64,000 nucleotides of DNA from Actinomarinicola tropica (GTDB taxonomy: Bacteria; Actinomycetota; Acidimicrobiia; Acidimicrobiales; SKKL01): positions 3,375,001-3,439,000 of the forward strand of contig NZ_CP045851.1 in the NCBI RefSeq assembly GCF_009650215.1, in the 5' to 3' direction. Below are positions 1 to 64,000 of the stretch, in pieces. The notes below the pieces were generated by a model that ran no database searches, was not told where the DNA came from, and was given only the letters and a program-made list of their open reading frames with translations. A program made the position numbers and the translations under genes. Position 1 is the first letter of the stretch, and each line of letters starts with the position of its first letter.

Positions 1-1604
1 CCCGGTGGCACGTCCCTGTAGGTGGCGGCACCCTCCTCCGGCTTCGGCGGTGCGGGGAGGTCGTCGTCGCTGCCGAGGGGCGGGAGCGGAGGGAGCGGCG
101 CACCGGGGGCCGGTGGCGTCGTCGGGGCGAACGACGCCAGGCGGCCGGCGGTGGCGTCGAGGCCGTAGTGCGCCACCAGCGCCGTCCACTGGGCCGGCTC
201 GATCTCGCCGGCGAGGACCTTGTCGTAGAAGCCGAGGACGTCGAGGACCTCGCCCTCCCGCTCGAAGCGCGGCGGCACGCCCAGGCGGTCGACGATGCGG
301 AACCCCGCCGCGACCGTCGCCGCCCCGATGATGTGGGTCGCGGCGCGCCGAGCGACCGCCTCGCGCTCCGGGCGCAGGAGACGACCGTGGCGGGCGTCGT
401 CGTGGAGCGTCTCGCCGAGCTCGGCGAGCCCGTCGCGGGTGGTGGGCAGGTCGGCGGCGGTCGCCCCGGGTGCGACGCGGCCGAGGCCGACGGCGACCGA
501 GTCGAGCCAGGCGGGAAGGATGAGCTTCTCGGCCACGTCGTCCCAGCTGAGCGGCAGGAGCCGTCCCGACGTGCCGCGGAGGCGGTGCTCCTCGAGCTGC
601 TCGGCCACGCCGTCGAGGTCGCGCAGCACCGAGGTGGCGGGCCGTGCGGCCACGCCTCGCCCCCTGAACGCCGCCGGGTCCACGCCGAGCGCGCTGATCC
701 GCTCCGCCACCGGCGGGTGGCTGTCGAACTTCGAGTGCGCCGAGGTGCCGAGCGCCACGTCGGCGTGGGTCGCGGACATCTGGGCCACCGTCGGGCTGTC
801 GAGGAACGCGTCGAAGCCGGACAGGTACGGGGCGCGGTAGCCCTGCTCGAGCACCGGGCCGTACTCGGTCTGCCAATAGGTCTGGAAGGCCATCGATCCG
901 AGCGGCAACCGGGCGAGGGCGGAGGCGGCCGTCGCCGGCGACGTGACCCGTGCCGCCAGTCGATCGGCGGCGTGCTCCTGGGCGCGGGAGAGGCCCTGGG
1001 TGACCGACAGGTAGAGCTCGGCGTAGAGCATGAAGGGACGCCGGAGGAACGAGTCGTCGACCGCCGCCAGCGTGCGGGTCAGCGAGCCGCGCATCTGGTA
1101 GAGGATCGGGCCGAGCTCGACGTCGCCTCCGTGGAAGTGCCCGAACTCGTGGGCGATCACGGACTCCAGCTCCTCGGGCTCGAGCACCCGCATCAGCGGG
1201 ACCCCGACGGCGAGGATGCGGTGGCCGCCGACGCCGAGGCGCCCACCGACGGTCGTGACGAAGGCGTTCACGTCGTCGATGAGGAAGACACCGGCGGGCG
1301 GCGGCTCGCCGACTTCGCGCGCCACCCGTTCGACGAGGGCCATCAGATCGGGCTGCGTCTCGGCGGTGACCCGCGGCCCCGGGATCTGGAACGGCGGCTT
1401 GCGCGGGACGAGCGCCTTCAGGAGCGACCAGCCGACCACCGGGAGGACGAGCACGTAGAGGTGGAGGCGGCCGACGTAGACCAGCTCGAGGACGGGCGCG
1501 GCGATGAAGAGGAGCGCCAGGCCGACGACGAGCACGTGGAAGCCGACGATGAGCGCGACGGCGAGGGCCGCCTGAGCTCGCAGTGATGCCGATCGTCTCG
1601 CCAC
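1..1604 (-). CDS. M48-family zinc metalloprotease, C-terminus beyond window edge
   Basis: Reading the minus strand from a GTG at 1604 gives an open frame to the window edge, at least 534 residues with no stop. The first ~80 residues hold two hydrophobic segments. The zinc motif HEFGH is encoded around 1148-1160, and the downstream motif EHAADRLA supplies the third ligand expected in M48 (HtpX/Ste24-type) peptidases. The family cleaves membrane or envelope proteins at the cytoplasmic face. The C-terminal part becomes rich in Pro and Asp and shows no domain I recognise. The start is chosen because the membrane segment follows directly; no strong ribosome site is seen. The family call is firm; the substrate is unknown. 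Confidence 0.85.
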   Translation of the reverse strand, partial: MARRSASLRAQAALAVALIVGFHVLVVGLALLFIAAPVLELVYVGRLHLYVLVLPVVGWSLLKALVPRKPPFQIPGPRVTAETQPDLMALVERVAREVGEPPPAGVFLIDDVNAFVTTVGGRLGVGGHRILAVGVPLMRVLEPEELESVIAHEFGHFHGGDVELGPILYQMRGSLTRTLAAVDDSFLRRPFMLYAELYLSVTQGLSRAQEHAADRLAARVTSPATAASALARLPLGSMAFQTYWQTEYGPVLEQGYRAPYLSGFDAFLDSPTVAQMSATHADVALGTSAHSKFDSHPPVAERISALGVDPAAFRGRGVAARPATSVLRDLDGVAEQLEEHRLRGTSGRLLPLSWDDVAEKLILPAWLDSVAVGLGRVAPGATAADLPTTRDGLAELGETLHDDARHGRLLRPEREAVARRAATHIIGAATVAAGFRIVDRLGVPPRFEREGEVLDVLGFYDKVLAGEIEPAQWTALVAHYGLDATAGRLASFAPTTPPAPGAPLPPLPPLGSDDDLPAPPKPEEGAATYRDVPP

Positions 1605-1700
1605 GTGTGCCGCCGCCTCCTCGGGCCGCGCCGCACGGCCTCGGTTCCGGTCGGCAGGTCCCGCCCGGGAGTTGAGCCGTCGGGTCCGAGGGCGCCAGGG

Positions 1701-2939
1701 CTACTCGGACCAGGGCACGACGCAGCGCCAGGTGGCGAAGAGGTCGGCTCCCACCCCGTCACCGCCCTCGTCGCCCCGACCCGGATCGCGGTACGCCTCC
1801 CGGTCGCTGTCCAGTCGACAGCGCAGGTCCCGCACCCACTGCCCCTCGATCACCTCGGGAGCGAACCGCCCGCCGGTCGCCCGGTCCGGCCGATCGGGAT
1901 CGGCCAGGTTCACGTTGACGAGCCCGAGGAGCACCTGGGCCACGAGCAGCAGCGCGATCGCGCGCCCGCCGAGCAGCCGCGCCGCGCCGAGGACCAGCAG
2001 CAGGCAGAGGAACGCCGGAAGCAGGTGGGCCAGCTTCCACGGGAACCGGAGGAACACCAGCTCGGCGGCGACCAGGCCGAGGAGCCCCATCCGCAGGACC
2101 GCCGAGCTCGGCCACAGGCGGGGGAGGTCGCGCAGCAGTCTCGGGAGGACGACGAGCCCGAGGACGATCACCACCGGGCCGAAGAAGAACCAGTTCTTCA
2201 CGCCGAACCGGCCCACCTGCACGAGGAGCGTGGAGGACGGGACGTTCGAGTCGAGGAAGTCCCACCCCATCGTGACGAACGGCGGGAGGTAGACGACCGC
2301 GGTGAGGGCCAGCGTCACCGCGCCGAGCCCGACCAGGCGGCGACGCTCGGCCGGGGCGGTGCCGAGGAGGTCGGCGAGCACGAAGGCACCGATCACGAAC
2401 AGCGTCGACAGGCGACACCCGGCGGCGAGCGCGTAGAGCACCGCGGCGGGGACCCACCGGCGCGAGAGCTGGGCGTTGGCGCCGGCGAGCGCGAACCCGG
2501 TGGCCCACAGGAAGTCGACCATCGACGTCCCGGCGATCCACACGTAGGGGTTGAGCACGACCGCCAACCCGTACCAACCGGCGTGGGGGTGACCCTCCCG
2601 GCTCAGCAGGCGGACGACCGCGAGCGCGGTGACCGCCGCCATGACGACCGACGCGAGGTTGACGAGCACGACCCCGCCGAGGGCGTGGAGCACGCCGACG
2701 ATCGCTTCGTGGACCGGGGCGCCGGGCGTGCGCGACACCGAGTAGTCGCCCCGCAGGATGGCCCGACCGGCGTCGTGGACACCGCCGACGTCGAGGTCGG
2801 TCCCCGGGCCGAGCGCGACGAGCGGCAGGTAGCCGAGCACGAGCACCGCGGCCCCGAGCAGCAGCGGCCGCGCATCGGCGCCGAGCACGCCCGGGAGACG
2901 GCCCACGAACCGGGCGGGAGGGAGGTCGGTCGTCGGCAC
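1701..2939 (-). CDS. polytopic membrane protein, GT-C glycosyltransferase-like
   Basis: About 412 residues with roughly ten hydrophobic helices. A loop after the first helix reads YSVSRTPGAPVHE, which resembles the first extracytoplasmic loop of GT-C (PMT/GT39-like) enzymes that use polyprenyl-phosphate sugars. An Asp-containing segment (PGTDLDVGG) lies just before it, as expected for the catalytic acid of that superfamily. The GTG start at 2939 keeps the gene clear of the divergent cyclase gene at 3059; a longer upstream start would overlap that promoter. A lipid-linked glycosyltransferase is inferred, and no donor or acceptor can be named. It could also be an uncharacterised multi-pass protein. 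Confidence 0.7.
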   Translation of the reverse strand: MPTTDLPPARFVGRLPGVLGADARPLLLGAAVLVLGYLPLVALGPGTDLDVGGVHDAGRAILRGDYSVSRTPGAPVHEAIVGVLHALGGVVLVNLASVVMAAVTALAVVRLLSREGHPHAGWYGLAVVLNPYVWIAGTSMVDFLWATGFALAGANAQLSRRWVPAAVLYALAAGCRLSTLFVIGAFVLADLLGTAPAERRRLVGLGAVTLALTAVVYLPPFVTMGWDFLDSNVPSSTLLVQVGRFGVKNWFFFGPVVIVLGLVVLPRLLRDLPRLWPSSAVLRMGLLGLVAAELVFLRFPWKLAHLLPAFLCLLLVLGAARLLGGRAIALLLVAQVLLGLVNVNLADPDRPDRATGGRFAPEVIEGQWVRDLRCRLDSDREAYRDPGRGDEGGDGVGADLFATWRCVVPWSE

Positions 2940-3058
2940 GCGGCGGCAGCGTACCCGTCGTGGTGCGCCGGTCCGGGACGCCCGCCGACCTCCTGCGACA
3001 CCCGACACACCGGGCGCCAACCCTCATTCGGGTGAGGTCGTGCGCCGATACCGCGACC

Positions 3059-4855
3059 GTGGAGAGACCGCCCACCCCATCGGTCGACGACGGCCGCTCG
3101 ATCGATGCCACGCTGCGACGGACGTTCCTCACCATGGCCGTCGCCGTGGTGCTGGCGGCGTCGATCTCGTGCCTGGTGGCCGCGGTCAACCTGCTCGTGT
3201 TCCAGGCGCGCGTCGACGGGACGACCGCCGTCATCCGGTCGGCCCGTCAGGCCCACGAGGCGATCCTCGACTCCGAGACCGCGCTGCGCGCCTACCTCGC
3301 CACCGGCGATCCGTCGTTCCTCGGGCCGTGGAGCCGGGCCGAGGCGACGATCGACGCCGACCTCGACGACGTCGCCGCTCACCTCGGCGCCATCGACGCA
3401 CCGGCCTCGCTGCTCGTCGGCGCGATCGAGCACCGCGTGGCGTACGAGCGCTGGGACGAGTCGTGGGCCGACCCCGCGCGCGAGCTGTTCGGCGCCGACG
3501 GGGCCCTCGAGGGACCCGAGCTCGAGGCCCGGCTCGCAGACGGGCGCGCCCTCTTCGACCGCTACCGCGCCGCCCAGGCGACGTTCCTCGTCGAGGTGCA
3601 GGAGCGCCGCGACGGCGCGCTCGCCGCACAGGGGATGGCCATCGGCGTCGCTGGCGGCGTCGGCGTTGTGGTCGCCGCCGCGATGCTCGTGCTCGCCCGC
3701 CGGCAGCGGCGACGCCTGCGAGAGGCCGTCCAAGGCCCCATCGAGCAGCTGACCTCGACCATGTCGAAGGTGGCCGCCGGCGATCCGGACGCCCGACCGC
3801 TCGTGTCGGGACCCGCAGAGATCCGGGAGGTCGCTCGCGGGCTCGACACGATGATCGAGTCGCTCCACGTCCAGCGGACGGCCCTCGCCGAGCGGGAGGC
3901 CGCGATGTCCGTGCTCGCCCGGCGCCTCGACCAGATCCTCAGGATGTCGAAGGAGATCTCCGGGACCGGCAACCCCCGCTACGTGGCCGAGTCGGCGACG
4001 ACGGCGGCGCTGGCGTTGAGCGACGGCGACCGGGCCCGGCTGTGGGTGATGGGCGGCGACGGGACCACGTCCCTGCTGCACGACACGGTGCTGGCGCACG
4101 GCGAACCCGTGCCCGTCCGCATCCTCGGTGCCGGGGAGGGCCTCGTCGGGGCGGCGACCGCCGAGGCCCGGATCGTCCACGAGGAGCTCATCGGGTCGCA
4201 CCACGTGGCCTGGCCGCTCGTCGTCGGCGCCCGCGTCGTGGGCGCGCTGGAGGTGGAGCTCGTGAGCCCGCCGGACGAGCCGACCGTGGAGGCGCTCACG
4301 ACCCTCGCCGTCCACACCGCGGCGGCGCTCGAGTCCGCCCGCCTCTACTCGGAGAACGCCGAGCTGGCCCGGGTCGACCCGCTCACGCGCCTCGCCAACC
4401 GGCGTTCGTTCGCCGAGGACCTCGAGAAGGAGGCCGAGCGCTCGGCGCGGTACGACCGGCCGCTGTCGCTCGTGATGATCGACCTCGACCACTTCAAGCG
4501 GTTGAACGACAACTACGGCCATCCCTTCGGGGACCGCGTGCTGCAGTCGGTCGCCCAGGCGGTCGAGGCGACGGTCCGCAACGTCGACACCGCGTACCGC
4601 CTCGGTGGCGAGGAGCTGGCGGTGCTGGCACGGGAGACCGATCTCGCCGGCGCGTTCCACCTCGCGGAGCGCCTGCGCGCCGCGATCGCCGAGGCGCTCT
4701 CGCTCGACCGGGGTGACCCGACGACGGTCACCGCGAGCTTCGGCGTGGCCGAGCTCGAACGCGATCGTCCGGACACCACGCACCTGGTGGCGGCTGCGGA
4801 CGCGGCGCTCTACGCCGCCAAGCGCGACGGCAGGAACCGGGTGGCGGCGGCCTGA
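3059..4855 (+). CDS. membrane diguanylate cyclase: CHASE3-like sensor, HAMP, GAF, GGDEF
   Basis: 598 residues from a GTG at 3059. Order: transmembrane helix (~20-45), a helical extracytoplasmic region containing ALRAYLATGDPSFL typical of CHASE3 sensors, second transmembrane helix (~190-215), HAMP linker, GAF domain (~310-430), and a C-terminal GGDEF domain with the intact signature GGEEL (in RLGGEELAV) and the substrate-loop motif DLDHFKRLNDNYGHPFGD. These residues predict active synthesis of c-di-GMP from GTP. The input signal is unknown. It is divergent from the GT-C-like gene. It is one of three c-di-GMP genes in the window and the only one lacking an EAL domain. Confidence 0.85.
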   Translation: MERPPTPSVDDGRSIDATLRRTFLTMAVAVVLAASISCLVAAVNLLVFQARVDGTTAVIRSARQAHEAILDSETALRAYLATGDPSFLGPWSRAEATIDADLDDVAAHLGAIDAPASLLVGAIEHRVAYERWDESWADPARELFGADGALEGPELEARLADGRALFDRYRAAQATFLVEVQERRDGALAAQGMAIGVAGGVGVVVAAAMLVLARRQRRRLREAVQGPIEQLTSTMSKVAAGDPDARPLVSGPAEIREVARGLDTMIESLHVQRTALAEREAAMSVLARRLDQILRMSKEISGTGNPRYVAESATTAALALSDGDRARLWVMGGDGTTSLLHDTVLAHGEPVPVRILGAGEGLVGAATAEARIVHEELIGSHHVAWPLVVGARVVGALEVELVSPPDEPTVEALTTLAVHTAAALESARLYSENAELARVDPLTRLANRRSFAEDLEKEAERSARYDRPLSLVMIDLDHFKRLNDNYGHPFGDRVLQSVAQAVEATVRNVDTAYRLGGEELAVLARETDLAGAFHLAERLRAAIAEALSLDRGDPTTVTASFGVAELERDRPDTTHLVAAADAALYAAKRDGRNRVAAA

Positions 4856-4870
4856 GCCGACCGCCGGGGG

Positions 4871-5443
4871 TCAGGCCTCGGAGGGCCAGCCGGGGACGCC
4901 GTCGTCGAGCTGCACGCCGGCGGAGTTCAAGAAGCCCGAGATCATCCGGTAGTAGCCGGCGAGCATCAGCAGCTCGACGAGCTGCTCCTCGGTGTACCGC
5001 TCGGCGAGGGTCGCCCAGGTGGCGTCCCCGACGCAGTCGTCGGCGCACAGCTCGTCGGCCATCGCGATGAGCGCGCGGTCGCCGGCCGCCCAGTCACGGG
5101 TGAGCTCGTCGCGGGCGAGGTCGGCGATCTCGTCGTCGGTGAGGCCCTCACGGCGCCCGATGACGACGTGCTGGCCGAACTCGTAGACCGCGCTGGCCCG
5201 GTGGCCGACGCGGAGGATGACGATCTCCCGCTCCCGCCCCGGGATGGTGCCCTTGCCGAGGAACGCCCCGCCGAGCAGCACCGCCCGGTTGGCGACGCGA
5301 CGGTTGTGGACCATCGTGGCGAAGATGTTGAGCGGGTCGCGGTCCGGTCGCGTCCCGGCCGAGGCGAGCACCTCGCGCTGCTCGGCGGTCGGGTTGGCGA
5401 CCGGGGCGAGGCGCGGGGTCGTCGGCCGGGACGGGCGCGGCAC
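4871..5443 (-). CDS. carboxymuconolactone decarboxylase (AhpD-like) family protein
   Basis: 190 residues. The central region (IFATMVHNRRVANRAVL followed by REREIVILRVGHRASAVYEFGQH) matches the CMD fold: a helix with an REREI-type motif followed by an EFGQH-type motif. The redox CxxC of true AhpD is absent at that site, so a peroxidase partner role is not supported. It lies 3 bp after the methylmalonyl-CoA epimerase gene and is the last gene of the ccr-mce unit. Members of this family beside acyl-CoA genes are often annotated only as CMD proteins; the substrate is unknown. Confidence 0.8.
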   Translation of the reverse strand: MPRPSRPTTPRLAPVANPTAEQREVLASAGTRPDRDPLNIFATMVHNRRVANRAVLLGGAFLGKGTIPGREREIVILRVGHRASAVYEFGQHVVIGRREGLTDDEIADLARDELTRDWAAGDRALIAMADELCADDCVGDATWATLAERYTEEQLVELLMLAGYYRMISGFLNSAGVQLDDGVPGWPSEA

Positions 5444-5446
5444 CCG

Positions 5447-5857
5447 CTACTCCTGGACCAGCTCGATGAGGGTGCCGAACGCCGCCTTCGGGTGGACGAA
5501 CGCCACCGTGGTGCCCCGTGACCCGGGGCGGGGCTCCTCGTCGATCACCCGGCCGCCGCTGTCCTTGACCGCCTGGAGCGCAGCCCCGCAGTCGGACACG
5601 CGGTAGCCGATGTGGTGCAGGCCCTCGCCCTTCTTCTCCAGGTACTTGGCCACCGGCGAGTCGTCACGGGTGGGGGTGAGCAGCTGGATGTAGGACTCGG
5701 CGACCTTGAGGAGCGCCTCCTCGACGCCGTCGGAGTCGACGACCTCGCGGTGGTCGACCGTCGCGCCGAAGGTCTCCTCGTAGTAGGCGATGGCCGCCTC
5801 GAGGTCCTTGACGGCGATGGCGACGTGGTCGATCTCGGTGAGCAGCTGGTCGGTCAT
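5447..5857 (-). CDS. mce: methylmalonyl-CoA/ethylmalonyl-CoA epimerase
   Basis: 136 residues, normal for the family, belonging to the vicinal-oxygen-chelate (glyoxalase) fold. The metal-binding pattern is visible: His in EIDHVAIAV near the N-terminus, Gln in SYIQLL, His in GLHHIGYRV and Glu in GTLIELVQE at the C-terminus. The enzyme interconverts (2R)- and (2S)-methylmalonyl-CoA and also ethylmalonyl-CoA. It sits 12 bp behind ccr, where the epimerase works on the (2S)-ethylmalonyl-CoA made by Ccr. This context supports an ethylmalonyl-CoA pathway role rather than only propionate catabolism. Confidence 0.93.
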   Translation of the reverse strand: MTDQLLTEIDHVAIAVKDLEAAIAYYEETFGATVDHREVVDSDGVEEALLKVAESYIQLLTPTRDDSPVAKYLEKKGEGLHHIGYRVSDCGAALQAVKDSGGRVIDEEPRPGSRGTTVAFVHPKAAFGTLIELVQE

Positions 5858-5869
5858 CTCGGCCTCCTG

Positions 5870-7213
5870 TCAGCCGCCGGCGCGGCGGAAGAGCGTGATC
5901 TTGTCCTCGCCGACCTTCTCGCGCATCTCCGGGTCGTCGACACCCTGGCCCTCCTCCTCGGCGAGGCAGAGCACACCGATCTTGCCCTCGTGGAGGTTGT
6001 GGTGCATCTGGTAGGCGGCCTCGCCGGTGTTCTCGAGCGTGTGCACCGCGGAGAGGATCGGCTGGATCTTGCCGTCGCAGATCAGCTGGTTCGCCTGCCA
6101 TGCCTCGTGATAGTTGGCGAAGTGGGAGCCGATGATGCGCTTCAGGCGCATCCAGAGGTGGCGGTTGTCGAACTCGAGCATGTAGCCGGAGGTGGCGGCG
6201 CAGGTGACGACCGCACCACCGCGCTTCACGACGTAGACCGAGGCGCCGAAGGTCTGGCGGCCGGGGTGCTCGAACACGACGTCGACGTCACGGCCGATCA
6301 TGTCGCGGATGTCGCCGCCGAGGCGGCGCCACTCCTTCGGGTCCTGCTGGGTGCCGTCCTCGTTCCAGAACCGGTAGCCAGCCGCCTTGCGGTCGATGAC
6401 GTGCTCGACGCCCATCTGGTGCATCAGGTCGACCTTCTCGGGCGACGACACCACCGCGACGGGGGTGACGCCACCGTTGAGGCAGTACTGCACGGCGTAG
6501 CCGCCGAGACCGCCGGAGGCGCCCCAGATGAGCACGGCCTCGCCCTGCTTCATCTGGTACGAGTTCGGCGAGAGCAGCATCCGGTACGTGGTCGAGTTGG
6601 TCAGCGCGTTGCACGCCGCCTCCTCCCACGACAGGTGGGCCGGCTTCGGCATGAGCTGGTTGGCGCGCACCACGGCGAGGTCGGCGAGCCCGCCGAAGTT
6701 CGTCTCGTAGCCCCAGATCATCTGGTTCGCGGCCATCATCGCGTCGTCGTGGGCGGTGTCGTCCTGGTCGTCGACGTAGTTGCAGTGCACGACGACGCGG
6801 TCGCCGGGCTTCCAGGCCCGCACCGCGGACCCGACCCGGATGACGACGCCGGCGGCGTCGGAGCCGAAGGCGTGGAAGTCCTGCGCGTGGCGCCGCGCCC
6901 ACTCGCTCTGGCGGGCCAGCCGGTCGAGGGCGCCGAAGGTGGAGACCGGCTCGAAGATCGAGGTCCACACCGTGTTGAAGTTGATGGCGCTGGCCATGAT
7001 CGCGACGTAGACCTCGTCGGGGGCCAGCTCGGGCGTCGGCACGTCGCCGACGTGGATCGACTGGCGCGGGTCCTTCTCGTGCGACGGGAGGTCCGCGAAC
7101 ATCTCCTGCTCCGAGCGGAGGGTGTGCGCAGCGCGGTAGGACTCGGGGATCGGCAGGGCGGCGAGCTCCTCGCCCGATGCTCCCCCGTTGATGGCATCGC
7201 GGATCTGGTCCAT
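5870..7213 (-). CDS. ccr: crotonyl-CoA carboxylase/reductase
   Basis: 447 residues, the usual length. This is an MDR-superfamily enzyme catalysing NADPH-dependent reductive carboxylation of crotonyl-CoA to (2S)-ethylmalonyl-CoA, the diagnostic step of the ethylmalonyl-CoA pathway; it also feeds ethylmalonyl-CoA to polyketide synthesis. Visible signatures: the N-terminal block around SAINFNTVWTSIFEP, the HAFGSDAAGVVIRVG block, YETNFGG, the nucleotide-binding loop WGASGGLGGYAVQY, and FEHPGRQTFG late in the protein, all typical of Ccr rather than simple quinone reductases. First gene of a ccr-mce-CMD unit. A TAGTTT hexamer lies 8 nt before the ATG, suggesting a very short or absent 5' leader. 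The thiolase gene across the divergent region could supply acetoacetyl-CoA. Confidence 0.95.
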   Translation of the reverse strand: MDQIRDAINGGASGEELAALPIPESYRAAHTLRSEQEMFADLPSHEKDPRQSIHVGDVPTPELAPDEVYVAIMASAINFNTVWTSIFEPVSTFGALDRLARQSEWARRHAQDFHAFGSDAAGVVIRVGSAVRAWKPGDRVVVHCNYVDDQDDTAHDDAMMAANQMIWGYETNFGGLADLAVVRANQLMPKPAHLSWEEAACNALTNSTTYRMLLSPNSYQMKQGEAVLIWGASGGLGGYAVQYCLNGGVTPVAVVSSPEKVDLMHQMGVEHVIDRKAAGYRFWNEDGTQQDPKEWRRLGGDIRDMIGRDVDVVFEHPGRQTFGASVYVVKRGGAVVTCAATSGYMLEFDNRHLWMRLKRIIGSHFANYHEAWQANQLICDGKIQPILSAVHTLENTGEAAYQMHHNLHEGKIGVLCLAEEEGQGVDDPEMREKVGEDKITLFRRAGG

Positions 7214-7310
7214 GGCGGCGCAAACTAGAGCCTCGGCGCGCGGCTCCGCACACCGGGCCGTGCCCGGCGTACAGTCCGGTCGTCCACCCCGGCGGGCGAC
7301 GGAGGAGCAC

Positions 7311-7844
7311 GTGGAGATCCATCCCGACGAGGTCGCAGCACGGCGGTTCTCGGTCGCGCTGCGCGGCTACGACCGCGACGAGGTGGCCCGCTACCTCCAG
7401 GACGTGGCCGGCGCGATGCGCTCGCTGCGAGCCCGTCTCGACGACGCCGAGGCACGAGCCGCCCGCCACCGGGCCGGCGAGGACATCGCGAACGAACGGC
7501 TGGCGGCTCTGGAGCGGGAGACGGCGCGCCACGCCGCCCACGAGGCCGAGCTGTCCGCCGAGCTGGCCGCGGAACGACGCCGCGAGCTCTCGATCGACCT
7601 CACCGACGCCGGCGACCTGCGGCGCGAGCTGCACGACGCCCGCCAGGAGGTCGACGAGCTGCGCACCCGCCTGGCGGCGCTCGACCCGCGCGGCGTCGTC
7701 GCGACCCCGCTCGGACCGCCACCGGAGATCGCCGCCGTGCTGGGGGGCGAGCACGCGTCGGGGAACGGCGCCGACCGCCGACCCGCCGACCCGCCCCCGT
7801 TCTCGTTCGAGTCGGCCCGCACCCTCGAGCACGGGGACGGCTGA
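7311..7844 (+). CDS. DivIVA-domain coiled-coil protein
   Basis: 177 residues from a GTG at 7311, preceded by GGAGGA about 5 nt upstream. The N-terminus (RRFSVALRGYDRDEVARYL) matches the conserved start of DivIVA/Wag31-type proteins, in which this segment senses curved membranes. A long charged coiled coil follows (~40-135), ending in a Pro-rich tail. It is much shorter and more divergent than Wag31 itself, so a polar-growth role should not be assumed. It stands alone between ccr (divergent) and the thiolase gene 77 bp downstream. Confidence 0.72.
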   Translation: MEIHPDEVAARRFSVALRGYDRDEVARYLQDVAGAMRSLRARLDDAEARAARHRAGEDIANERLAALERETARHAAHEAELSAELAAERRRELSIDLTDAGDLRRELHDARQEVDELRTRLAALDPRGVVATPLGPPPEIAAVLGGEHASGNGADRRPADPPPFSFESARTLEHGDG

Positions 7845-7921
7845 GGGCTCGTCTGGCCGGTCCGCAGGGGGCGTCCCTAAGCTGGGAGACCTACTCGGCT
7901 CCACACATGGGGGAGGACCCA

Positions 7922-9106
7922 ATGCCCGGTTCCGTCATCCTGAACGGCGCTCGTACGCCGATCGGCAAGCTCTCGGGTGCGCTCTCGTCGTTCTCCGCCA
8001 TGGAGCTCGGCGGCTTCGCCATCAAGGCCGCGCTCGAGCGCGCCGGCGTCGCCCCGGAGAAGGTCGACTACGTCCTGATGGGCCACGTCCTGCAGGCCGG
8101 CGCCGGCCAGATCACCGCCCGCCAGGCCGCGGTCAACGCCGGCATCCCCATGACGACCCCGGCCACCACCGTCAACAAGGTGTGCCTGTCGGGCCTCAAC
8201 GCCATCTACCTCGCCGACCAGATGGTGCAGTCCGGTGAGGTCGACATCGTCGTCGCCGGCGGCATGGAGTCGATGACCCAGGCCCCCTACCTCCTCCCGG
8301 GTGCTCGTGAGGGCTACCGCATCGGCGACCAGAGCGTCGTCGACTCGATGATGTACGACGGCCTCTTCTGCGCCTTCGACCAGTGCGCGATGGGCGCCGG
8401 CACCGAGAAGTACGCGGCATCCGCCGACCTCGACCGCGACGTGCAGGACGACCTGGCCGCCAAGTCCCACGCCCGGGCCGCCGCCGCCCAGAAGGACGGC
8501 AAGTTCGACAACGAGATCGTGTCCGTCGAGGTGCCGCAGCGCCGTGGCGACCCGCTCGTCGTGTCGGTCGACGAGGGCGTGCGCGCCGACACCACCACCG
8601 ACTCGCTCGGCAAGCTGCGCCCGGCGTTCGACAAGGCCGGCAACATCACCGCCGGCAACGCCTCGCAGATCTCCGACGGTGCCTCGGCGGTGATCGTCAC
8701 CCGCAAGGAGATCGCCGACCAGCTCGGGGTCACCCCGCTCGGTGAGCTCGTCTCCTACGGCCAGGTGGCCGGCCCGGACGCATCGCTCCTCACCCAGCCG
8801 TCCCGCTCGATCCAGCAGGCGCTCGAGCGTGCCGGCCTCTCGGTGGGCGACATCGACCTGTTCGAGCTGAACGAGGCCTTCGCCGCCGTCGGCGTGGCGT
8901 CGATGCGCGAGCTCGGCATCACCGACGAGATCACCAACGTCAACGGCGGCGCCATCGCCGTCGGCCACCCGCTCGGCATGTCGGGCAACCGCGTGGCCCT
9001 CACCGCCCTGCTCGAGCTGCAGCGCCGCGGCGGCGGCACCGCGGCCGTGGCCCTCTGCGGCGGCGGCGGCCAGGGCGACGGGGCCATCCTGCGCACCATC
9101 AGCTGA
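7922..9106 (+). CDS. acetyl-CoA acetyltransferase (thiolase)
   Basis: 394 residues. The start is the second of two in-frame ATGs (7907 and 7922) because GGGGGAGGA sits 5-6 nt before 7922. Thiolase catalytic residues are all present: the acyl-accepting Cys88 in NKVCLSG, the His of GHPLGMSG, and the second Cys in ALCGGGGQG. The enzyme condenses or cleaves 3-ketoacyl-CoA; beside ccr and mce it plausibly makes acetoacetyl-CoA at the head of the ethylmalonyl-CoA or polyhydroxybutyrate route. Substrate length cannot be read from sequence. A second thiolase lies at 58921. Confidence 0.93.
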   Translation: MPGSVILNGARTPIGKLSGALSSFSAMELGGFAIKAALERAGVAPEKVDYVLMGHVLQAGAGQITARQAAVNAGIPMTTPATTVNKVCLSGLNAIYLADQMVQSGEVDIVVAGGMESMTQAPYLLPGAREGYRIGDQSVVDSMMYDGLFCAFDQCAMGAGTEKYAASADLDRDVQDDLAAKSHARAAAAQKDGKFDNEIVSVEVPQRRGDPLVVSVDEGVRADTTTDSLGKLRPAFDKAGNITAGNASQISDGASAVIVTRKEIADQLGVTPLGELVSYGQVAGPDASLLTQPSRSIQQALERAGLSVGDIDLFELNEAFAAVGVASMRELGITDEITNVNGGAIAVGHPLGMSGNRVALTALLELQRRGGGTAAVALCGGGGQGDGAILRTIS

Positions 9107-9137
9107 TCGGCGCGGCGAGCGCCGCACCCGTTCCACC

Positions 9138-9169
9138 CTCGGGCCCCGGCCGCACGGTCGGGGCCCGAG
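9138..9169. terminator. strong GC hairpin between convergent genes
   Basis: An 11-bp perfect inverted repeat (CTCGGGCCCCG at 9138-9148, CGGGGCCCGAG at 9159-9169) encloses a 10-nt loop that can itself pair further. It lies between the 3' ends of the thiolase gene (stop 9106) and the convergent lipoprotein gene (stop 9175). There is no T-run, which is common for actinobacterial intrinsic terminators. It would serve both strands. Confidence 0.75.
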
Positions 9170-9174
9170 CGCGT

Positions 9175-10818
9175 TCAGGCCCCGCCGGGCGTGTGGCGCA
9201 GCTCCGCCCACCCGAACGACCGCATCTGTCCCGTCGTCCCGGTCGGCGCCTCGACGTCCCACTCGGCGCTGGCGACGGTCTCCTCGCCGAGGATGTTCCA
9301 GTCGCGGATCGCCTGGTCGGGGACGGCCAGCTCGAAGATCGCGGCCGAGGTGACCGGGTCCTCGAACGGGCCGCCGTCGGCACCGTTGCAGACGAGGCTC
9401 GGGATCGCGAGCGTTGCGTCAGGCATGTCGAGGAACACCACGAGCCACTCGAGCTCGCCGAGCTCCTTCGTGTCGTCGTAGTCCGTCACGCCCCAGCGCA
9501 CCTCCAGGAACTGCGCCGAGGCGCTCCACGGCTCAGGGCTGCCGGCCGTGCAGCCGCCCGCCGTGACGTCGTAGGCCGGCTGGTCCGACTCCATCGTCGC
9601 CGTCGTGGGCGTGAACCGGATGGCCTCGGCGTCGAAGACGACGTCGGTCGTGAACCTCGCGGTGTCCTCGGAGCGGACCGCCAGGTAGCCCCAGTCGGTC
9701 TCCCCCGCAGCCGTCACCTCCACCTCGAGCTCGAAGCGGAGGCAGTCCTCGAGCAACCGGCGGCTCTCGGCAAGGACCTCCTCGGTCGGGGCGCCGATGA
9801 GCGCAGACGAGCGCTCGAACGAGTAGTGGATCGGCGGGAGACGGTGGATGACGTGGTGGTCGACGCAGATCTCGTGCTCCTCCTGCATGCAGACCGATGC
9901 CACGGTGTCGATGACCTCGTGATAGCTCGTCGGGTACTCCTCGCCGAGAGTGATCTGCCACTGCCGGGCGAAGCCCAGGTGGGTCTCGGCGGCGAGCCGT
10001 CCTGCGGCGCAGCTCTCGCCCGCCGCGGCCATCCGGGGCTCGACCACTTCCCGCTCGATCTGCTCGAAGTACTCCCTCATCCGATCACCCCACTCCGGGT
10101 TCGGCTCCTCGCCAGCCAGCTCGCGCTGCCGCTCGGCGACGAGGAAGGCGTTGATCTCGCTCTCGATCCGCCTCAACGCGTCTTCGCCGAGGCGGTGTCG
10201 CACCTCCTCGACGTCCCCGAGGAAACCCTTCGCGACGCCGTACCCGCTGAAGTGGTCGACCTCGATCGCCACGTCGGGCGTCTCCATCGACGGACGGGCG
10301 ATGGTCAGCTCGCTCCCTTGGTAGGTGAACGGGAGCTGCTCGTCGACGTCGATCGGTTCGGCCGGCGTGATCGTCAGCGTGGCCGGCACGTCGAAGATCA
10401 GCCCGCTCGGCTGGAGGTCGACGGCGTAGGCGGGGCCGTCGCCGAACGGCAGCCCGTCGATCGCCGCCACCGCCGTCATCGTGATCTCCGCAGGGAACCG
10501 CAGCGAGTCAGCGGGCACGTCGAGGGTGAACGTCGTCCCGTCGGCGGCGTCCAGGGTGAGCGTCCCGCCGTCGAGGCCGATCCACCCCGAGCTCACCTGC
10601 CCCTCGTCGACGTGCGGCGTCACTCGGACGATGTCGTCGAAGTTGCTGGTGTCGACCGGCCCGGTGGACGCCTCTGCCGGCGCCGTGTCCGCGTTCGACG
10701 AGTCGGGCACCGGACCGGCACCGTCGTCGTCGCCGGAGCACCCCACGGCCATGAGACCTGCCACCACCACGGCCGCGACGACGCGCACCGTCCACGACCC
10801 GTTCTGCCCGCGATCCAC
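9175..10818 (-). CDS. lipoprotein with ZU5-like domain, function unknown
   Basis: 547 residues from the GTG at 10818, preceded by GGAGGG at the right spacing; a start 12 codons earlier has no such site. A signal peptide with lipobox (LMAVGCSG) predicts a lipid-anchored extracytoplasmic protein. After an Asp/Ser-rich linker, residues ~85-210 resemble a ZU5-type beta domain (GGTLTLDAADGTTFTLDVP, later VDHFSGYGV). The remainder contains several cysteines (for example ESCAAG and SVCMQEEHEICVDHH) and a Trp-rich C-terminus that I do not recognise. Not obviously part of an operon. A surface or adhesion-related role is only a guess. Confidence 0.75.
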   Translation of the reverse strand: MDRGQNGSWTVRVVAAVVVAGLMAVGCSGDDDGAGPVPDSSNADTAPAEASTGPVDTSNFDDIVRVTPHVDEGQVSSGWIGLDGGTLTLDAADGTTFTLDVPADSLRFPAEITMTAVAAIDGLPFGDGPAYAVDLQPSGLIFDVPATLTITPAEPIDVDEQLPFTYQGSELTIARPSMETPDVAIEVDHFSGYGVAKGFLGDVEEVRHRLGEDALRRIESEINAFLVAERQRELAGEEPNPEWGDRMREYFEQIEREVVEPRMAAAGESCAAGRLAAETHLGFARQWQITLGEEYPTSYHEVIDTVASVCMQEEHEICVDHHVIHRLPPIHYSFERSSALIGAPTEEVLAESRRLLEDCLRFELEVEVTAAGETDWGYLAVRSEDTARFTTDVVFDAEAIRFTPTTATMESDQPAYDVTAGGCTAGSPEPWSASAQFLEVRWGVTDYDDTKELGELEWLVVFLDMPDATLAIPSLVCNGADGGPFEDPVTSAAIFELAVPDQAIRDWNILGEETVASAEWDVEAPTGTTGQMRSFGWAELRHTPGGA

Positions 10819-11159
10819 GTGTCCCTCCTTCGTCGTGACCGACGAGCATGGCACCCCCAGGCGTGTGGCGCTGCGCTGGCAGTCGCCACGAGAGCACAGT
10901 GCGTGTGCGCACCGGCACGCAGTGCGTGCACACGTGGGCCGAACGGCCTAGGATCCCGTCCACCAGATGACGAAAAAGAAGGGGTTGTCATCCCGTCGTC
11001 ATTGTTGTAACGTGACTGCAACACACCAGACGGAGCCACCTCCACTCCGGCTCCCCCGTTCGGATCTCGCCGAGCTCGCTCGGCACCGGTTCCGTCTGGA
11101 TCTCCGCAGGTACCGCTCCGGCGGGTTGGTCATACCGCCCGCGCCCGGCTCGTCGGGGC

Positions 11160-11188
11160 GGTACCTCGGGCACTTCACCAGAGGTACC
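11160..11188. repeat. inverted repeat GGTACCTC-N13-GAGGTACC
   Basis: Perfect 8-bp arms (11160-11167 and 11181-11188) separated by 13 nt, downstream of recR on the minus strand. It could be part of a terminator array with the hairpin at 11201-11225 or an operator; nothing decides between these. Confidence 0.4.
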
Positions 11189-11200
11189 CAGCGCACACCA

Positions 11201-11225
11201 CGGCTCCGCTCTCGCAGCGGGGCCG
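11201..11225 (-). terminator. probable dnaX-ybaB-recR terminator hairpin
   Basis: Arms CGGCTCCGCT (11201-11210) and AGCGGGGCCG (11216-11225) pair with one mismatch around a 5-nt loop, 43 bp after the recR stop on the minus strand. There is no T-run. Confidence 0.5.
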
Positions 11226-11267
11226 TGGCGCGTCAGGCCTCGGACGAGCCCCAGGCCTCGAACGGGC

Positions 11268-11873
11268 TCAGCTCTCGAAGGAGCGGCGGCCCTCGAGCGC
11301 GCGGCCGAGGGTGAGCTCGTCCGCGTACTCCAGGTCGCCTCCAACCGGGAGCCCGCTCGCGATGCGGGTGACCGAGATCCCCAGCGGCTGCAGGAGCCGG
11401 CCGAGGTACATCGCGGTCGCCTCGCCCTCGATGTTCGGGTTGGTGCAGAGGATGACCTCGGTGATCCCCTCCGGCTCGAGTCGGGCGAGCAGCTCCTTGA
11501 CCTTCAGCTGGTCCGGACCGATCCCCTCGATCGGGCTGATCGCCCCCTGGAGGACGTGGTAGCGGCCCCGGAACTCGCGGGTCCGCTCGACGGCCACGAT
11601 GTCGCGGGACTCCTCGACGACGCAGACGACGTGGGGATCACGCCGCTCATCGGTGCAGATGCCGCACAGCGTGCCCTCGGCGATGTTGAAGCACCGCTCG
11701 CAGAACGAGACCTTCTCCTTGGCCTCGCTGATGGCCCGGGCCAGTCGCAGCGCGTCCTCCCGGGGCACCTTGAGGAGGTGGAAGGCGATGCGCTGCGCCG
11801 ACTTCGGGCCGATGCCCGGCAGACGGCCGAGCTCGTCGATGAGGTCCTGGACGGCGCCGGCGTAGACCGACAC
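11268..11873 (-). CDS. recR: recombination mediator protein RecR
   Basis: 201 residues, standard length. Order: N-terminal helix-hairpin-helix ([17 protein letters not shown]), a four-cysteine zinc finger ([11 protein letters not shown]...CGIC), a Toprim domain beginning [12 protein letters not shown], and the C-terminal SRIAxG-type segment ([18 protein letters not shown]). RecR works with RecF/RecO to load RecA at gaps. It starts 5 bp after the ybaB stop, giving the widely conserved dnaX-ybaB-recR order. Confidence 0.97.
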
Positions 11874-11878
11874 GGGCG

Positions 11879-12262
11879 TCAGTCGCCCTCGCCGAACAAC
11901 CCGCCGAGCTCGCCCTGCGCACCGCCGCCCGGCAGCCCCCCGCCGAGGGCGCCGAGGTCCAGGCCACCCACCGCGCCCTGCTGCATCTCGTTGACCTGCG
12001 CCATGGCGTCGTGGAGCGCAGCGAGGACGAGGTCCTCGAGGAGGCTCGGGTCCTCGGGGTCGATCACCGACGGATCGATCTGCACCGTCCGGAAGTCGAG
12101 GCCGCCGGTCACCTCGACCTTGACCGCGCCCCCGCCCGCGCTGCCCTCGACGACGGTGGCCGCCGCCTCTGCCTGGGCCGCCATGAGCTGCTGCTGCATC
12201 TGCTGGGCCTGCTCGAGCAGACCGCCGAGGTCGAACCCCGACGGGCCGTTGGGATCGGTCAT
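11879..12262 (-). CDS. YbaB/EbfC nucleoid-associated protein
   Basis: 127 residues, typical in size. The Gln/Met-rich N-terminal helix ([20 protein letters not shown]) and following V-E-x-x-x-x-G-x-x-V-K-V-E-V-T-G segment identify the YbaB/EbfC family, dimeric DNA-binding proteins. The C-terminus is a Gly-rich tail. It lies between dnaX and recR, spaced 58 bp from the former and 5 bp from the latter. Confidence 0.92.
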
Positions 12263-12320
12263 GGTGCGCTCCTCTGGTGCATGGGTGCGATCGTGGCGGT
12301 GGACCGGACGGACGGCGTCG

Positions 12321-14210
12321 TCACTCCTCGACGACCTCGGCGCCCGGGAACAGCTCGGTGATGCGGTCGATCGAGCTCGAGGCGACGTCGGCGTTGTCGA
12401 GCTCCGACACGTCGCCGATCTCGGCCATCTCGTCGTGGTGCTCGTCGCCGCTCGCGCGCCCCTCGCCGGCGCTGGCCGCCGACCCACCGCTGCGGCGGAG
12501 TGGGCCCTGGGACGGATCGGCCTCGCCGCCGACCACGAGGCGCATGGCGACGGGGCGACCGAGCTGCTCGGCCAGCGCGGCCTCGACGTCGGGCCGCAGC
12601 TCCTCGCAGCGGTCGCGGTGGATGGCGTTGGGCAGGGCGAACTCGGCCGCGCCGTCGGCGGCGACGAAGTGCCCGGCGTTGTAGCGGGCGCGAGCCCGGT
12701 TCGACAGACGACCGAGCACGGCCGGCCACGCGGCCTCCAGCTCGGCGAGCGTCGGCGCACCACTGCTCGCGGCCGGCGCCCCTGGCGAGGGGGCCGGCGC
12801 CGGCTCCGGCTCGGCGGGAGCCGCCGTCGTCTCCGGCTCGGGTGGGGGCGCCGACGTGGGCTCGGGCTCCGCGCGCGGCTCGGGGGTCGGCGGCGCGGCG
12901 GCATCCTCAGGAGCAGCGGCGGGCGGCCGGGCCCCCGATCCGGCAAGAGCGGCGCGGGCGGCGTCGCCAGGACGGCCGCGGCGGGCGGCCGGCGCCGGAG
13001 GTGCTGCGGGAGGAGCGGGCGGGGCCGTGGCCGGCGCCGTGGACGCCGGCCGGTCCGACGTCGAAGCTGCCGCCGTCGGGACTGCCGGCGGGGAGGGGGC
13101 CGGGCCGCCCTCCGCGAACCCGCGCTCCAGCCGGGCCACGCGCTCGACGAGCGCCGCCATCGACGTGTCGACCTCGGGGCGGGTCATGCGCACGAGGGCG
13201 ACCTCGAGGGGGATGCGCGTGTCGCCCACGTGGCGCATGTCGGCGATGGCCTCGCCGACCAGCTCGAGGGCACGCGTGATCGTGGCCCGCCCGAGGCGGG
13301 AGGCCTGCTCGGCGGCGCGCGCCTGGTCGGCGTCGGTGAGGTGCTGGAGCGGCCCCTGCACCGACGCGAGGAAGATGTCCCGCAACCGGGCGAGGAGGTC
13401 CTCGGCGATGGGGCGGGGCTCGCGGCCGACCGACAGGGCCTCGGCGAGGGCGACCATCGCTGCGGCGGTGTCCCGCTCGCAGAGCGACTCGACGAGCGCG
13501 TCGACCGAGTCGCCACCCGCCGGCGCCCCGCCTGCCGCGACGACCTGGTCGAGCGCCGAGAGCGTGTCGCGCGCCGACCCACCGCCCTGGCGGAGGGCGT
13601 AGGCGATGCCCTCCTCGGTGACGTCGAGCCCGGCGTCGGCGACGACCCACCGCACGTGCTCCTCGAGGACGTCCGCGGGCAGCAGCCCGAACTCGAGGTG
13701 CTGGGTGCGGCTCCGGATCGTCGGCAGGACCTTGTGCGGGTCGGTCGTCGCCAGCACGAACACGACGTGCGGCGGCGGCTCCTCCAAGGTCTTCAGCAGG
13801 GCGTTCGACGCCCCCGCCGAGAGCATGTGGACCTCGTCGAGGATGTACACCTTCGTCCGCCCCGGCGAGCCGATGCCCGCTCGGCCGATGAGGTCGCGCA
13901 CCGCCTCGACGCCGTTGTTCGACGCCGCGTCGAGCTCGTGAAGGTCGAACGACGTCCCCGCCTCGATCGACCGGCACGACTCGCAGACGCCGCAGGGCTC
14001 GCCGTCGGTGAGGTCCTCGCAGTTCAGGGCCTTGGCGAGGATCCGCGCCGTCGACGTCTTGCCGGTGCCACGCGGACCCGAGAAGAGGTAGGCGTGACCG
14101 ACCCGGTCCTCGCGCACCGCGTTGCGCAGCGCCCGCACCACGTGCTCCTGGCCGCGGAGCTCGTCGAAGCGCCCGGACCGGTAGCGGCGGTAGAGGGACT
14201 GGTAGGCCAT
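12321..14210 (-). CDS. dnaX: DNA polymerase III subunit gamma/tau
   Basis: 629 residues starting MAYQSLYRRYRSGRFDEL, the conserved DnaX start. AAA+ clamp-loader features: Walker A GPRGTGKTS (~45), a zinc module with four cysteines (CEDLTDGEPCGVCESC), Walker B region ILDEVHML, and sensor-1 region VLATTDPHK. The C-terminal half is a Pro/Ala/Glu-rich spacer followed by a compact tau-like segment. No A-rich slippery heptamer was noticed, so gamma may not be made by frameshifting. The hexamer TAGAGT ends 7 nt before the ATG, suggesting leaderless expression. Confidence 0.97.
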   Translation of the reverse strand: MAYQSLYRRYRSGRFDELRGQEHVVRALRNAVREDRVGHAYLFSGPRGTGKTSTARILAKALNCEDLTDGEPCGVCESCRSIEAGTSFDLHELDAASNNGVEAVRDLIGRAGIGSPGRTKVYILDEVHMLSAGASNALLKTLEEPPPHVVFVLATTDPHKVLPTIRSRTQHLEFGLLPADVLEEHVRWVVADAGLDVTEEGIAYALRQGGGSARDTLSALDQVVAAGGAPAGGDSVDALVESLCERDTAAAMVALAEALSVGREPRPIAEDLLARLRDIFLASVQGPLQHLTDADQARAAEQASRLGRATITRALELVGEAIADMRHVGDTRIPLEVALVRMTRPEVDTSMAALVERVARLERGFAEGGPAPSPPAVPTAAASTSDRPASTAPATAPPAPPAAPPAPAARRGRPGDAARAALAGSGARPPAAAPEDAAAPPTPEPRAEPEPTSAPPPEPETTAAPAEPEPAPAPSPGAPAASSGAPTLAELEAAWPAVLGRLSNRARARYNAGHFVAADGAAEFALPNAIHRDRCEELRPDVEAALAEQLGRPVAMRLVVGGEADPSQGPLRRSGGSAASAGEGRASGDEHHDEMAEIGDVSELDNADVASSSIDRITELFPGAEVVEE

Positions 14211-14217
14211 CGGGGCG

Positions 14218-14223
14218 ACTCTA
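14218..14223 (-). promoter_or_regulatory. -10 hexamer placing the dnaX start at +1
   Basis: On the minus strand TAGAGT (fits TANNNT) is followed by 7 nt and then the dnaX ATG at 14210, so transcription would begin at or next to the start codon. Confidence 0.45.
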
Positions 14224-14483
14224 GAGGTTCGGGGCCCGCGCTCACCGCGGTGGCGGAACCGGTCGACGAGCGCGACCGTGCCCGCTCCCACAAGTGGCGG
14301 CCAGGCGACCTGCGGCACACCGCAGTTTCCGCTGAGAGCTGCTGCCTCCCGGCCCTGACTCGGTTCACGGGCTGCAGTTGCACAGGGCCCGACCGCCACA
14401 TGCGAGAGCGGGCACCCAGTCACGATACCCTGTCGTCTCCATCAGCAGAACATCGCCGGCCGGCTCGCCGGGCGGCGCACCCG

Positions 14484-14568
14484 GGAGGGGTGCGAGAGCG
14501 GCCGAATCGGCACGCTTGGAAAGCGTGTGTGGGGCAACCCACCGTGGGTTCGAATCCCACCCCCTCCG
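14484..14568 (+). tRNA. tRNA-Ser(GGA)
   Basis: Full class II cloverleaf of 85 nt. Acceptor GGAGGGG pairs with CCCCTCC (14561-14567), discriminator G14568. Anticodon stem CACGC/GCGTG encloses loop TTGGAAA with anticodon GGA at 14518-14520. Long variable arm, T-arm GTGGG-TTCGAAT-CCCAC (14544-14560). CCA is not encoded. It reads UCC/UCU serine codons. tadA follows 27 nt later on the same strand. Confidence 0.97.
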
Positions 14569-14595
14569 CTCAGATCCGCACCCATCGAGGAGCCG

Positions 14596-15063
14596 GTGAC
14601 CGACCAACAGAGCACCGACGAGGACGCCATGCGCCTCGCCCTCGAGGAGGCTCGCGCCGCCGTCGCCCACGACGACGTGCCCATCGGCGCCGTGGTGCTC
14701 GTCGACGGTCGTGTCGTCGCTCGCCGCCACAACGAGCGAGAGCTCCAGGGCGATCCGACGGCGCACGCCGAGATCCTCGCCCTGCGCGACGCGGCCGCTG
14801 CGGTCGGTGACGGCTGGCGCCTCGCCGACGCCACGCTCGTCGTCACCCTCGAGCCGTGCCCCATGTGCGCGGGTGCGGCGCTCGCCGCCCGCGTCGCTCG
14901 GGTCGTCTACGGCGCCGTCGACCCGAAGGCCGGCGCCTGCGGCTCGCTCTACAACCTCTGCAGCGACCCCCGCCTCAACCACGAACCCGCCCTCACCCAC
15001 GGCGTGCTCGGCGAGGAGTGCGGTGAGCTGCTGCGCGCCTTCTTCGCCGACCGGCGCACCTGA
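14596..15063 (+). CDS. tadA: tRNA-specific adenosine deaminase / CMP-dCMP deaminase family
   Basis: 155 residues from a GTG at 14596 with GAGGAG just upstream; earlier in-frame starts would lie inside the tRNA. Zinc deaminase motifs are intact: HAEILAL (ligand His and catalytic Glu) and PCPMCAGA (two ligand Cys). NEREL and ALAARVARVVYGA are typical of TadA, which converts A34 to inosine in tRNA-Arg(ACG). It sits between two serine tRNA genes and may share a transcript with the first. Confidence 0.93.
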   Translation: MTDQQSTDEDAMRLALEEARAAVAHDDVPIGAVVLVDGRVVARRHNERELQGDPTAHAEILALRDAAAAVGDGWRLADATLVVTLEPCPMCAGAALAARVARVVYGAVDPKAGACGSLYNLCSDPRLNHEPALTHGVLGEECGELLRAFFADRRT

Positions 15064-15106
15064 GCGGGGTCGGCCCGCCGATGCGCTGAGGCCACCCGTC
15101 GGCCGC

Positions 15107-15112
15107 TAGCAT
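15107..15112 (+). promoter_or_regulatory. -10 hexamer for tRNA-Ser(CGA)
   Basis: TAGCAT (TANNNT consensus) ends 7 nt before the first base of the mature tRNA at 15120. No convincing -35 hexamer is present. Confidence 0.45.
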
Positions 15113-15119
15113 CGCCGGC

Positions 15120-15206
15120 GGAAGGTTGCCAGAGCGGACGAATGGGACGGCCTCGAAAGTCGTTGTGGCCTCCGGGTCACCGTGGGTTCGAATCCCACAC
15201 CTTCCG
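15120..15206 (+). tRNA. tRNA-Ser(CGA)
   Basis: 87-nt class II tRNA. Acceptor GGAAGGT pairs with ACCTTCC (15199-15205), discriminator G15206. Anticodon stem ACGGC/GTCGT (one G-U) encloses CTCGAAA with anticodon CGA at 15154-15156. T-arm GTGGG-TTCGAAT-CCCAC (15182-15198). No encoded CCA. It reads UCG codons. Confidence 0.97.
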
Positions 15207-15216
15207 CTGCGACGTC

Positions 15217-15250
15217 CGACACGGGCCGCCCGTCAGGGTGGCCCGTGTCG
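15217..15250 (+). terminator. hairpin terminator after tRNA-Ser(CGA)
   Basis: An 11-bp perfect stem (15217-15227 with 15240-15250, core GACACGGGCC/GGCCCGTGTC) closes a 12-nt loop, starting 11 nt after the tRNA 3' end. Confidence 0.75.
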
Positions 15251-15398
15251 CGTCCGGGCTGGGGTTGGCTGTCACACCCCCTTCGTAGGATGGGGTCAGG
15301 TGGTCGGATCGGTGTTCTTCCCCGCCCGGTTCGGTCGCCTCGTTCGCCGGCGTCGGTGCCGGCCTGTGTGCGGCGATGGCGAGTGGGAGGTGGCGCCG

Positions 15399-16733
15399 GT
15401 GGTGCTGCTCGATGTCGGGGAAGCAGATGTGCATCCGGTGGGTCCGGGTGTTGCGCTGTCGGCGTTGGCCCGGGCGGTGGACCTGCTCGGGGCGGTGGAT
15501 CTGGATGCGTTGGATGCCCGGTCGGAGATGGCGCTGGTGCGCGACGTGGAGGTCCTGCGTCGCCGCCTGGACGCGGTGACCGACCGCATGGCCGGCCACC
15601 TGGACGAGTCGCAGGCGTTCGCGGTCGACGGGTTGGCGTCGGCGGGGGTGGCGGTGCGTCACCTGGGCCGGTTGCCACACGGCGAGGCGCGGGCGCGGGT
15701 GCAGTGCGCGCGGGTGTTGCGGGACCTGCCGGCCCTCGCTGCGGCGCACGCGGCGGGGGAGGTGCCGACCGGGCATGTGCGGGCGGTGGCACGGGTGGCC
15801 CGCAACCCGCGTGTCGTGGACCTGTTGCCGGTGGTGGAGGACGTGATCGTGGAGATGGCGCGGGACCACTCCCATGACGGGTTCTGTCGGTGGTTGCGGG
15901 AGTGGGAACGCCTGGTCGATGTCGACGGCACCGAACAGGACGCCGAGACGTCCCACGCACGACGGACCGGGTCGGTGGTGGAGAACTACGACGGCGGGTT
16001 CACCCTCACCGGTGGGTTCGGGAACCTCCAGGGCGCCGCCATCGCCGAGACCTTCGAGTGGTTCGCCCGCGCCGAGCTGATGGCTGACTGGGCCGAGGCC
16101 CGAGCCCGGCTCGGTGACGCCGCGACGGAGGCCGACCTGGCCCGCAGCGCCGCGCAGCGCGGCGCCGACGCCCTCGCCGCGATCTTCGCCCGGGCGGCCT
16201 CCACCGTCGGCCGGGCGGTGCCGCTGGTCAACATCGTCGTCGATCTGGACACCTTCGAGAACGCCCTCACCGGCGGCGAGCCGGCTGAAGCCCCGCAGGT
16301 GCTGGTGTCGACCGGCCCGCGTGTGTGCCGCACCCTGTCGGGGGTGCCCCTCGCACCCTCCGACGTGGTCGCCGCCGCCCTGGCCGGGCAGGTCCGCCGC
16401 GTGATCATCGACGCGGACTCCAACGTGATCGATCTCGGACGACGCCGGCGGTTCTTCACCGGCTCGGCCCGCGAGGCTGCCGAGCTCACCAACACCCTCG
16501 CCCACCCCGACGGACTGCGCTGCATCTGGAACGGCTGCCACCGACAACGCGGCCTGCAGATCGACCACACCGTCGACGCGAGCCGCGGCGGACCCACCGA
16601 CCAAGCCAACGCCGCCGTGCTCTGCGACACCCACAACCGGCTCAAGAACCACGGCTGGCACCCCAACCGCGCACCCGACGGCACCTGGACCATCCACCGC
16701 CCCGACGGCACACCCACCACGGCGCCGGCCTGA
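15399..16733 (+). CDS. DUF222 protein with C-terminal HNH nuclease domain (13E12-type)
   Basis: About 444 residues. The N-terminal two thirds match DUF222 (13E12 repeat family); the C-terminus holds an HNH domain: CIWNGCHRQRG, LQIDHT, GGPTDQANAAVLCDTHNRLK, with the His-Asn-His pattern and zinc-type cysteines. These proteins occur in multiple copies in actinobacterial genomes and behave like mobile or domesticated nucleases, though the activity of most is untested. GTG codons at 15366, 15390, 15399 and 15402 are all possible starts; 15399 is chosen because GGGAGG lies 8 nt before it. It follows a tRNA gene, a common integration position, but no flanking tRNA-end repeat was found. Confidence 0.8.
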   Translation: MVLLDVGEADVHPVGPGVALSALARAVDLLGAVDLDALDARSEMALVRDVEVLRRRLDAVTDRMAGHLDESQAFAVDGLASAGVAVRHLGRLPHGEARARVQCARVLRDLPALAAAHAAGEVPTGHVRAVARVARNPRVVDLLPVVEDVIVEMARDHSHDGFCRWLREWERLVDVDGTEQDAETSHARRTGSVVENYDGGFTLTGGFGNLQGAAIAETFEWFARAELMADWAEARARLGDAATEADLARSAAQRGADALAAIFARAASTVGRAVPLVNIVVDLDTFENALTGGEPAEAPQVLVSTGPRVCRTLSGVPLAPSDVVAAALAGQVRRVIIDADSNVIDLGRRRRFFTGSAREAAELTNTLAHPDGLRCIWNGCHRQRGLQIDHTVDASRGGPTDQANAAVLCDTHNRLKNHGWHPNRAPDGTWTIHRPDGTPTTAPA

Positions 16734-16812
16734 TGCGCCGCCGGGCCGCACGACCCCCGCGCGCGCAGCGCGGGCTAGCGTCAGGCGCCATTCCACGTCA
16801 CAGGGGGGAACC

Positions 16813-18024
16813 ATGACGCTGAAGATCGATCCCGTCGCCGCGGGCCTCGACGAGAGCCGCCTCGACCGCATCCGGGACCACCTGGCGCGCAGCTACGTCG
16901 ACGCCGGCAAGATCGCAGGGTGCTCGGTGGCCGTGGCCCGGGACGGGCACGTCGGGTACTACGAGGAGATCGGCCAGCGGGATCGCGAGCGGGGCCTGCC
17001 GGTCACCGAGGACACGATCTGGCGGATCTACTCGATGACCAAGCCGATCACCGGCGTCGCCCTCATGACGCTCTACGAGCGGGGGGTCTTCCAGCTCGAC
17101 GACCCGGTGCACCGCTGGATCCCCGAGTGGCGCGACCTGAAGGTGAAGGAGCGCGCGGAGGACGGCACGGAGCGCCTCGTCGAGCCGCTCCGGCCGATGA
17201 GCGTCCGCGACGCGCTGATGCACATGACCGGGTTCGGGATGAGCACGCTGTCGCTCCGCACCGACGACAAGGGCCGGGGCTTCCTCGACAGCGACGCCAC
17301 CCTCGAGACGTTCTGCCAGGGCCTCGCCACGGAGAACCTCGACCACCAGCCCGGCACCCGCTGGATCTACGGCGTCTCCACCGACATCTGCGCCCGCCTC
17401 GTCGAGGTGATGTCCGGGCAGCGCTTCGACGACTACCTGCGCACCACGATCTTCGAGCCGCTCGGCATGCCCGACACCGCGTTCCACGTGCCCGACGACA
17501 AGGTCGGGCGCTTCGCCGCCAGCTACGGCCGGGCCCGCGACAAGTCGCTGCGGCTGCTCGAGGACCCGGAGCAGAGCGCCTACCGCCGGCAGCGCACCTT
17601 CCTCTCGGGCGGCGGCGGTCTGGTGTCGACGATGCCCGACTACCTGCGGTTCACGCAGATGCTCCTCAACGGCGGCGAGCTCGAGGGCACGCGGATCCTC
17701 GGCCGCAAGACGGTGGAGCTCATGACGATGAACCACCTGCCGGGTGGTGGCGACATGACGCAGTTCGCGCTGCCCGGCGGCTACGGCGAGGTCGGCTTCG
17801 CCGGCATGGGGTTCGGGCTGACGATGGCGGTCAGCCTCGGGCCCGTGCAGACCGGCCAGATCGGGTCGGCCGGCGACTACATGTGGGGCGGCATGGCCTC
17901 CACCACCTTCTGGTGCGACCCGGCCGAGGACCTTCTCGTCGTGTTCATGACCCAGCTCATCCCGTCCGGGACGTTCAACTTCCGGGGCCAGCTGAAGTCG
18001 CTCGTCTACCCGACGCTGCTCTGA
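16813..18024 (+). CDS. serine hydrolase of the class C beta-lactamase/esterase family
   Basis: 403 residues from ATG 16813, preceded by GGGGGGAA. The nucleophile motif SMTK (Ser74-x-x-Lys77) is clear, and IYGVSTD supplies the Tyr of the second motif. The usual KTG box is replaced by a Gly-rich segment (HLPGGGD), as in EstB-type esterases. No signal peptide is seen, so the protein is probably cytoplasmic and hydrolyses esters rather than acting as a periplasmic beta-lactamase. Monocistronic; convergent with the GGDEF-EAL gene. Confidence 0.88.
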   Translation: MTLKIDPVAAGLDESRLDRIRDHLARSYVDAGKIAGCSVAVARDGHVGYYEEIGQRDRERGLPVTEDTIWRIYSMTKPITGVALMTLYERGVFQLDDPVHRWIPEWRDLKVKERAEDGTERLVEPLRPMSVRDALMHMTGFGMSTLSLRTDDKGRGFLDSDATLETFCQGLATENLDHQPGTRWIYGVSTDICARLVEVMSGQRFDDYLRTTIFEPLGMPDTAFHVPDDKVGRFAASYGRARDKSLRLLEDPEQSAYRRQRTFLSGGGGLVSTMPDYLRFTQMLLNGGELEGTRILGRKTVELMTMNHLPGGGDMTQFALPGGYGEVGFAGMGFGLTMAVSLGPVQTGQIGSAGDYMWGGMASTTFWCDPAEDLLVVFMTQLIPSGTFNFRGQLKSLVYPTLL

Positions 18025-18025
18025 C

Positions 18026-18060
18026 CGTCGTCGCCGGGCGTCAACGCTCGGTCGACGACG
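18026..18060. terminator. hairpin at the convergent 3' ends of the hydrolase and GGDEF-EAL genes
   Basis: CGTCGTCG (18026-18033) and CGACGACG (18053-18060) form an 8-bp stem with a 19-nt loop just after the hydrolase stop. One arm lies in the C-terminal codons of the convergent gene. Confidence 0.4.
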
Positions 18061-20284
18061 AGGCGGCCTGCACGAACCGCTCCGGCGGGCCGAGGAGGTA
18101 GCCCTGGGCGTGGTCGCAGCCCAGCTCGACCACCGCCCGGAGCTGCGCCTCGGTCTCGATGCCCTCGGCGACGACCCCGATGCCGAGCGAGTGGGCGAGG
18201 GCGACCGAGGCGCCGACGATGGCGCGCTCCTGGCCACTCGGCGAGTCGAGGCCCTGGACGAACGAGCGGTCGATCTTCAAGGTGTCGGCCATCGAGAACC
18301 GGCGCAGGTAGTCGAGCGTGGCGTGACCGGTGCCGAAGTCGTCGATCGCGATGTGCGCGCCCAGCGCCTTCAGCCGCTCGAGGGTCTCCACCGCGAGCTC
18401 CTCGTTGCCGACGAGGGCGCTCTCGGTGACCTCGAAGCAGATGGCGTCGGGCGGGACACCGGTGCGCTCGAGGAGGCCGTGCACGCGGTCGAGCAGGCCG
18501 GGGGCGGACAGCTGCCGGGCCGACAGGTTGATCGCCACCTGGATCCGACCGCCCCGCAGCGGCAGGGGCCAGGCGGCAGCGGAACGGAACGCCTCTTCGA
18601 GGATCCACGCGCCGAGCGGGATGATGAGCCCGGACTCCTCGGCCACCGCGATGAAGTCGGCGGGGTGGACGAGCCCGAGGCCGGGCCGCTCCCACCGGAC
18701 GAGGGCCTCCACACCGACCTGGCGACGGTCGGCCAGGCGGATCACCGGCTGGTAGTGCAGGACGATCTCGCCCCGTTCGTGCGCGCCGTGCAGCGACTGC
18801 TCGATGTCGACCCGGCTGAGCGCCCGACGGTGGTCGGCCTCCTCGTAGAGGACGATGCCGTCCCGACCCCGTTCCTTGGCCCGGATCATGGCGTGCTCGG
18901 CGTTGCGCACGACGTCCTCGGCACGCGCGTCGGCGTCCTCGGTGACCGCGACGCCGATGCTCACCCGCACCCGCATCTCCGCGGCGCCGGCGCGGATCGG
19001 CTCGGCGAACGACTCGACGACGCGCTGGGCCACGGTGAGGATCCCGGCGGCCGAGTCGACGTCGGAGCACACCATGAGGAACTCGTCGCCGTTGAGCCGT
19101 CCGACGGCGTCGCCGGCCCGCAGGGTCTCGTGCAGCCGGTCGGCGACGGCGCAGAGGACGGCGTCACCGGTGGCGTGCCCGAGGGTGTCGTTGACGTGCT
19201 TGAAGCGGTCGATGTCGACGAAGAGCACGCCGACGCGGCTGCCGGTGCGCTGGGCCCGGCCGATCGCCTGCTCGATCCGGTCGACCAGCAGCGCCCGGTT
19301 GGGGAGGCCCGTGAGCTCGTCGTGGACGGCGGCGTGCTCGAGCGCGAGCACGGCGGACTGGCGCTCGACGGCGATCGCCGCGAGGTGGGCGGACTGCTCG
19401 ACCAGGTCGGACTCCGCGTCGGTGGGGACTCGCCGGTCGTTGCGGATGACGAACAGGGCGCCGCACGGGCGCTCGTCGCCGGTGACGCGGAACGGCCGCA
19501 CCCAGAACGACTCGACGCCGGTCGTGCGGCAGGCGGCGCGGATCGCGAACCAGCTCGGCTCCCCGAGGGTGACCGCCGTGGTGCGGTCGGGGAGGCGGGC
19601 GATGGCCTTGCCGACCGGGGACGCAGCGTCGCTGTGGTCGAGCGCCTGGTAGAGCGGCGACGGCACGTTCGACTCGGCGGCGATCCGCCACCGGCCGTCC
19701 GGCTCGAGCAGGAGCACCGCCGATGCAGCGTCGGGGATCCAGCGGCCGAGGCGTTCGACGAGGCGGGCCGCCGTGTCGTCCACCGCCGCACCCCGAGCGA
19801 TCGCTTCGAGGACGCTGCGCTGCTCGGTGAGGGCGGCGTCGATCATCCGTCGTTCGGTGAGGTCGACGGCGGTGACGACGACCGAGCCCGACGTGGGATC
19901 GGCGCTGCGCTCGGTGTCCCACTCGAGGCGGTTCTCGATCATCGCCTCGACCGGGCGCGGCCGTCCGTCGGCGTCGAGGGCCAGCAGCGTGATCGGACCG
20001 TGCGTGCCCCGCGCCAGGAAGACCCGGTCGAGCACCTCGGGCGGCACCTCGGCGTGGTCGGCGACGAAGAGCGTGGCGACCGGCGCGCCGATCAGGCGAT
20101 CCGGTCGGTGGCCGAGGCGGCGTTCGACGGACCCCGAGACGGCACGGATCTCGCCCTTGGCGTCCACCACGGCCACGAGGTCCGAGACGTGGGCGAGCAG
20201 GGACGCGGGCGGGAGCGGATCGACGTCCGCGACGGACGGCGGGAACGGGAGGACGGGCTCGTTGCGGCGAGAGCTACGAGCCAC
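18041..20284 (-). CDS. PAS-GAF-GGDEF-EAL c-di-GMP protein with non-canonical GGDEF site
   Basis: 747 residues from a GTG at 20284 with GGGGGAG at good spacing. Order: PAS (~25-145), GAF (~150-290), GGDEF (~310-465), EAL (~480-740). No transmembrane helix. The EAL domain keeps the expected residues (VEALVRW, EVTESAL, IDDFGTGHA, LKIDRSFV, AEGIETEAQL), so phosphodiesterase activity is likely. The cyclase signature reads NGDEF in RLNGDEFLM instead of GGDEF, with Asn replacing the first Gly, so synthesis is doubtful and the domain may act as a GTP-sensing regulator. Confidence 0.88.
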   Translation of the reverse strand: MARSSRRNEPVLPFPPSVADVDPLPPASLLAHVSDLVAVVDAKGEIRAVSGSVERRLGHRPDRLIGAPVATLFVADHAEVPPEVLDRVFLARGTHGPITLLALDADGRPRPVEAMIENRLEWDTERSADPTSGSVVVTAVDLTERRMIDAALTEQRSVLEAIARGAAVDDTAARLVERLGRWIPDAASAVLLLEPDGRWRIAAESNVPSPLYQALDHSDAASPVGKAIARLPDRTTAVTLGEPSWFAIRAACRTTGVESFWVRPFRVTGDERPCGALFVIRNDRRVPTDAESDLVEQSAHLAAIAVERQSAVLALEHAAVHDELTGLPNRALLVDRIEQAIGRAQRTGSRVGVLFVDIDRFKHVNDTLGHATGDAVLCAVADRLHETLRAGDAVGRLNGDEFLMVCSDVDSAAGILTVAQRVVESFAEPIRAGAAEMRVRVSIGVAVTEDADARAEDVVRNAEHAMIRAKERGRDGIVLYEEADHRRALSRVDIEQSLHGAHERGEIVLHYQPVIRLADRRQVGVEALVRWERPGLGLVHPADFIAVAEESGLIIPLGAWILEEAFRSAAAWPLPLRGGRIQVAINLSARQLSAPGLLDRVHGLLERTGVPPDAICFEVTESALVGNEELAVETLERLKALGAHIAIDDFGTGHATLDYLRRFSMADTLKIDRSFVQGLDSPSGQERAIVGASVALAHSLGIGVVAEGIETEAQLRAVVELGCDHAQGYLLGPPERFVQAASSSTER

Positions 20285-20338
20285 GCGCTCCCCCGTGATG
20301 GCCCGCGCGTCGCTCCAGGGCAGGCGCGGTCATGCCGC

Positions 20339-20344
20339 TAGCGT
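20339..20344 (+). promoter_or_regulatory. -10 hexamer placing the xseA start at +1
   Basis: TAGCGT ends 7 nt before the GTG at 20352, with no ribosome binding site between them. Confidence 0.45.
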
Positions 20345-20351
20345 CGACCCG

Positions 20352-21641
20352 GTGGATGCGCACACCCTCAGTGTCGCCCAGCTGAACGCCCGGATCTCGG
20401 ATGCTCTGAGCGGCGCGTTCCCCGACCAGGTGTGGGTGACCGGCGAGGTCCACGGCTTCCGGGGGTCGGCCAACGGCCACGTGTACTTCCGGCTGGTGGA
20501 GCCCGGCACGCTCGGCCGGCCGTCGGAGGCGAGCCTCAGCGTCGTGCTCTTCCGGGGCAACCGTCGGGTCGTCGACCACGTGCTCGCGCGGGCCGGCGGT
20601 CTGGCCCTGTCGGACGAGCTCGAGGTCCGCATCCGCGGCGAGGTGCTGTTCTACGCACCGCAAGGCCGCGTGCAGCTGCGGATGACGGGGATCGACCCGT
20701 CGCACACGCTCGGGCGCCTGGCCGCGGACCGCGACGCGCTGCTGCGCCGGCTCGCCGCCGACGGGTTGCTCGACCGCAACGGGCGCCTGCGGCTCACCCC
20801 GGTGCCGCTGCGGATCGGCCTGGTGACGAGCGCCGACAGCGCCGCGGCCGCCGACTTCCTCCACGAGCTCGAGCAGAGCGGCGTCGGGTGGTCGGTGACG
20901 CTCCTCGACACGCGGGTCCAGGGCGCCGGCTCGGTCGAGCACCTCGTCGCATCGCTGACGGTGGCCGCCCAGCTCCCGCTCGACGTCGTCGCCGTCGTCC
21001 GCGGCGGGGGCTCCCGGACCGACCTCGTCGCCTTCGACCACGAGGCGGTGGCCCGCGCCATCGCGTCGATGCCCGTGCCCGTCCTCACCGGCATCGGCCA
21101 CGAGATCGACGAGAGCGTCGCCGATCGTGTGGCGCACCGGGCGTTCAAGACGCCGACCGCCTGCGCGGCGTTCCTGTGCGAGGCCGTCGGGCGGTTCCGC
21201 ACCCGCTGCGACGAGCTCGGCCGCCACCTCGCCGTCCGGAGCCGCCACGCGCTCGACCGCCAGGACGCCCACGTCCACGCCCTCGCCACGAGGGTGGCGT
21301 CGGGTGCCCGGACGACCGTCGAGCTAGGGGCGGCGCGCCTCGACGCGCTGGGCCGCGCCGTCGCGACGCTGCCCGAGCGGTCGCTCCTGCACGCCGAGCG
21401 CCACGCCGATGCCCTCGAGCGCGAGGTGCGGGCGCTCGATCCCGCCCGCGTCATCGCCCGCGGGTGGACGATCACGCGCACGGCCGACGGCCAGCTCGTC
21501 CGCCACCTCGCCGACGCACCCATCGGCACCGCCTTGCGCACGACGGTCGCCGACGGCACGGTGTCGTCGACCGTGGAGGCGGGCGACCCCCACCCCGATC
21601 CCGCCGTGGACCCCGGAGGCCCCGACGATGACCGACCCTGA
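20352..21641 (+). CDS. xseA: exodeoxyribonuclease VII large subunit
   Basis: 429 residues from GTG 20352. N-terminal OB-fold (VWVTGEVHGFRGSANGHVYFRLVE), then the catalytic region with IGLVTSADSAAAADFLHEL, VVAVVRGGGSRTDLVAFD and TGIGHEIDESVADRVAHRAFKTP in compact blocks, all hallmarks of XseA. A coiled-coil region and a short acidic tail follow. With XseB it degrades single-stranded DNA to oligonucleotides. Its 3' end overlaps xseB by 14 nt. Confidence 0.96.
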   Translation: MDAHTLSVAQLNARISDALSGAFPDQVWVTGEVHGFRGSANGHVYFRLVEPGTLGRPSEASLSVVLFRGNRRVVDHVLARAGGLALSDELEVRIRGEVLFYAPQGRVQLRMTGIDPSHTLGRLAADRDALLRRLAADGLLDRNGRLRLTPVPLRIGLVTSADSAAAADFLHELEQSGVGWSVTLLDTRVQGAGSVEHLVASLTVAAQLPLDVVAVVRGGGSRTDLVAFDHEAVARAIASMPVPVLTGIGHEIDESVADRVAHRAFKTPTACAAFLCEAVGRFRTRCDELGRHLAVRSRHALDRQDAHVHALATRVASGARTTVELGAARLDALGRAVATLPERSLLHAERHADALEREVRALDPARVIARGWTITRTADGQLVRHLADAPIGTALRTTVADGTVSSTVEAGDPHPDPAVDPGGPDDDRP

Positions 21642-21873
21642 CGAGCCGGGCGACCTCTTCTCCAGCCAGGAGACGCCGTCCTACGCCGCCGCCCTCGCCG
21701 AGCTGGAGGCGATCGTCGCCGAGCTCGACGGTGAGGCGGTCGACGTCGACCACCTGTCGACCCGGGTCCAGCGGGCGTCGGAGCTCCTCGTCGTGCTGCG
21801 ACGCCGCATCGGCACCGCACGCATGGAGGTCGACCGGGTGGTGGCGAGCCTCGAGGCGATCGACGAGGCGTGA
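21628..21873 (+). CDS. xseB: exodeoxyribonuclease VII small subunit
   Basis: 81 residues, usual size. SYAAALAELEAIVAELDG and the helical remainder (LSTRVQRASELLVVLRRRI) match XseB. It starts inside the end of xseA in another frame, indicating translational coupling of the two subunits. Confidence 0.94.
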   Translation: MTDPDEPGDLFSSQETPSYAAALAELEAIVAELDGEAVDVDHLSTRVQRASELLVVLRRRIGTARMEVDRVVASLEAIDEA

Positions 21874-21911
21874 CCGGGTCGATCCCCGGGGGCCACGTCG
21901 TCGGGCACCGG

Positions 21912-21917
21912 TAGGCT
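21912..21917 (+). promoter_or_regulatory. -10 hexamer for the polyprenyl synthase gene
   Basis: TAGGCT ends 7 nt before the ATG at 21925, so a leaderless transcript separate from xseAB is likely. Confidence 0.45.
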
Positions 21918-21924
21918 CCACCGG

Positions 21925-23010
21925 ATGAGAGCCGAGGCCGGTCGTCCCCAGACCTCCGGCGTCGCACCGCCCGACGCCCTGGCCGCGGTCGCCGACCGCG
22001 TCACCTCCCGTCTCGAGGGGATCCTCGACGAGGAGGCCCGCCGCTGGTCGGCGCTCGACGCCGACCTCGCCGCGCCGGTCGGTGCGCTGGCCCGGCTCGT
22101 CCTGTCGGGCGGCAAGCGCCTGCGTGCCGCCTTCTGCCACTGGAGCTTCGTCGGCGCCGGCGGCGACCCCGACGATCCCCGCATCCTCGACGCCGCAGCG
22201 GCGTTCGAGCTGCTCCAGGTCTTCGCCCTGATCCACGACGACGTCATGGACCGGTCCCCCACCCGTCGCGGGACGCCCACGATCCACACCGAGTTCGCCG
22301 AGCGGCACACCGAGGCGGCGTGGCGTGGCGATCCCGACCACTTCGGCGAGGGGGTGGCGATCCTCGTCGGGGACGTCGCCCACGTCTACGCCGACCGGCT
22401 GATGACCGGTGCGCCGGCCGACGCCATGGAGGTGTGGCACGAGCTGCGCATCGAGGTGAACATCGGCCAGTACCTCGACCTGTTCGGCACGGTCCGAGGT
22501 TCCACCGACCTGGCCACGGCTCGGCGCATCTCCCGCTACAAGTCGGGCAAGTACACGATCGAGCGGCCGCTGCACCTCGGCGCCGCCCTCGCCGGCCGCC
22601 TGGACGACGTGCGATCTGCCCTCGACGCCTACGGCGTGCCCCTCGGCGAGGCGTTCCAGCTGCGCGACGACCTGCTCGGCGTGTTCGGCGAGCCGAGCCG
22701 CACCGGCAAGCCCATCGGCGACGACCTGCGAGAGGGCAAGCCGACGCCGCTGCTCGCCATCGCCACCGAGCGGGCCGACGACGCGCAGCGCGCCGTGCTC
22801 GCCCGTGTCGGCGCCGACGACCTCGACATCGACGACATCGCCCGCATCCAGCAGGTGGTGGTCGACACCGGCGCACGCGCCAGCTCCGAGGCGACCATCC
22901 GCGACCTCACCGCCCGAGCGGCGGCGGCACTCGACGGGGCGCCCCTGCGTCCTGACGCCATCGACGCCCTCTGCGAGCTGGCCGACTACGTGGGCGCCCG
23001 CGAGAGCTGA
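21925..23010 (+). CDS. polyprenyl (geranylgeranyl-type) diphosphate synthase
   Basis: 361 residues. Signature motifs: GGKRLRAAF; the first Asp-rich motif in LIHDDVMDRSPTRRG (DDxxD plus RRG); the KSGKYT-type segment; and the second Asp motif in QLRDDLLGVFGEP. This is a trans-isoprenyl diphosphate synthase that condenses IPP with allylic diphosphates. Product length cannot be fixed by eye. The 3' end overlaps the convergent MFS gene by 25 bp. Confidence 0.93.
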   Translation: MRAEAGRPQTSGVAPPDALAAVADRVTSRLEGILDEEARRWSALDADLAAPVGALARLVLSGGKRLRAAFCHWSFVGAGGDPDDPRILDAAAAFELLQVFALIHDDVMDRSPTRRGTPTIHTEFAERHTEAAWRGDPDHFGEGVAILVGDVAHVYADRLMTGAPADAMEVWHELRIEVNIGQYLDLFGTVRGSTDLATARRISRYKSGKYTIERPLHLGAALAGRLDDVRSALDAYGVPLGEAFQLRDDLLGVFGEPSRTGKPIGDDLREGKPTPLLAIATERADDAQRAVLARVGADDLDIDDIARIQQVVVDTGARASSEATIRDLTARAAAALDGAPLRPDAIDALCELADYVGARES

Positions 23011-24251
23011 CGGTCGGCGGCGTCGAGCGCGGCGTCCGTGATGCTCCGGTCAGGGATGAAGAGGGCTGCGGTCAGGACGCCCATCGACGCGAACACGGCG
23101 CGCAGCCCGAAGCTCTGAGCGATCAGCCCTCCGGCGGCGGCTCCGAGCGGCATGGTGCCCCAGGCGAGGAGCCGGTAGACGCTGTTGAGCCGACCCAGGA
23201 GGTGGTCGGGGGTGACGGCTTGGCGGAACGAGACGGTGATGATGTTCCAGACCATGATCATCGCCCCGCCGGCGAACATCGCGGCTCCGATGACCCAGAC
23301 CTGGTCGGTCACCGCGGGAGTCGCCACGAAGGCGACCATGCCGACGACGGTGACGGTCAGGGTGCGGGCTCGCCCGAGCAGGGACGCGAGGCGGTCGGCG
23401 ACGAAGGCCGCCGCGATGCTGCCGGCTGCGGCGGTGAGGACGAGGAGGCCGATCGCGGCCTGGTCCAGCCCGAGCACCGAGTCCTCGCCGACGGCGAAGA
23501 GGACGAGCACGGCGCCGGTCGCGGAGGAGGCGAGGTTGGCCACACCGACCATCAGCGCCATCGTCCGCAGCAACGGCCGGTCGACGAGGAAGCGGAGGCC
23601 CTCCCCGATGTCGGCGCGGAGGCTGGTGCGCGTGCTCGCGCGGACCGGCGTGAACGAACCACGCAGCGCCCACAGGGCGGCGACCGCGACGAGCCACAGG
23701 CCGGTCGTGATCCAGAACGCGGCAGCGACCGCCAGACCGACGAGCACACCGGCGAGCGGCGGTCCGACGAACTGCTGGGCGCCGAGCTCGATCGCGCCGA
23801 GCCGGCCGTTCGCCCGGGCGAGCTGGTCCCGTCGCACCAGGTTGGGGAGGATCGACTGGTTGGCCGTGTCGTAGAAGACCTCTGCGACCCCGGTGCCTGC
23901 GGCCACCAGGTAGAGCGCGGCGATCGAACCGCCGCCGGACTGGAGGACCACCGCGAGGGCGACGACTGAGGCCGTGCGCACAAGGTTGGCGCCGATCATC
24001 GTGTGGCGCCGATCCCAGCGGTCGGTCAGCGCCCCGACGGGGAGCGCGAAGAGCAGCCAGGGCAGGGTGCGCACGAGCTCGAGTCCAGCCACCGCGGTCG
24101 GCGAGCGGGTGAAGGTGATCGCCGCGAGCGGCAGTGCCAGCTTGAACACGCCGTCGGCGAGGTTCGAGGCGCCGGCGGACGCCGCGATGCGCCAGAAGCG
24201 CGACCCCAGGCCTCGGGCTGGCGTCACCCCCTTCGAGCAGTCTTCACTCAT
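22986..24251 (-). CDS. MFS transporter (MFS_3/enterobactin-exporter-like)
   Basis: 421 residues from the ATG at 24251, with about 12 hydrophobic helices. The MFS loop motif is seen in PVGALTDRWDRRHTM between helices 2 and 3, and the protein resembles the MFS_3 drug/siderophore efflux group. It is divergent from an ArsR-type regulator gene, and its start codon lies inside one of two matching operator-like palindromes, so it is probably the regulator's target. A TTG five codons upstream is an alternative start. Substrate unknown. Confidence 0.88.
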   Translation of the reverse strand: MSEDCSKGVTPARGLGSRFWRIAASAGASNLADGVFKLALPLAAITFTRSPTAVAGLELVRTLPWLLFALPVGALTDRWDRRHTMIGANLVRTASVVALAVVLQSGGGSIAALYLVAAGTGVAEVFYDTANQSILPNLVRRDQLARANGRLGAIELGAQQFVGPPLAGVLVGLAVAAAFWITTGLWLVAVAALWALRGSFTPVRASTRTSLRADIGEGLRFLVDRPLLRTMALMVGVANLASSATGAVLVLFAVGEDSVLGLDQAAIGLLVLTAAAGSIAAAFVADRLASLLGRARTLTVTVVGMVAFVATPAVTDQVWVIGAAMFAGGAMIMVWNIITVSFRQAVTPDHLLGRLNSVYRLLAWGTMPLGAAAGGLIAQSFGLRAVFASMGVLTAALFIPDRSITDAALDAADRQLSRAPT

Positions 24252-24267
24252 TGGAGGTTCTTCCAAT
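24250..24267. promoter_or_regulatory. candidate operator 1, ATTGGA-N6-TCCAAT
   Basis: Perfect 6-bp inverted repeat overlapping the start codon of the MFS gene. The half-sites are the same as in the second site 36 bp away, with the same 6-nt spacer. This fits binding by the dimeric ArsR-type protein encoded next door. Confidence 0.6.
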
Positions 24268-24285
24268 CACGTCCTTCATCGTGCC

Positions 24286-24303
24286 ATTGGATGATCGTCC
24301 AAG
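24286..24303. promoter_or_regulatory. candidate operator 2, ATTGGA-N6-TCCAAG
   Basis: Second copy of the inverted repeat with one mismatch in the last base, covering the expected -35 region of the regulator gene (TACCGT -10 at 24323-24328). This position would allow autorepression. Confidence 0.6.
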
Positions 24304-24335
24304 CAACGGCGCGGGACAGGGCTACCGTTCAGGAG

Positions 24336-24875
24336 GTGACCGGCGACAGGACCCCCGCGGCCGCGGCGCAGGCCAAGGCGCTGGCCAGCCCGATCCGCCT
24401 GCGCATCCTCCGCCTCTGCCTGCATGACGCGCTGACCAACCAGCAGCTCGCCGACCGCCTCGGCTGCGACCCGTCCACGGCGCACTACCACGCCCGGATC
24501 CTCCTCGACGCCGGCTTCCTCGAGCGCACCGAGCCCCGCCGCGGCCCGAACGGGGCGCTCGAGAAGCCGCATCGTTCGACCGGTCTGTCGTGGACCCTCG
24601 ACCTCGGCACCGAGGATCCCGAACCGACCCTCGCCATGGTCGACGCGGTGCGCGCCGAGCTCGCCGACTCCGGCCCGGGCTCGGTCGCGTCGTCGTCGCG
24701 GTTCGTGCTGCACCTCGACGACGCGCGCCTGGACGAGCTGCTCCGCCGGATCCAAGAGATCCTCGACGAGTACACGGCGACCGACAACGCACGCCGCGCC
24801 GAGGATCAACCCAGGCTCGGTGGGCTGCTCGTGCTCCACCGACTGACCGACGCCGACCGAGCGGAGCGCACGTGA
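24336..24875 (+). CDS. ArsR-type winged-helix transcriptional regulator
   Basis: About 179 residues. The HTH reads ALASPIRLRILRLCL then LTNQQLADRLGCDPSTAHYH and LLDAGFLERTE, the ArsR/HTH_20 pattern. A C-terminal helical region of ~80 residues has no metal-binding Cys cluster, so metal sensing is not supported. The start is uncertain: GTG 24336 follows TACCGT by 7 nt (leaderless), while ATG 24291 lies in frame but inside operator 2. It is divergent from the MFS pump and overlaps the next gene by GTGA. Confidence 0.8.
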   Translation: MTGDRTPAAAAQAKALASPIRLRILRLCLHDALTNQQLADRLGCDPSTAHYHARILLDAGFLERTEPRRGPNGALEKPHRSTGLSWTLDLGTEDPEPTLAMVDAVRAELADSGPGSVASSSRFVLHLDDARLDELLRRIQEILDEYTATDNARRAEDQPRLGGLLVLHRLTDADRAERT

Positions 24876-25243
24876 CGACCTGTGGCAGCTGCGGCGCGGT
24901 GGTCGACGAGGTGAGCTGCGCCGAGCTCTTCGATCGCCTGCTCGCGCTCGACCACGAGCGGCGGGAGCCGTGGGGCCCGCTCCACGGCGAGGCGGTGGCG
25001 TGCTACTTCGCGCAGCACCCGAACGCACCGAGGGCACCGCGGGACACCGGCCCCCTCCTCGACCGGCTCCGGCGATTCGTCGGTGACGGCGTCGAGGCGG
25101 GCGACGTCCTCCCGGGGGCGACGATCCACGCCGTCGCAGTCGACGGCTCGTTCCCCGCGGCCGGCTACCGCGACCGGCTCGAGCGGTGGGCCCGCTCGAT
25201 CGTCGCCGCAGACGCCGGTGGCGGGCAGGCCACCCCGCGCTGA
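24872..25243 (+). CDS. small Cys/His protein, DUF5946-like
   Basis: 123 residues, starting at a GTG that overlaps the regulator stop (GTGA). The N-terminus has CGSCG, then SCAELFDRLLALDHER and GEAVACYFAQHP, a pattern I associate with DUF5946 proteins that carry Cys and His suited to a metal site. No catalytic assignment is possible. Coupling to the ArsR-type regulator suggests a related role, perhaps sensing or detoxification, but this is only positional. Confidence 0.65.
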   Translation: MTTCGSCGAVVDEVSCAELFDRLLALDHERREPWGPLHGEAVACYFAQHPNAPRAPRDTGPLLDRLRRFVGDGVEAGDVLPGATIHAVAVDGSFPAAGYRDRLERWARSIVAADAGGGQATPR

Positions 25244-25259
25244 GCGCCCGAACCGGACG

Positions 25260-25922
25260 TCAGACGGCGGCGAAGCGGGTGAGCGCCGCGGCCAGCGGCT
25301 CCTCCACCACGCCGTACTGCCGGGCGACCTCGTCGAGCCAGTGGGGGCGCACACGGGCGGCGACCGCGAGGCACGGGTCGAGCCCGCTCAGGTGCACGGC
25401 CTGGCGGACGAAGGTCGACGCGTAGTCGGGGGGCCGCACGTCGGAGCTGAGCTCGGCCAGCGCGTAGGGGTCGGGCGGGCGCGGCGCCGCGGGGTCGATG
25501 CGGTGCAGCACGGCGCTCATCGGACGCGGTCCGCCGCCGGCGAGGCCGGGGCCGTCGTCGAGGATCGCGCCGCGGACCTCCTCCGGACGGGCGCCGGCGA
25601 GCATCAGCCCGACGTAGGCGCCGAGCCCCCGACCGAGCACGGTGACCTCGCCGAGGTGCGCGAGCGCGGTGTCGGCGTCGGCCATCAGGAACTCGGCGGT
25701 GTAGCCGCCGCCGGAGGGCACGGTGGAGGCGCCGTGGCCGGTGAAGTCGAGGGCGTGCACGGGACCCGGCCACGCATCGGCCACCTGCGGAGGGACCGCC
25801 GTCGGCGACGCCTCGCCGAGGCCGTGGAGCAGCAGCAGGGCACGTCCGTCGCCCCCTCGCAGCTGGTGGAGCGCCAGCTCGACCTTGCCGTGCCGGAGGG
25901 TCGTCGTGGTGGCGGTCGTCAT
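25260..25922 (-). CDS. alpha/beta-hydrolase fold protein lacking the nucleophile serine
   Basis: 220 residues. The fold is evident from LLLLHGLGEASPTAV (oxyanion HG loop) and LDFTGHGAS. The nucleophile elbow, normally GxSxG, reads GRGLG in VTVLGRGLGAYVGL: the DNA at 25633-25647 gives Gly where Ser should be. The final His region is not clear. It overlaps the upstream true hydrolase by ATGA. It may be a non-catalytic partner, or use another chemistry. Confidence 0.75.
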   Translation of the reverse strand: MTTATTTTLRHGKVELALHQLRGGDGRALLLLHGLGEASPTAVPPQVADAWPGPVHALDFTGHGASTVPSGGGYTAEFLMADADTALAHLGEVTVLGRGLGAYVGLMLAGARPEEVRGAILDDGPGLAGGGPRPMSAVLHRIDPAAPRPPDPYALAELSSDVRPPDYASTFVRQAVHLSGLDPCLAVAARVRPHWLDEVARQYGVVEEPLAAALTRFAAV

Positions 25923-26833
25923 CCGAGGAACTCCAGGACGAGGTCGGCGATCGCCTGCGGGCGTTCGACGTGGACGAAGTGGCCGGTGTCGGCGAGCTCG
26001 AGGACCCGGGCGCCCGGCGGCAGGTGCGGTTCGACGTCGGCGAACGACGTGCCCCAACCCATCGGTTCCTCGATGGTCGAGAGCACGCCGAGGAGGGGCA
26101 CGGCCAGGCCCGGCAGGCGCTCGAGGTTCCAGTCCGGTCGGAACGGGCCGAACCCGCCGAAGCGGAGCTGCGGGTCGATCGGCCAACGGTGGCCGTCCTC
26201 GGAGGCGACGGTGCCGATCGCCGCGAGGTAGCGCAGCCACTCCGGCGTGAGCCGCGGGTTCATCGAGCCACGGCGCTCGGCCAGCTCCTCGACCGTGCCC
26301 GGCTTGCGGCGCAGCTCGTGGGTGCGGCGGTGGTGGCCGAGCCAGGACGCGAGCTCGTCGGCGAGCATCCGGGTGCGCTCGTGGTCGGCGACGTCGGGCG
26401 CCTTGCGGCCCGACGGGAGGCCGTCGAGGTTGACCATGCGGGTGATGCGCCAGGGCGCGACCTCGGCCATCTGCAGCAGGATGCCGCCGCCCTTCGAGTG
26501 GCCGACGACGGGGAGCGGGTCGAGGCTCGTCGAGTCCATGACGGCGACGGCGTCGCGGATGTCGGCGTCCCAGCTGTAGAGGGCGGCGTGGTCGGAGAAG
26601 CCGTGACCCCGCTGGTCCCAGGACACGACCCGCCAGCCGCCGGCGGCCAGGAGCGGGGCGAACACGTCGAAGGTGCGGGCGAAGTCGAAGCCGCCGTGGG
26701 CGAGCATCAGCGGCGGGGCGGACTCGTCGCCCCACTCGTACACCTCGATGCCCACACCGGCGCTGTCGACCTGCCGCACGCGGTCGGGCGCCTGCGCGCC
26801 CGGGAACGTCGCGGTCGAGGGGTCATCGGTCAT
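25919..26833 (-). CDS. alpha/beta hydrolase
   Basis: 304 residues. Order: LMLAHGGFDFARTF (oxyanion loop), SWDQRGHGFS, nucleophile elbow PVVGHSKGGGILLQ, and catalytic His in ADTGHFVHVERPQAI near the C-terminus. The triad is intact. Substrate unknown; possibilities include epoxide, ester or ring-cleavage hydrolases. It is first in a two-gene unit with the degenerate hydrolase. The minus-strand hexamer TAGTGT lies 8 nt before the ATG. The region between it and the divergent fur gene is only 66 bp. Confidence 0.88.
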   Translation of the reverse strand: MTDDPSTATFPGAQAPDRVRQVDSAGVGIEVYEWGDESAPPLMLAHGGFDFARTFDVFAPLLAAGGWRVVSWDQRGHGFSDHAALYSWDADIRDAVAVMDSTSLDPLPVVGHSKGGGILLQMAEVAPWRITRMVNLDGLPSGRKAPDVADHERTRMLADELASWLGHHRRTHELRRKPGTVEELAERRGSMNPRLTPEWLRYLAAIGTVASEDGHRWPIDPQLRFGGFGPFRPDWNLERLPGLAVPLLGVLSTIEEPMGWGTSFADVEPHLPPGARVLELADTGHFVHVERPQAIADLVLEFLG

Positions 26834-26861
26834 GGACGGGCACACTAGGCACGCGCACCGG

Positions 26862-26877
26862 TTCTCACCCATTCTCA
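26862..26877. promoter_or_regulatory. candidate operator: TTCTCA direct repeat, 10-bp period
   Basis: TTCTCA occurs at 26862-26867 and again at 26872-26877, one helical turn apart, in the 66-bp region between the hydrolase and fur genes. It overlaps the expected -35 region of fur. Autoregulation by the Fur protein is possible; the sequence is not a textbook Zur or Fur box. Confidence 0.35.
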
Positions 26878-26887
26878 TCTCGGCGGC

Positions 26888-26893
26888 TACGCT
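26888..26893 (+). promoter_or_regulatory. -10 hexamer placing the fur start at +1
   Basis: TACGCT ends 6 nt before the ATG at 26900, with no Shine-Dalgarno sequence between. Confidence 0.45.
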
Positions 26894-26899
26894 GCCCGG

Positions 26900-27373
26900 A
26901 TGACCGAGAGCCGCCCCTCCACCTCGCCGTCGCCCCACGTGCACCGGACGGCGTCCGAGCGGCTCCGGCGGGACGGCCAGCGCTACACGACGAGCCGGCG
27001 CATCCTCGTCGAGCTGCTGGAGTCCGCCGACCGACCCCTCACCATCCCCGAGATGCTCTCCCGCCGTGACGGCATCCCCCAGAGCTCGGCGTACCGCAAC
27101 CTCGCCGTCCTGGAGCGGGCGGGCGTGGTCGACCGGGTGCTCGCCACCGACGAGTTCACCCGCTACGAGCTCGCCGAGGACCTCACCGAGCACCACCACC
27201 ACATGATCTGCACCGACTGCGGATCGGTCGCCGACTTCGTGATGACCCCGGCGGCCGAGCGGCGCCTCGACGACGCAGCGGCGGCGATCGCCGAGGCCGC
27301 CGGGTTCCGCATCTCGGGGCACCGCTTCGACCTCCTCGGGCTCTGCGGCGCCTGCACCGAGCGGGGCGCGTGA
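26900..27373 (+). CDS. Fur-family metalloregulator
   Basis: 157 residues. Winged helix with RYTTSRRILVELLESADRPLTIPEML and IPQSSAYRNLAVLERAGVV, then the metal-binding dimer domain with EHHHHMICTDCGSVADF and a second CxxC (LCGACTERGA). Both Cys pairs of the structural zinc site are present. The high similarity to Zur-type proteins and the coupling to a YibE/F membrane protein hint at zinc or another metal, but the cognate metal cannot be read. Its stop overlaps the next start (GTGA). Confidence 0.9.
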   Translation: MTESRPSTSPSPHVHRTASERLRRDGQRYTTSRRILVELLESADRPLTIPEMLSRRDGIPQSSAYRNLAVLERAGVVDRVLATDEFTRYELAEDLTEHHHHMICTDCGSVADFVMTPAAERRLDDAAAAIAEAAGFRISGHRFDLLGLCGACTERGA

Positions 27374-28650
27374 GCTCCTCACCGCTCGACCACGCCCACT
27401 CCCACACGTTGGCCGACGCCGCCGACCTGGCGACGCCGGCTGTGCGGCGCACGCTGGTGGTCGTCCTCGCGGCGGTCGCAGCGCTGACCGTCGCCGGGCT
27501 GCTCGTGCTGTGGCCCGACGACGACGTCGCCGTCGAGACCGACACGGGCTTCGCCGTCGAGCTCGTCGACGCCACCGTCACGCGGATCGAGCTCGTCCCG
27601 TGCAGCGGCGTGGGCGAGGCGGAGACCGTGCGGTGCGAGCGGATCACGTCCCGCGTCACGTCGGGGCCGACGTCGGGCACCGACGCGAGCTTCGAGCTGT
27701 TCCCCACCGCGTCGAACCCCACGATCGAGCGGGGCGACGGCATCGTGCTCTCCTACGCCCCGGACGCCCCGGCGGAGGTCGCGTACCAGTTCGCCGACTT
27801 CCAGCGCGGGTCGTCGCTGATGTGGCTCGCCGGCCTCTTCGCCCTCGCGGTCGTCGCACTGGCGCGGATGAAGGGCGTACGGGCGCTGCTCGGCGTCGCG
27901 GTCAGCCTCGTGGTCATCGTCGGCTTCCTGCTCCCCGCGCTGCTCACCGGGCGCTCACCGCTGCTGCTCGCGCTCGTCGCGTCGTCGACGATCGCGTTCC
28001 TGGCGCTGTTCCTCGCCCATGGCGTCAACGAGCGCACCGCGGTGGCGCTGCTCGGCACCCTCGCCTCGTTGGCGGTCACCGGCGTGCTCGCCCTCGTGTT
28101 CGTCGAGGCCACCAGCCTGACCGGACTGGGCAGCGAGGAGGCCACCCTGCTGCGTGCCAGCTCCGGGGTGATCGACTTCCAGGGCCTGTTGCTCGCCGGG
28201 ATCCTGATCGGCGCGCTCGGCGTGCTCGACGACGTCACCGTCACCCAGGTGTCGGCGGTGTGGGAGCTGAAGCAGGCCGACCCGTCGTTCGGGCCGCTCG
28301 ACCTGTACCGGCGGGCGGTCCGCATCGGCCGCGACCACATCGCCTCGGTCGTCAACACCCTCGCCCTTGCCTACGCCGGCGCCGCGCTCCCCCTCCTGCT
28401 CCTCTTCACCCAGGCGTCGCGGTCGTTCGGCGAAGTGATCACCGGCGAGGCGGTGGCGGTGGAGGTCGTGCGCACGCTCGTCGGCAGCATCGGGCTCGTC
28501 GCCGCCGTGCCGCTCACGACGGGGCTGGCGGCGCTCGTCATCGGCCGCGCCGACGCCCCGGCCGTCGACGACCGGGGCGGCCGCGCGGCTCGACGCGAGG
28601 CGCGGCGGGCGCGCCGCCGTGATCCGTTCTGGAGCGACGTCGACGTCTGA
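27370..28650 (+). CDS. YibE/F-like multi-pass membrane protein
   Basis: 426 residues from a GTG overlapping the fur stop. One N-terminal helix (~27-47) is followed by a soluble extracytoplasmic domain of about 100 residues (two Cys, in VPCSG and VRCERI), then 7-8 hydrophobic helices with GILIGALGVLDDVTVTQVS and KQADPSFGPLDLYRRA in the loops, characteristic of the YibE/F family. The C-terminus is Arg-rich. The biochemical role of the family is not established. Coupling with a Fur protein suggests a metal-responsive transporter or exporter, by context only. Confidence 0.85.
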   Translation: MSSSPLDHAHSHTLADAADLATPAVRRTLVVVLAAVAALTVAGLLVLWPDDDVAVETDTGFAVELVDATVTRIELVPCSGVGEAETVRCERITSRVTSGPTSGTDASFELFPTASNPTIERGDGIVLSYAPDAPAEVAYQFADFQRGSSLMWLAGLFALAVVALARMKGVRALLGVAVSLVVIVGFLLPALLTGRSPLLLALVASSTIAFLALFLAHGVNERTAVALLGTLASLAVTGVLALVFVEATSLTGLGSEEATLLRASSGVIDFQGLLLAGILIGALGVLDDVTVTQVSAVWELKQADPSFGPLDLYRRAVRIGRDHIASVVNTLALAYAGAALPLLLLFTQASRSFGEVITGEAVAVEVVRTLVGSIGLVAAVPLTTGLAALVIGRADAPAVDDRGGRAARREARRARRRDPFWSDVDV

Positions 28651-28692
28651 GTTGCGGGCGGCGGCAGCTGAGGGAGCGGTGCCGCGCCGCGA

Positions 28693-29892
28693 TCAGGGCA
28701 GCGGGTCGAACGAGCGCTGGAGGAACGTGGCCAGCTGGCCGCGCGTCATCGTCGCGTCGGGCTGGAACTGGTTGGTCGCGCCGACGCCCGTGGTGACCCC
28801 GGTGGCCTTCGCCCAGGCGACCGCCCGGTAGTAGTAGGCGTTCGGGTCGGTGACGTCGGAGAAGCCGGGGTGCGGGTAGCCGGTCTTCGAGCCCCACACC
28901 CGCCACAGGAACGTGATCATCTGCCCTCGGGTCATCAGGCCGTCGGGCTGGAACTGGTTGGTGCCGCCCACGCCGGTCGTGAGCCCCTGGTCGTACAGGT
29001 AGTCGACGGCGGCGGTGTAGTAGGCGCCGCGGGGGACGTCGACGAACGGCGACGGCGGCGCGGGGAGCGACCCCTCGATGCGGTGGATGTAGGTCGCCAT
29101 CTGGCCGCGGGTCACCGGACCGTCGGGCTGGTAGGTGCCGGTGCTGCCGACGCCGGTCGTGAGCCCGGCCGAGCGCAGCCAGGCCACCGGGCCCGTGTAG
29201 AAGGCCCCGAGCGGGACGTCGGCGAAGGGCTGGACCCACCCCACGCTCTCGTGGATGCCGCCCTGGTCGACGTCGTCCTCGCCGGGCCCGATCACCGAGA
29301 TCGTCCAGTCGACCGAGTACGGGTTCCCGAGGCTGGCCCGTGCGACGAAGAGCTCCGCACCGCCGTTCCCGTCGTAGATCGTGCCGCCGAGCGCCCCGGA
29401 GACGTTGGTGATGTCGTCGCAGCTGCGGGCGCGGCCCAGCCCGTCGTCGACGCGCACCCCGTTCTCGACGACCATGAGCAGCAGGTACTCGTAGCCGTTG
29501 CAGCCGTCGTCCCAGCGACGGTTGGTGTTGAAGGCGACGAGCACCTCGGTGAGGTCGTCGGGGTTGGCGATCGTGGAGAACACGTCGAAGAAGCCCCCTC
29601 GCTCGCCCTCGAACTCCATCCGGTAGGAGCGCAGGTCGACCGTCGCGTCGCCGGTCGGATCGGAGTAGGTGGGCGACCGCCAGACGACGGCCTGTGGCGC
29701 CAGCGTCGCCACCTCCTGCCCGGTGGGGCCGGGTGCCGCGGAGGTCGCGGCGTCGAGCAGCGCCGGGTCGACCCCGTCGAACGTACCGAGCTCGCCGTCG
29801 GTGGCCGGGGCGGGCTGTGCCCCCGCGGCGCTCGTCGTCGTGAGTGCGAGCGCGATGAGCGCGCCCGCTGCCGTCCTGCCCCACCTGGTCAT
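28693..29892 (-). CDS. secreted S-layer-homology (SLH) domain protein
   Basis: 399 residues from ATG 29892, preceded by GGGGAG. Signal peptide (GRTAAGALIALALTTTSAAGAQ). Residues ~60-220 form a beta-rich domain of unknown type with two Cys pairs. The C-terminal ~175 residues contain three SLH repeats, each with the pattern FxDVP...YYTAVxWL...GLTTGVG...FQPDGxxTRGQMxTxLxR. SLH repeats normally anchor proteins to cell-wall polymers. Convergent with the YibE/F gene. Confidence 0.9.
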   Translation of the reverse strand: MTRWGRTAAGALIALALTTTSAAGAQPAPATDGELGTFDGVDPALLDAATSAAPGPTGQEVATLAPQAVVWRSPTYSDPTGDATVDLRSYRMEFEGERGGFFDVFSTIANPDDLTEVLVAFNTNRRWDDGCNGYEYLLLMVVENGVRVDDGLGRARSCDDITNVSGALGGTIYDGNGGAELFVARASLGNPYSVDWTISVIGPGEDDVDQGGIHESVGWVQPFADVPLGAFYTGPVAWLRSAGLTTGVGSTGTYQPDGPVTRGQMATYIHRIEGSLPAPPSPFVDVPRGAYYTAAVDYLYDQGLTTGVGGTNQFQPDGLMTRGQMITFLWRVWGSKTGYPHPGFSDVTDPNAYYYRAVAWAKATGVTTGVGATNQFQPDATMTRGQLATFLQRSFDPLP

Positions 29893-30001
29893 CGCCGTCT
29901 CCCCTGCGCCCGATCGAAGCGCCAAGGATGACACACCGGCTCCTCGGCCCGACCGACCAGGCCGAGTTGCGGGGCGGCGCGGGGACCGGTTACCTGAACC
30001 G

Positions 30002-31588
30002 GTGCCCGCAGACCCCAGCCAGGAAGCCGCCCGGCGGCGGACGTTCGCCATCATCAGCCACCCCGACGCGGGCAAGACGACGCTCACCGAGAAGTTCCTC
30101 CTCTACGGCGGGGCGCTCACGTCCGAGGCGGGGTCGGTCAAGGCGAAGGGTGCGCGGCGGTCGGCGACCTCGGACTGGATGGAGCTGGAGCAGAAGCGCG
30201 GGATCTCGATCACCTCGACCGTCCTCCAGTTCCCGTACCGCGACCACGTGATCAACCTCCTCGACACGCCCGGCCACCGCGACTTCTCCGAGGACACCTA
30301 CCGCGTGCTCGCCGCCGCCGACGCCGCGGTGATGGTCCTCGACGCCGCGAAGGGCATCGAGCCCCAGACGCTCAAGCTCTTCGAGGTGTGCCGCGAGCGG
30401 GACATGCCGCTGCTCACGTTCATCAACAAGTGGGACCGTCCCGGCCGGGACCCGCTCGAGCTGCTCGACGAGATCGAGGCGCAGATCGGCGTGCACCCGG
30501 CCCCGGTCACCTGGCCGGTCGGCATCGCCGGGGACTTCCGCGGCGTGATCGATCGCCGCACCGGCGACTTCATCCGCTTCACCCGCACCGCCGGTGGGGC
30601 GACCGAGGCGGGCGAGGAGCTGCTCGCACCGGACGAGGCGGCCGAGCGCGAGGGCGAGGCGTGGACCGCGGCCACCGGCGAGCTGGAGCTGCTCGAGGCG
30701 ACCGGGGCCGACGTGGACGAGGAGTCGTTCCTCGCCGGCATCTCGACGCCGGTCTACTTCGGTTCGGCGCTCACGAACTTCGGGGTGCGCCTCATGCTCG
30801 ACGGGGTCGTCGACCTGGCCCCGGCACCGGCGCCGCGTGTCGACGTGAAGGACGAGCCCCGGCCGCTCGACGCCCCGTTCTCGGGGTTCGTCTTCAAGGT
30901 CCAGGCGAACATGGACCGCGCGCACCGCGACCGCCTGGCCTTCTTCCGGGTGTGCTCCGGGCGGTTCGAGCGCGGGATGGTCGTGACGATCGATCGGACG
31001 GGTCGGCCCTTCGCCACCAAGTACGCCCAGCAGGTGTTCGGCCAGGATCGCGAGACGGTCGAGGAGGCATGGCCGGGCGACGTCGTCGGGCTCGTCAACG
31101 CCACCGACGTCCGCATCGGCGACACGCTCTGGGTCGACCAGCCGGTCACCTTCGCCGGGATCCCGAGCTTCGCCCCCGAGCTGTTCTGGGTGGCGCGGGC
31201 GAAGGACACCAGCCGCTTCAAGCAGTTCCGGTCGGGGATCTCCCAGCTCGACGAGGAGGGCGTGGTGCAGGTGCTGCGCGACCCGGAGATCGGCGACCAG
31301 GCCCCGGTGCTGGCCGCCGTCGGCCAGATGCAGTTCGAGGTGGCCGCCCACCGCCTGGAGAACGAGTTCGGAGCCCCCGTCGAGCTGAGCCCGACGAGCT
31401 ACACCGTCGCCCGCCGCACCGACGCCGAGAGCGAGCCGGCGCTCAAGTCGATGCGCGGCGTCGACGTGCTGCGCCGGGCCGACGGCACGCGCCTGGCGCT
31501 CTTCGAGTCGAGCTACTGGTTGGCGCGGGTGGAGGGCGACCACCCCGAGCTGGTGCTCGAGCGGCTCGTCGCCGAGGGCGGCAGCTGA
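30002..31588 (+). CDS. prfC: peptide chain release factor 3
   Basis: 528 residues, almost exactly the E. coli length. GTPase motifs: G1 SHPDAGKTTLTEK, G2 region KRGISITSTVL, G3 DTPGHRDFSEDTYR, G4 NKWD, then RF3-specific domains II and III (for example QFRSGISQLDEEGVVQVL and VGQMQFEVAAHRLENEF). It recycles RF1/RF2 from terminating ribosomes. A GTG start at 30002 matches the conserved N-terminus (EAARRRTFAIISHPDAGKTT). Confidence 0.97.
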   Translation: MPADPSQEAARRRTFAIISHPDAGKTTLTEKFLLYGGALTSEAGSVKAKGARRSATSDWMELEQKRGISITSTVLQFPYRDHVINLLDTPGHRDFSEDTYRVLAAADAAVMVLDAAKGIEPQTLKLFEVCRERDMPLLTFINKWDRPGRDPLELLDEIEAQIGVHPAPVTWPVGIAGDFRGVIDRRTGDFIRFTRTAGGATEAGEELLAPDEAAEREGEAWTAATGELELLEATGADVDEESFLAGISTPVYFGSALTNFGVRLMLDGVVDLAPAPAPRVDVKDEPRPLDAPFSGFVFKVQANMDRAHRDRLAFFRVCSGRFERGMVVTIDRTGRPFATKYAQQVFGQDRETVEEAWPGDVVGLVNATDVRIGDTLWVDQPVTFAGIPSFAPELFWVARAKDTSRFKQFRSGISQLDEEGVVQVLRDPEIGDQAPVLAAVGQMQFEVAAHRLENEFGAPVELSPTSYTVARRTDAESEPALKSMRGVDVLRRADGTRLALFESSYWLARVEGDHPELVLERLVAEGGS

Positions 31589-31598
31589 CCGACCGGCC

Positions 31599-33269
31599 TC
31601 AGTGGTCGAGGTGCTTGACGACGAGGACGACGTCGTCGAAGCGCTCCGCACCGGAGAGGGCACGGCGGAGGATGCCGTCGGCGACGGCGTTGACCGGCTC
31701 GCCGTGCAGCTGGCGCGCCGCCGCCTCCAGCCGTTGGAGACCGGCGTCGATCACCTCGCCGCGCCTCTCGACCAGACCGTCGGTGTAGAGGACGACGACG
31801 TCGCCGCGCTGGAGCTCGGTCGTGGCCGACCGGCGCTCCGCACCCGGGTGCACGGCCAGCGGGACGCCACCGACCTCGTCGAGCCACCGGGTGCGGTCGG
31901 TGCCCACGAGGAGGGGCGGGAGGTGGCCCGCGCTGGCGTAGGTGAGCGTGTGCGCCTCACGGTCGATGACGGCGCAGACGACGGTGCTGGCGAAGGCGTG
32001 GGCGGTGCGGGCCGCGAAGCGGTCGAGCCGCTCGAGCACCTGGTCGGGCGCCAACCCGTCGAGGAGCATCGCCCGCGTCGCCGAGCGCATCTGGCCCATC
32101 GCCGTCGCCGCCTCGAGGTCGTGCCCCACGCAGTCACCGACGACGATCGCCCGGCTGGTGGGGCCGACGTCGATGACGTCGTACCAGTCGCCACCGACGG
32201 ACAGCCCACCGGTGGCGGGCAGGTAGCGGGCGGCGACGGTCGGCAGGTCGCTCGCCGGGCGGAGCATCGCCTCCTGGAGCGTGTCGCTGATCTGGCGGTA
32301 CTCGTCGAGCTCGACCGCCCGACGGTAGGCGGCGTCGATCGCCGCGCCGATGGCGCTCGCCACCAGGTCGATGAACGACCGGTAGTCGGCGTCGTAGGCC
32401 CGGCGCGGGTTGAGGCCGGCGACGAGGACGCCGGTGAGGTCGTCGTGCGGCTCGCCCAGACGGACGATGACGTGCTCGGCGGGCAGCCGACCGGCAGCGT
32501 CCCCGCCGATCACGCGGGCGGGCCCGCCCTCGCTGACCTGGCGGACGAGGTCGGGGTCCACGGGTGAGGCGGTGTCGGCCCGCGTGGTGCTGACCAGCGC
32601 CACGCCGTCGCCGACCCGGAGGTACACGTCGGCGTCGACGATGTCGGCGTTCCAGCGGGCGAGAGCAGAGATGGCGCCAGCGGCGACGTCGGTGACGCGC
32701 GGCGCGTCGAGGATCATCGTCGTCACCGCCGAGAGGCAGGCCAGGCGACGTTCGGCCAGGACCTCCGCGGTCGTCTCGGTGACGACGTCGAAGATCCCCC
32801 CGACCGAGCCGTCCGACAGGAAGATCGGGCTGTAGGACCAGGTGAAGTAGGCCTCCTCCGGGTAGCCGTGCCGCTCCATCACGAGGAGGCCGTGCTCGTC
32901 CCACGTGGACCCGCCCTTGCCCATCACCTCGTCGGCGAGCGGTTCGAGCACCTCCCAGATCTCCACCCACACCTCCTTGGCGGAGGCGCCGAGCGACGTG
33001 GGGTGCTTGTCCCCGAGGATCGGCCGGTACCCGTCGTTGTAGATCTCGATGAGCTCCTCGCCCCACAGCACGATCATCGGGAAGCGGCTGGAGAGGCAGA
33101 GGCGCACGGCGTTGCGCAGCGGCGAGGGCCACGACGTGGGCGGACCGAGCGGCGTGCTGGCCCAGTCGTGCTCGCGCACGAGGCGTCCCATCTCGGTGCC
33201 CTCACCGATGTGGGCCATCCACCCGGGGAGACCGTCGCCGCTCGCGGCAGCCTCGCTCGTGCGCGTCAT
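31599..33269 (-). CDS. PAS-GAF sensor with SpoIIE/RsbU-type PP2C phosphatase
   Basis: 556 residues. N-terminal PAS-like domain (~25-165; WASTPLGPPTSWP is a common start of such sensor proteins), GAF (~180-325), then the phosphatase with metal-binding acidic motifs GGDWYDVIDV, VGDCVGHDLEAA, TDGLVERRGE and FDDVVLVV. Such proteins dephosphorylate anti-sigma antagonists and switch alternative sigma factors. No sigma or anti-sigma gene is adjacent. TAGGGT lies 9 nt before the ATG. Confidence 0.9.
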   Translation of the reverse strand: MTRTSEAAASGDGLPGWMAHIGEGTEMGRLVREHDWASTPLGPPTSWPSPLRNAVRLCLSSRFPMIVLWGEELIEIYNDGYRPILGDKHPTSLGASAKEVWVEIWEVLEPLADEVMGKGGSTWDEHGLLVMERHGYPEEAYFTWSYSPIFLSDGSVGGIFDVVTETTAEVLAERRLACLSAVTTMILDAPRVTDVAAGAISALARWNADIVDADVYLRVGDGVALVSTTRADTASPVDPDLVRQVSEGGPARVIGGDAAGRLPAEHVIVRLGEPHDDLTGVLVAGLNPRRAYDADYRSFIDLVASAIGAAIDAAYRRAVELDEYRQISDTLQEAMLRPASDLPTVAARYLPATGGLSVGGDWYDVIDVGPTSRAIVVGDCVGHDLEAATAMGQMRSATRAMLLDGLAPDQVLERLDRFAARTAHAFASTVVCAVIDREAHTLTYASAGHLPPLLVGTDRTRWLDEVGGVPLAVHPGAERRSATTELQRGDVVVLYTDGLVERRGEVIDAGLQRLEAAARQLHGEPVNAVADGILRRALSGAERFDDVVLVVKHLDH

Positions 33270-33300
33270 CGGACCGCCACCCTACCGGGAGGGTGGCCGG

Positions 33301-34008
33301 TCAGTCGCTGAGGGTGAACGGCGCGCCGTCGAAGCGGTCGACCGTGGTGAACGCGTCGACGGGGTCCCGCCGCAGCCGGGTGACCTGGCGGACCGGGCGC
33401 CCGAGCGCGACGAGCCCTGCCACCGCGAACGGGTCGGGGATGCCGAGCAGGTCGCGCACCGCGTCCTCCTCCCGGCAGATGGCGGTGGTGAGCACGCCGC
33501 CGTAGCCCCGCGAGCGGGCGGCGAGGAGGAGGTTGTGGCAGAACGGGTAGATCGACCCGCCGCCGACGATGCTCTGGCGGTCGAGTCCGTTGTCGAGGAC
33601 CGCGAGCGCCGTGAGGTCGACGGCGACGACGAGCATCACCGGCACCTCGTCGAGGTGGTCGGCGAAGGGGTTGGGCCGCTCGGTGGCCCGTGCGGCCTCG
33701 AGGTCGACCGCCGGTTCGGTCCAGCGCCGGTCGGGCCCGGGAGCGAACGGGACCTTGCCCTCGGCCACGTGGGCGACGTACTCGCGCCAGGAGATCTGGT
33801 AGAGCTCGCGGAGTCGCCGGCGGGTGGCGGCGTCGCGCACGACGATGACGTGCCACCCCTGGCGGTTGCCGCCGCTCGGCGCGAAGCGGGCGTCGTCGAG
33901 GATGGCGTGGAGCTCGGCGTCGGGCAGGGCGTCGTCGGTGAACTCGCGCACCGCCGCGGTGGTGCGCATCACGACGTGGAGGTCGGACTCGGGCTCAGGC
34001 GTTGCCAC
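33301..34008 (-). CDS. nitroreductase-family FMN oxidoreductase
   Basis: 235 residues. The FMN-binding start [16 protein letters not shown] and [18 protein letters not shown] is typical; [14 protein letters not shown] and LVALGRPV close the fold. It reduces nitro compounds, quinones or similar electrophiles with NAD(P)H. Its start lies inside the end of the Rv2466c-like gene (14-nt overlap), so the two are probably co-translated as a redox pair. Confidence 0.9.
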
Positions 34009-34666
34009 GACCGACCCTGGGGCTCGTGAGGTCGATGACCTCGGGGCTGGGCAGGTCCGGGCGGGCCGGGAGGACCGGGGCCCGGTCGCGGTGGCGGCTG
34101 AGCTCGAAGAAGCCCGGCGCCGCGGAGATCGACGCGATGCCGTCGAAGGCCGCCAGGGCCGCCACGCCCGTGGGTGCAGGCGAGAACACCGGCCCGTGGA
34201 ACGCCCGGCGCGGACCGTCCATCGCGATGACGAAGGTGGGCACGTCGGCGGCCTCGCCGGCGATGGTGTGGGCGTCGTCCATCGACGCGCCGATCGCGGC
34301 GTCCCAGGTGGGGTCGTCGGCGGCGCGGGCGAGGTCGACGGGGAGCCCGCACGCGGCGAGCGCACCGGAGAGGTGCTCGAAGCGGCGGTGGCCGTCGTGG
34401 TGGAAGCCGACGCCCAGCCGGGCGTGGAGCTCGCCGATCGGGGCCTCGCCGTGCGCGTCGCGCACGGCCTCGACGACCCGCAGGGCGCGCACGCCGGCGG
34501 CGAACTCGGCACGGGCCTCGTCGTCGAGGTCGCGGCTGCCCGCCCACAGGACGCTGAAGGACTTCCAGAGGACCTCGACGTTGCGCTGGACGCGCACCTC
34601 CTCCAGCCAGCGGGACGTGATCCACGACCACGGACAGGCAGGGTCGACGAAGAGCTCGACGTACAT
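33995..34666 (-). CDS. DsbA-fold protein of the Rv2466c (mycothiol-dependent nitroreductase) type, CPWS active site
   Basis: 223 residues. The start [20 protein letters not shown] aligns, from memory of the family, with Mycobacterium Rv2466c, which reads DPLCPWCWITSRW. Downstream blocks ([24 protein letters not shown]) also correspond. In Rv2466c the CPWC motif uses mycothiol; here the second Cys is Ser (Cys11-Pro-Trp-Ser14), leaving a monothiol site. Monothiol chemistry with mycothiol remains possible. It is coupled to a nitroreductase gene. Confidence 0.8.
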
Positions 34667-34757
34667 GGCGGTCCACTCCTGGTCCCCGCGGGGCCGCGGG
34701 CGAGGGCCCATCATGCCCCCGTCGCGCCCGCGAGCCGCGGCACGATCCCCGTTCGCG

Positions 34758-35972
34758 TCACGCCGAGCCCGCGACCGCCGCACCGAGCGCGCGCTCGGTC
34801 TCGCCCCGTGGCGAGACGGCCACCTCCGGGCACCCGAGCCACGCGCCGAGGTCCGCGAGCTCCGCGGCGAGCGGTTCGACGACGGGGCCCCGGTCGACGC
34901 CGGGCTCGAGGTGCGCGGCGTGGACGCGCAGGACGCCGTGGGCGCGGTCGGCCTTCACGTCGACGCGGCCGACCAGGCGGTCACCGAGGAGGAACGGCAG
35001 CACGTAGTACCCGAAGCGGCGCTTCGGTGCCGGCGTGTAGATCTCGATGCGGTAGTGGAAGTCGAACAGCCGCTCGCCTCTGGGCCGGAACCACACGACG
35101 GGGTCGAACGGGCTGAGGAGCGCCCGCGCGTCGATGCGTCGCGGGATGGGCCGGGCGGGGTCGCGGAACGCCGGATCGCGCCAGCCGTCGACCTCGACCT
35201 GCTCCACCTCCCCGGCGGCGACGAGCTCGGCGAGCGCGGCGCGCACCGGCGCCTGGAGCTGGCGGTGGTAGTCCGCCACGTCGGCCACCGTCCCCACACC
35301 GAGAGCGCGCACGGCGCGCCGCACGAGCACCACCGTCGCCTCGTGCACGTCGGGCGTCGGCGTGGCGAGCACCTCCGCCGGGAGCACCCGCTCCGGCAGG
35401 TCGAAGGCGATCACGAAGTTGGTGCGCCGATCGGCGACCGCGACGCGCCCTGCCGCGTGCAGCGCGGCGAGCGCCCACTTGCCTGGCGCGTGTCCCCACC
35501 ACGAACCCGTCCGCTCCCCGGCGTTCTCGAGCTCCGCTGCGGTGATCGGCCCCCGCGCCGCCACCTGGGCGAGGACGGCGTCGAGGAGGCCGGGGTGGCG
35601 GGCCTCGATCCGCGACTCGTCGCGCCACCGGCGAGGCCCCGCCATGCGGTGGCGCATCGCGGGATGCAGGTCGACGGGCAGCACCGCGGCCTCGTGGCCG
35701 ATGTACTCGAAGTTCTCGCCGCTGCGCCACAGCAGGTCGTCGAGGCGAGCGCGGTCGTACGCGCCGAGCCGCGAGAAGAACGGCAGGTGGTGGGAGCGGG
35801 TGACGACGTTGACCGAGTCGAGCTGGACGAGGCCCATGCGGTCGAGCGTCCGGCGCAGGTGCCCGGCGTGGACGGTGCCGGTGGGGCGGGGCCGGTCGAA
35901 GCCCTGCGCGGCCAGGGCGAGACGGCGCGCCTGGTCGAGCCGCAGGCGACGCGCGGTCGGTGCGCTGGTCAT
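34758..35972 (-). CDS. YcaQ/AlkX-type winged-helix DNA glycosylase
   Basis: 404 residues. The catalytic QxD motif is present as Gln50-Leu-Asp52 in [17 protein letters not shown], followed by [17 protein letters not shown] and [11 protein letters not shown], all characteristic of the HTH_42 family. E. coli YcaQ removes DNA crosslinks formed by nitrogen mustards. Its ATG overlaps the stop of the HTH-citrate synthase gene (ATGA), although no functional link between the two is obvious. Confidence 0.9.
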
Positions 35973-37342
35973 CGCTCGCCCCGTGCCCGGGTCGTCGGCG
36001 CGCCGCCCGATCCGACGTACCGGGCGCGGGCTCGGAACCGGTTGCCCGGCTCCTCGTACTCCTCGATGGCGTGGGCGATCCACCCCGCCGCTCGCGCCAC
36101 GGCGAAGATCGCCTCGCCGACGCCGACGTCGAACCCGGCGACGTGGCAGAGGGCCGCCAACCCGAAGTCGACGTTCGGCGGCGCGGGTGCCCCATCGGCC
36201 ATGACCTCCTCGACCGCCTCGACGACGGCCACCCGCTCTGCGGGGGCACCCGAGCGGCGCACGAGGTCGAGGAGGGCCACGGCCCGGGGGTCGCCCTCGG
36301 GGTAGAGCGGATGCCCGAAGCCGGGGACGACGCGGTGGTGGCGAAGGTGGTCGGACACCACCGCGCCGACCCTGTCGAGGTCGTCGGCGCCCGCCTGCTC
36401 GACCTGGGCGAACAGGTGCTGCACCGGGACGCTCGCGGTGCCGTGCAACGACCCGCTCAGCACCCCGAGCCCGGAGGAGACGACGGCGTAGGGGTCGGCA
36501 CGGGTGGAGGCCGCGACCCGGGCGGCGAGAGTGGACGCCGCGAGCTCGTGGTCGGCCAGCAGGACGAGCGCGGCGTTCAGCGCGCCGACGAGGGCCGGCG
36601 TGGCGCGGCTCGGCCCCAGTCGCGGCCACAGGCGCGCCGCGATGGCGTCGGGTCGCACATCCACGTCGTCGCCCCCGTCGCCGCCGCCACCCTCGTCGGT
36701 TGCGGCGGGGATGGCGAGCGGCGGGACGGGATCGGTCGACCGGAGCGGCAGGGCGTCGACCATCGTGGCGATGAGGCGCCGGCCGGAGTGGGCCACGCCG
36801 GTGGGACGCAGGTCGTGGCGCAGGGAGTGGGTGGCGCCGGCCACCGCGACGGCGACGCGCAGGCGGTCCCCGGCGGTGGCCGAGCCGGGAAGGCCGGCCA
36901 CCTCGGCGGCGATGAGGTCGGCCGACTTCACGCTGGAGGCCCAGGGGCCGAGGTCGGTGGGCGCCGGGGCGTCGTCGCCGAGCCAGAGCCACTCCGCGAC
37001 CCACTCGAACGGGCGGGTCGACGCCAGCTCGACGGCGTCGCGACCCCGGTAGCGGAGGCGGTGGTCCTCGATGGCGGTCAGGCGGGTGTCGATGACGACC
37101 TCGAGCCCGCCGCGGTCGGGCGCTCGGCGGTGCCGCCGCGCCAGGCGGTCGACGTCGGCGGCGGAGAAGAGGCTCGTCCGCCCGTCGACGGCGCGCCGGC
37201 GGTCGAGCATGCCCCGGCTCACGTAGGCGTAGAGCGTCTCGACCTTCACCCCGAGCCGGTCGGCCGCCTCGCGAGCGGTGAGGTCGCGGCCGGCGAGGTC
37301 CGGCATCGAGGGGTCGGCGGCATCGGTCATTGACCCGATCAT
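35969..37342 (-). CDS. citrate synthase-like enzyme fused to N-terminal helix-turn-helix domain
   Basis: 457 residues (a second in-frame ATG at 37330 is possible). Residues ~20-72 read LTAREAADRLGVKVETLYAY then VSRGMLDRR and LFSAADVDRLARR, a MerR/excisionase-type HTH. From ~80 on it is a citrate synthase fold; catalytic residues are retained: His in SGSLHGTA, His in PGFGHPLYPEGDPRA, Asp in PNVDFGLAAL. The GFGHPLY variant resembles citryl-CoA lyase-like members more than classical CitA. It contains a Gly/Asp insert in mid protein. Divergent from citA across 87 bp with palindromes, which suggests regulation of its neighbour. Confidence 0.85.
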   Translation of the reverse strand: MIGSMTDAADPSMPDLAGRDLTAREAADRLGVKVETLYAYVSRGMLDRRRAVDGRTSLFSAADVDRLARRHRRAPDRGGLEVVIDTRLTAIEDHRLRYRGRDAVELASTRPFEWVAEWLWLGDDAPAPTDLGPWASSVKSADLIAAEVAGLPGSATAGDRLRVAVAVAGATHSLRHDLRPTGVAHSGRRLIATMVDALPLRSTDPVPPLAIPAATDEGGGGDGGDDVDVRPDAIAARLWPRLGPSRATPALVGALNAALVLLADHELAASTLAARVAASTRADPYAVVSSGLGVLSGSLHGTASVPVQHLFAQVEQAGADDLDRVGAVVSDHLRHHRVVPGFGHPLYPEGDPRAVALLDLVRRSGAPAERVAVVEAVEEVMADGAPAPPNVDFGLAALCHVAGFDVGVGEAIFAVARAAGWIAHAIEEYEEPGNRFRARARYVGSGGAPTTRARGER

Positions 37343-37344
37343 GA

Positions 37345-37358
37345 TTGATATGGATCAA
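37345..37358. promoter_or_regulatory. candidate operator TTGAT-N4-ATCAA between two citrate synthase genes
   Basis: 5-bp inverted repeat with ATGG spacer immediately upstream of the HTH-citrate synthase start, followed by the overlapping palindrome CAACGTTG (37356-37363). This AT-rich patch stands out from the GC-rich surroundings. It would suit a dimeric HTH protein. Confidence 0.45.
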
Positions 37359-37429
37359 CGTTGACAACCCTGTTCGCTCGTCGCCACCCTGGGAGCGTCA
37401 CCGCGAAGAGAACGAAGGAGATCGCCTCC

Positions 37430-38590
37430 GTGTCAGCCACCCCCACCTCCGATCCCGCCATCGAGGTCCCCCGCGGCCTGAAGGGCGTCATCGCTGCCGA
37501 CACCGCCCTCGGCGACGTCCGCGGGCGTGAGGGCTTCTACCACTACCGCCAGTACTCCGCTGTCGAGCTGGCCGAGCACCGGAGCCTCGACGAGGTGTGG
37601 CACCTGTTCGTCGAGGGCGACCTCCCGAGTGCCGAACAGCTGCGGGCGTTCCGGGCCCGGGTCGCCGCCGTCCGTGCAGAGCCCCTCCCACCGGTCGTCC
37701 TCGACGCCCTGCCGCTCATCGCCCGGGCCGGGGCCGCCGGACCGCTCGACGGGCTGCGCAGCGCGGTGTCGCTCCTCGCGGCGGCCGAGGGCTTCGCGCC
37801 GGTGATCGACCTCGACCGCGAGACGATCGTCGCCCAGGGCATGCGGGTGGTCGCCGCGATGCCTGCGCTGGCCGCCGGGCTGTGGCGTGCGGGCCAGGGC
37901 CTCGACGTGCTCGCGCCGGACCCGTCGCTCGACTGGCCCACCGACTACCTGCGGATGATCGGCGGCGCCACCCCCAAGCCCGAGCACGCCCGGGCGGTCG
38001 AGCGCTACCTGATCGCCACCATCGACCACGGGTTCAACGCGTCGACGTTCACGGCGCGGGTGATCGCCTCGACGGGAGCCGACGTCGGCGCGGCGATCGT
38101 CGGCGCCATCGGGGCCCTGTCGGGCCCGCTGCACGGAGGTGCGCCGTCCCGCGCGCTCGACACGCTCGACGCCATCGGATCACCCGACCGGGTCGACGAG
38201 TGGGTCCGGCCGCGGGTCGAGGCGGGCGAGAAGATGATGGGGTTCGGCCACGCGGTGTACCGCACGCAGGACCCCCGCTCCGAGCTGATGCACCGCACCG
38301 CGGCCGAGCTCGGTGGGGACCTGGTCGACTTCGCCGAGGTCGTCGAGCGGCGGGTGGTCGAGATCCTCGCCGAGCTGAAGCCGGGGCGAGAGCTGTACGC
38401 CAACGTCGAGTTCTACGCCGGGGTCGTGATGGAGCTGGCCGGCCTGCCCCGGGAGATGTTCACGCCGACGTTCGCCACCAGCCGCGCCATCGGCTGGGCG
38501 GCCCACGTGGTCGAGCAGGTCGAGGACGGCAAGATCATCCGCCCGAGCGCCCGCTACGTCGGCCCGCCCGCGCCGGCGCCCCTTCCCTGA
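37430..38590 (+). CDS. citA: citrate synthase 2 (CitA-type)
   Basis: 386 residues from GTG 37430, with GAAGGAG 9 nt upstream. Catalytic region: His200 in IDHGFNASTFTARVIASTGAD, His235 in SGPLHGGAPSRAL, His274 in MGFGHAVYRTQDPR. The position of the catalytic Asp reads Glu (ANVEFYAGVV); mycobacterial CitA also has NVEF there, so this is a clade feature rather than a defect. It condenses acetyl-CoA (or propionyl-CoA) with oxaloacetate. Divergent from the HTH-citrate synthase. Confidence 0.93.
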   Translation: MSATPTSDPAIEVPRGLKGVIAADTALGDVRGREGFYHYRQYSAVELAEHRSLDEVWHLFVEGDLPSAEQLRAFRARVAAVRAEPLPPVVLDALPLIARAGAAGPLDGLRSAVSLLAAAEGFAPVIDLDRETIVAQGMRVVAAMPALAAGLWRAGQGLDVLAPDPSLDWPTDYLRMIGGATPKPEHARAVERYLIATIDHGFNASTFTARVIASTGADVGAAIVGAIGALSGPLHGGAPSRALDTLDAIGSPDRVDEWVRPRVEAGEKMMGFGHAVYRTQDPRSELMHRTAAELGGDLVDFAEVVERRVVEILAELKPGRELYANVEFYAGVVMELAGLPREMFTPTFATSRAIGWAAHVVEQVEDGKIIRPSARYVGPPAPAPLP

Positions 38591-38604
38591 GCCCCTGGAG
38601 CCCT

Positions 38605-38704
38605 CGGGGTTGGGCGCGACATCCGGCGCATGTGACGCCAACAGCGCCCGACCCGCGGGGTTGGGCGCGACATCCGGCGCATGTGACGCCAAGCGCGCCC
38701 AACC
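38605..38704. repeat. tandem nested palindromic element, two copies
   Basis: Two identical 37-bp units (38605-38641 and 38656-38692), each beginning CGGGGTTGGGCGCGACAT and ending GCATGTGACGCCAA, with a 14-bp join. In copy 2 the outer arms GGTTGGGCGCG and CGCGCCCAACC are perfectly complementary and enclose an inner hairpin GGCG-catgtga-CGCC; copy 1 has the same design with one mismatch. It lies between the convergent 3' ends of citA and the S9 peptidase gene. It could be a double terminator or a dispersed REP/MITE-like element. Confidence 0.8.
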
Positions 38705-38734
38705 GGCGTGAGGGCGGGGATGCGGACGGGCCGG

Positions 38735-40807
38735 TCAGGGCTGGACGGCGAGGGCGGTGCGGAGGAACTCGACCTGGAGGAGGAGCAGGTTCTCCGAGAC
38801 CTTCTCCTGAGGGGTCATGTGGGTGACGCCCGAGAGGGGCAGGACCGTGTGGGACCGGCCCGCCTCGAGCAGCGCCCGTGAGAGCTGGAGCGTGTGGGCG
38901 ACGACGACGTTGTCGTCCGCCAGCCCGTGCACGAGCAGCAGGGGGCGGTCGAGCTCCGGGGCGAGCGGCGTGAGGTCGGTGCGCTCGTAGGCCGCCGGCT
39001 CCTCGTCGGGGTGGCCGAGGTACCGCTCGGTGTACGCGGTGTCGTAGAGGCGCCAGTCGGTGACCGGCGCGCCGGCGACGGCGGCGTGGAACACGTCGGG
39101 GCGGCGCAGCACCGCGAGCGCCGCGAGGTACCCGCCGAACGACCAGCCGCGGATGCCGACGCGCGACAGGTCGAGGCGGGGCTCGACCTCGGCGGCGGCA
39201 CGCAGCGCCTCGACCTGGTCGTCGAGCACCGGGCCCGCGAGGTCGCCCTTCACCGCGCGCTCCCAGGCGGGACCCCGGCCGGGGGTGCCGCGGCCGTCGA
39301 CGACGAGCACGGCGAAGCCCTGGTCGGCGAGCCACTGCGAGACGAGGAACGCCCCTCGGCTGCGCAGGACCCGTTGCGCGTGCGGGCCGCCGTACGGGTC
39401 GAGCAGGACCGGGAGCGGCTCGTCGCCGGCGCCGGCCGGCAGGAGGAGCGCGGCGCGCAGCCCCCGGTCGCCCAGCTCGAGGAAGCGGACGTCGACCTCG
39501 AGATCGGGGACCTCGGCCCGGGATGCGACCGTGACCGCCGCCTCGACGTCGCCGTCGGGGACGACGACCATCGCCGAGCCGTGCTCGTCCATGGAGGCCC
39601 GGCTCACGACGAGGGTCCCGTTGCCGGCGGCGGCGCCGTGGATCCCGGGGGTGGACGTGAGCGCGGCGAGCTCGCCGTCCCACCCGAGGAGCGCGAGCTG
39701 CACCTCGGTCGGGTCCTCGAACGAGCAGGTGACGAGCACGCCCGCGTCGTCGACGGCGACGACCGAGCGCACCTGGACGTCGCCGCCCGAGAGCGGTTCG
39801 CCGTCGACCACGACCCGGCGGGCGCCGTCGATGTCGGCGACGGTGACGAGTCGTCCCTCGTGCCACGCCGGCGCGCCGGGCACGACCTCGACCCACGCCT
39901 CATCCGTCTGGCGGTGCAGCTCCGTGGTCGCACCGGTGTCGGCGTCGACGGAGAGGACGAGCATCTCCCGCTGGGGCCGGTCGAGCACGGTGACGAGGAG
40001 CGGGCCGCCCTCGGACCAGGAGACGTCGACCAGGTAGGGGTGGGCGTCGGCGTCCCAGTCGACGTCGACGCGCCCACCGTCCAGATCGACGACGGCCAGG
40101 CTGCACGCGGCGTTGGCGGTGCCGGCTGCGGGGTACCGCACGGGCCGCGGCTCGGTCCACGGCTCGGCGGGCGAGGAGATGTACCAGGTGGCGACGGGCG
40201 ACTCGTCGACGCGCTCGACCACGAGCCGCGTGCCGTCCGGTGACCACCAGTGGCCACGGGTCCGGCCCAGCTCCTCGGCGGCGATGAAGTCCGCGGCACC
40301 CCAGGTGACGTCGCTCTCGCCGATGACGAGCTGGTCGGCGTGGTCGGGGCCGACGGCGCGCAGGGAGCCGTCGGCGACGTAGGCGACGACGGTGCCGGTG
40401 GGATCGATGCGCGGGTCGAAGGCGCCGGGCTCGGCCTCGAGCGTCCGCACCTCGCCGGACGCCAGGTCGACGTGGACGAGGCGGCCGCCGAGCGCGGCCA
40501 CCGCCGCGCCACCCTCGCGGTCGACCGAGTAGGCGACCACCCCCTCGCCGGTCTCCCGCGCCCGCTCCCGACGGGCCCGCTCCTCGGCCGGCAGGTCGTC
40601 CTCGCCGGCCACGCCCAGGTCGCGAGGGTCGATGAGGCGGCGCTCCTCGCCGGAGTCGAGGTCGAGGAGCCAGAGCGAGTGCACGGGGTCGTCGCCGGCG
40701 TCGGACCGCAGGAACAGCACCCTGCGCCCGCCCGACACCACGGTCGGGGTGCGGGGCGCACCGAGGGTGAACCGCCGGGTGACCGCGTAGCGACGAGGGA
40801 AGCTCAT
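38735..40807 (-). CDS. S9-family prolyl oligopeptidase/dipeptidyl peptidase IV-like
   Basis: 690 residues. The N-terminal ~430 residues are a DPP IV-type beta-propeller (TWGAADFIAAEELGRTRGHWW contains the EE motif used to bind the substrate amino terminus). The C-terminal hydrolase domain has LLDPYGGPHAQRV, nucleophile GWSFGGYLAAL, Asp in GLADDNVV and His in SGVTHMTPQEK. No signal peptide, so a cytoplasmic dipeptidyl peptidase is expected. Follows the GNAT gene by 11 bp. Confidence 0.93.
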   Translation of the reverse strand: MSFPRRYAVTRRFTLGAPRTPTVVSGGRRVLFLRSDAGDDPVHSLWLLDLDSGEERRLIDPRDLGVAGEDDLPAEERARRERARETGEGVVAYSVDREGGAAVAALGGRLVHVDLASGEVRTLEAEPGAFDPRIDPTGTVVAYVADGSLRAVGPDHADQLVIGESDVTWGAADFIAAEELGRTRGHWWSPDGTRLVVERVDESPVATWYISSPAEPWTEPRPVRYPAAGTANAACSLAVVDLDGGRVDVDWDADAHPYLVDVSWSEGGPLLVTVLDRPQREMLVLSVDADTGATTELHRQTDEAWVEVVPGAPAWHEGRLVTVADIDGARRVVVDGEPLSGGDVQVRSVVAVDDAGVLVTCSFEDPTEVQLALLGWDGELAALTSTPGIHGAAAGNGTLVVSRASMDEHGSAMVVVPDGDVEAAVTVASRAEVPDLEVDVRFLELGDRGLRAALLLPAGAGDEPLPVLLDPYGGPHAQRVLRSRGAFLVSQWLADQGFAVLVVDGRGTPGRGPAWERAVKGDLAGPVLDDQVEALRAAAEVEPRLDLSRVGIRGWSFGGYLAALAVLRRPDVFHAAVAGAPVTDWRLYDTAYTERYLGHPDEEPAAYERTDLTPLAPELDRPLLLVHGLADDNVVVAHTLQLSRALLEAGRSHTVLPLSGVTHMTPQEKVSENLLLLQVEFLRTALAVQP

Positions 40808-40818
40808 GGGCGCCGACG

Positions 40819-41829
40819 CTAGCCCTCGGGTCCTGCGGCCTCGGCCGGCCCGGGGACCGCCGGCGGCACGACGACGTCGGGTTCGGGCGCCGGCCCCGAC
40901 CGATCGCTCACGCTCGCCCCCGCGGTGAGGTGGTCGAGGATGGCGATGAGCTTCTGCGGGTTGCGCTCGGTGGTGATCCGGTCGGGGTCGATCCCCTCGG
41001 GGAGGGGTGGCGGGTCGCCGGTACCCGGTTCGGGGGCCACGGTGACGAGCACCGGGATGCCCCGCTGCGCCGCCTCGTGGCCGCGCGCCAGGTCGCCACC
41101 GGGACCGTCGAGCGGGAGGGCGACGACGATGGCGTCGGCGTCGTCGGCGAGGGGGCAGGGTCGCCCCTCGAGCATCGGGCACGCGCCCCGCCGGCCGGGG
41201 CGAGGTCCGGGGCAGACGACCACGTCGTACCCCGCGTCCTGAGCCGGCTCGGTGGCACGCCAGCGGCCGCCCGTCGCCTCGACGAGCAGCCGCGGTCGGG
41301 TGTGGGCGCCCAGCCACACCGGCGTCTCCCGCGTCGTGGCGATGGCGACGCGCACGGTCGTCCAGTCGCCGTGGCCGAGCGTCGCGTACTCCCGGAACCG
41401 GACCATCGACAGCATGCGCCGGTTCTCGGTGAGGATCTCGGCCTGGAGCGTCGGCACCCCACGCTCGGCCGCGTCGACCGCCAGGGCGTCGAGCAGATAG
41501 GGGCCGAGCCAGCCCCGACAGCTCGGTTCGATGGTGATCGCGAGCTCGCCGCTGCCGTCGTCGAGGAGGACGTAGCCCGCGTCGCCGACGATGCGCGACG
41601 GCCCGTGGGGCTCGTGGAGCTCGGCCACGAGGCCGTGCCCCCGCTCTGTCTGCGCGGTGATCCAGTCCTCCAGCCACGAACGGCTCGGCCGGAACGCGGA
41701 GAAGAAGCGCAGGTGCAGGTCGTCGGTCGAGAGGTGCTGGTAGAGCTCGAGGAGCGCGTCGAGGTCGTCGAGGGACACGGGCCGGACGACCAGGCGCCGA
41801 CCGTGGGGGAGATCCGCGACGCGCTCCAC
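40819..41829 (-). CDS. GNAT acetyltransferase with Cys-rich C-terminal module
   Basis: 336 residues from GTG 41829. Residues ~10-165 form a GNAT domain (LVVRPVSLDDLDALLELYQHL, then CRGWLGPYLLDALAVDAAERGV as the CoA loop region). The C-terminal ~165 residues hold a second module with CPGPRPGRRGACPMLEGRPC and ADAIVVALPLDGPGG, a Cys-bearing Rossmann-like segment I cannot assign. Operon with the S9 peptidase, which might act on N-terminally acetylated or free peptides; that link is speculative. Confidence 0.75.
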   Translation of the reverse strand: MERVADLPHGRRLVVRPVSLDDLDALLELYQHLSTDDLHLRFFSAFRPSRSWLEDWITAQTERGHGLVAELHEPHGPSRIVGDAGYVLLDDGSGELAITIEPSCRGWLGPYLLDALAVDAAERGVPTLQAEILTENRRMLSMVRFREYATLGHGDWTTVRVAIATTRETPVWLGAHTRPRLLVEATGGRWRATEPAQDAGYDVVVCPGPRPGRRGACPMLEGRPCPLADDADAIVVALPLDGPGGDLARGHEAAQRGIPVLVTVAPEPGTGDPPPLPEGIDPDRITTERNPQKLIAILDHLTAGASVSDRSGPAPEPDVVVPPAVPGPAEAAGPEG

Positions 41830-41964
41830 GCCCCCACCCTGACGGGCGCGCCCGGCCCGGTCCAGGGGCGAGGGACCCGACCTCCGGCCCCGGCGCGGTG
41901 ACGTTCGGCCCTGACGGCCCGGCGCCGTCGGCGGTTCGATCGTCCGTGGAGGCGAGGAGGCGCC
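41830..41964. promoter_or_regulatory. divergent promoter region of GNAT-S9 and acs operons
   Basis: 135 bp, with a strong ribosome site (GGAGGCGAGGAGG) before the acs ATG. It contains an inverted repeat GGTCC-N9-GGACC at about 41859-41877 and the word GTGACGTTCGGCCCTGA (41898-41914), which resembles the right part of DosR/DevR boxes as I remember them. Neither is proven. Confidence 0.35.
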
Positions 41965-43767
41965 ATGTCGACGATCCGCCAGATCGAACCAGATGTGCAC
42001 GGCGGACCGCCGCCGAACCTCGTCGACTACGACGAGGGGCGCGAGCGGTTCAGCTGGGAGCAGGCGCGAGCGACGCTCGACGGCCTGCCGGGCGGCCGGG
42101 GCCTGAACATCGCCCACGAGGCCGTCGTCCGCCACGTGGAGCACGGGCGCGGCGACGTCGTCGCGCTCCGCTGGCGGGGGAGGGACGGCACGGCGCGCGA
42201 CATCACGTACCGCGAGCTCGACGAGGAGAGCGGACGGTTCGCCAACGCCCTCGCCGCACTGGGCGTGGAGCCCGGGGACGTGGTCGTCACCCTCCTCGGG
42301 CGGGTGCCCCAGCTCTACGCGACGGTGATCGGCACGCTGCGCCACCGGGCCGTGCTCTCGCCGCTCCTCTCGGTGTTCGGGCCCGAGCCGATCCGCCAGC
42401 GCATCGACCTCGCGGCCGCGCGCGTCCTCGTGACGACGCCGAGCCTCTACCGGCGCCGGATCGCGCCGATGCGCGACGAGCTGTCGTCGCTCCGCCACGT
42501 GATCCTCGTCGGCGAGGGCGACGTCCCGGCCGGGGCTGTGGCCTGGGACGCGGTGGTCGGGGCCGCCGAGCCGGTCCACCGGATCCCGCCGACCCGACCC
42601 GACGACCTCGCCCTCCTCCACTTCACGAGCGGCACGACCGGTCTCCCCAAGGGGGCGATGCACGTCCACGAGGCCGTCGTCGCCCACGGCGCCACCGGGT
42701 CGATGGTCCTCGACCTGCGGCCGGGCGACGTCTACTGGTGCACGGCCGACCCCGGCTGGGTGACGGGGACGTCGTACGGGATCGTCGCCCCGCTGGTCCA
42801 CGGCGTGACGAGCGTGATCGACGAGGGCGACTTCGAGGCCGGCCGGTGGTACGAGCTGCTCGAACGGGAGCGGGTGGACGTCTGGTACACGGCCCCGACC
42901 GCCGTGCGGATGCTCATGAAGGCCGGACCGGAGCCGCGTGCCGGCCGCGACCTCTCCGCCCTCCGGCTGGTCGCGAGCGTGGGCGAGCCGCTCCACCCCG
43001 AGGCCGTCCTCTGGGGCGAGGAGGTGCTCGGCCTCCCGATCCGGGACAACTGGTGGCAGACCGAGACCGGCGGGATCATGGTCGCCAACTACCGGTGCCT
43101 GCCGGTGCGGCCGGGCTCGATGGGCCGGCCCCTCCCCGGCATCGAGGCGGTGCTGCTCGCCCGCGACGAGCACGGCGAGGTCGTGCTCGACGCCGCCGGC
43201 GAGCCGGTGACCGTGACCGAGCCGGACCGCGAGGGCGAGCTGGCCCTCCGCGCCGGGTGGCCGTCGATGTTCCGCGGCTACCTCGGCCAGCCCGAGCGCT
43301 ACGCCCGGTGCTTCGCCGGACCCTGGTACCGCACCGGTGACCTGGCCCGGCGCGACGCCGACGGCTGGTTCTGGTTCGCGGGCCGCGCCGACGACGTCAT
43401 CAAGTCCGCGGGGCACCTCATCGGCCCGACCGAGGTGGAGCAGGCGCTGCTCGCCCACCCCGCGGTCACCGACGCCGGCGTCATCGGCGTGCCCGACCCG
43501 GTGGCCGGCGAGGTGGTGAAGGCGTTCGTCAGCCTCGCCGCGGGGTTCGAGCCGAGCGACGAGCTGCGCCTCGAGCTCATCGGCTTCGCCCGGACGCGGC
43601 TGGGTCCGGCCGTCGCACCGCGCGCCCTCGCGTTCGACCAGCACCTGCCGACCACCCGGAGCGGCAAGATCATGCGCCGGGTCCTGAAGGCGCGTGAGCT
43701 CGGCCTCTCGGAGGGCGACCTGTCGACGCTGGAGTCCGGCGGCCCGGATCAGGAGGTGGCGCGGTGA
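41965..43767 (+). CDS. acetyl-CoA synthetase-type acyl-CoA ligase
   Basis: 600 residues. ANL-superfamily motifs: A3 P-loop [18 protein letters not shown]5 [13 protein letters not shown]7 [21 protein letters not shown]8 [17 protein letters not shown], and the catalytic, acetylatable lysine in [18 protein letters not shown]. Closest in style to short AcsA enzymes making acetyl-CoA, but acyl specificity is unproven. First of four genes joined by 1-4-nt overlaps (E2 fragment, ACP, Zn dehydrogenase), so the activated acyl group may pass to the carrier protein. Confidence 0.92.
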
Positions 43768-44051
43768 CCCTGACCACGACGGACCGACGCGTCCAGATGT
43801 TCGCCGACACGGTAACGAACCTCGGCGACCAGGGCGTCGACGCCGTGTTCGGCGTCATCTACCCGACCCAGGTCGCCCTCGTCGGGTTCGGCGCGATCGT
43901 CGAGCGCCCGTGGGCCGTCGGAGGGATGCTGACCGTGCGCCCCGTCGTCACGGCCAGCCTCGCGGCCGACCACCGAGCGACCGACGGCCACGAAGGGGCG
44001 CGCTTCCTCACCAGCCTCGACCGCCGACTCCAGGAACCGGAGGCGCTGTGA
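43764..44051 (+). CDS. stand-alone C-terminal piece of 2-oxoacid dehydrogenase E2 acyltransferase
   Basis: 95 residues, starting at a GTG that overlaps the acs stop (GTGA). The whole protein aligns in pattern with the last ~90 residues of E2 catalytic domains: [21 protein letters not shown], then [20 protein letters not shown], with catalytic His70 and Asp74 of the DHRxxDG motif. The lipoyl domain, subunit-binding domain and first half of the catalytic domain are missing. It may be a decayed gene or a small domain conserved in this operon type. Tight coupling on both sides argues that it is translated. Confidence 0.8.
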
Positions 44052-44293
44052 ACACCGAACAGGCCCTCGCCGCCGTGGCCGATGCCCTGCACGGCATCGC
44101 GCCCGAGGCCGACATCGACGAGATCGACTCGTCGGGCGCCCTCCAGGAGGAGCTCGACCTCGACTCGATGGACTTCCTCAACCTGGTCGTCGCCATCGAC
44201 CAGCGCACCGGGGTGGAGATCCCCGAGCGCGACTACCCGCGGGTGGCGTCGCTCGACGGCCTCGTCGCCTACCTCGTCGCCGCCACAGGCTGA
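44048..44293 (+). CDS. acyl carrier protein
   Basis: 81 residues from a GTG overlapping the E2-fragment stop (GTGA). The phosphopantetheine site is Ser40 in [16 protein letters not shown], with the flanking acidic helix expected for ACPs. It is not linked to fatty-acid synthase genes. Its position between an acyl-CoA ligase/E2 fragment and a dehydrogenase suggests carriage of a small acyl group in a dedicated pathway. Confidence 0.9.
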
Positions 44294-45309
44294 TGCCGGG
44301 GCGCACCATGGCGGCCTGGGTGGTCGACCGCCCGGGCCCTGTCGGGACGACGCGGCCGCTCGTCCGCCGCACGCTCGCGGTCCCCGAGCCGGCCCCCCAC
44401 GAGGTGCGCGTCGCCGTCCACGCCTGCGGGGTCTGCCGCACCGACCTGCACCTCGCGGAAGGGGACCTCGCCCCGCGACGACACGGCGTCGTCCCGGGCC
44501 ACGAGGTCGTCGGCGTGGTCGAGAGCCGGGGCGAGCACGCCACCCGGTTCCAGGTCGGCGAGCGCGTCGGCGTCGCGTGGCTCCGCAGCACGTGCGGCAC
44601 GTGCCGCTTCTGCCGCCGAGGGGACGAGAACCTCTGCGTCGCACCCCGCTTCACGGGGTGGGACGACCACGGCGGCTTCGCGCCGTTCGCCGTCGTCGAC
44701 GAGCGCTTCGCCTACGCGCTCCCCCACGCCCTCGACGACCTGCACGCTGCGCCGCTCCTCTGCGCCGGCATCATCGGCTACCGGGCGCTGGTGCTGGCCG
44801 ACCTCCCCGCGGGTGGCGTGCTCGGCCTCTACGGCTTCGGGGCGTCGGCGCACATCACGGCCCAGGTGGCACGGCACCTCGGAGCGAGGGTGCACGTCAT
44901 GACGCGCTCGGCCGACTCCCGTCGCCTCGCGCTCGAGCTCGGTGCGTCGTCGGCCGGCGGCGCGGCCGACCCTCCCCCCGAGCCGCTGGACTCGGCGATC
45001 CTCTTCGCCCCCGTCGGCACGCTGGTGCCGCCGGCGCTGGAGGCGCTCGACGCCGGCGGGACGTTGGCGATCGCCGGGATCCACCTGACCGACGTGCCGG
45101 TCCTCGACTACCAGCGCCACCTGTTCCGGGAGCGGACCGTGCGCAGCGTCACCGCCAACACCCGCGCCGACGGAGAGGCGCTGCTCGCGCTCGCGGCCGA
45201 GGCGGAGGTCCGGGTCGAGGCCGTGCCCTACGGGTTCGACCGCGCCGACGTCGCGCTGGCCGACCTCGCCGCCGACCGGGTGACCGGGGCGGCGGTGCTG
45301 GTGCTCTGA
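44293..45309 (+). CDS. zinc-dependent alcohol dehydrogenase (MDR family)
   Basis: 338 residues; start overlaps the ACP stop (TGATG). Catalytic zinc ligands: CGVCRTDLH and GHEVVGVV. Structural zinc loop: [15 protein letters not shown]. The nucleotide loop reads [17 protein letters not shown]. It belongs to the single-domain-type alcohol dehydrogenases often seen near universal stress and PEP synthase genes. It would interconvert an alcohol with an aldehyde using NAD(P)H. Convergent with the PEP synthase fragment, 7 bp apart. Confidence 0.92.
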
Positions 45310-45316
45310 GGCGCGG

Positions 45317-45901
45317 TCAGCGACGGACCCCCTCGAGGAGGAGCCGCTGCTCGGCCGACGCCAGCGCCCGCCGGGTGCGATCGACTGCGTCGGGGTTGAC
45401 CGACACCGAGGTGATCCCGAAGCGGACGAGCTTCTCGGCGAACTCGGGGTCGTTGGAGGGCGCCTGGCCGCACAGCGACGAGGTGATGCCCGCCTCACGG
45501 CTGGCCTCGATGATCCGCCGGATGGCGTCGAGGACCGCGGCGTCGCTCTCGTCGAACAGCTCGCTGCACACCTCGGAGTCACGGTCGACGCCGAGGACGA
45601 GCTGGGTGAGGTCGTTCGACCCGATCGAGACGCCGTCGATGCCCATCGCCGCGTACTCGGGGATCCGGTCGACGACGGAGGGGACCTCGGCCATGACCCA
45701 GCGGTGCAGGCCGCGCTGACGGCCGAGCGGGCTGGCGTCGATCGCCTCCAGGCAGGCCTCGAGCTCCCAGGTCGTCCGCACGAAGGGGATCATCACGTGG
45801 AGGTTCGGCGTCTCCTCCCGGACGCGGGCCAGCGCGGTCAGCTCGGTGTGGAAGACCTCCGGGTCCCGGACGTAGCGGAAGCAGCCGCGGTACCCGATCA
45901 T
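45317..45901 (-). pseudogene. PEP synthase C-terminal fragment
   Basis: 194 residues from ATG 45901. It matches the C-terminal TIM-barrel part of phosphoenolpyruvate synthase: [51 protein letters not shown], and the catalytic Cys in SSLCGQAPS. Similarity extends upstream in frame only to about 45950 ([11 protein letters not shown]); before that no PpsA-like sequence exists in any frame, and mgtC starts at 46063. The ATP-grasp and phospho-His domains (about 550 residues) are missing. It is either a deletion remnant or a retained stand-alone domain. Confidence 0.75.
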
Positions 45902-46050
45902 CGGGTTCTCCTCGACCGGCTCCCACTCCTGGCCGCCGGCCAGGGCACGGAACCGGCGTCGACCTCTCGCTCGGTGCGCACGAGCTCCTCCCGCACCCCA
46001 CCCGCCTGCATGGCGCCGAAGGACCCCGCTTGACGACCCGTCGGCCTCGG

Positions 46051-46056
46051 TAGGGT
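46051..46056 (+). promoter_or_regulatory. -10 hexamer placing the mgtC start at +1
   Basis: TAGGGT ends 6 nt before the GTG at 46063. Confidence 0.45.
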
Positions 46057-46062
46057 CCGGCC

Positions 46063-46617
46063 GTGATCGCCACCAGCGTCTCGGGACTCGACATCACCGC
46101 AGCGGACCAGCTGACCGTGCTCGGGCTCGTCGCGGTGGCCGCGGTGCTCGGCGCGGCTCTGGGCGCGGAGCGGGAGATGGCGAACAAGGCCGCCGGCGTA
46201 CGCACCCACATGCTGGTCGCCACAGGTGCCGCTCTGGTCGTCGGCGTCGGCGACCTGTTGATCCACGTCGACGACGGCACCGGCGATCCGAGCCGGACCC
46301 TCCACGGCGTCATCACCGGGCTGGGCTTCCTCGGCGCCGGGGCGATCGTGCGCCACCGCGACGCCACCGTCGAGGGGCTGACGACCGCGGCGTCCCTGTG
46401 GTTCGCCGGCGCGGTGGGCGCCGGCGCCGGACTCGGGGTGCCGATCCTCGCCGCCGGCGTGACGGTGATCGGTCTGGTGGTGCTGCGGGTGGTCGGACGC
46501 GTCGAGGCCCGGTGGATCGAGGCCGATCAGGGACGACGACCGACCCCGGGCCAGGAACCGGCGGACGGCGCCGTCGTCGACGAGGGCCCCGACGACGGCG
46601 GGAACCCGTCGGTCTAG
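46063..46617 (+). CDS. MgtC/SapB-family membrane protein
   Basis: 184 residues. Helices with [24 protein letters not shown] (the RE...GxRTH signature) and [17 protein letters not shown] followed by [19 protein letters not shown] are diagnostic. The family protects against low Mg2+ and intracellular stress and inhibits ATP synthase in some pathogens; in free-living bacteria its role is unclear. It lacks the C-terminal ACT-like domain of true MgtC, ending in a short acidic tail. The 3' end overlaps the uspA end by 4 nt. Confidence 0.9.
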
Positions 46618-47105
46618 GGAGCGTCCGCGGGGTCGCCGGCGTCGGACTCGTGCGGCGGGACCACCACGACGGCGCGGTGCGCGTGGTGCACGACGTGGCC
46701 CGAGACCGAGCCGAGGAGCATCCGGCCGAAGAAGCCTCGACCTCGGGAGCCGATGACGACGAGGTCGGCGTCGAGCTCGTTGCCGGCGATGACGATCTCG
46801 GTGGCCGGGTCGCCCCACACCACCTTCAGCTCGGTGTGGGCGGGGAGGCCGACGGCGTCGCGGGTCTCGGCCAGGGCCTTCAGCGCCTCGTCGCGGATCT
46901 CGTCGGTGGCCTCCGGGTCGTCGACCGGGCTGACGACCATCACGTCGGGGGCGACGAGGCCGCCGCTCGCCAGCGGCGCGCTCGGGGGGACGGCGACGTT
47001 CAGGAGCACGACCCGCCGGTCCTCGAGCGGGAGGTGCTCGGCGGCCCACTGCACCGCTCGGCGTGACGCCTCGGAGTGGTCATCGGCGATCAGGATGAGG
47101 TCCAC
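46614..47105 (-). CDS. universal stress protein (UspA family)
   Basis: 163 residues from a GTG at 47105, with GAGGAAGG upstream. Single USP domain: ILIADDHSEASRRAVQWA at the start and the ATP-binding signature GSRGRGFFGRMLLGSVSGHV (G-x2-G-x9-GS) near the C-terminus, so nucleotide binding is expected. Single-domain USPs bind ATP and often accompany dormancy or redox genes. It lies downstream of the acs-ADH operon region and convergent with mgtC. Confidence 0.92.
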   Translation of the reverse strand: MDLILIADDHSEASRRAVQWAAEHLPLEDRRVVLLNVAVPPSAPLASGGLVAPDVMVVSPVDDPEATDEIRDEALKALAETRDAVGLPAHTELKVVWGDPATEIVIAGNELDADLVVIGSRGRGFFGRMLLGSVSGHVVHHAHRAVVVVPPHESDAGDPADAP

Positions 47106-47208
47106 GTTCGGCCTTCCTCGGGCTCGGTGCGTCGCGGTTCGACCCGTTCAGCATGGCACTGCGCCCGGCCGCGGCGGCGCACGGGTCGGGAGGTCATCGC
47201 CGTGGGCG

Positions 47209-47214
47209 TACGAT
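47209..47214 (+). promoter_or_regulatory. -10 hexamer for tRNA-Ala
   Basis: TACGAT ends 10 nt before the tRNA 5' end at 47225. The -35 region is weak. Confidence 0.4.
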
Positions 47215-47224
47215 GGCGCCGCCC

Positions 47225-47300
47225 GGGGGCGTAGCTCAGTTGGCAGAGCGGCGGCTTTGCAAGCCGTAGGTCGTGGGTTCGATTCCCATCGCCTCCACCA
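47225..47300 (+). tRNA. tRNA-Ala(TGC), CCA encoded
   Basis: 76 nt. Acceptor GGGGGCG pairs with CGCCTCC (47290-47296), including the G3-U70 wobble (47227/47294) that identifies alanine tRNAs. Anticodon loop TTTGCAA with TGC at 47258-47260. T-arm GTGGG-TTCGATT-CCCAT. Discriminator A47297 and encoded CCA 47298-47300, unlike the two serine tRNAs of this window. Confidence 0.98.
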
Positions 47301-47341
47301 GGTGCCCGTCGCGTCCGCCGGGGCGTCGCCCGACGAGCACC
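47301..47341. terminator. hairpin between tRNA-Ala and the flavin reductase gene
   Basis: Arms GGTGC-c-CGTCG (47301-47311) and CGACG-a-GCACC (47331-47341) form a 10-bp stem with one internal mismatch directly after the tRNA, and also face the 3' end of the convergent reductase gene. Confidence 0.6.
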
Positions 47342-47343
47342 CG

Positions 47344-47955
47344 TCAGGCCGGGATGGGGCGCGTGGCACGTGCCTCGCCGAGGACCTCGGACCACCAGCG
47401 CAGCTCCGCCAGCGCCCCGTCGAGCGCGCGGCCGGATGCGTCCGACGCCGTGTAGCCGCCTGAGGCATCGAGGTTCGCCCACGGTGCGACGAGTGACACC
47501 GTGCGGCGAGTCGCGACGACGTGCAGCTCGGCGAGCACACCGCGGAGGTGCTCGACGGCGGCGTGGCCCCCGTGAGCGCCGTACGAGACGATCGTGGCGG
47601 GCTTGAACATCCACTCCCGGTAGTGCCAGTCGATCAGGCGCTTCAGCGATGCGGGATAGGAGTGGTTGTACTCGGGCGTGACGAACACGAACGCCGCTGC
47701 GGCGTCGATGCGGTCCGCGACCTGGCTACGGGGTCCACCCCCGGGCTGGAGGAGGGCATCGTCGGGCAGCTCGACGTCGGAGAGGTCCATGAGGTCGACA
47801 TCGACGTCGCGTGCGACGAGAGCCGCGCAGACCCACTTCGCGATGCTCGGACTCACCCGATCCTCGCGAACGCTGGAGGACACGACGACGAACGGCCCCG
47901 GGCGGCGTGGGCCGTGGCCGGGGTGGTGGGACGGAACGGATGTCGTGGTGTGCAT
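47344..47955 (-). CDS. NADPH-dependent FMN reductase, MerR-controlled
   Basis: 203 residues from ATG 47955. Flavodoxin-like fold of the NADPH-dependent FMN reductase family: PFVVVSSSVREDRVSPSIAKWV (phosphate loop) and FVFVTPEYNHSYPASLKRLID (the PEYNxSxPxxLKxxID signature). It reduces FMN, quinones or similar acceptors. The 47955 start is preferred over an ATG at 47979 inside the MerR palindrome, because its distance to the promoter equals that of the co-regulated gene at 48488. Predicted to be redox- or xenobiotic-induced. Confidence 0.92.
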   Translation of the reverse strand: MHTTTSVPSHHPGHGPRRPGPFVVVSSSVREDRVSPSIAKWVCAALVARDVDVDLMDLSDVELPDDALLQPGGGPRSQVADRIDAAAAFVFVTPEYNHSYPASLKRLIDWHYREWMFKPATIVSYGAHGGHAAVEHLRGVLAELHVVATRRTVSLVAPWANLDASGGYTASDASGRALDGALAELRWWSEVLGEARATRPIPA

Positions 47956-47961
47956 GCTCGG

Positions 47962-47992
47962 AGCGTGCAGCTTCAACATATGTTGAGGTCAA
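47962..47992 (-). promoter_or_regulatory. MerR-type promoter of the flavin reductase gene
   Basis: On the minus strand: -35 TTGACC (47992-47987), a 19-bp spacer containing the perfect 14-bp palindrome TCAACATATGTTGA (47973-47986), -10 CACGCT (47967-47962), then 6 nt to the ATG. Long 19-bp spacers with a dyad between -35 and -10 are the hallmark of promoters activated by MerR proteins. The transcript would be leaderless. Confidence 0.75.
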
Positions 47993-48005
47993 GGGGGCTC
48001 CGACG

Positions 48006-48011
48006 TAGCGT
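48006..48011 (+). promoter_or_regulatory. -10 hexamer of the merR-type gene
   Basis: TAGCGT ends 6 nt before the ATG at 48018. TTGAGG 17 bp upstream (47983-47988) lies in the right arm of the palindrome, so the regulator should repress its own gene when bound. Confidence 0.55.
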
Positions 48012-48017
48012 CGGTGC

Positions 48018-48434
48018 ATGGCACTCACCGACGCAACCTCGGCCCGTCCCCACAGGGAGGGCATCGCCCCGGACGGCGCGACGGTCAGCGAGGTCGCCGC
48101 CGCCAGCGGCGTGGCGCCCTCTGCCGTCCGCTTCTACGAGCAGCACGGGCTCATCCACGCCGTGCGCACCGCAGGGAACCAGCGACGGTTCGATCCCTCG
48201 GCGGTGTGTCGGATCCAAGTGGCCAAGCTCGCCCAGCGCGTGGGGCTCACGGTCCGCGAGATCGCCGAGCTCTTCTCCGACCTGCCAGGTGATCCCGGTC
48301 CAGAGGAGTGGGGCCGCGTCGCCGATCGGCTCTGCGTCGAGGCCCAGCAGCGCGTCGACGACCTGCGCGAGCGGCTCGAGGCCCTCGCCTCCGGAGAGAG
48401 GCTCTGCGACCTCGGTGCCGCGCTGAGCGGATGA
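48018..48434 (+). CDS. MerR-family regulator, SoxR-like without the Fe-S cysteine cluster
   Basis: 138 residues. HTH and wing: TVSEVAAASGVAPSAVRFYEQHGLI and GNQRRFDPSAVCRIQVAKLAQ, then GLTVREIAELFSDLP and a dimerisation helix (VADRLCVEAQQRVDDLRERLEAL), most like SoxR subgroup proteins. SoxR holds a [2Fe-2S] cluster on four clustered Cys after this helix; here only one Cys remains (GERLCDLG), with two others far apart. The effector is thus probably not a cluster. It regulates the divergent reductase and the downstream gene, judged from matched operators. Confidence 0.88.
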   Translation: MALTDATSARPHREGIAPDGATVSEVAAASGVAPSAVRFYEQHGLIHAVRTAGNQRRFDPSAVCRIQVAKLAQRVGLTVREIAELFSDLPGDPGPEEWGRVADRLCVEAQQRVDDLRERLEALASGERLCDLGAALSG

Positions 48435-48450
48435 CCGGCGGGAGGCGCCC

Positions 48451-48481
48451 TTGACTTCAACATAGGTGGAGGGACGACCGT
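48451..48481 (+). promoter_or_regulatory. second MerR-type promoter, for the Ere-like gene
   Basis: -35 TTGACT (48451-48456), 19-bp spacer with TCAACATAGGTGGA (11 of 14 bases as in the first palindrome), -10 GACCGT (48476-48481), 6 nt, ATG at 48488. Every distance equals that of the reductase promoter. Confidence 0.7.
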
Positions 48482-48487
48482 GGCGGC

Positions 48488-49672
48488 ATGACGGAACCGA
48501 CCACGACAGCAGGACCGACGATCACCGAAGCGTTCACCGCGTGGATGGCGCGCCAGCCAGCCGGTGTCCGCCCCGAGGTGATCGCAGAACTGAGCCGAGA
48601 GGCGACGATCCTCGGTCTGGGAACGAGCACACGGGAGGGACGAGAGGTGCTCGACGCCGTCGTCACGACCACGATGCGCGTCGTCGCCGAGGGCTTCGCC
48701 ACCATCGCCCTGGTGGACCACCCTCGTGTCGTCGCGGCCTACGACCGCTACATCCACGGAGACGACGTCGACGTCGAGCACGCCCTCTCCCAGGCATGGG
48801 GGCCGTGGCGCACGAGGGAGATGGAGGAGGTGCTCGAGCGGCTGCGGTCCCACAACCTCGCGACACCCGACGCCGCAGTCCGGATGATCGGGATCGGGCC
48901 CGCCCGTGCGCTCCCTGCGGACAACGACGAGATCGTCCGCCTGCTCGCACGGGTCGACCGGAACGCCGCAGCCCGGGTCGAGGAGCTGCTGGACGTCATC
49001 CGGGTCGTGCACGACAGCGGGGAGCACGTCCTCCGGGCGCGCGGCACCCACCCCGGCACGCCGTTCGTCGAACTGGCACGCGCGGCGCGCGCCGAGGCGG
49101 CGCGCGTGCCGGCCGGCCCGGAGCGGCAGAAGGCCCTCGAGCTGCTCGACGGCGTGGTCGAGTTGCACGCCAACGCCATCGGCGTGGGATTCGACGCGGA
49201 ACGGGAGGAGCGGCAGGCAGCCCAACGCCTTCTCGACCACCGGCGCAGGACCGGGGAGCGCATCGTGCTGTGGGAGGGGAGCAGCCACGTGGCCGCCGCC
49301 CCCGGCCCGAGCATCGGGTCGCACCTCCGCGACGCACCGGGCGAGCGGTACACGGCGGTCCACGTGACGTTCGGAAGCGGCCGGATCCCGGACGCCACCA
49401 TCCCCGCGCCGCAGGTCGGTTCCCTGGAGTCGCACCTGGTCGCGGCCGGCGGCGAGCGCACGATCGATCTCGGCGTGGCGCGGACCGCCACGGCCGCCGC
49501 GTTCGACCGCACCTGGTCCACCCGGATCGTCTCGGGCATGTACGACCCGGCCCGGGACAGCGCCCACTACCTCGAGGTCCCGTCCCTGCCCGACAGCTTC
49601 GATGCGCTGATCCACGTTCCGACGATCAGCCCGGTGCACCCGCTGCCGCCCGCTCGCCGCGATCCCGCCTGA
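48488..49672 (+). CDS. erythromycin esterase-like protein lacking catalytic residues
   Basis: 394 residues. The layout follows the Ere/succinoglycan-biosynthesis family (PF05139 pattern): ILGLGTSTREGREV where active members have LGExTHG; ATIALVDHPRVVAAYDRYIHG where they have ALE...VDxYV.G; WRTREMEEVLERLRSHN; and IVLWEGSSHVAAAP where they have WaHNxH, then GSHLRDAPGERYTAV and TFGSG. The first His and both Glu positions are lost and HN is GS, leaving only the last His. A binding or sequestering protein, or other chemistry, is more likely than esterase activity. It is under the MerR-type promoter. Confidence 0.72.
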   Translation: MTEPTTTAGPTITEAFTAWMARQPAGVRPEVIAELSREATILGLGTSTREGREVLDAVVTTTMRVVAEGFATIALVDHPRVVAAYDRYIHGDDVDVEHALSQAWGPWRTREMEEVLERLRSHNLATPDAAVRMIGIGPARALPADNDEIVRLLARVDRNAAARVEELLDVIRVVHDSGEHVLRARGTHPGTPFVELARAARAEAARVPAGPERQKALELLDGVVELHANAIGVGFDAEREERQAAQRLLDHRRRTGERIVLWEGSSHVAAAPGPSIGSHLRDAPGERYTAVHVTFGSGRIPDATIPAPQVGSLESHLVAAGGERTIDLGVARTATAAAFDRTWSTRIVSGMYDPARDSAHYLEVPSLPDSFDALIHVPTISPVHPLPPARRDPA

Positions 49673-49695
49673 CGACGGAGTCCGGCTCACGCCGA

Positions 49696-49719
49696 CCGTC
49701 CCGACGTGGGTCGGGACGG
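49696..49719 (+). terminator. hairpin after the Ere-like gene
   Basis: Perfect 10-bp stem CCGTCCCGAC / GTCGGGACGG with a 4-nt loop, 23 bp after the stop at 49672 and before the kinase promoter hexamer TAGCGT (49729-49734). Confidence 0.75.
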
Positions 49720-49744
49720 CGGCGCCGATAGCGTCTCGGTGGTC

Positions 49745-51253
49745 ATGTACGAGGTGATCCGACCGATCGCAACCGGCCACCAGGGGACCGTGCACCTGGC
49801 GCGCCGCGACGACGGCGAGCTGGTCGCCCTGAAGCGCCTCGCCCTCGTCGGCGACCCCGCGCAGCGGGAGGTCGCCCGCCGGCGGCTGCGGCGCGAGGCG
49901 GAGCTGCTCCGCCGAGCCGAGGTGGACGGCGTCGTCCCGCTGCTCGACGTGGTCGAGGAGGACGGCGACCTCGTGCTCGTCATGCCGCACCTCGCGGGTG
50001 GATCCCTCCACGACCTGGTGCACGCCCACGGCCCGGTGCCGCCCGAGCGGTTCGCGGCCCTCGCCACGCCGCTGCTGCGCACGCTCGCCGCGGTGCACCG
50101 CAAGGGCGTGCTCCACCGCGACGTCAAGCCGAGCAACGTCTTGTTCCACGCCTCCGGCGGACGCCCGTGGCTGGCTGACTTCGGCATCGCCACGGCGCGC
50201 GACGTCACCGAGGGGCTGAGCGCCGCCGGCCACCTCCTCGGTACGCCCTCGTTCATCGCCCCCGAGCGGGCGCGGGGCGAGGCCGCCACCCCGGCGAGCG
50301 ACGTGTACTCGCTCGGGGCGACGCTGCGCTTCGCGCTCACCGGCATGCCCCCGCACGGCGTGGGCGACGTCGTGAGCATCGTCGCCCGAGCCGCCGCCGG
50401 GCGCATCGAGCCGCTCCCACCCGGCACCCACCCCCACCTGGTGCAGCTCCTCGACCGCATGTGCGCGCTCGATCCGGCGGACCGCCCGACCGCGGCGGCG
50501 CTCGTCGCCGGGCCGGACGGCACGGCGGTCGGCCTCGCCGGCGTCGGATCGCCGACCACCACCGACGACGGCCCCGGCGGTCGGCGCCGCCCGCTCCGAC
50601 GGGCGCTGGCCGCGGCCGGCGCGGCGGCCCTGCTGCTCCTCGGCGTGGCCGTAGGAGTCCTCGCCGCCGACCGGATCGACAGCGACGGACGCGCCGACGC
50701 CGCCGCCGGGACCCTCGGCGACCTCGTCGACCCGACCACCACCACGGCACCGGAGCCGACGACGACCACCACGGCGTGCGTCGACCTGCCCTACCAGGGG
50801 TGCGACGACGCGGCGCCCGCGCCGGGGACCGACGGCGAGGCGTGCCTCGATGGGCGGTTCGACCACGACGAGGACCCGGCCAACGGCTGCGAGGCCGAGG
50901 GCGACGACATCGACGACGCCGAGGTGCGCTCGGGCTCGATCCAGGGCACGATCATCCCCGTGGGTGACGGCGACAAGCTCCTCCTCCCGGTCTCCGATCG
51001 CTGGCAGTTCCTCTGCGACGGGCGCCTCACGCTCACCCTCACCGCGCCCGAGGGCCTCGACCTCGAGATGCGGGTGTTCGACCGGGGCGACGAGATCGCC
51101 CTGCTCGAGGTGGCGGGCGGCGACGACGACCGCGTGCGGCTCTCCGAGCCCTCGTGCGCGAACAACGACACGACCACGCTCGAGGTCGTGATCCGTGGCA
51201 CCGACGGGCGATCGAGCGACCCCTGGACCCTCGAACGATCGGGCTCGTGGTGA
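49745..51253 (+). CDS. membrane Ser/Thr protein kinase with secreted PPC-like domain
   Basis: About 502 residues (GTG 49739 is an alternative start). Hanks-type kinase domain ~1-260: VALKRL (catalytic Lys), LHRDVKPSNVLF, LADFGIA, GTPSFIAPERA, SDVYSLG. A transmembrane helix lies at ~290-312. The extracytoplasmic part has a Thr/Pro linker, an Asp-rich GFxHDEDPxNGCE-like loop with Cys pairs, and a terminal beta domain resembling pre-peptidase C-terminal (PPC) domains. No PASTA repeats, unlike PknB at 63.6 kb. Translationally coupled to an RDD protein. Confidence 0.88.
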   Translation: MYEVIRPIATGHQGTVHLARRDDGELVALKRLALVGDPAQREVARRRLRREAELLRRAEVDGVVPLLDVVEEDGDLVLVMPHLAGGSLHDLVHAHGPVPPERFAALATPLLRTLAAVHRKGVLHRDVKPSNVLFHASGGRPWLADFGIATARDVTEGLSAAGHLLGTPSFIAPERARGEAATPASDVYSLGATLRFALTGMPPHGVGDVVSIVARAAAGRIEPLPPGTHPHLVQLLDRMCALDPADRPTAAALVAGPDGTAVGLAGVGSPTTTDDGPGGRRRPLRRALAAAGAAALLLLGVAVGVLAADRIDSDGRADAAAGTLGDLVDPTTTTAPEPTTTTTACVDLPYQGCDDAAPAPGTDGEACLDGRFDHDEDPANGCEAEGDDIDDAEVRSGSIQGTIIPVGDGDKLLLPVSDRWQFLCDGRLTLTLTAPEGLDLEMRVFDRGDEIALLEVAGGDDDRVRLSEPSCANNDTTTLEVVIRGTDGRSSDPWTLERSGSW

Positions 51254-51900
51254 TCCCTTCCGACCCCTTCGCACCCCTCCGCGACCCCGCCCCGCTCGGG
51301 CGGCGCGTCGCCGCACGGGCCGTCGACATCGCCGCGGTGGCCGTGTGGGTGTGGGCGGCGTCGATCGCCCACATCCTGTACTTCATCCCTCGCTTCTCCC
51401 AGGACCTCGACCCCGCGCCGTGGGGTCGGGCGTTCCTGTTCCTCGTCACCTTCGTGGTGTTCTACGTGGCCTACGAGGTGCTGTTCACCAGCCGGACCGG
51501 CTCCACGCCCGGCAAGGACCTCATGCGCCTGCAGGTCCTCGACGCCCACTCGGGTGGGCTCCCCTCGCCGGGGCAGGCCGTCCGGCGGGCGCTGCCCCTC
51601 GCGCTCGTGTGGCTCGTCCCGGGGGCCTGGCCCGCCGTCCCCCTCACCGCGGCGCTCGCCGCGCCGGGGGCGCGTGGCACCGGACGTGGCGTGCACGACG
51701 TGCTCAGCGGCACGCGCGTCGTCCTCGTCCCCGAGGAGGAGCCCGAGCCGGGCACGACGATCGAGGACGCCCGGGCCCAGCGTCGTCGCGACTTCACCCC
51801 GCGCTTCGTCAACCCGCTCCAGCTCGTGCCGTCGCAGATGCTGCACCACCCCTGGCTCCAGCGCCGCCGCGACGGCGACGAGCCCGGCGGCGGGCGCTAA
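51250..51900 (+). CDS. RDD-family membrane protein
   Basis: 216 residues, starting at a GTG that overlaps the kinase stop (GTGA). RDD signature: LGRRVAARAVDIAAVAV with the Arg-Asp pair in the first helix, a second helix pair, and the conserved SRTGSTPGKDLMRLQVLD loop. C-terminal soluble tail of ~60 residues. Function of the family is uncertain (transport has been proposed). Coupling suggests that the kinase acts on it or with it. The 3' end overlaps the convergent gene by 4 nt. Confidence 0.88.
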   Translation: MIPSDPFAPLRDPAPLGRRVAARAVDIAAVAVWVWAASIAHILYFIPRFSQDLDPAPWGRAFLFLVTFVVFYVAYEVLFTSRTGSTPGKDLMRLQVLDAHSGGLPSPGQAVRRALPLALVWLVPGAWPAVPLTAALAAPGARGTGRGVHDVLSGTRVVLVPEEEPEPGTTIEDARAQRRRDFTPRFVNPLQLVPSQMLHHPWLQRRRDGDEPGGGR

Positions 51901-54900
51901 GGCCTGCCGGCACCCACGCCGCTGTCGCTGCCGGACGACCCGGCGCCGCGACGCAGGAAGGCCACGAACTCCTCGGCCGGCACCGGCCGCGAGAAGTGGA
52001 AGCCCTGCCCGTACTCGCAGCCGAGACGGCGCAGCGACGCGAGCTGCTCGTCGGTCTCGATGCCCTCGGCGACCGTCGTCGTGCCGAGGCCGTGGGCCAG
52101 GTCGATGATCGTGCGGACCACGCCGCTGTTCGCGTCGCCGGGCCCGTCGAGCCGGTCGACGAACGAGCGGTCGATCTTGATGACGTCGACGGGGAAGCGC
52201 TGGATGTAGCCGAGCGACGAGTAGCCGGTGCCGAAGTCGTCGACGGCGAGCATGATGCCGCTCTCGCGCAGCGCGACGAGCCGCTCGCGCAGCTCGGCCG
52301 CGTCGTCCATGACGAGGCTCTCGGTGATCTCCAGCGTGAGCCGCTCCGGCTCGAGGTCGGTCCGGTGCAGGACCTGCCCGACGTCCTCGACGATCGTCGG
52401 CGTGTCGAGCTGGCGGACCGACAGGTTGACGCTCATCTTCAGCTCGGCCGCCTGCGGGTGCGCGTCGGTCCAGGACCGCAGCTGGGTGCAGGCCTCGGTG
52501 AGCACCCACTTGCCGAGCGGGACGATGAGGCCCGTCTCCTCGGCGAGGGGGATGAACGTCGACGGCGGCAGCAGCCCCCGCTCGGGGTGATCCCAGCGCA
52601 CCAGCGCCTCGCAACCGATGACGTCGCCCGTCGCCAGGTCGACGATCGGCTGGTAGTAGAGGGCGAGCCCGCCGTTCTGGATCGCGGACGACAGGGCGGA
52701 CCGCAGCTCCAGCCGCTCGAACGCGCTGGAGTGCACCTCGGCCTGGAAGATCTCGTAGCGGCCCTTTCCCCGCTCCTTGGCCAGGTAGACGGCGACGTCG
52801 GCGCTGCGCAGGAGGACCTCGCCGGTGGAGCTGCGGCTGGGGTCGATGGCCACGCCGATCGAGGCGGTGACCGAGATCTCCCGCCCCTCGACCGAGAACG
52901 GCTGGGCGATGGCGGCGAGGATCCGGTCGGCGACGGCGAAGATCTCGGACTCGCCGTAGGTGTCCTCGAGCAGCACGGCGAAGTCGTCGCCGCCGAGGCG
53001 CGCCGCGGTGTCCGACACCCGCAGGCAGGCGCGCAGCCGCTCGGCGACCGCGATGAGGAGCTGGTCGCCGACGTGGTGGCCGAGCGAGTCGTTGACCTCC
53101 TTGAAGTCGTCGACGTCGACGAAGAGGACGGCCACCTGGTCGAGCCGGGCCTCGGTGCGGGCGAGAGCGCGGCCGAGGCGGCTGTTGAACATCACGCGGT
53201 TGCCGAGCCCGGTGAGCTCGTCGTGGAGCGTCTTGTGCTCGAGGTCCTGCTCGAGCGCTCGGCGGACGGTGACGTCGCGGACGTTCAGCACGATGCCCTG
53301 GACCGCGGCCTCCGAGCGCATGTCGGAGATCGTGACGTCGACGTTGCGCCAGGCGCCGTCGCGGTCCCGCAGCCGCATCTCGAGGGTGAGCTGCTCGAAC
53401 GATCGCGGGGTGAGCGAGTCGACGAGCTTCATGGCCCGGGTGACCTCGTCGGCGGGGAGGAGGCGCATGACGTTGGTGCCGACCAGCGAGTCGGCGTCGA
53501 ACCCGAGCATCGGACCGATGGCCGGGCTGACGTAGCTGAAGAACGCCTGCTCGTCGATGACCGCGACGACATCGGAGCTGTTCTGGACGAGGGCGCGGAA
53601 GCGGGCCTCGGAGCGGGCCAGCCGCTGCTCGGCGGCGTGGCGATCGGTGATGTCGCGGGCGGTGAGGACGACGCCGCCGATCTCCGGCTCGTCGCTGAGG
53701 TCGCGGGCCCGCAGCTCGAACCACCGGTAGGTGCCGTCGGCGTGGAGGAGCCGGATCTCGCTCGGGTCGTCGTCGAGCGCCGTGCCCCGTGCCATGCGGA
53801 GCAGCGCGTCGAACGCGTCGCGGTCGTCCTCGTGGACGAGCTCGAGCGGGAGCGGGCCGAGCAGGGACTCCTCGTCGCGGCCGAGCAGCCGCTCGACGAC
53901 GGGGCTGGCGAAGATGCAGGCCCGCGACTGGTCGAGGACGAGGATGAGGTCGGAGCTGTTCTCGACGAGGGCCCGGAACCGCCGCTCGCTCTTCTCGCGG
54001 TGGAGGTGCTCGGTGAGGGCCGCGCTCTCGATCGCGAAGGAGACCTCGGTGCCGAGGGCCTCGATGGCACGCAGGACCCGCGGCTCGAGCGGGCGGGGCG
54101 TCGTCACGACGATGGCGCCCCGCACCTCGGCCTGCGTGACGAGCGGGAGGATGAACGTGCAGCGCGCCCCGTCGCTCGACTCGCCGTCGGGGAGGTCGAC
54201 CGGCTCGCTGTCGAGCAGCGTCATGGGCGAGCGGCGGTCGAGCGCGGCGAGGAGGACGCCGTCGTGGCGGTCGAGCGGGTCGTCGGTCTCCAGGGCGAGG
54301 TCGGCCCGGTGGCCGGTGGAGGCGACGACCTGCGACACGCCGTCGTCGACCCTGATGATCGACGCCCGCCCCCCGTCGAGCCCACCGGCCAGCGCGGCGA
54401 CCGCCTCCAGCGTGACCCGGTTGGTCTCGTCGATGTTGCGGGCGGTGACGAGCTGGAGGCCGGCGAAGCGCAGCTGGCGCTCCCGCACCGCCGTCCGCTC
54501 CCGGGCCCACACGAGCGAGGAGAGCCGGGCGAGGACGAGGACCGACACGACGAGCGACCCGACGACGAGCAGCGGGAGGTCGTCGTCGCGCCCGCTGTCG
54601 GAGGTCTGGGCGATGCCGCTGACGAGCACGATGGCCGGGGCGAGGAACAGGGCGAGGGCGAGCAGCGTGACGCGGCTCCACGTCAGCCGGATCTCCATGT
54701 CGACGGGGTCGGCGATGCGGGTCCGGGTGGGGTGCATCGCCGCGGCGCCGAGGAGGACGTAGATCGGCAGGGCGGCGAGGAGGAACAGCCCGCCCTCGGT
54801 GCGATCGAGCGTGTCGAACGTCGCGATGACGTCGGCGACGGCGACGAGGACGACGGCGGAGGCGAGCATGTAGAAGCTCGGCGTGCGCGCCCCGGGACCG

Positions 54901-55517
54901 ACCGCCAGTCGAGCGGTGAGCACCACGACGAGCAGCACGAACCCGAAGTACACGAGGTTCAGGACCTGAGCGGCGGCCCCCACCTCGGGATCGGAGACGT
55001 AGTCGCCGATCACGAGCACCCAGATGAGGATGCCGAGTCCGGCGCCGAGGATGAGCGAATCGATGAGGTTGTCGCGGTCGGGCTCGGTCCGGCGCGAGAC
55101 GGTCAGCTCGTTGACCCCGAGGGTCAGGAAGATGTAGCCGGCGATCGAGAAGACGTCACCGACCGACGGGAAGGGGTCGGTCGTGTCGGTGAGCGCCCCT
55201 TGGGCGATCTGGACGAGCGGGGCGAGCAGGAACGACGCGCCGGCGAAGGCGATCAGCCGCCACGAGTGGGCGGCGAGCCCCTTCTCGCGCACGCTGACGC
55301 GGATGCCGGCGCTGACGGCGATCCACCCCGCCACCTGGACGACGGCGCCGCGGGCCTCGGCCGGCAGCCAGAACGCGACGATGCAGGCGACGAGTCCTCC
55401 GAGGAGGTACTGGGCCCAGCGCTCGCGCAGCACCTGGTCCCTGTCGGCCGCTCCGGGCCCGGTGTGAACCAGCTGCGAACGTCGCGGCCGGGCGGTGGGC
55501 TCCGACCGCTCGGTCAC
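51897..55517 (-). CDS. large membrane PAS-GAF-GGDEF-EAL c-di-GMP protein
   Basis: 1206 residues from a GTG directly after the preceding gene's stop. The N-terminal ~320 residues hold about ten hydrophobic helices (MASE-like sensor), then GAF (~345-510), two PAS domains (~515-640, ~640-765), GGDEF (signature RLGGDDFAVLL, an accepted GGDDF variant) and EAL (CEALVRWDHPERGLLPP, EITESLVMDD, VDDFGTGYSSLGYIQRFP, KIDRSFV, AEGIETDEQL). Both catalytic sites look intact, so net activity depends on signalling. It shares an operon with the arginine decarboxylase and GNAT genes upstream. Confidence 0.92.
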   Translation of the reverse strand: MTERSEPTARPRRSQLVHTGPGAADRDQVLRERWAQYLLGGLVACIVAFWLPAEARGAVVQVAGWIAVSAGIRVSVREKGLAAHSWRLIAFAGASFLLAPLVQIAQGALTDTTDPFPSVGDVFSIAGYIFLTLGVNELTVSRRTEPDRDNLIDSLILGAGLGILIWVLVIGDYVSDPEVGAAAQVLNLVYFGFVLLVVVLTARLAVGPGARTPSFYMLASAVVLVAVADVIATFDTLDRTEGGLFLLAALPIYVLLGAAAMHPTRTRIADPVDMEIRLTWSRVTLLALALFLAPAIVLVSGIAQTSDSGRDDDLPLLVVGSLVVSVLVLARLSSLVWARERTAVRERQLRFAGLQLVTARNIDETNRVTLEAVAALAGGLDGGRASIIRVDDGVSQVVASTGHRADLALETDDPLDRHDGVLLAALDRRSPMTLLDSEPVDLPDGESSDGARCTFILPLVTQAEVRGAIVVTTPRPLEPRVLRAIEALGTEVSFAIESAALTEHLHREKSERRFRALVENSSDLILVLDQSRACIFASPVVERLLGRDEESLLGPLPLELVHEDDRDAFDALLRMARGTALDDDPSEIRLLHADGTYRWFELRARDLSDEPEIGGVVLTARDITDRHAAEQRLARSEARFRALVQNSSDVVAVIDEQAFFSYVSPAIGPMLGFDADSLVGTNVMRLLPADEVTRAMKLVDSLTPRSFEQLTLEMRLRDRDGAWRNVDVTISDMRSEAAVQGIVLNVRDVTVRRALEQDLEHKTLHDELTGLGNRVMFNSRLGRALARTEARLDQVAVLFVDVDDFKEVNDSLGHHVGDQLLIAVAERLRACLRVSDTAARLGGDDFAVLLEDTYGESEIFAVADRILAAIAQPFSVEGREISVTASIGVAIDPSRSSTGEVLLRSADVAVYLAKERGKGRYEIFQAEVHSSAFERLELRSALSSAIQNGGLALYYQPIVDLATGDVIGCEALVRWDHPERGLLPPSTFIPLAEETGLIVPLGKWVLTEACTQLRSWTDAHPQAAELKMSVNLSVRQLDTPTIVEDVGQVLHRTDLEPERLTLEITESLVMDDAAELRERLVALRESGIMLAVDDFGTGYSSLGYIQRFPVDVIKIDRSFVDRLDGPGDANSGVVRTIIDLAHGLGTTTVAEGIETDEQLASLRRLGCEYGQGFHFSRPVPAEEFVAFLRRGAGSSGSDSGVGAGRP

Positions 55518-56078
55518 TCAGCCCTCCGAACCCACCGGCGCCCCGGTCCACGGCACGGCGTCGAACACCGCGACGACGAGCGCGCAGGCCGCCGGCCCCT
55601 CGCAGACCGTGGTCGACAGGCGCATGTGGACGTCGCCGAACTCGACGTCGCGCGAGCGGGTGAGCGAGTCGAGGCTGTCGCGGATGTGGGTCTCCACCTC
55701 CTCGACCGTATGCCCTTCGTGCTCGACGAACAGGCCACGACCGGTGACCGGCTCCTGGACCCAGCCGATGCCCGCCGCGAGGCGGTCGTGCAGGTTCGAC
55801 GTGCGGGCCTCGGCCATGACGACGTAGAGGCGGTCGCCCCAGCCGCCGGGGGCGGCCACCGGACCGTCGGGTTCGGTGATGACCGAGGCGGGCGGGATGA
55901 CCGAGCTGAGCCGGATCAGGTTGCGGTCGGCGACCCCGGCGTCGACGAGCGCGGCGTCGAACGCCGCGAGCTCGTTCGGGCCCGATCCCACGCCGGGGAC
56001 GACGGGGATCTCCAGCCGGACCTGCTGCTCGGCGACCGCGGGGTCGATGGGGGACGCGCCAGGGGAGGGCTCACCCAC
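55518..56078 (-). CDS. pyruvoyl-dependent arginine decarboxylase
   Basis: 186 residues. The self-cleavage site is LSSVIPPAS with Ser58-Ser59 in NLIRLSSVIPPA; cleavage would turn Ser59 into the pyruvoyl group. Flanking conserved segments are VPGVGSGPNELAAFDAAL and GDRLYVVMAEARTS, and the late segment FVEHEGHTVEEVE also fits PvlArgDC. It converts arginine to agmatine, feeding polyamine synthesis or acid resistance. No agmatinase gene is near. The start overlaps the GNAT gene end by 8 nt. Confidence 0.9.
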   Translation of the reverse strand: MGEPSPGASPIDPAVAEQQVRLEIPVVPGVGSGPNELAAFDAALVDAGVADRNLIRLSSVIPPASVITEPDGPVAAPGGWGDRLYVVMAEARTSNLHDRLAAGIGWVQEPVTGRGLFVEHEGHTVEEVETHIRDSLDSLTRSRDVEFGDVHMRLSTTVCEGPAACALVVAVFDAVPWTGAPVGSEG

Positions 56079-56724
56079 GTCCGCTCACCTGCGGGGCCTG
56101 CTCGGCGGCGGACGGCGCGGCCTCCTCGGCGGCCTGCGCTGCGACGGTGGCGTCGCGCAGGTCGATCTCGGCCGGCGCCTCGCGCAGGCCGTAGGTCGGG
56201 TACGCGTAGTACGCCTGGACGTCGACCTGCTCGGTGTCGAAGTGGCAGAGGGGGCGCGCGACCTCGGCGATCAGCTTCGGGAGCTGGACCTCCTCGATGT
56301 TGTGCCGGCAGCAGTCGAACGCCGCGACGGCGTGGTGGCTGGCCGTGTAGCGCACGGTCTCGCGCAGCATCCGGTAGGCCCACAGCCCGCCACGCACCGT
56401 GGGACTGACCAGCAGCGCGCCGTAGTAGTGGATCGCGCCGCGTGCCGCCTGCTCGGGGTACTGGCGGCGCCAGAACTCGGGGCTGATCCAGGGGACGGTG
56501 TCGAGGTCGGTGTTGATGACCGCCATGGCGACGGGCTGCTCGCGCCGGTCCCACCCCACGAACTTGAGCACCGACTCGAGCTCCATCTCCTCGCGGAACT
56601 CGTCGTCGGTGAGGGCCTGACGGCTCGCGGCCAGACCCTGGAGGGGGTCGAAGGCGGCCCTGTAGAGCTCGAGGAACCGCTCCGTGGTCGGTTCGTCGAT
56701 GACGTTCTCGATGGTGACCCGCAT
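56071..56724 (-). CDS. GNAT-like acyltransferase coupled to arginine decarboxylase
   Basis: 217 residues. The pattern FLELYRAAFDPLQGLAASRQALTDDEF, then VAMAVINTDLDTVPWISPEF and ALLVSPTVRGGLWAYRMLRE, followed by AAFDCCRHN, suggests a GNAT-type fold. The acetyl-CoA loop is poorly conserved, so confidence is moderate. The C-terminus is an Ala/Glu-rich tail. Because it overlaps the decarboxylase gene, an action on arginine, agmatine or a derived amine is an attractive but untested idea. Confidence 0.6.
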   Translation of the reverse strand: MRVTIENVIDEPTTERFLELYRAAFDPLQGLAASRQALTDDEFREEMELESVLKFVGWDRREQPVAMAVINTDLDTVPWISPEFWRRQYPEQAARGAIHYYGALLVSPTVRGGLWAYRMLRETVRYTASHHAVAAFDCCRHNIEEVQLPKLIAEVARPLCHFDTEQVDVQAYYAYPTYGLREAPAEIDLRDATVAAQAAEEAAPSAAEQAPQVSGRG

Positions 56725-56938
56725 GTCACTCAGTCCTTGTCGTGCACGACCGACGCGGCCGCGCGCGGCTCGGGTCGTCGTGCTGTGTTCGGTGTGTGGC
56801 GATTCCCGAGTAGGCCGGTCAGCCTACGGGTTGGGCGGAGGTCGGCCAATGACCGCCGTCACCGCTGGGAGGTGACGTGACCGACGACCGTCCCCCAGGG
56901 CATCGGCACGACGCCCCGGGCACTTGACCGACGGGCGA
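56725..56938. other. 214-bp intergenic region
   Basis: Between two minus-strand genes. It contains a 7-bp hairpin CGTCACC/GGTGACG (56857-56877), probably terminating the acyl-CoA ligase transcript, and presumably the promoter of the GNAT-decarboxylase-cyclase operon. No coding frame is supported. Confidence 0.55.
56857..56877 (-). terminator. hairpin downstream of the acyl-CoA ligase gene
   Basis: CGTCACC-gctggga-GGTGACG, 7-bp perfect stem and 7-nt loop, 62 bp beyond the ligase stop. Confidence 0.45.
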
Positions 56939-58759
56939 TCAGGCGTACAGCTCGCCGATCTCGTCGGCGTAGCGGGCGTGGACGCCACGCCGCTTCAGCT
57001 TGGACGTCGGGGTGAGCAGCTCGGAGTCGGGCAGCCACTCCTCGCCGAGGATCCGCACCTTCTTCACCCGCTCGGCGTTGTTGAACTCCTCCATCACCTC
57101 CGCCACCCCGCGCTCGACCTCGGCGACGACGTCGGGGTGGTCGGCGAGGGCCTGCAGGTCGTCGGCGTCCTCGATGCCGTGCTGGCGGGCCCACACCGGG
57201 GCCACGTCAGGATCGAGCACGACGAGGGCGGAGACGAACGGGCGCTGGTCGCCGATGACGCACGCCTGGCCGACGAGGGGCACGAGCTTCAGCGCCGCTT
57301 CGAGGTTGGCGGGGCTGATGTTCTTGCCGCCCGCGGTGATGATGAGCTCCTTCTTGCGATCGACGATGCGCAGGTACCCGTCGTCGTCGATCTCGCCGAT
57401 GTCGCCGGTGTGCAGCCAGCCGTCCTGGAGGGCGAAGGCGGTGGCGTCGGCGTTGTCGAGGTAGCCCGCGAAGATGTTGCCGCCCCGGCAGATCACCTCG
57501 CCGTCCTCGGCCAGGCGCACGTCGCAGCCGGCGATGGCGGGGCCGACGGTGCCCGCCTTCACCCGCGTCGGCGTGAAGGTCATCGGCCCGGAGCTCTCGG
57601 ACAGGCCGTAGATCTCCGACAGCGGCACACCGATGGCCCGGAACCACCCGAGCAGCTCGGCGGGGATGGGGGCGGCGCCGGTGATCGCCAGGTCGAGCTG
57701 GTCGAGGCCGACCAGCTGGCGGACCTGGGAGAACGCGACCTCGTCGAGGAAGTTCCAGGTGGCGACCTCCTCCTCGGTGGCCGTCCCCCAGTCGATCTTC
57801 TCGACGATCGGCCGGGCCGCGGCGACGGCCTCCTCGAACTTCTGGCCCTTCTCGGGGTCGGCGGCCAGCGCGGCCGTCACCCCGGCGTAGATCTTCTCCC
57901 AGACCCGGGGCACGCCGAACATGACGTTCGGGCGCACCTCGCCCGCGTAGGCCGCCACCTGGGAGGGGTCGGGGCAGCAGCTGACCTCGAAGCCGAGCAT
58001 CGCCTGCTGGTAGTGCGAGGTGACCCGCTCGGCGATGTGGGCCATCGGCAGGTACGAGACGAGGCGCTTGCCGACGTACTCGCCGAGCTGGATGGTCTCC
58101 CTCAGCGACTCGACGGTCCAGCAGATGTTGCGGTGCGTGAGCATGACGCCCTTGGGCGGGCCCGTCGTGCCCGAGGTGTAGATGATCGTCGCCAGGTCGT
58201 CGGGCTGGCAGGCCGCGGCGGCGGCCTCGAGGTCGCAGGGGTCGTGGCCGAGGAGGTCCTCGTAGCGGAGCAGGTCGTCCCGGCCGGCGGGCGGGTGGAT
58301 GGCGATGATCGACCGCAGGGCGGGCAGGTCGTCGCGGACGGCGTCGAACCGGGCGAGGAAGCCCTCGTCCTCGACGACGGCCAGGCAGGCACCGGAGTGC
58401 TCGGTGAGGTAGCGCACCTGGTCGGCCGAGGAGGAGTTGTAGATCGAGATCGGCGTCGCCCCGACGAAGTAGGCGGCCATGTCGAGGACGTGGAACTCGG
58501 GGATGTTGCGCACCATGAGGACGATGCGGTCGCCCGGCCCGACGCCGAGGTCGGCGTAGGCCGCGGCGACGCGTGCCGTGCGGTCGAGGTAGTCGGAAAA
58601 GGTCCACTCGTGCCAGCCGTCGTCGTCCTTCCAGCGCAGCGCGGTGCGGTCGGCGAGCGAGCGAGCGGTCTCGACGAAGCGGGAGCCGATCGTCGCGCCC
58701 TCCACGCGGCGGTGGAGCTCCTCGTCGGTGATCGTGGACACGTTCGTCGTCTCGGACAC
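56939..58759 (-). CDS. long-chain fatty acid--CoA ligase (AMP-binding)
   Basis: 606 residues from GTG 58759, with GAGGAG upstream; the open frame continues upstream but lacks family sequence. Motifs: TIIYTSGTTGPPKGVMLTH, SYLPMAHIAERVTSHY (FACS-type), GAAPIPAELLGWF, YGLSESSGPMTF, WLHTGDIGEIDDDGYLRIVDRKKELI and PTSKLKRRGVHARY near the end with the catalytic Lys. Activates fatty acids to acyl-CoA. Divergent from the second thiolase gene, consistent with fatty-acid use. Confidence 0.95.
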   Translation of the reverse strand: MSETTNVSTITDEELHRRVEGATIGSRFVETARSLADRTALRWKDDDGWHEWTFSDYLDRTARVAAAYADLGVGPGDRIVLMVRNIPEFHVLDMAAYFVGATPISIYNSSSADQVRYLTEHSGACLAVVEDEGFLARFDAVRDDLPALRSIIAIHPPAGRDDLLRYEDLLGHDPCDLEAAAAACQPDDLATIIYTSGTTGPPKGVMLTHRNICWTVESLRETIQLGEYVGKRLVSYLPMAHIAERVTSHYQQAMLGFEVSCCPDPSQVAAYAGEVRPNVMFGVPRVWEKIYAGVTAALAADPEKGQKFEEAVAAARPIVEKIDWGTATEEEVATWNFLDEVAFSQVRQLVGLDQLDLAITGAAPIPAELLGWFRAIGVPLSEIYGLSESSGPMTFTPTRVKAGTVGPAIAGCDVRLAEDGEVICRGGNIFAGYLDNADATAFALQDGWLHTGDIGEIDDDGYLRIVDRKKELIITAGGKNISPANLEAALKLVPLVGQACVIGDQRPFVSALVVLDPDVAPVWARQHGIEDADDLQALADHPDVVAEVERGVAEVMEEFNNAERVKKVRILGEEWLPDSELLTPTSKLKRRGVHARYADEIGELYA

Positions 58760-58920
58760 GGTGGGCGCTCCTCGTCTGGCGGGCTGGCCGCTGTACGGCG
58801 TCCGGTACATGGTGACACGCGCCACTCGGGGCGGGACCCGCAGGTTGCCGAGGGACTCGCCGGGTGGGAGGATCAGTGTCCTCAAATGGGTCCGACCCAC
58901 GCCCGACCAAGGAGCTCACC

Positions 58921-60114
58921 GTGCCCAACGCCGTGATCGTCGACGCCGTCCGCACCGCCGGAGGCAAGCGCAACGGGAAGCTGTCCGGCTGGCACCCCGC
59001 CGACCTCGCCGCCGAGGTGCTCACCGCCCTCGCCGAGCGCAACGGCCTCGATCCGGCACAGGTCGACGACGTGATCATGGGCTGCGTCATGCAGGTGGGC
59101 GCCCAGTCCCTGAACGTCGGCCGCAACGCCGTGCTCGGCGCCGGCTGGCCCGAGACCGTCCCCGCCACCACCATCGACCGCCAGTGCGGCTCGTCCCAGC
59201 AGTCGGCGCACTTCGCCGCCCAGGGCGTGATGGCCGGGGCCTACGACATCGTCGTCGCCGCCGGCGTCGAGGTGATGAGCCTCGTCCCCATGGGGGCCTC
59301 CATCGGCCAGGGCACCGGCTTCCCGTTCGGCCCCCGCGTCAACGAGCGCTACGAGCCCCAGGGAGGCCTCGTCTCCCAGGGCATCGGCGCCGAGATGATC
59401 GCCGACAAGTGGGGCCTCTCCCGCGAGGACCTCGACGCCTACGGCGCCCAGTCGCAGCAGCGCGCCGCCCGGGCCACCGCCGAGGGCCGGTTCGACAACG
59501 AGATCGTCCCCGTCGCCGAGAAGCGCCTCGACCGCGAGACCGGCAACGTCGTCGAGACCGGCGAGATGGTCACCGCCGACGAGGGCATCCGCCCCGACAC
59601 CACGGCGGAGTCCCTCGCCAAGCTGAAGCCGGCGTTCAAGGAGGACGGCAAGATCACCGCCGGCAACTCCTCCCAGATCACCGACGGCGCCTCGGCGGCG
59701 CTCATCATGACCGAGGAGAAGGCGAAGCAGCTCGGGCTCACGCCCCGGGCCCGCTTCCACTCGTTCTCGGTCGTCGGCGCCGACCCGATCACGATGCTCA
59801 CCGGTCCGATCCCCGCCACGCACAAGGTGCTCGAGCGCGGCGGGCTCACGATGGCCGACATCGACGTCACCGAGATCAACGAGGCCTTCGCGTCGGTCGT
59901 GCTCGCCTGGGAGAAGGAGCTGCACCCCGACATGGAGAAGGTGAACCCGAACGGCGGCGCGATCGCCCTCGGCCACCCGCTCGGCTGCTCGGGCACCAAG
60001 CTGCTCGCCACGCTGCTCAACGAGCTCGAGCGCACCGGCGGCCGCTACGGCCTCCAGACCATGTGCGAGGGCGGCGGCCTGGCCAACGCCACCGTCATCG
60101 AGCGCCTGGGCTGA
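58921..60114 (+). CDS. acetyl-CoA acetyltransferase (thiolase)
   Basis: 397 residues from GTG 58921, with GGAG just upstream. Catalytic Cys89 in TIDRQCGSSQQ, His in GGAIALGHPLGCSG, and the second Cys in QTMCEGGGLANAT. The extended middle loop (GASIGQGTGFPFGPRVNERY) resembles degradative acyl-CoA thiolases (FadA-like, steroid/fatty acid). Likely works with the divergent acyl-CoA ligase. Confidence 0.93.
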   Translation: MPNAVIVDAVRTAGGKRNGKLSGWHPADLAAEVLTALAERNGLDPAQVDDVIMGCVMQVGAQSLNVGRNAVLGAGWPETVPATTIDRQCGSSQQSAHFAAQGVMAGAYDIVVAAGVEVMSLVPMGASIGQGTGFPFGPRVNERYEPQGGLVSQGIGAEMIADKWGLSREDLDAYGAQSQQRAARATAEGRFDNEIVPVAEKRLDRETGNVVETGEMVTADEGIRPDTTAESLAKLKPAFKEDGKITAGNSSQITDGASAALIMTEEKAKQLGLTPRARFHSFSVVGADPITMLTGPIPATHKVLERGGLTMADIDVTEINEAFASVVLAWEKELHPDMEKVNPNGGAIALGHPLGCSGTKLLATLLNELERTGGRYGLQTMCEGGGLANATVIERLG

Positions 60115-60173
60115 CCCGCTCCGCCCCGCCCGCGTCGACCCCGCCAACCCGCCGCCACGATCGCCCCCCACCT

Positions 60174-60209
60174 CATACGCGCCGAATCGACGCCGAATCG
60201 GCGCGTATG
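60174..60209 (+). terminator. 12-bp hairpin after the thiolase gene
   Basis: CATACGCGCCGA (60174-60185) and TCGGCGCGTATG (60198-60209) are perfectly complementary around a 12-nt loop, 60 bp after the stop. GCCGAATCG occurs twice within it. Confidence 0.65.
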
Positions 60210-60261
60210 GGAGAGCGGGCGGGGGTGGCGGGCCGGGGTGCGGGCGTAGAGTGGCCGCGGC

Positions 60262-60525
60262 ATGGAGCTCGACCTCGAACCGTGGAAGGTCATCCTGGCG
60301 GTCGCCTTCGCCTACCTGGTGATCCGGGGCGGGTTGGCCGTCCTCCGCACGATGGCCCGCCCGGCGCCCGCGCCCCCGCCGCCCGGCGAGCTCCGCAAGG
60401 TCAAGATCATGTACCGGTGCAGCGTGTGCGGCGCCGAGGCGCGCATGACGGCGGCCCCCGACGAGGAGCCCCCTCCCCCACGCCACTGCCTCGAGGACAT
60501 GGACCTCGTGGCGCCCATCGACTGA
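60262..60525 (+). CDS. small membrane protein with zinc-ribbon-like tail
   Basis: 87 residues. One N-terminal transmembrane helix (VILAVAFAYLVIRGGLAVL), a Pro-rich linker, and a C-terminal Cys module YRCSVCGAEARMT...RHCLEDM with three Cys and one His. Codon bias and the TAGAGT hexamer 9 nt before the ATG support a real gene. Similar small proteins occur in other actinobacteria near cell-division genes, as I recall. Function unknown. Confidence 0.7.
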   Translation: MELDLEPWKVILAVAFAYLVIRGGLAVLRTMARPAPAPPPPGELRKVKIMYRCSVCGAEARMTAAPDEEPPPPRHCLEDMDLVAPID

Positions 60526-60576
60526 GCGCGCCGATCGACTGAGCGCGCTGACGCCGCCACGCTGCGCACCCGCGCC

Positions 60577-60595
60577 GTCCACATGCTGTGGACAA
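60577..60595. promoter_or_regulatory. palindrome GTCCACA-N3-TGTGGAC containing a DnaA-box-like word
   Basis: Perfect 7-bp inverted repeat followed by AA, so the minus strand reads TTGTCCACA (60595-60587), the form of DnaA box used in mycobacteria and Streptomyces. A single clear box is present. In several actinobacteria the crgA-pknB cluster lies near oriC, so this may be an oriC-distal box. Confidence 0.4.
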
Positions 60596-60615
60596 CTTTG
60601 GGGAGGGTCACAGGC

Positions 60616-60633
60616 GTGTAACTCATGTCACAC
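60616..60633. promoter_or_regulatory. CRP/FNR-like palindrome in a convergent region
   Basis: GTGTAA-N6-TCACAC, 5 of 6 half-site bases symmetric, close to the TGTGA-N6-TCACA consensus. It lies between the 3' ends of two convergent genes, where an activator site is unexpected. Confidence 0.35.
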
Positions 60634-60643
60634 CTGCCGGTCA

Positions 60644-60662
60644 CCGGACGTTCACCGTCCGG
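60644..60662. terminator. hairpin between the small membrane protein gene and crgA
   Basis: CCGGAC (60644-60649) and GTCCGG (60657-60662) pair around a 7-nt loop, 17 bp before the crgA stop on the other strand. Confidence 0.45.
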
Positions 60663-60678
60663 CACCGCGAGCGCCTGC

Positions 60679-61032
60679 CTAGTGCAGCTGGGTGGCGGTG
60701 ACGATCCCGCCGAGGATGAGGCCGAGCCCGCCGATCAGGTACCAGTTGTCGGTGCCCCCGGGCAGCACGCCCATGTAGTTGAGGACGATGACGAGGATCC
60801 CGAGCAGGAGGAGCCCGAACATCACCGGGACGACCCAGGGCGCCGTCACCTTCTCGATGTGGGGATCCGGGGGCGTGTAGCGGGAGCTGGCGCCGGCGTG
60901 GCCTTCGACCGCTTCGCCCTCGGTGCGTCGACGCGCCGGGTTGCCCGAGCCGGTGCCCTTCGGGGTCACCCGACCGCTGGTCGGCTTCTTCTTCTTGGGC
61001 GGCGGCGTCTTCTTCGGTGGCGTCGACGACAT
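60679..61032 (-). CDS. crgA: cell division protein CrgA
   Basis: 117 residues. Lys/Pro-rich N-terminus, then two transmembrane helices (VPVMFGLLLLGILVIVLNYMG and WYLIGGLGLILGGIVTATQ) separated by a short loop, the CrgA pattern. CrgA links FtsZ/FtsI/Wag31 and modulates septation in actinobacteria. TATCCT lies 7 nt before the ATG on the minus strand, so it is likely leaderless. Divergent from trpG/pabA as in other actinobacteria. Confidence 0.92.
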   Translation of the reverse strand: MSSTPPKKTPPPKKKKPTSGRVTPKGTGSGNPARRRTEGEAVEGHAGASSRYTPPDPHIEKVTAPWVVPVMFGLLLLGILVIVLNYMGVLPGGTDNWYLIGGLGLILGGIVTATQLH

Positions 61033-61039
61033 CTCGGAG

Positions 61040-61066
61040 AGGATAGGCGACCGCCCCCACTACCCT
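61040..61066. promoter_or_regulatory. back-to-back -10 hexamers of crgA and trpG/pabA
   Basis: Minus strand TATCCT (61045-61040) ends 7 nt before the crgA ATG; plus strand TACCCT (61061-61066) ends 7 nt before the trpG GTG at 61074. Only 41 bp separate the two start codons, so both transcripts are predicted to be leaderless with overlapping -35 regions. Confidence 0.5.
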
Positions 61067-61073
61067 GCCGACC

Positions 61074-61661
61074 GTGAGCGCCAGGGTCCTCGTCATCGAC
61101 AACTACGACAGCTTCGTCTACAACATCGTCCAGTACCTGGGCGAGCTCGGGGCCGAGCCGATCGTGCACCGAGACGACGCCCTCACCCTCGACCAGATCG
61201 AGGAGATCGACCCCGATGCCGTGCTCATCAGCCCCGGTCCCGGTCGGCCCGAGGACGCCGGACTGAGCAACGAGGTCATCACCACCTTCGCCGGGCGGGT
61301 CCCGATCCTCGGCGTGTGCCTCGGTCACCAGTGCATCGGACAGGTCTACGGCGGCGAGGTCGTCCGGGCCCCGCAGGTGATGCACGGCAAGACGTCGCTC
61401 GTGCGCCACGAGGGCGCCGGCGTGTTCGCCGGGCTCCCCCAGCCGCTCGAGGCCACCCGCTACCACTCGCTCATCGTCGACCGCGACTCGGTGCCCGACG
61501 TGCTCGAGATCACCGCCGAGACCGACGACGGCATCGTCATGGGCCTGCGCCACCGCCAGCTCGACGTCGAGGGCGTGCAGTTCCACCCCGAGTCGATCCT
61601 CACGTCGGCGGGCCACGACCTCCTGGCGAACTTCCTCGGCCGGGCCCGCGTCCGCGCCTAG
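61074..61661 (+). CDS. glutamine amidotransferase subunit of anthranilate/aminodeoxychorismate synthase
   Basis: 195 residues. Class I glutaminase triad: nucleophile Cys in [10 protein letters not shown], His and Glu in [12 protein letters not shown]-terminal [20 protein letters not shown] is the TrpG/PabA start. It supplies ammonia for anthranilate or 4-amino-4-deoxychorismate synthesis; the two roles cannot be distinguished, and no trpE/pabB is in the window. Its position next to crgA and pknB is conserved in actinobacteria. Confidence 0.95.
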
Positions 61662-61665
61662 CCAG

Positions 61666-63660
61666 CTAGTCCCCGCCGCCTCCACCACCGCCGCCACCGC
61701 CGCCGCCCTCGGTGGTGGTGGTCGTCGCGCCCGGGCCCTGCGACACCACGATGCCGACGTTGGACCCGACCGGCACCACGGTGCCGGGGGCGACGCTCTG
61801 GCTGATGACCGAGCCCGACGGCACGGTCGGGCTGTTGGCGAACGTGACCTGCGGGTTGAGCCCGCGGCTGGTCAGCTGGGCTTCGGCGGTGGCCTGGGTC
61901 TGGTTGACGACGCTCGGGACCTCGACCTCCTGCACCGGCGGGGGCCCGTCGGACACGATGATCGTGACGACGTCGCCCCGTGGGGTCTCGGTGCCGACGC
62001 CCGGCTCGGTGCGGATGACGGCGCCCTCGGGCACCGACTCGCTGTTCTCGCTCCGCTCGGCGACCTCGAAGCCGGTCTCGCCGAGGATCCGGCGGGCCTC
62101 GGCGGCAGGCTGGCCCTCGACGTCGGGCACGGGGATGCGCTCCGGGCCCATCGAGACGACGAGGCGGAACTCGTCACCGGCGCGCACGTTCGTGCCGGCC
62201 GGCGGGGTCTGCTCAAGCACCTCGCCCTCGGGCGCCTCGTCGTCGTTGCGCCGCTCGATGCCGTTCTCGGCGAGGACCAGCCCCTTCGACTCGAGCAGCT
62301 GGACGGCCTGCGCCTCGCGGGAGCCGACCACGTCGTCCATCGGGAAGGCCTCGGCACCGTCGCTGACGGTGATCGTCACCGTCGAGCCCTCCTCGGCGCG
62401 CTCGCCGGACTCGGGGTCCTGGGCGAAGACGATCCCCTGGTCGACCTCGACGTTGGCGACCCGCTCGACCTCGACCTCGAAGCCCTCGGCCTCGAGCAGG
62501 TCGATGGCGTCCTGCTGGGGGAGCTCGAGCACGCTCGGCACCTCGACCAGGTCGCCGCTGCCGCCGTCGTCGCCGCCGATGCCGAGGGCGTCGGCGAAGA
62601 TCAGCAGGAGCGCGACGAGCACGGCGACGAGCACGACGAGGCCGGCGATGAACCACCCGGTGCGGCTCGCGGGCTCCTCGTAGTAGTCGTCCTCGTCGTC
62701 GTAGGCGGTCGTCGTGGCGGTGCGGGTGACCGGGACGGCGGTGGTGGCGGCCGGCTGCGCGGTGGTGGCCGCAGCTGCGGCCCCGGCACCGGCGACGGCG
62801 CCGCCCGCCGCGAGCACCGGCTGTCCCTCCCGGAAGCGCCGCAGGTCGGCGCGCAGGTCCTCGGCGGAGGGGTAGCGGTTGGCCGGGTCCTTCTCGAGCA
62901 GGCGCATGGTGATCGCCTCGATCGAGTCCGGCACCCGCGGGTTGACCTGGCTCGGCGGCGTGGCCAGCTCCTGGACGTGCTTGTAGGCGATGCCGACCGC
63001 GCTGTCGCCGCTGAACGGCGGCCGGCTCGCGAGCATCTCGTACAGCACGACGCCGAGGGAGTAGAGGTCGGACCGGGGATCGACGGCCCGGCCCTGGGCC
63101 TGCTCGGGCGAGAAGTAGGTGGCGGTGCCCATCACCGAGCCGGTCTGGGTGAGGTTGGCGTCGGTGTTGCCGCCGCCGAAGGCCCGGGCGATGCCGAAGT
63201 CGGTGACCTTCACCTGGCCCGACGGGGCGATGAGGATGTTGCCGGGCTTGATGTCGCGGTGCACCACGCCGTTGCGGTGGGCGAAGCTCAGCGCGGCCGC
63301 GACGTCGGTGGTGATGTCGGCGGCACGGTCGGGGTGGAGCATCCCCTCGGTGCGGAGGATCTCGGCGAGGCTGCGGCCCTCCACGTACTCCATCACGATG
63401 AAGTAGGTGCCGCCCTCCTCGCCCCAGTCGTAGACGCTGACGATGTTCGGGTGGTTGAGGTTGGCCGCCGACTGGGCCTCGCGGCGGAAGCGCTCGACGA
63501 AGGCCGGGTCGCTCGCGAACTGCGGGAAGAGCACCTTGACCGCCACCGGGCGGTCGAGCAGCTGGTCCCGGGCGAGGAAGACGTCGGCCATGCCGCCCCG
63601 TGCGATCTGGCGGTGGAGCTCGTAGCGGCCGTTGTAGACCGTCGGTTCCTGATCGGACAT
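61666..63660 (-). CDS. pknB: PknB-type Ser/Thr kinase with four PASTA repeats
   Basis: 664 residues. Kinase domain 1-275: RGGMADVFLA, Lys42 in VAVKVLF, Asp136 in VVHRDIKPGN, DFG at 154-156, GTATYFSPEQAQG. Ala/Thr-rich juxtamembrane linker, transmembrane helix ~336-357, then four PASTA repeats (beginning VEVPSVLELP, AFPMDDVVG, IPVPDVEGQ, VEVPSVVNQ) that bind muropeptides. It ends with a run of at least 12 glycines, an oddity. Regulates cell-wall growth. The pbp gene upstream fits the pknB-pbpA-rodA order. Confidence 0.96.
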   Translation of the reverse strand: MSDQEPTVYNGRYELHRQIARGGMADVFLARDQLLDRPVAVKVLFPQFASDPAFVERFRREAQSAANLNHPNIVSVYDWGEEGGTYFIVMEYVEGRSLAEILRTEGMLHPDRAADITTDVAAALSFAHRNGVVHRDIKPGNILIAPSGQVKVTDFGIARAFGGGNTDANLTQTGSVMGTATYFSPEQAQGRAVDPRSDLYSLGVVLYEMLASRPPFSGDSAVGIAYKHVQELATPPSQVNPRVPDSIEAITMRLLEKDPANRYPSAEDLRADLRRFREGQPVLAAGGAVAGAGAAAAATTAQPAATTAVPVTRTATTTAYDDEDDYYEEPASRTGWFIAGLVVLVAVLVALLLIFADALGIGGDDGGSGDLVEVPSVLELPQQDAIDLLEAEGFEVEVERVANVEVDQGIVFAQDPESGERAEEGSTVTITVSDGAEAFPMDDVVGSREAQAVQLLESKGLVLAENGIERRNDDEAPEGEVLEQTPPAGTNVRAGDEFRLVVSMGPERIPVPDVEGQPAAEARRILGETGFEVAERSENSESVPEGAVIRTEPGVGTETPRGDVVTIIVSDGPPPVQEVEVPSVVNQTQATAEAQLTSRGLNPQVTFANSPTVPSGSVISQSVAPGTVVPVGSNVGIVVSQGPGATTTTTEGGGGGGGGGGGGD

Positions 63661-63720
63661 GCGGGAGCGGTTCCTTCGTCTGCGGGTCGTACGGGGTGGG
63701 GTACGAGGGTCAAGTATGGG

Positions 63721-64000
63721 TCAGCGTCGGCGTCCGGCAGTCGACGCCTGGGGCGCGGCGCCGGCGTCGTCCCCGGTCCCGTCGGCCGGTACCTCGCCGT
63801 CGGGAGCGTTCGGGTCCACGGCCTCGGGGACCGGGGCGGGCTGGAGGGCCCGTTCGAGCACGGCGCGTGCGATCGGGGCGGCCACCCGGCCACCGCCGGT
63901 CTCGGTGGCGCCGGGCTGGGCGAGGACGACGACGGCCACGGCGACCTGGGGCGTCTCCCCCGGCGGGCCGGCGAAGGCCACCATCCAGGCGTGGGACTGG
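63721..64000 (-). CDS. penicillin-binding protein, C-terminal end only
   Basis: The frame is open to the window edge; about 92 residues are visible. SHAWMVAFAG and VAVAVVVLAQPGATETGGGRVAAPIARAVLERAL match the last strand and helix of PBP transpeptidase domains (just after the KTG box). A Pro/Asp-rich tail of ~45 residues follows. Position directly upstream of pknB supports PbpA (elongation/division transpeptidase), but most of the gene lies outside. Confidence 0.82.
   Translation of the reverse strand, partial: QSHAWMVAFAGPPGETPQVAVAVVVLAQPGATETGGGRVAAPIARAVLERALQPAPVPEAVDPNAPDGEVPADGTGDDAGAAPQASTAGRRR

Follow-up and report, generated by a model that had tools for sequence, protein, structure and literature searches.

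Several enzyme-fold transcription factors are known, among them BirA, NadR, PutA, the ROK repressors and MocR/GabR, and in PutA, a trigger enzyme, turnover and DNA binding are coupled. Each carries a DNA-binding head on the fold of a metabolic enzyme that is, or was, the sensor. The protein described here, a citrate synthase homologue with a helix-turn-helix head (HTH-CS), resembles them in this respect but differs from all of them in its fold, and we know of no described enzyme-fold transcription factor with the fold of citrate synthase. With the MerR superfamily (SoxR, BldC) HTH-CS has in common a winged helix-turn-helix (HTH) and inverted half-sites; however, it appears to lack the MerR effector domain and coiled coil, and its predicted half-sites are nearly adjacent (TCAA-NN-TTGA) and lie over the presumed -35 hexamer of its putative target, citA. 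In B. subtilis, CitR is a LysR-type repressor divergent from citA, the gene of the minor citrate synthase. Here too the proposed regulator is divergent from a CitA-type citrate synthase, one that shares the NVEF motif of the B. subtilis enzyme 2c6x, but it is itself a citrate synthase homologue instead of a LysR protein.

Two published accounts touch on related proteins. In excerpts of a Caulobacter study, CitA is a moonlighting citrate synthase with a role independent of catalysis, citB and citC have consecutive locus tags, and CitC does not rescue E. coli gltA (PMC7083601). The catalysis-independent role is a point of likeness to HTH-CS, whereas a DNA-binding head is not reported in those excerpts (PMC7083601). 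Excerpts of a paper on S. coelicolor describe SCO5831 and SCO5832 (citA3 and citA4) as two putative citrate synthases, and mention neither an HTH nor autoregulation (PMC12323332); these genes are probably the HTH-CS/citA pair of that organism. In the open-licence PMC literature we found no description of an HTH-citrate synthase regulator.

A divergent pair of citrate synthase homologues and the region between them

The window, by which we mean the whole 64-kb stretch of DNA that was analysed, contains the gene pair listed in Table 1. The original prediction of an N-terminal HTH head on a citrate synthase-like protein, divergent from a CitA-type gene, was borne out by Pfam, which found both HTH_17/MerR_1 and Citrate_synt. 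HTH_17 (E 4.4e-6) scores 27.3 bits where the cut-off is 27, and MerR_1 (E 1.7e-5) 25.3 bits where it is 21.6, giving a winged HTH at the N-terminus. In the predicted structure (pLDDT 90.9, pTM 0.83), a monomer model, a helix at residues 61–72 is followed by a low-confidence linker and then by the citrate synthase fold (PF00285; 345 residues aligned with citrate synthase 1a59, Z 37.6), where MerR-type regulators have a coiled coil and an effector domain of their own; the citrate synthase fold is most likely the effector domain. The HTH model alone is nearest to the DNA complexes of SoxR (2zhg, Z 8.0) and BldC (6ama, Z 7.9), although many MerR and Xis chains match it equally well. All NCBIfam citrate synthase models fall under their curated cut-offs for HTH-CS (best 162.7 bits against 421.3), and in the tree the HTH-CS proteins form a single clade (35 of the 86 rows, support 100/100).

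Table 1. Features of the HTH-CS/citA locus (window coordinates).
Feature	Position	Strand	Details and basis
HTH-CS gene, proposed citA regulator	35969..37342	-	457 aa from ATG 37342; ORF, Pfam
Citrate-synthase-fold domain, residues 82-434	36041..37099	-	Pfam Citrate_synt, E 1.8e-61
MerR-type winged HTH, residues 21-71	37130..37282	-	Pfam
Weaker second operator copy, GATCATGATTGATA	37337..37350	.	1 mismatch to RATCAANNTTGAYA
Putative HTH-CS promoter	37338..37367	-	TTGTCA, 18 nt, CATGAT; consensus scan 9/12
Predicted operator, three half-sites, TTGAT-ATGG-ATCAA-CG-TTGAC	37345..37365	.	Sequence, single exact genomic match, conservation
Operator core palindrome, ATCAACGTTGAC	37354-37365	.	Sequence
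Putative citA promoter	37361..37390	+	TTGACA 37361-37366, 18 nt, CACCCT 37385-37390; by eye
CitA-type citrate synthase gene, proposed target	37430..38590	+	Pfam PF00285, E 8.8e-106

An alternative in-frame ATG at 37330, which may be the true start of HTH-CS, would give a protein of 453 aa. The mechanical ORF list opens citA at TTG 37361; the GTG of Table 1, with AAGGAG at 37415–37420, is the likelier start and leaves a spacer of 87 bp (37343–37429). CitA scores slightly below the cut-off of NCBIfam NF009005 (329.0 bits against 332) and has, as in 2c6x, a Glu in place of the usual catalytic Asp (NVEFYAG), whereas HTH-CS retains the Asp.

Both palindromes that had been noted in the spacer, TTGAT-N4-ATCAA and a second one, are exactly there, TTGATATGGATCAA and CAACGTTG overlapping as one 21-bp element, and the AT-rich patch said to surround them is evident in the GC content, which is 44% at 37330–37370 but 73% over the whole window. 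The window contains a single copy of NTCAANNTTGAN, and the sole exact match to RATCAANNTTGAYA in the 3.7-Mb genome is in this spacer. The weaker copy lies 16 bp upstream of the main core and overlaps the HTH-CS start codon. The right end of the operator is the TTGACA of the putative citA promoter, which has a weak -10 and is absent from the list of the consensus promoter scan; the putative HTH-CS promoter spans the operator, and shuffles in that scan gave none.

Because the operator would cover both the citA -35 hexamer and the presumed HTH-CS promoter, citA is most likely repressed by default, and HTH-CS autoregulated. HTH-CS is therefore probably a repressor of citA here, and we favour repression over activation. 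That it could activate citA, either in the manner of MerR or by contacting RNA polymerase, is suggested by the MerR type of its HTH and by the minus-strand promoter, which has an 18-nt spacer and spans the operator, but we regard this as rather unlikely, as the overlap with the TTGACA is typical of a repressor and no citA promoter was seen with the 19–20 nt spacing of MerR targets, the spacer of the presumed one being 17–18 nt by eye.

Conservation of the proposed operator among relatives

Of 77 loci that were scored, 68 have the motif TCAA-NN-TTGA upstream of the HTH; the loci were drawn from the best 80 of at least 475 confirmed relatives and are rich in Streptomyces. Dinucleotide shuffles gave a mean of 0.2. 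The HTH was not parsed in three of the 80 loci (L079, L081 and L091), which stand outside the 77, and two others (L033 and L037) repeat the genomes of L005 and L007. Where a divergent citrate synthase or HMGL-like gene is present (75 loci), all 73 that the script took in match with at most one mismatch, 68 of them exactly, so that the palindrome is kept where the gene pair is kept; its loss from such pairs was the outcome named in advance as speaking against the prediction. A chance palindrome is ruled out by these counts and by the single genomic match. The exact motif is absent at HTH-CS in L067 and L076, and in L068, which has HTH-CS, it was not found in the 11 kb of the locus or in the genome.

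Within the order, the motif accompanies citA orthologues in 9 of the 10 genomes that have HTH-CS and in 0 of the 20 that lack it, absence having been scored at E 1e-20 with at most 16 candidates per genome, and one of the 20 citA genes (L198) being truncated at the frame start. The citA frames of the genomes lacking HTH-CS are at least 486 aa long, mostly too long for a citrate synthase alone; since equally long frames from genomes with HTH-CS carry the motif in 4 of 5 cases (L184, L194, L202 and L203, with no exact motif at citA in L204), frame length is not the cause of its absence. The motif also follows citA when the pair is separated. A displaced citA in Actinopolymorpha carries the operator while HTH-CS itself has none, and in another genome (G004) a citA on a separate contig from HTH-CS has its own operator. 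That the motif is mere promoter sequence was rejected, because the citA orthologues of genomes without HTH-CS lack it. The proposal that HTH-CS controls citA and itself thus gains strong support from sequence comparison: a conserved operator depends on the presence of the regulator, as is expected of a one-component transcription factor.

The operator data also bear on whether HTH-CS could be an ordinary second citrate synthase, with an HTH-like head that serves oligomerisation only and promoter sequence in place of an operator. Its relatives are indeed annotated as citrate synthase or citrate synthase family protein, but the operator is conserved, and absent without HTH-CS, and few parts of the protein are as well conserved as the recognition helix (segment ETLYAYVSRG, with T36, Y38 and Y40–G44 invariant in 76/76 aligned proteins); we consider this explanation extremely improbable.

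Operator sites number about one for each genome or record. In 22 genomes there are 20 sites, and in 15 of these genomes both the HTH-CS locus and citA have one. By chance or otherwise, the long operator pattern also occurs in 12/76 genomes of the order without HTH-CS, the reversed control pattern being found in 10/99 genomes of the order. Operator-like sites in L114, L115 and the genome of L070 resemble chance, and a further site lies at L067:7253.

The active site and a proposed mechanism

All three catalytic residues that had been claimed for HTH-CS were found, namely H300 (LHG), H344 (GFGH) and D392 (PNVD), which we take to be His274, His320 and Asp375 of pig citrate synthase. The triad is intact in 73/76 aligned HTH-CS proteins, with three exceptions, H300 and H344 each being kept in 74/76; across the alignments of 76 and of 22 proteins, five members lack one or both of the catalytic histidines. 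H265, R353 and R437, equated with ligands of oxaloacetate/citrate, are invariant in 76/76 and 22/22, even in those five members. The Arg found in 93/93 other citrate synthase rows of the alignment is a gap in 75/76 HTH-CS rows, so that, as compared among citrate synthase rows, HTH-CS is missing the conserved Arg loop, and in place of the DHxxNAST Asn there is Ala in 75/76 and Ser in 1/76.

Since most members keep the catalytic residues, catalysis may be retained, and HTH-CS could be a trigger enzyme, one that still catalyses citrate synthesis or a related Claisen condensation and in which turnover is coupled to DNA binding. The intact fold agrees with this, but the members without catalytic histidines nevertheless keep the ligand residues, the otherwise invariant Arg loop is gone, the DHxxNAST Asn is replaced, and the non-citrate synthase neighbours in Pseudomonadota point to a regulator. 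The gap at the Arg fits catalysis that is no longer under selection everywhere. A trigger enzyme thus seems to us doubtful, a little more so than an activator of citA; metabolite sensing through the active site of HTH-CS is plausible.

We think it likely, from sequence and structure prediction, that HTH-CS is a one-component transcription factor derived from an enzyme fold, an autoregulated controller of citA that would respond to a ligand through the old pocket. A single fusion event would have joined a MerR-type DNA-binding domain to the citrate synthase fold, whose dimer would set two HTH heads on the operator, so that HTH-CS itself would bind the operator in dimer geometry. Read toward the HTH-CS gene, the predicted operator is GTCAA-NN-TTGAT followed by the third half-site ATCAA. 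By default citA would be repressed and HTH-CS autoregulated; a ligand bound in the oxaloacetate/citrate pocket, which has been retained, would make the citrate synthase domains close and so shift the HTH heads, altering DNA binding. Somewhat more likely than not, the ligand is a di- or tricarboxylate that resembles oxaloacetate or citrate and occupies the old active site. With an operator, a target and a ligand pocket each predicted, a test of this reading could be a matter of weeks.

Other phyla and other neighbouring genes

GTCAA-NN-TTGAY is present in 16/16 loci from Pseudomonadota and Deinococcota, a selection from 72 and 78 plasmid records, directly before HTH-CS in 14 and at the operon promoter in two. 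In 15 plasmid records there are 17 operator sites and none of the reversed pattern, and the exact motif occurs, at any position, in 21 of 26 phylum-level loci. Given the same operator beside HTH-CS genes in such distant bacteria, HTH-CS is most likely a gene switch derived from an enzyme. A different regulator might instead read the motif, in actinobacteria MtrA or GlnR; this appears very improbable, in that the motif tracks HTH-CS at the citA genes (9/10 versus 0/20) and is found again in front of HTH-CS in Pseudomonadota and in a Deinococcus, where to our knowledge neither MtrA nor GlnR is expected. Excerpts of the S. coelicolor account do favour it, since MtrA shifts a probe of the SCO5831–SCO5832 spacer and both genes are up late in an mtrA mutant (PMC12323332).

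The neighbours of HTH-CS vary, and include genes for citrate synthases, CoA-transferases, DUF2332 proteins, transporters and 2-hydroxyacid dehydrogenases, and an HMGL-like synthase. The HTH-CS family is broader than the citA pair, a like protein and the same operator adjoining non-citrate synthase genes elsewhere. From these comparisons there is good reason to propose a large family of transcription factors annotated as citrate synthase in Actinomycetota, Dormibacterota, Pseudomonadota and Deinococcota, with a citrate synthase-fold sensor, a near-constant operator and changing targets. Its operator code would be GTCAA-NN-TTGAY plus the third half-site, nearly unchanged between phyla, and its targets would be the CitA-type citrate synthase, another citrate synthase clade, HMGL-like synthases, CoA-transferases, DUF2332 and operons for organic-acid transport and 2-hydroxyacid dehydrogenases.

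If this is true, hundreds of "citrate synthase" genes would encode regulators. For Streptomyces, rhizobia and Burkholderiales, annotation, the number of enzymes counted and models of flux would all have to change. The family would also illustrate how a central enzyme turns into a metabolite sensor, its natural members standing at differing stages of active-site loss, and the operator would provide a handle on the functions of DUF2332 and of the HMGL-like synthases, which seemingly replace CitA. DUF2332 as a general regulon member was not supported, the motif being at 1 of 30 DUF2332 loci of the order (some cut by contig ends), and that one (L131) is the same place as L017; the link of DUF2332 to the operator rests on L017, L113 and L239. 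The HMGL-like partner, which occurs in Nonomuraea, matches the NCBIfam model of nifV homocitrate synthase best, at 229 bits where the cut-off is 463, and such partners are possibly Re-citrate synthases that replace CitA under the same operator.

Operator between the gene pair

Transcription factors derived from enzymes are a known kind; one that has a citrate-synthase fold, and whose operator hardly differs from phylum to phylum, is to our knowledge new. The helix-turn-helix (HTH) and citrate synthase (CS) domains of the window protein HTH-CS are detectable by Pfam; annotation pipelines label the protein citrate synthase, and no description of HTH-CS as a regulator was found in the open-licence literature. 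Its structure model is confident (pLDDT 90.9, pTM 0.83), and in structure comparison the CS part matches 1a59 over 345 residues (Z 37.6); for the HTH part, modelled by itself, the top matches are SoxR, BldC, a phage Xis and numerous MerR chains, all tied at Z <=8.0. The genome holds three CS genes at E <=0.001, namely HTH-CS, the divergent citA and a third at 1668158.

Features of the window, and neighbours of HTH-CS in the 14 annotated non-actinobacterial loci (L numbers denote relatives' loci)
Feature	Location	Strand	Remarks
HTH-CS, 457 aa	35969-37342	-	ORF; MerR-type HTH residues 21-71, citrate-synthase domain 82-434
Operator	37345-37365		TTGAT-ATGG-ATCAA-CG-TTGAC; spacer between HTH-CS and citA
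CitA-type CS	GTG 37430 (probable start) to 38590	+	ORF, Pfam
AMP-binding acyl-CoA synthetase (acetyl-CoA synthetase-like)	41965-43767	+	3.4 kb from citA
CS	L233, L237
Family III CoA-transferase	L238, L240, L243
DUF2332	L239:1845-2900		Pseudoroseomonas
MFS or GudP transporter and 2-hydroxyacid dehydrogenase	L234, L241, L242
2-hydroxyacid dehydrogenase, FAH, SDR, tricarboxylate-transporter binding protein	L235, L245
HMGL-like synthase	L244
SDR-MFS-VOC operon facing D-glycerate dehydrogenase	L246, L247

Of the 77 loci scored, 68 have the exact operator core, NTCAANNTTGAN, no more than 250 bp upstream of the HTH; 200 dinucleotide shuffles of these loci gave a mean of 0.2 and a maximum of 2 loci with it. 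Among the 73 loci classed by script as divergent from CS or an HMGL-like synthase, 68 carry the exact core and all 73 a core with at most one mismatch (shuffle values 0.12 and 3.06, respectively). The rest of the 808 kb searched held three further core matches, of which those in L089 and L099 immediately precede citA. Read in the direction of HTH-CS the element is GTCAA-NN-TTGAT-N-ATCAA; of the 79 readable actinobacterial loci (99 examined), 78 have a third half-site at a distance of 3-5 nt and 61 have the identical outer G and T. In Streptomyces eurythermus (L067), whose genome is without a close CitA orthologue, an exact palindrome occupies an intergenic position some 1 kb past HTH-CS on its downstream side (L067:7253).

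Distribution of HTH-CS and its operator

HTH-CS was found in 23/99 genomes of the order, and 28/296 genomes of the phylum match it at E 1e-35. A CitA-type CS is divergent from and adjoins it in 18 of the 22 relatives; the remaining four are at contig ends (L008, L014), have no adjacent CS (L013) or have a DUF2332 neighbour (L017). In the best 80 of at least 475 relatives from named genomes the neighbours are 59 CitA-type, 6 other CS, 9 HMGL-like, 3 non-adjacent CitA and 3 other; the script's own classes (57, 7, 9, 4 and 3) were changed by eye for L037, where the frame holding CitA is too long, and L097, where CitA is split over two overlapping frames.

Four comparisons served as controls for HTH-CS as the protein that reads the motif. 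Upstream of citA orthologues in the order (30 of 53 matching genomes compared), the exact core occurs in 9/10 genomes with HTH-CS versus 0/20 without (Fisher p 7e-7). The long pattern TTGAYN{2,6}RTCAANNTTGAY occurs in 16/23 versus 12/76 genomes (p 2e-6), beside HTH-CS in all 16 of the former; the reversed control occurs in 10/99. In 22 named genomes there are 20 sites of the long pattern spread over 18 genomes: 15 lie at HTH-CS, each in a different genome, one lies at a displaced citA and one before DUF2332 (L113); three other sites look unrelated, and the pattern was not found in L048, L067, L068 and L106. Some loci are rearranged: in Actinopolymorpha (L099) citA lies 3 kb off with the operator in front and HTH-CS is without one, in L089 both genes share one orientation and each is preceded by an operator, and in genome G004 citA has its own operator on a separate contig while HTH-CS and DUF2332 share another. 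Two actinobacteria (L017/L131 and L113:1969-3003) have DUF2332 (PF10094), of which no mention was found in the open-licence literature, placed after the operator of HTH-CS.

Relatives on plasmids and change of partner

Relatives annotated "citrate synthase" or "citrate synthase family protein" occur on plasmid records of Agrobacterium, Burkholderiales, Ensifer, Roseomonas, Azospirillum, Ewingella and Deinococcus. Sixteen non-actinobacterial loci were retrieved; an N-terminal HTH was seen in all 16 proteins, and Pfam confirmed it in both of the two tested. The core GTCAA-NN-TTGAY directly precedes HTH-CS in 14/16, in Agrobacterium inside the annotated start yet upstream of the HTH; in L246 and L247 it lies at the promoter of an operon whose last gene is HTH-CS. 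The third half-site was read in 15/16 (spacing 7 nt in 11). Searching 15 of the 16 plasmid records whole gave 17 matches and none to the reversed pattern; 14 of the 15 have a match at HTH-CS or its operon, and the other matches are at W07:48810, W08:663518 and W14:149571. Because protein type and operator are constant while the neighbours change, we regard HTH-CS as a transcription-factor family.

A tree was built from 86 CS domains (35 HTH-CS and 51 others, Pseudomonadota absent); one branch, supported at 100/100, separates all HTH-CS rows from the others. The divergent partner is not a single orthologue: a separate CS clade takes its place in six loci (Actinoplanes, L053, L083 and relatives), and an HMGL-like enzyme with the same operator in L035, L038, L042, L043, L047, L056, L058, L062 and L096. 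None of these nine genomes, which keep other CS genes, has a close orthologue of CitA: the best E values are 1e-61 to 1e-74, compared with 1e-130 to 1e-153 in CitA-bearing genomes. CitA was thus apparently replaced while the operator stayed the same. Re-citrate synthase belongs to the homocitrate synthase family (PMC12016533), which makes a Re-type enzyme an appealing but speculative candidate for the HMGL-like partner. The Deinococcus HMGL-like synthase (L244) has only 29% identity over the matched part. By Pfam, a CBS-domain pair is fused before the CitA-type CS in L006:3-1427 and L051:3435-5072, and CitA frames of 486-884 aa in L180-L206 suggest the same fusion elsewhere, hinting at adenylate control.

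Active site and proposed mechanism

Residues H265, R353, D392 and R437 are invariant in 76/76 and 22/22 aligned HTH-CS proteins, and R417 is kept in 75/76 and 21/22, the exceptions being K. Of the 76 proteins, L047, L057 and L076 have lost H300 or H344, as have L010 and L014 among the 22; L010, L014 and L057 lack both residues. An Arg invariant in 93/93 other CS rows lies in a segment missing from 75/76 HTH-CS. This fits a pocket retained for binding and freed from catalysis in some lines, though most members could still be active enzymes. At the catalytic Asp position HTH-CS has Asp in 76/76; the CitA-type partner has Glu (NVEFYAG), as do 89% of the 93 other CS rows and B. subtilis 2c6x. In Caulobacter, CitB rescues an E. 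coli gltA mutant and CitC, whose locus tag adjoins citB, does not (PMC7083601).

The CS dimer would offer two HTH heads to the operator half-sites. TTGACA in the operator could plausibly serve citA as its -35, and on the minus strand a promoter is predicted across the same bases. Bound HTH-CS would block this -35 and its own promoter. We favour repression of citA because the operator overlaps this -35 hexamer, itself a prediction. Binding of a di- or tricarboxylate, possibly together with an acyl-CoA, could close the CS domains and alter the spacing of the heads. In S. coelicolor, MtrA shifts what is probably the equivalent spacer and lowers both genes (PMC12323332); MtrA and HTH-CS may therefore meet there.
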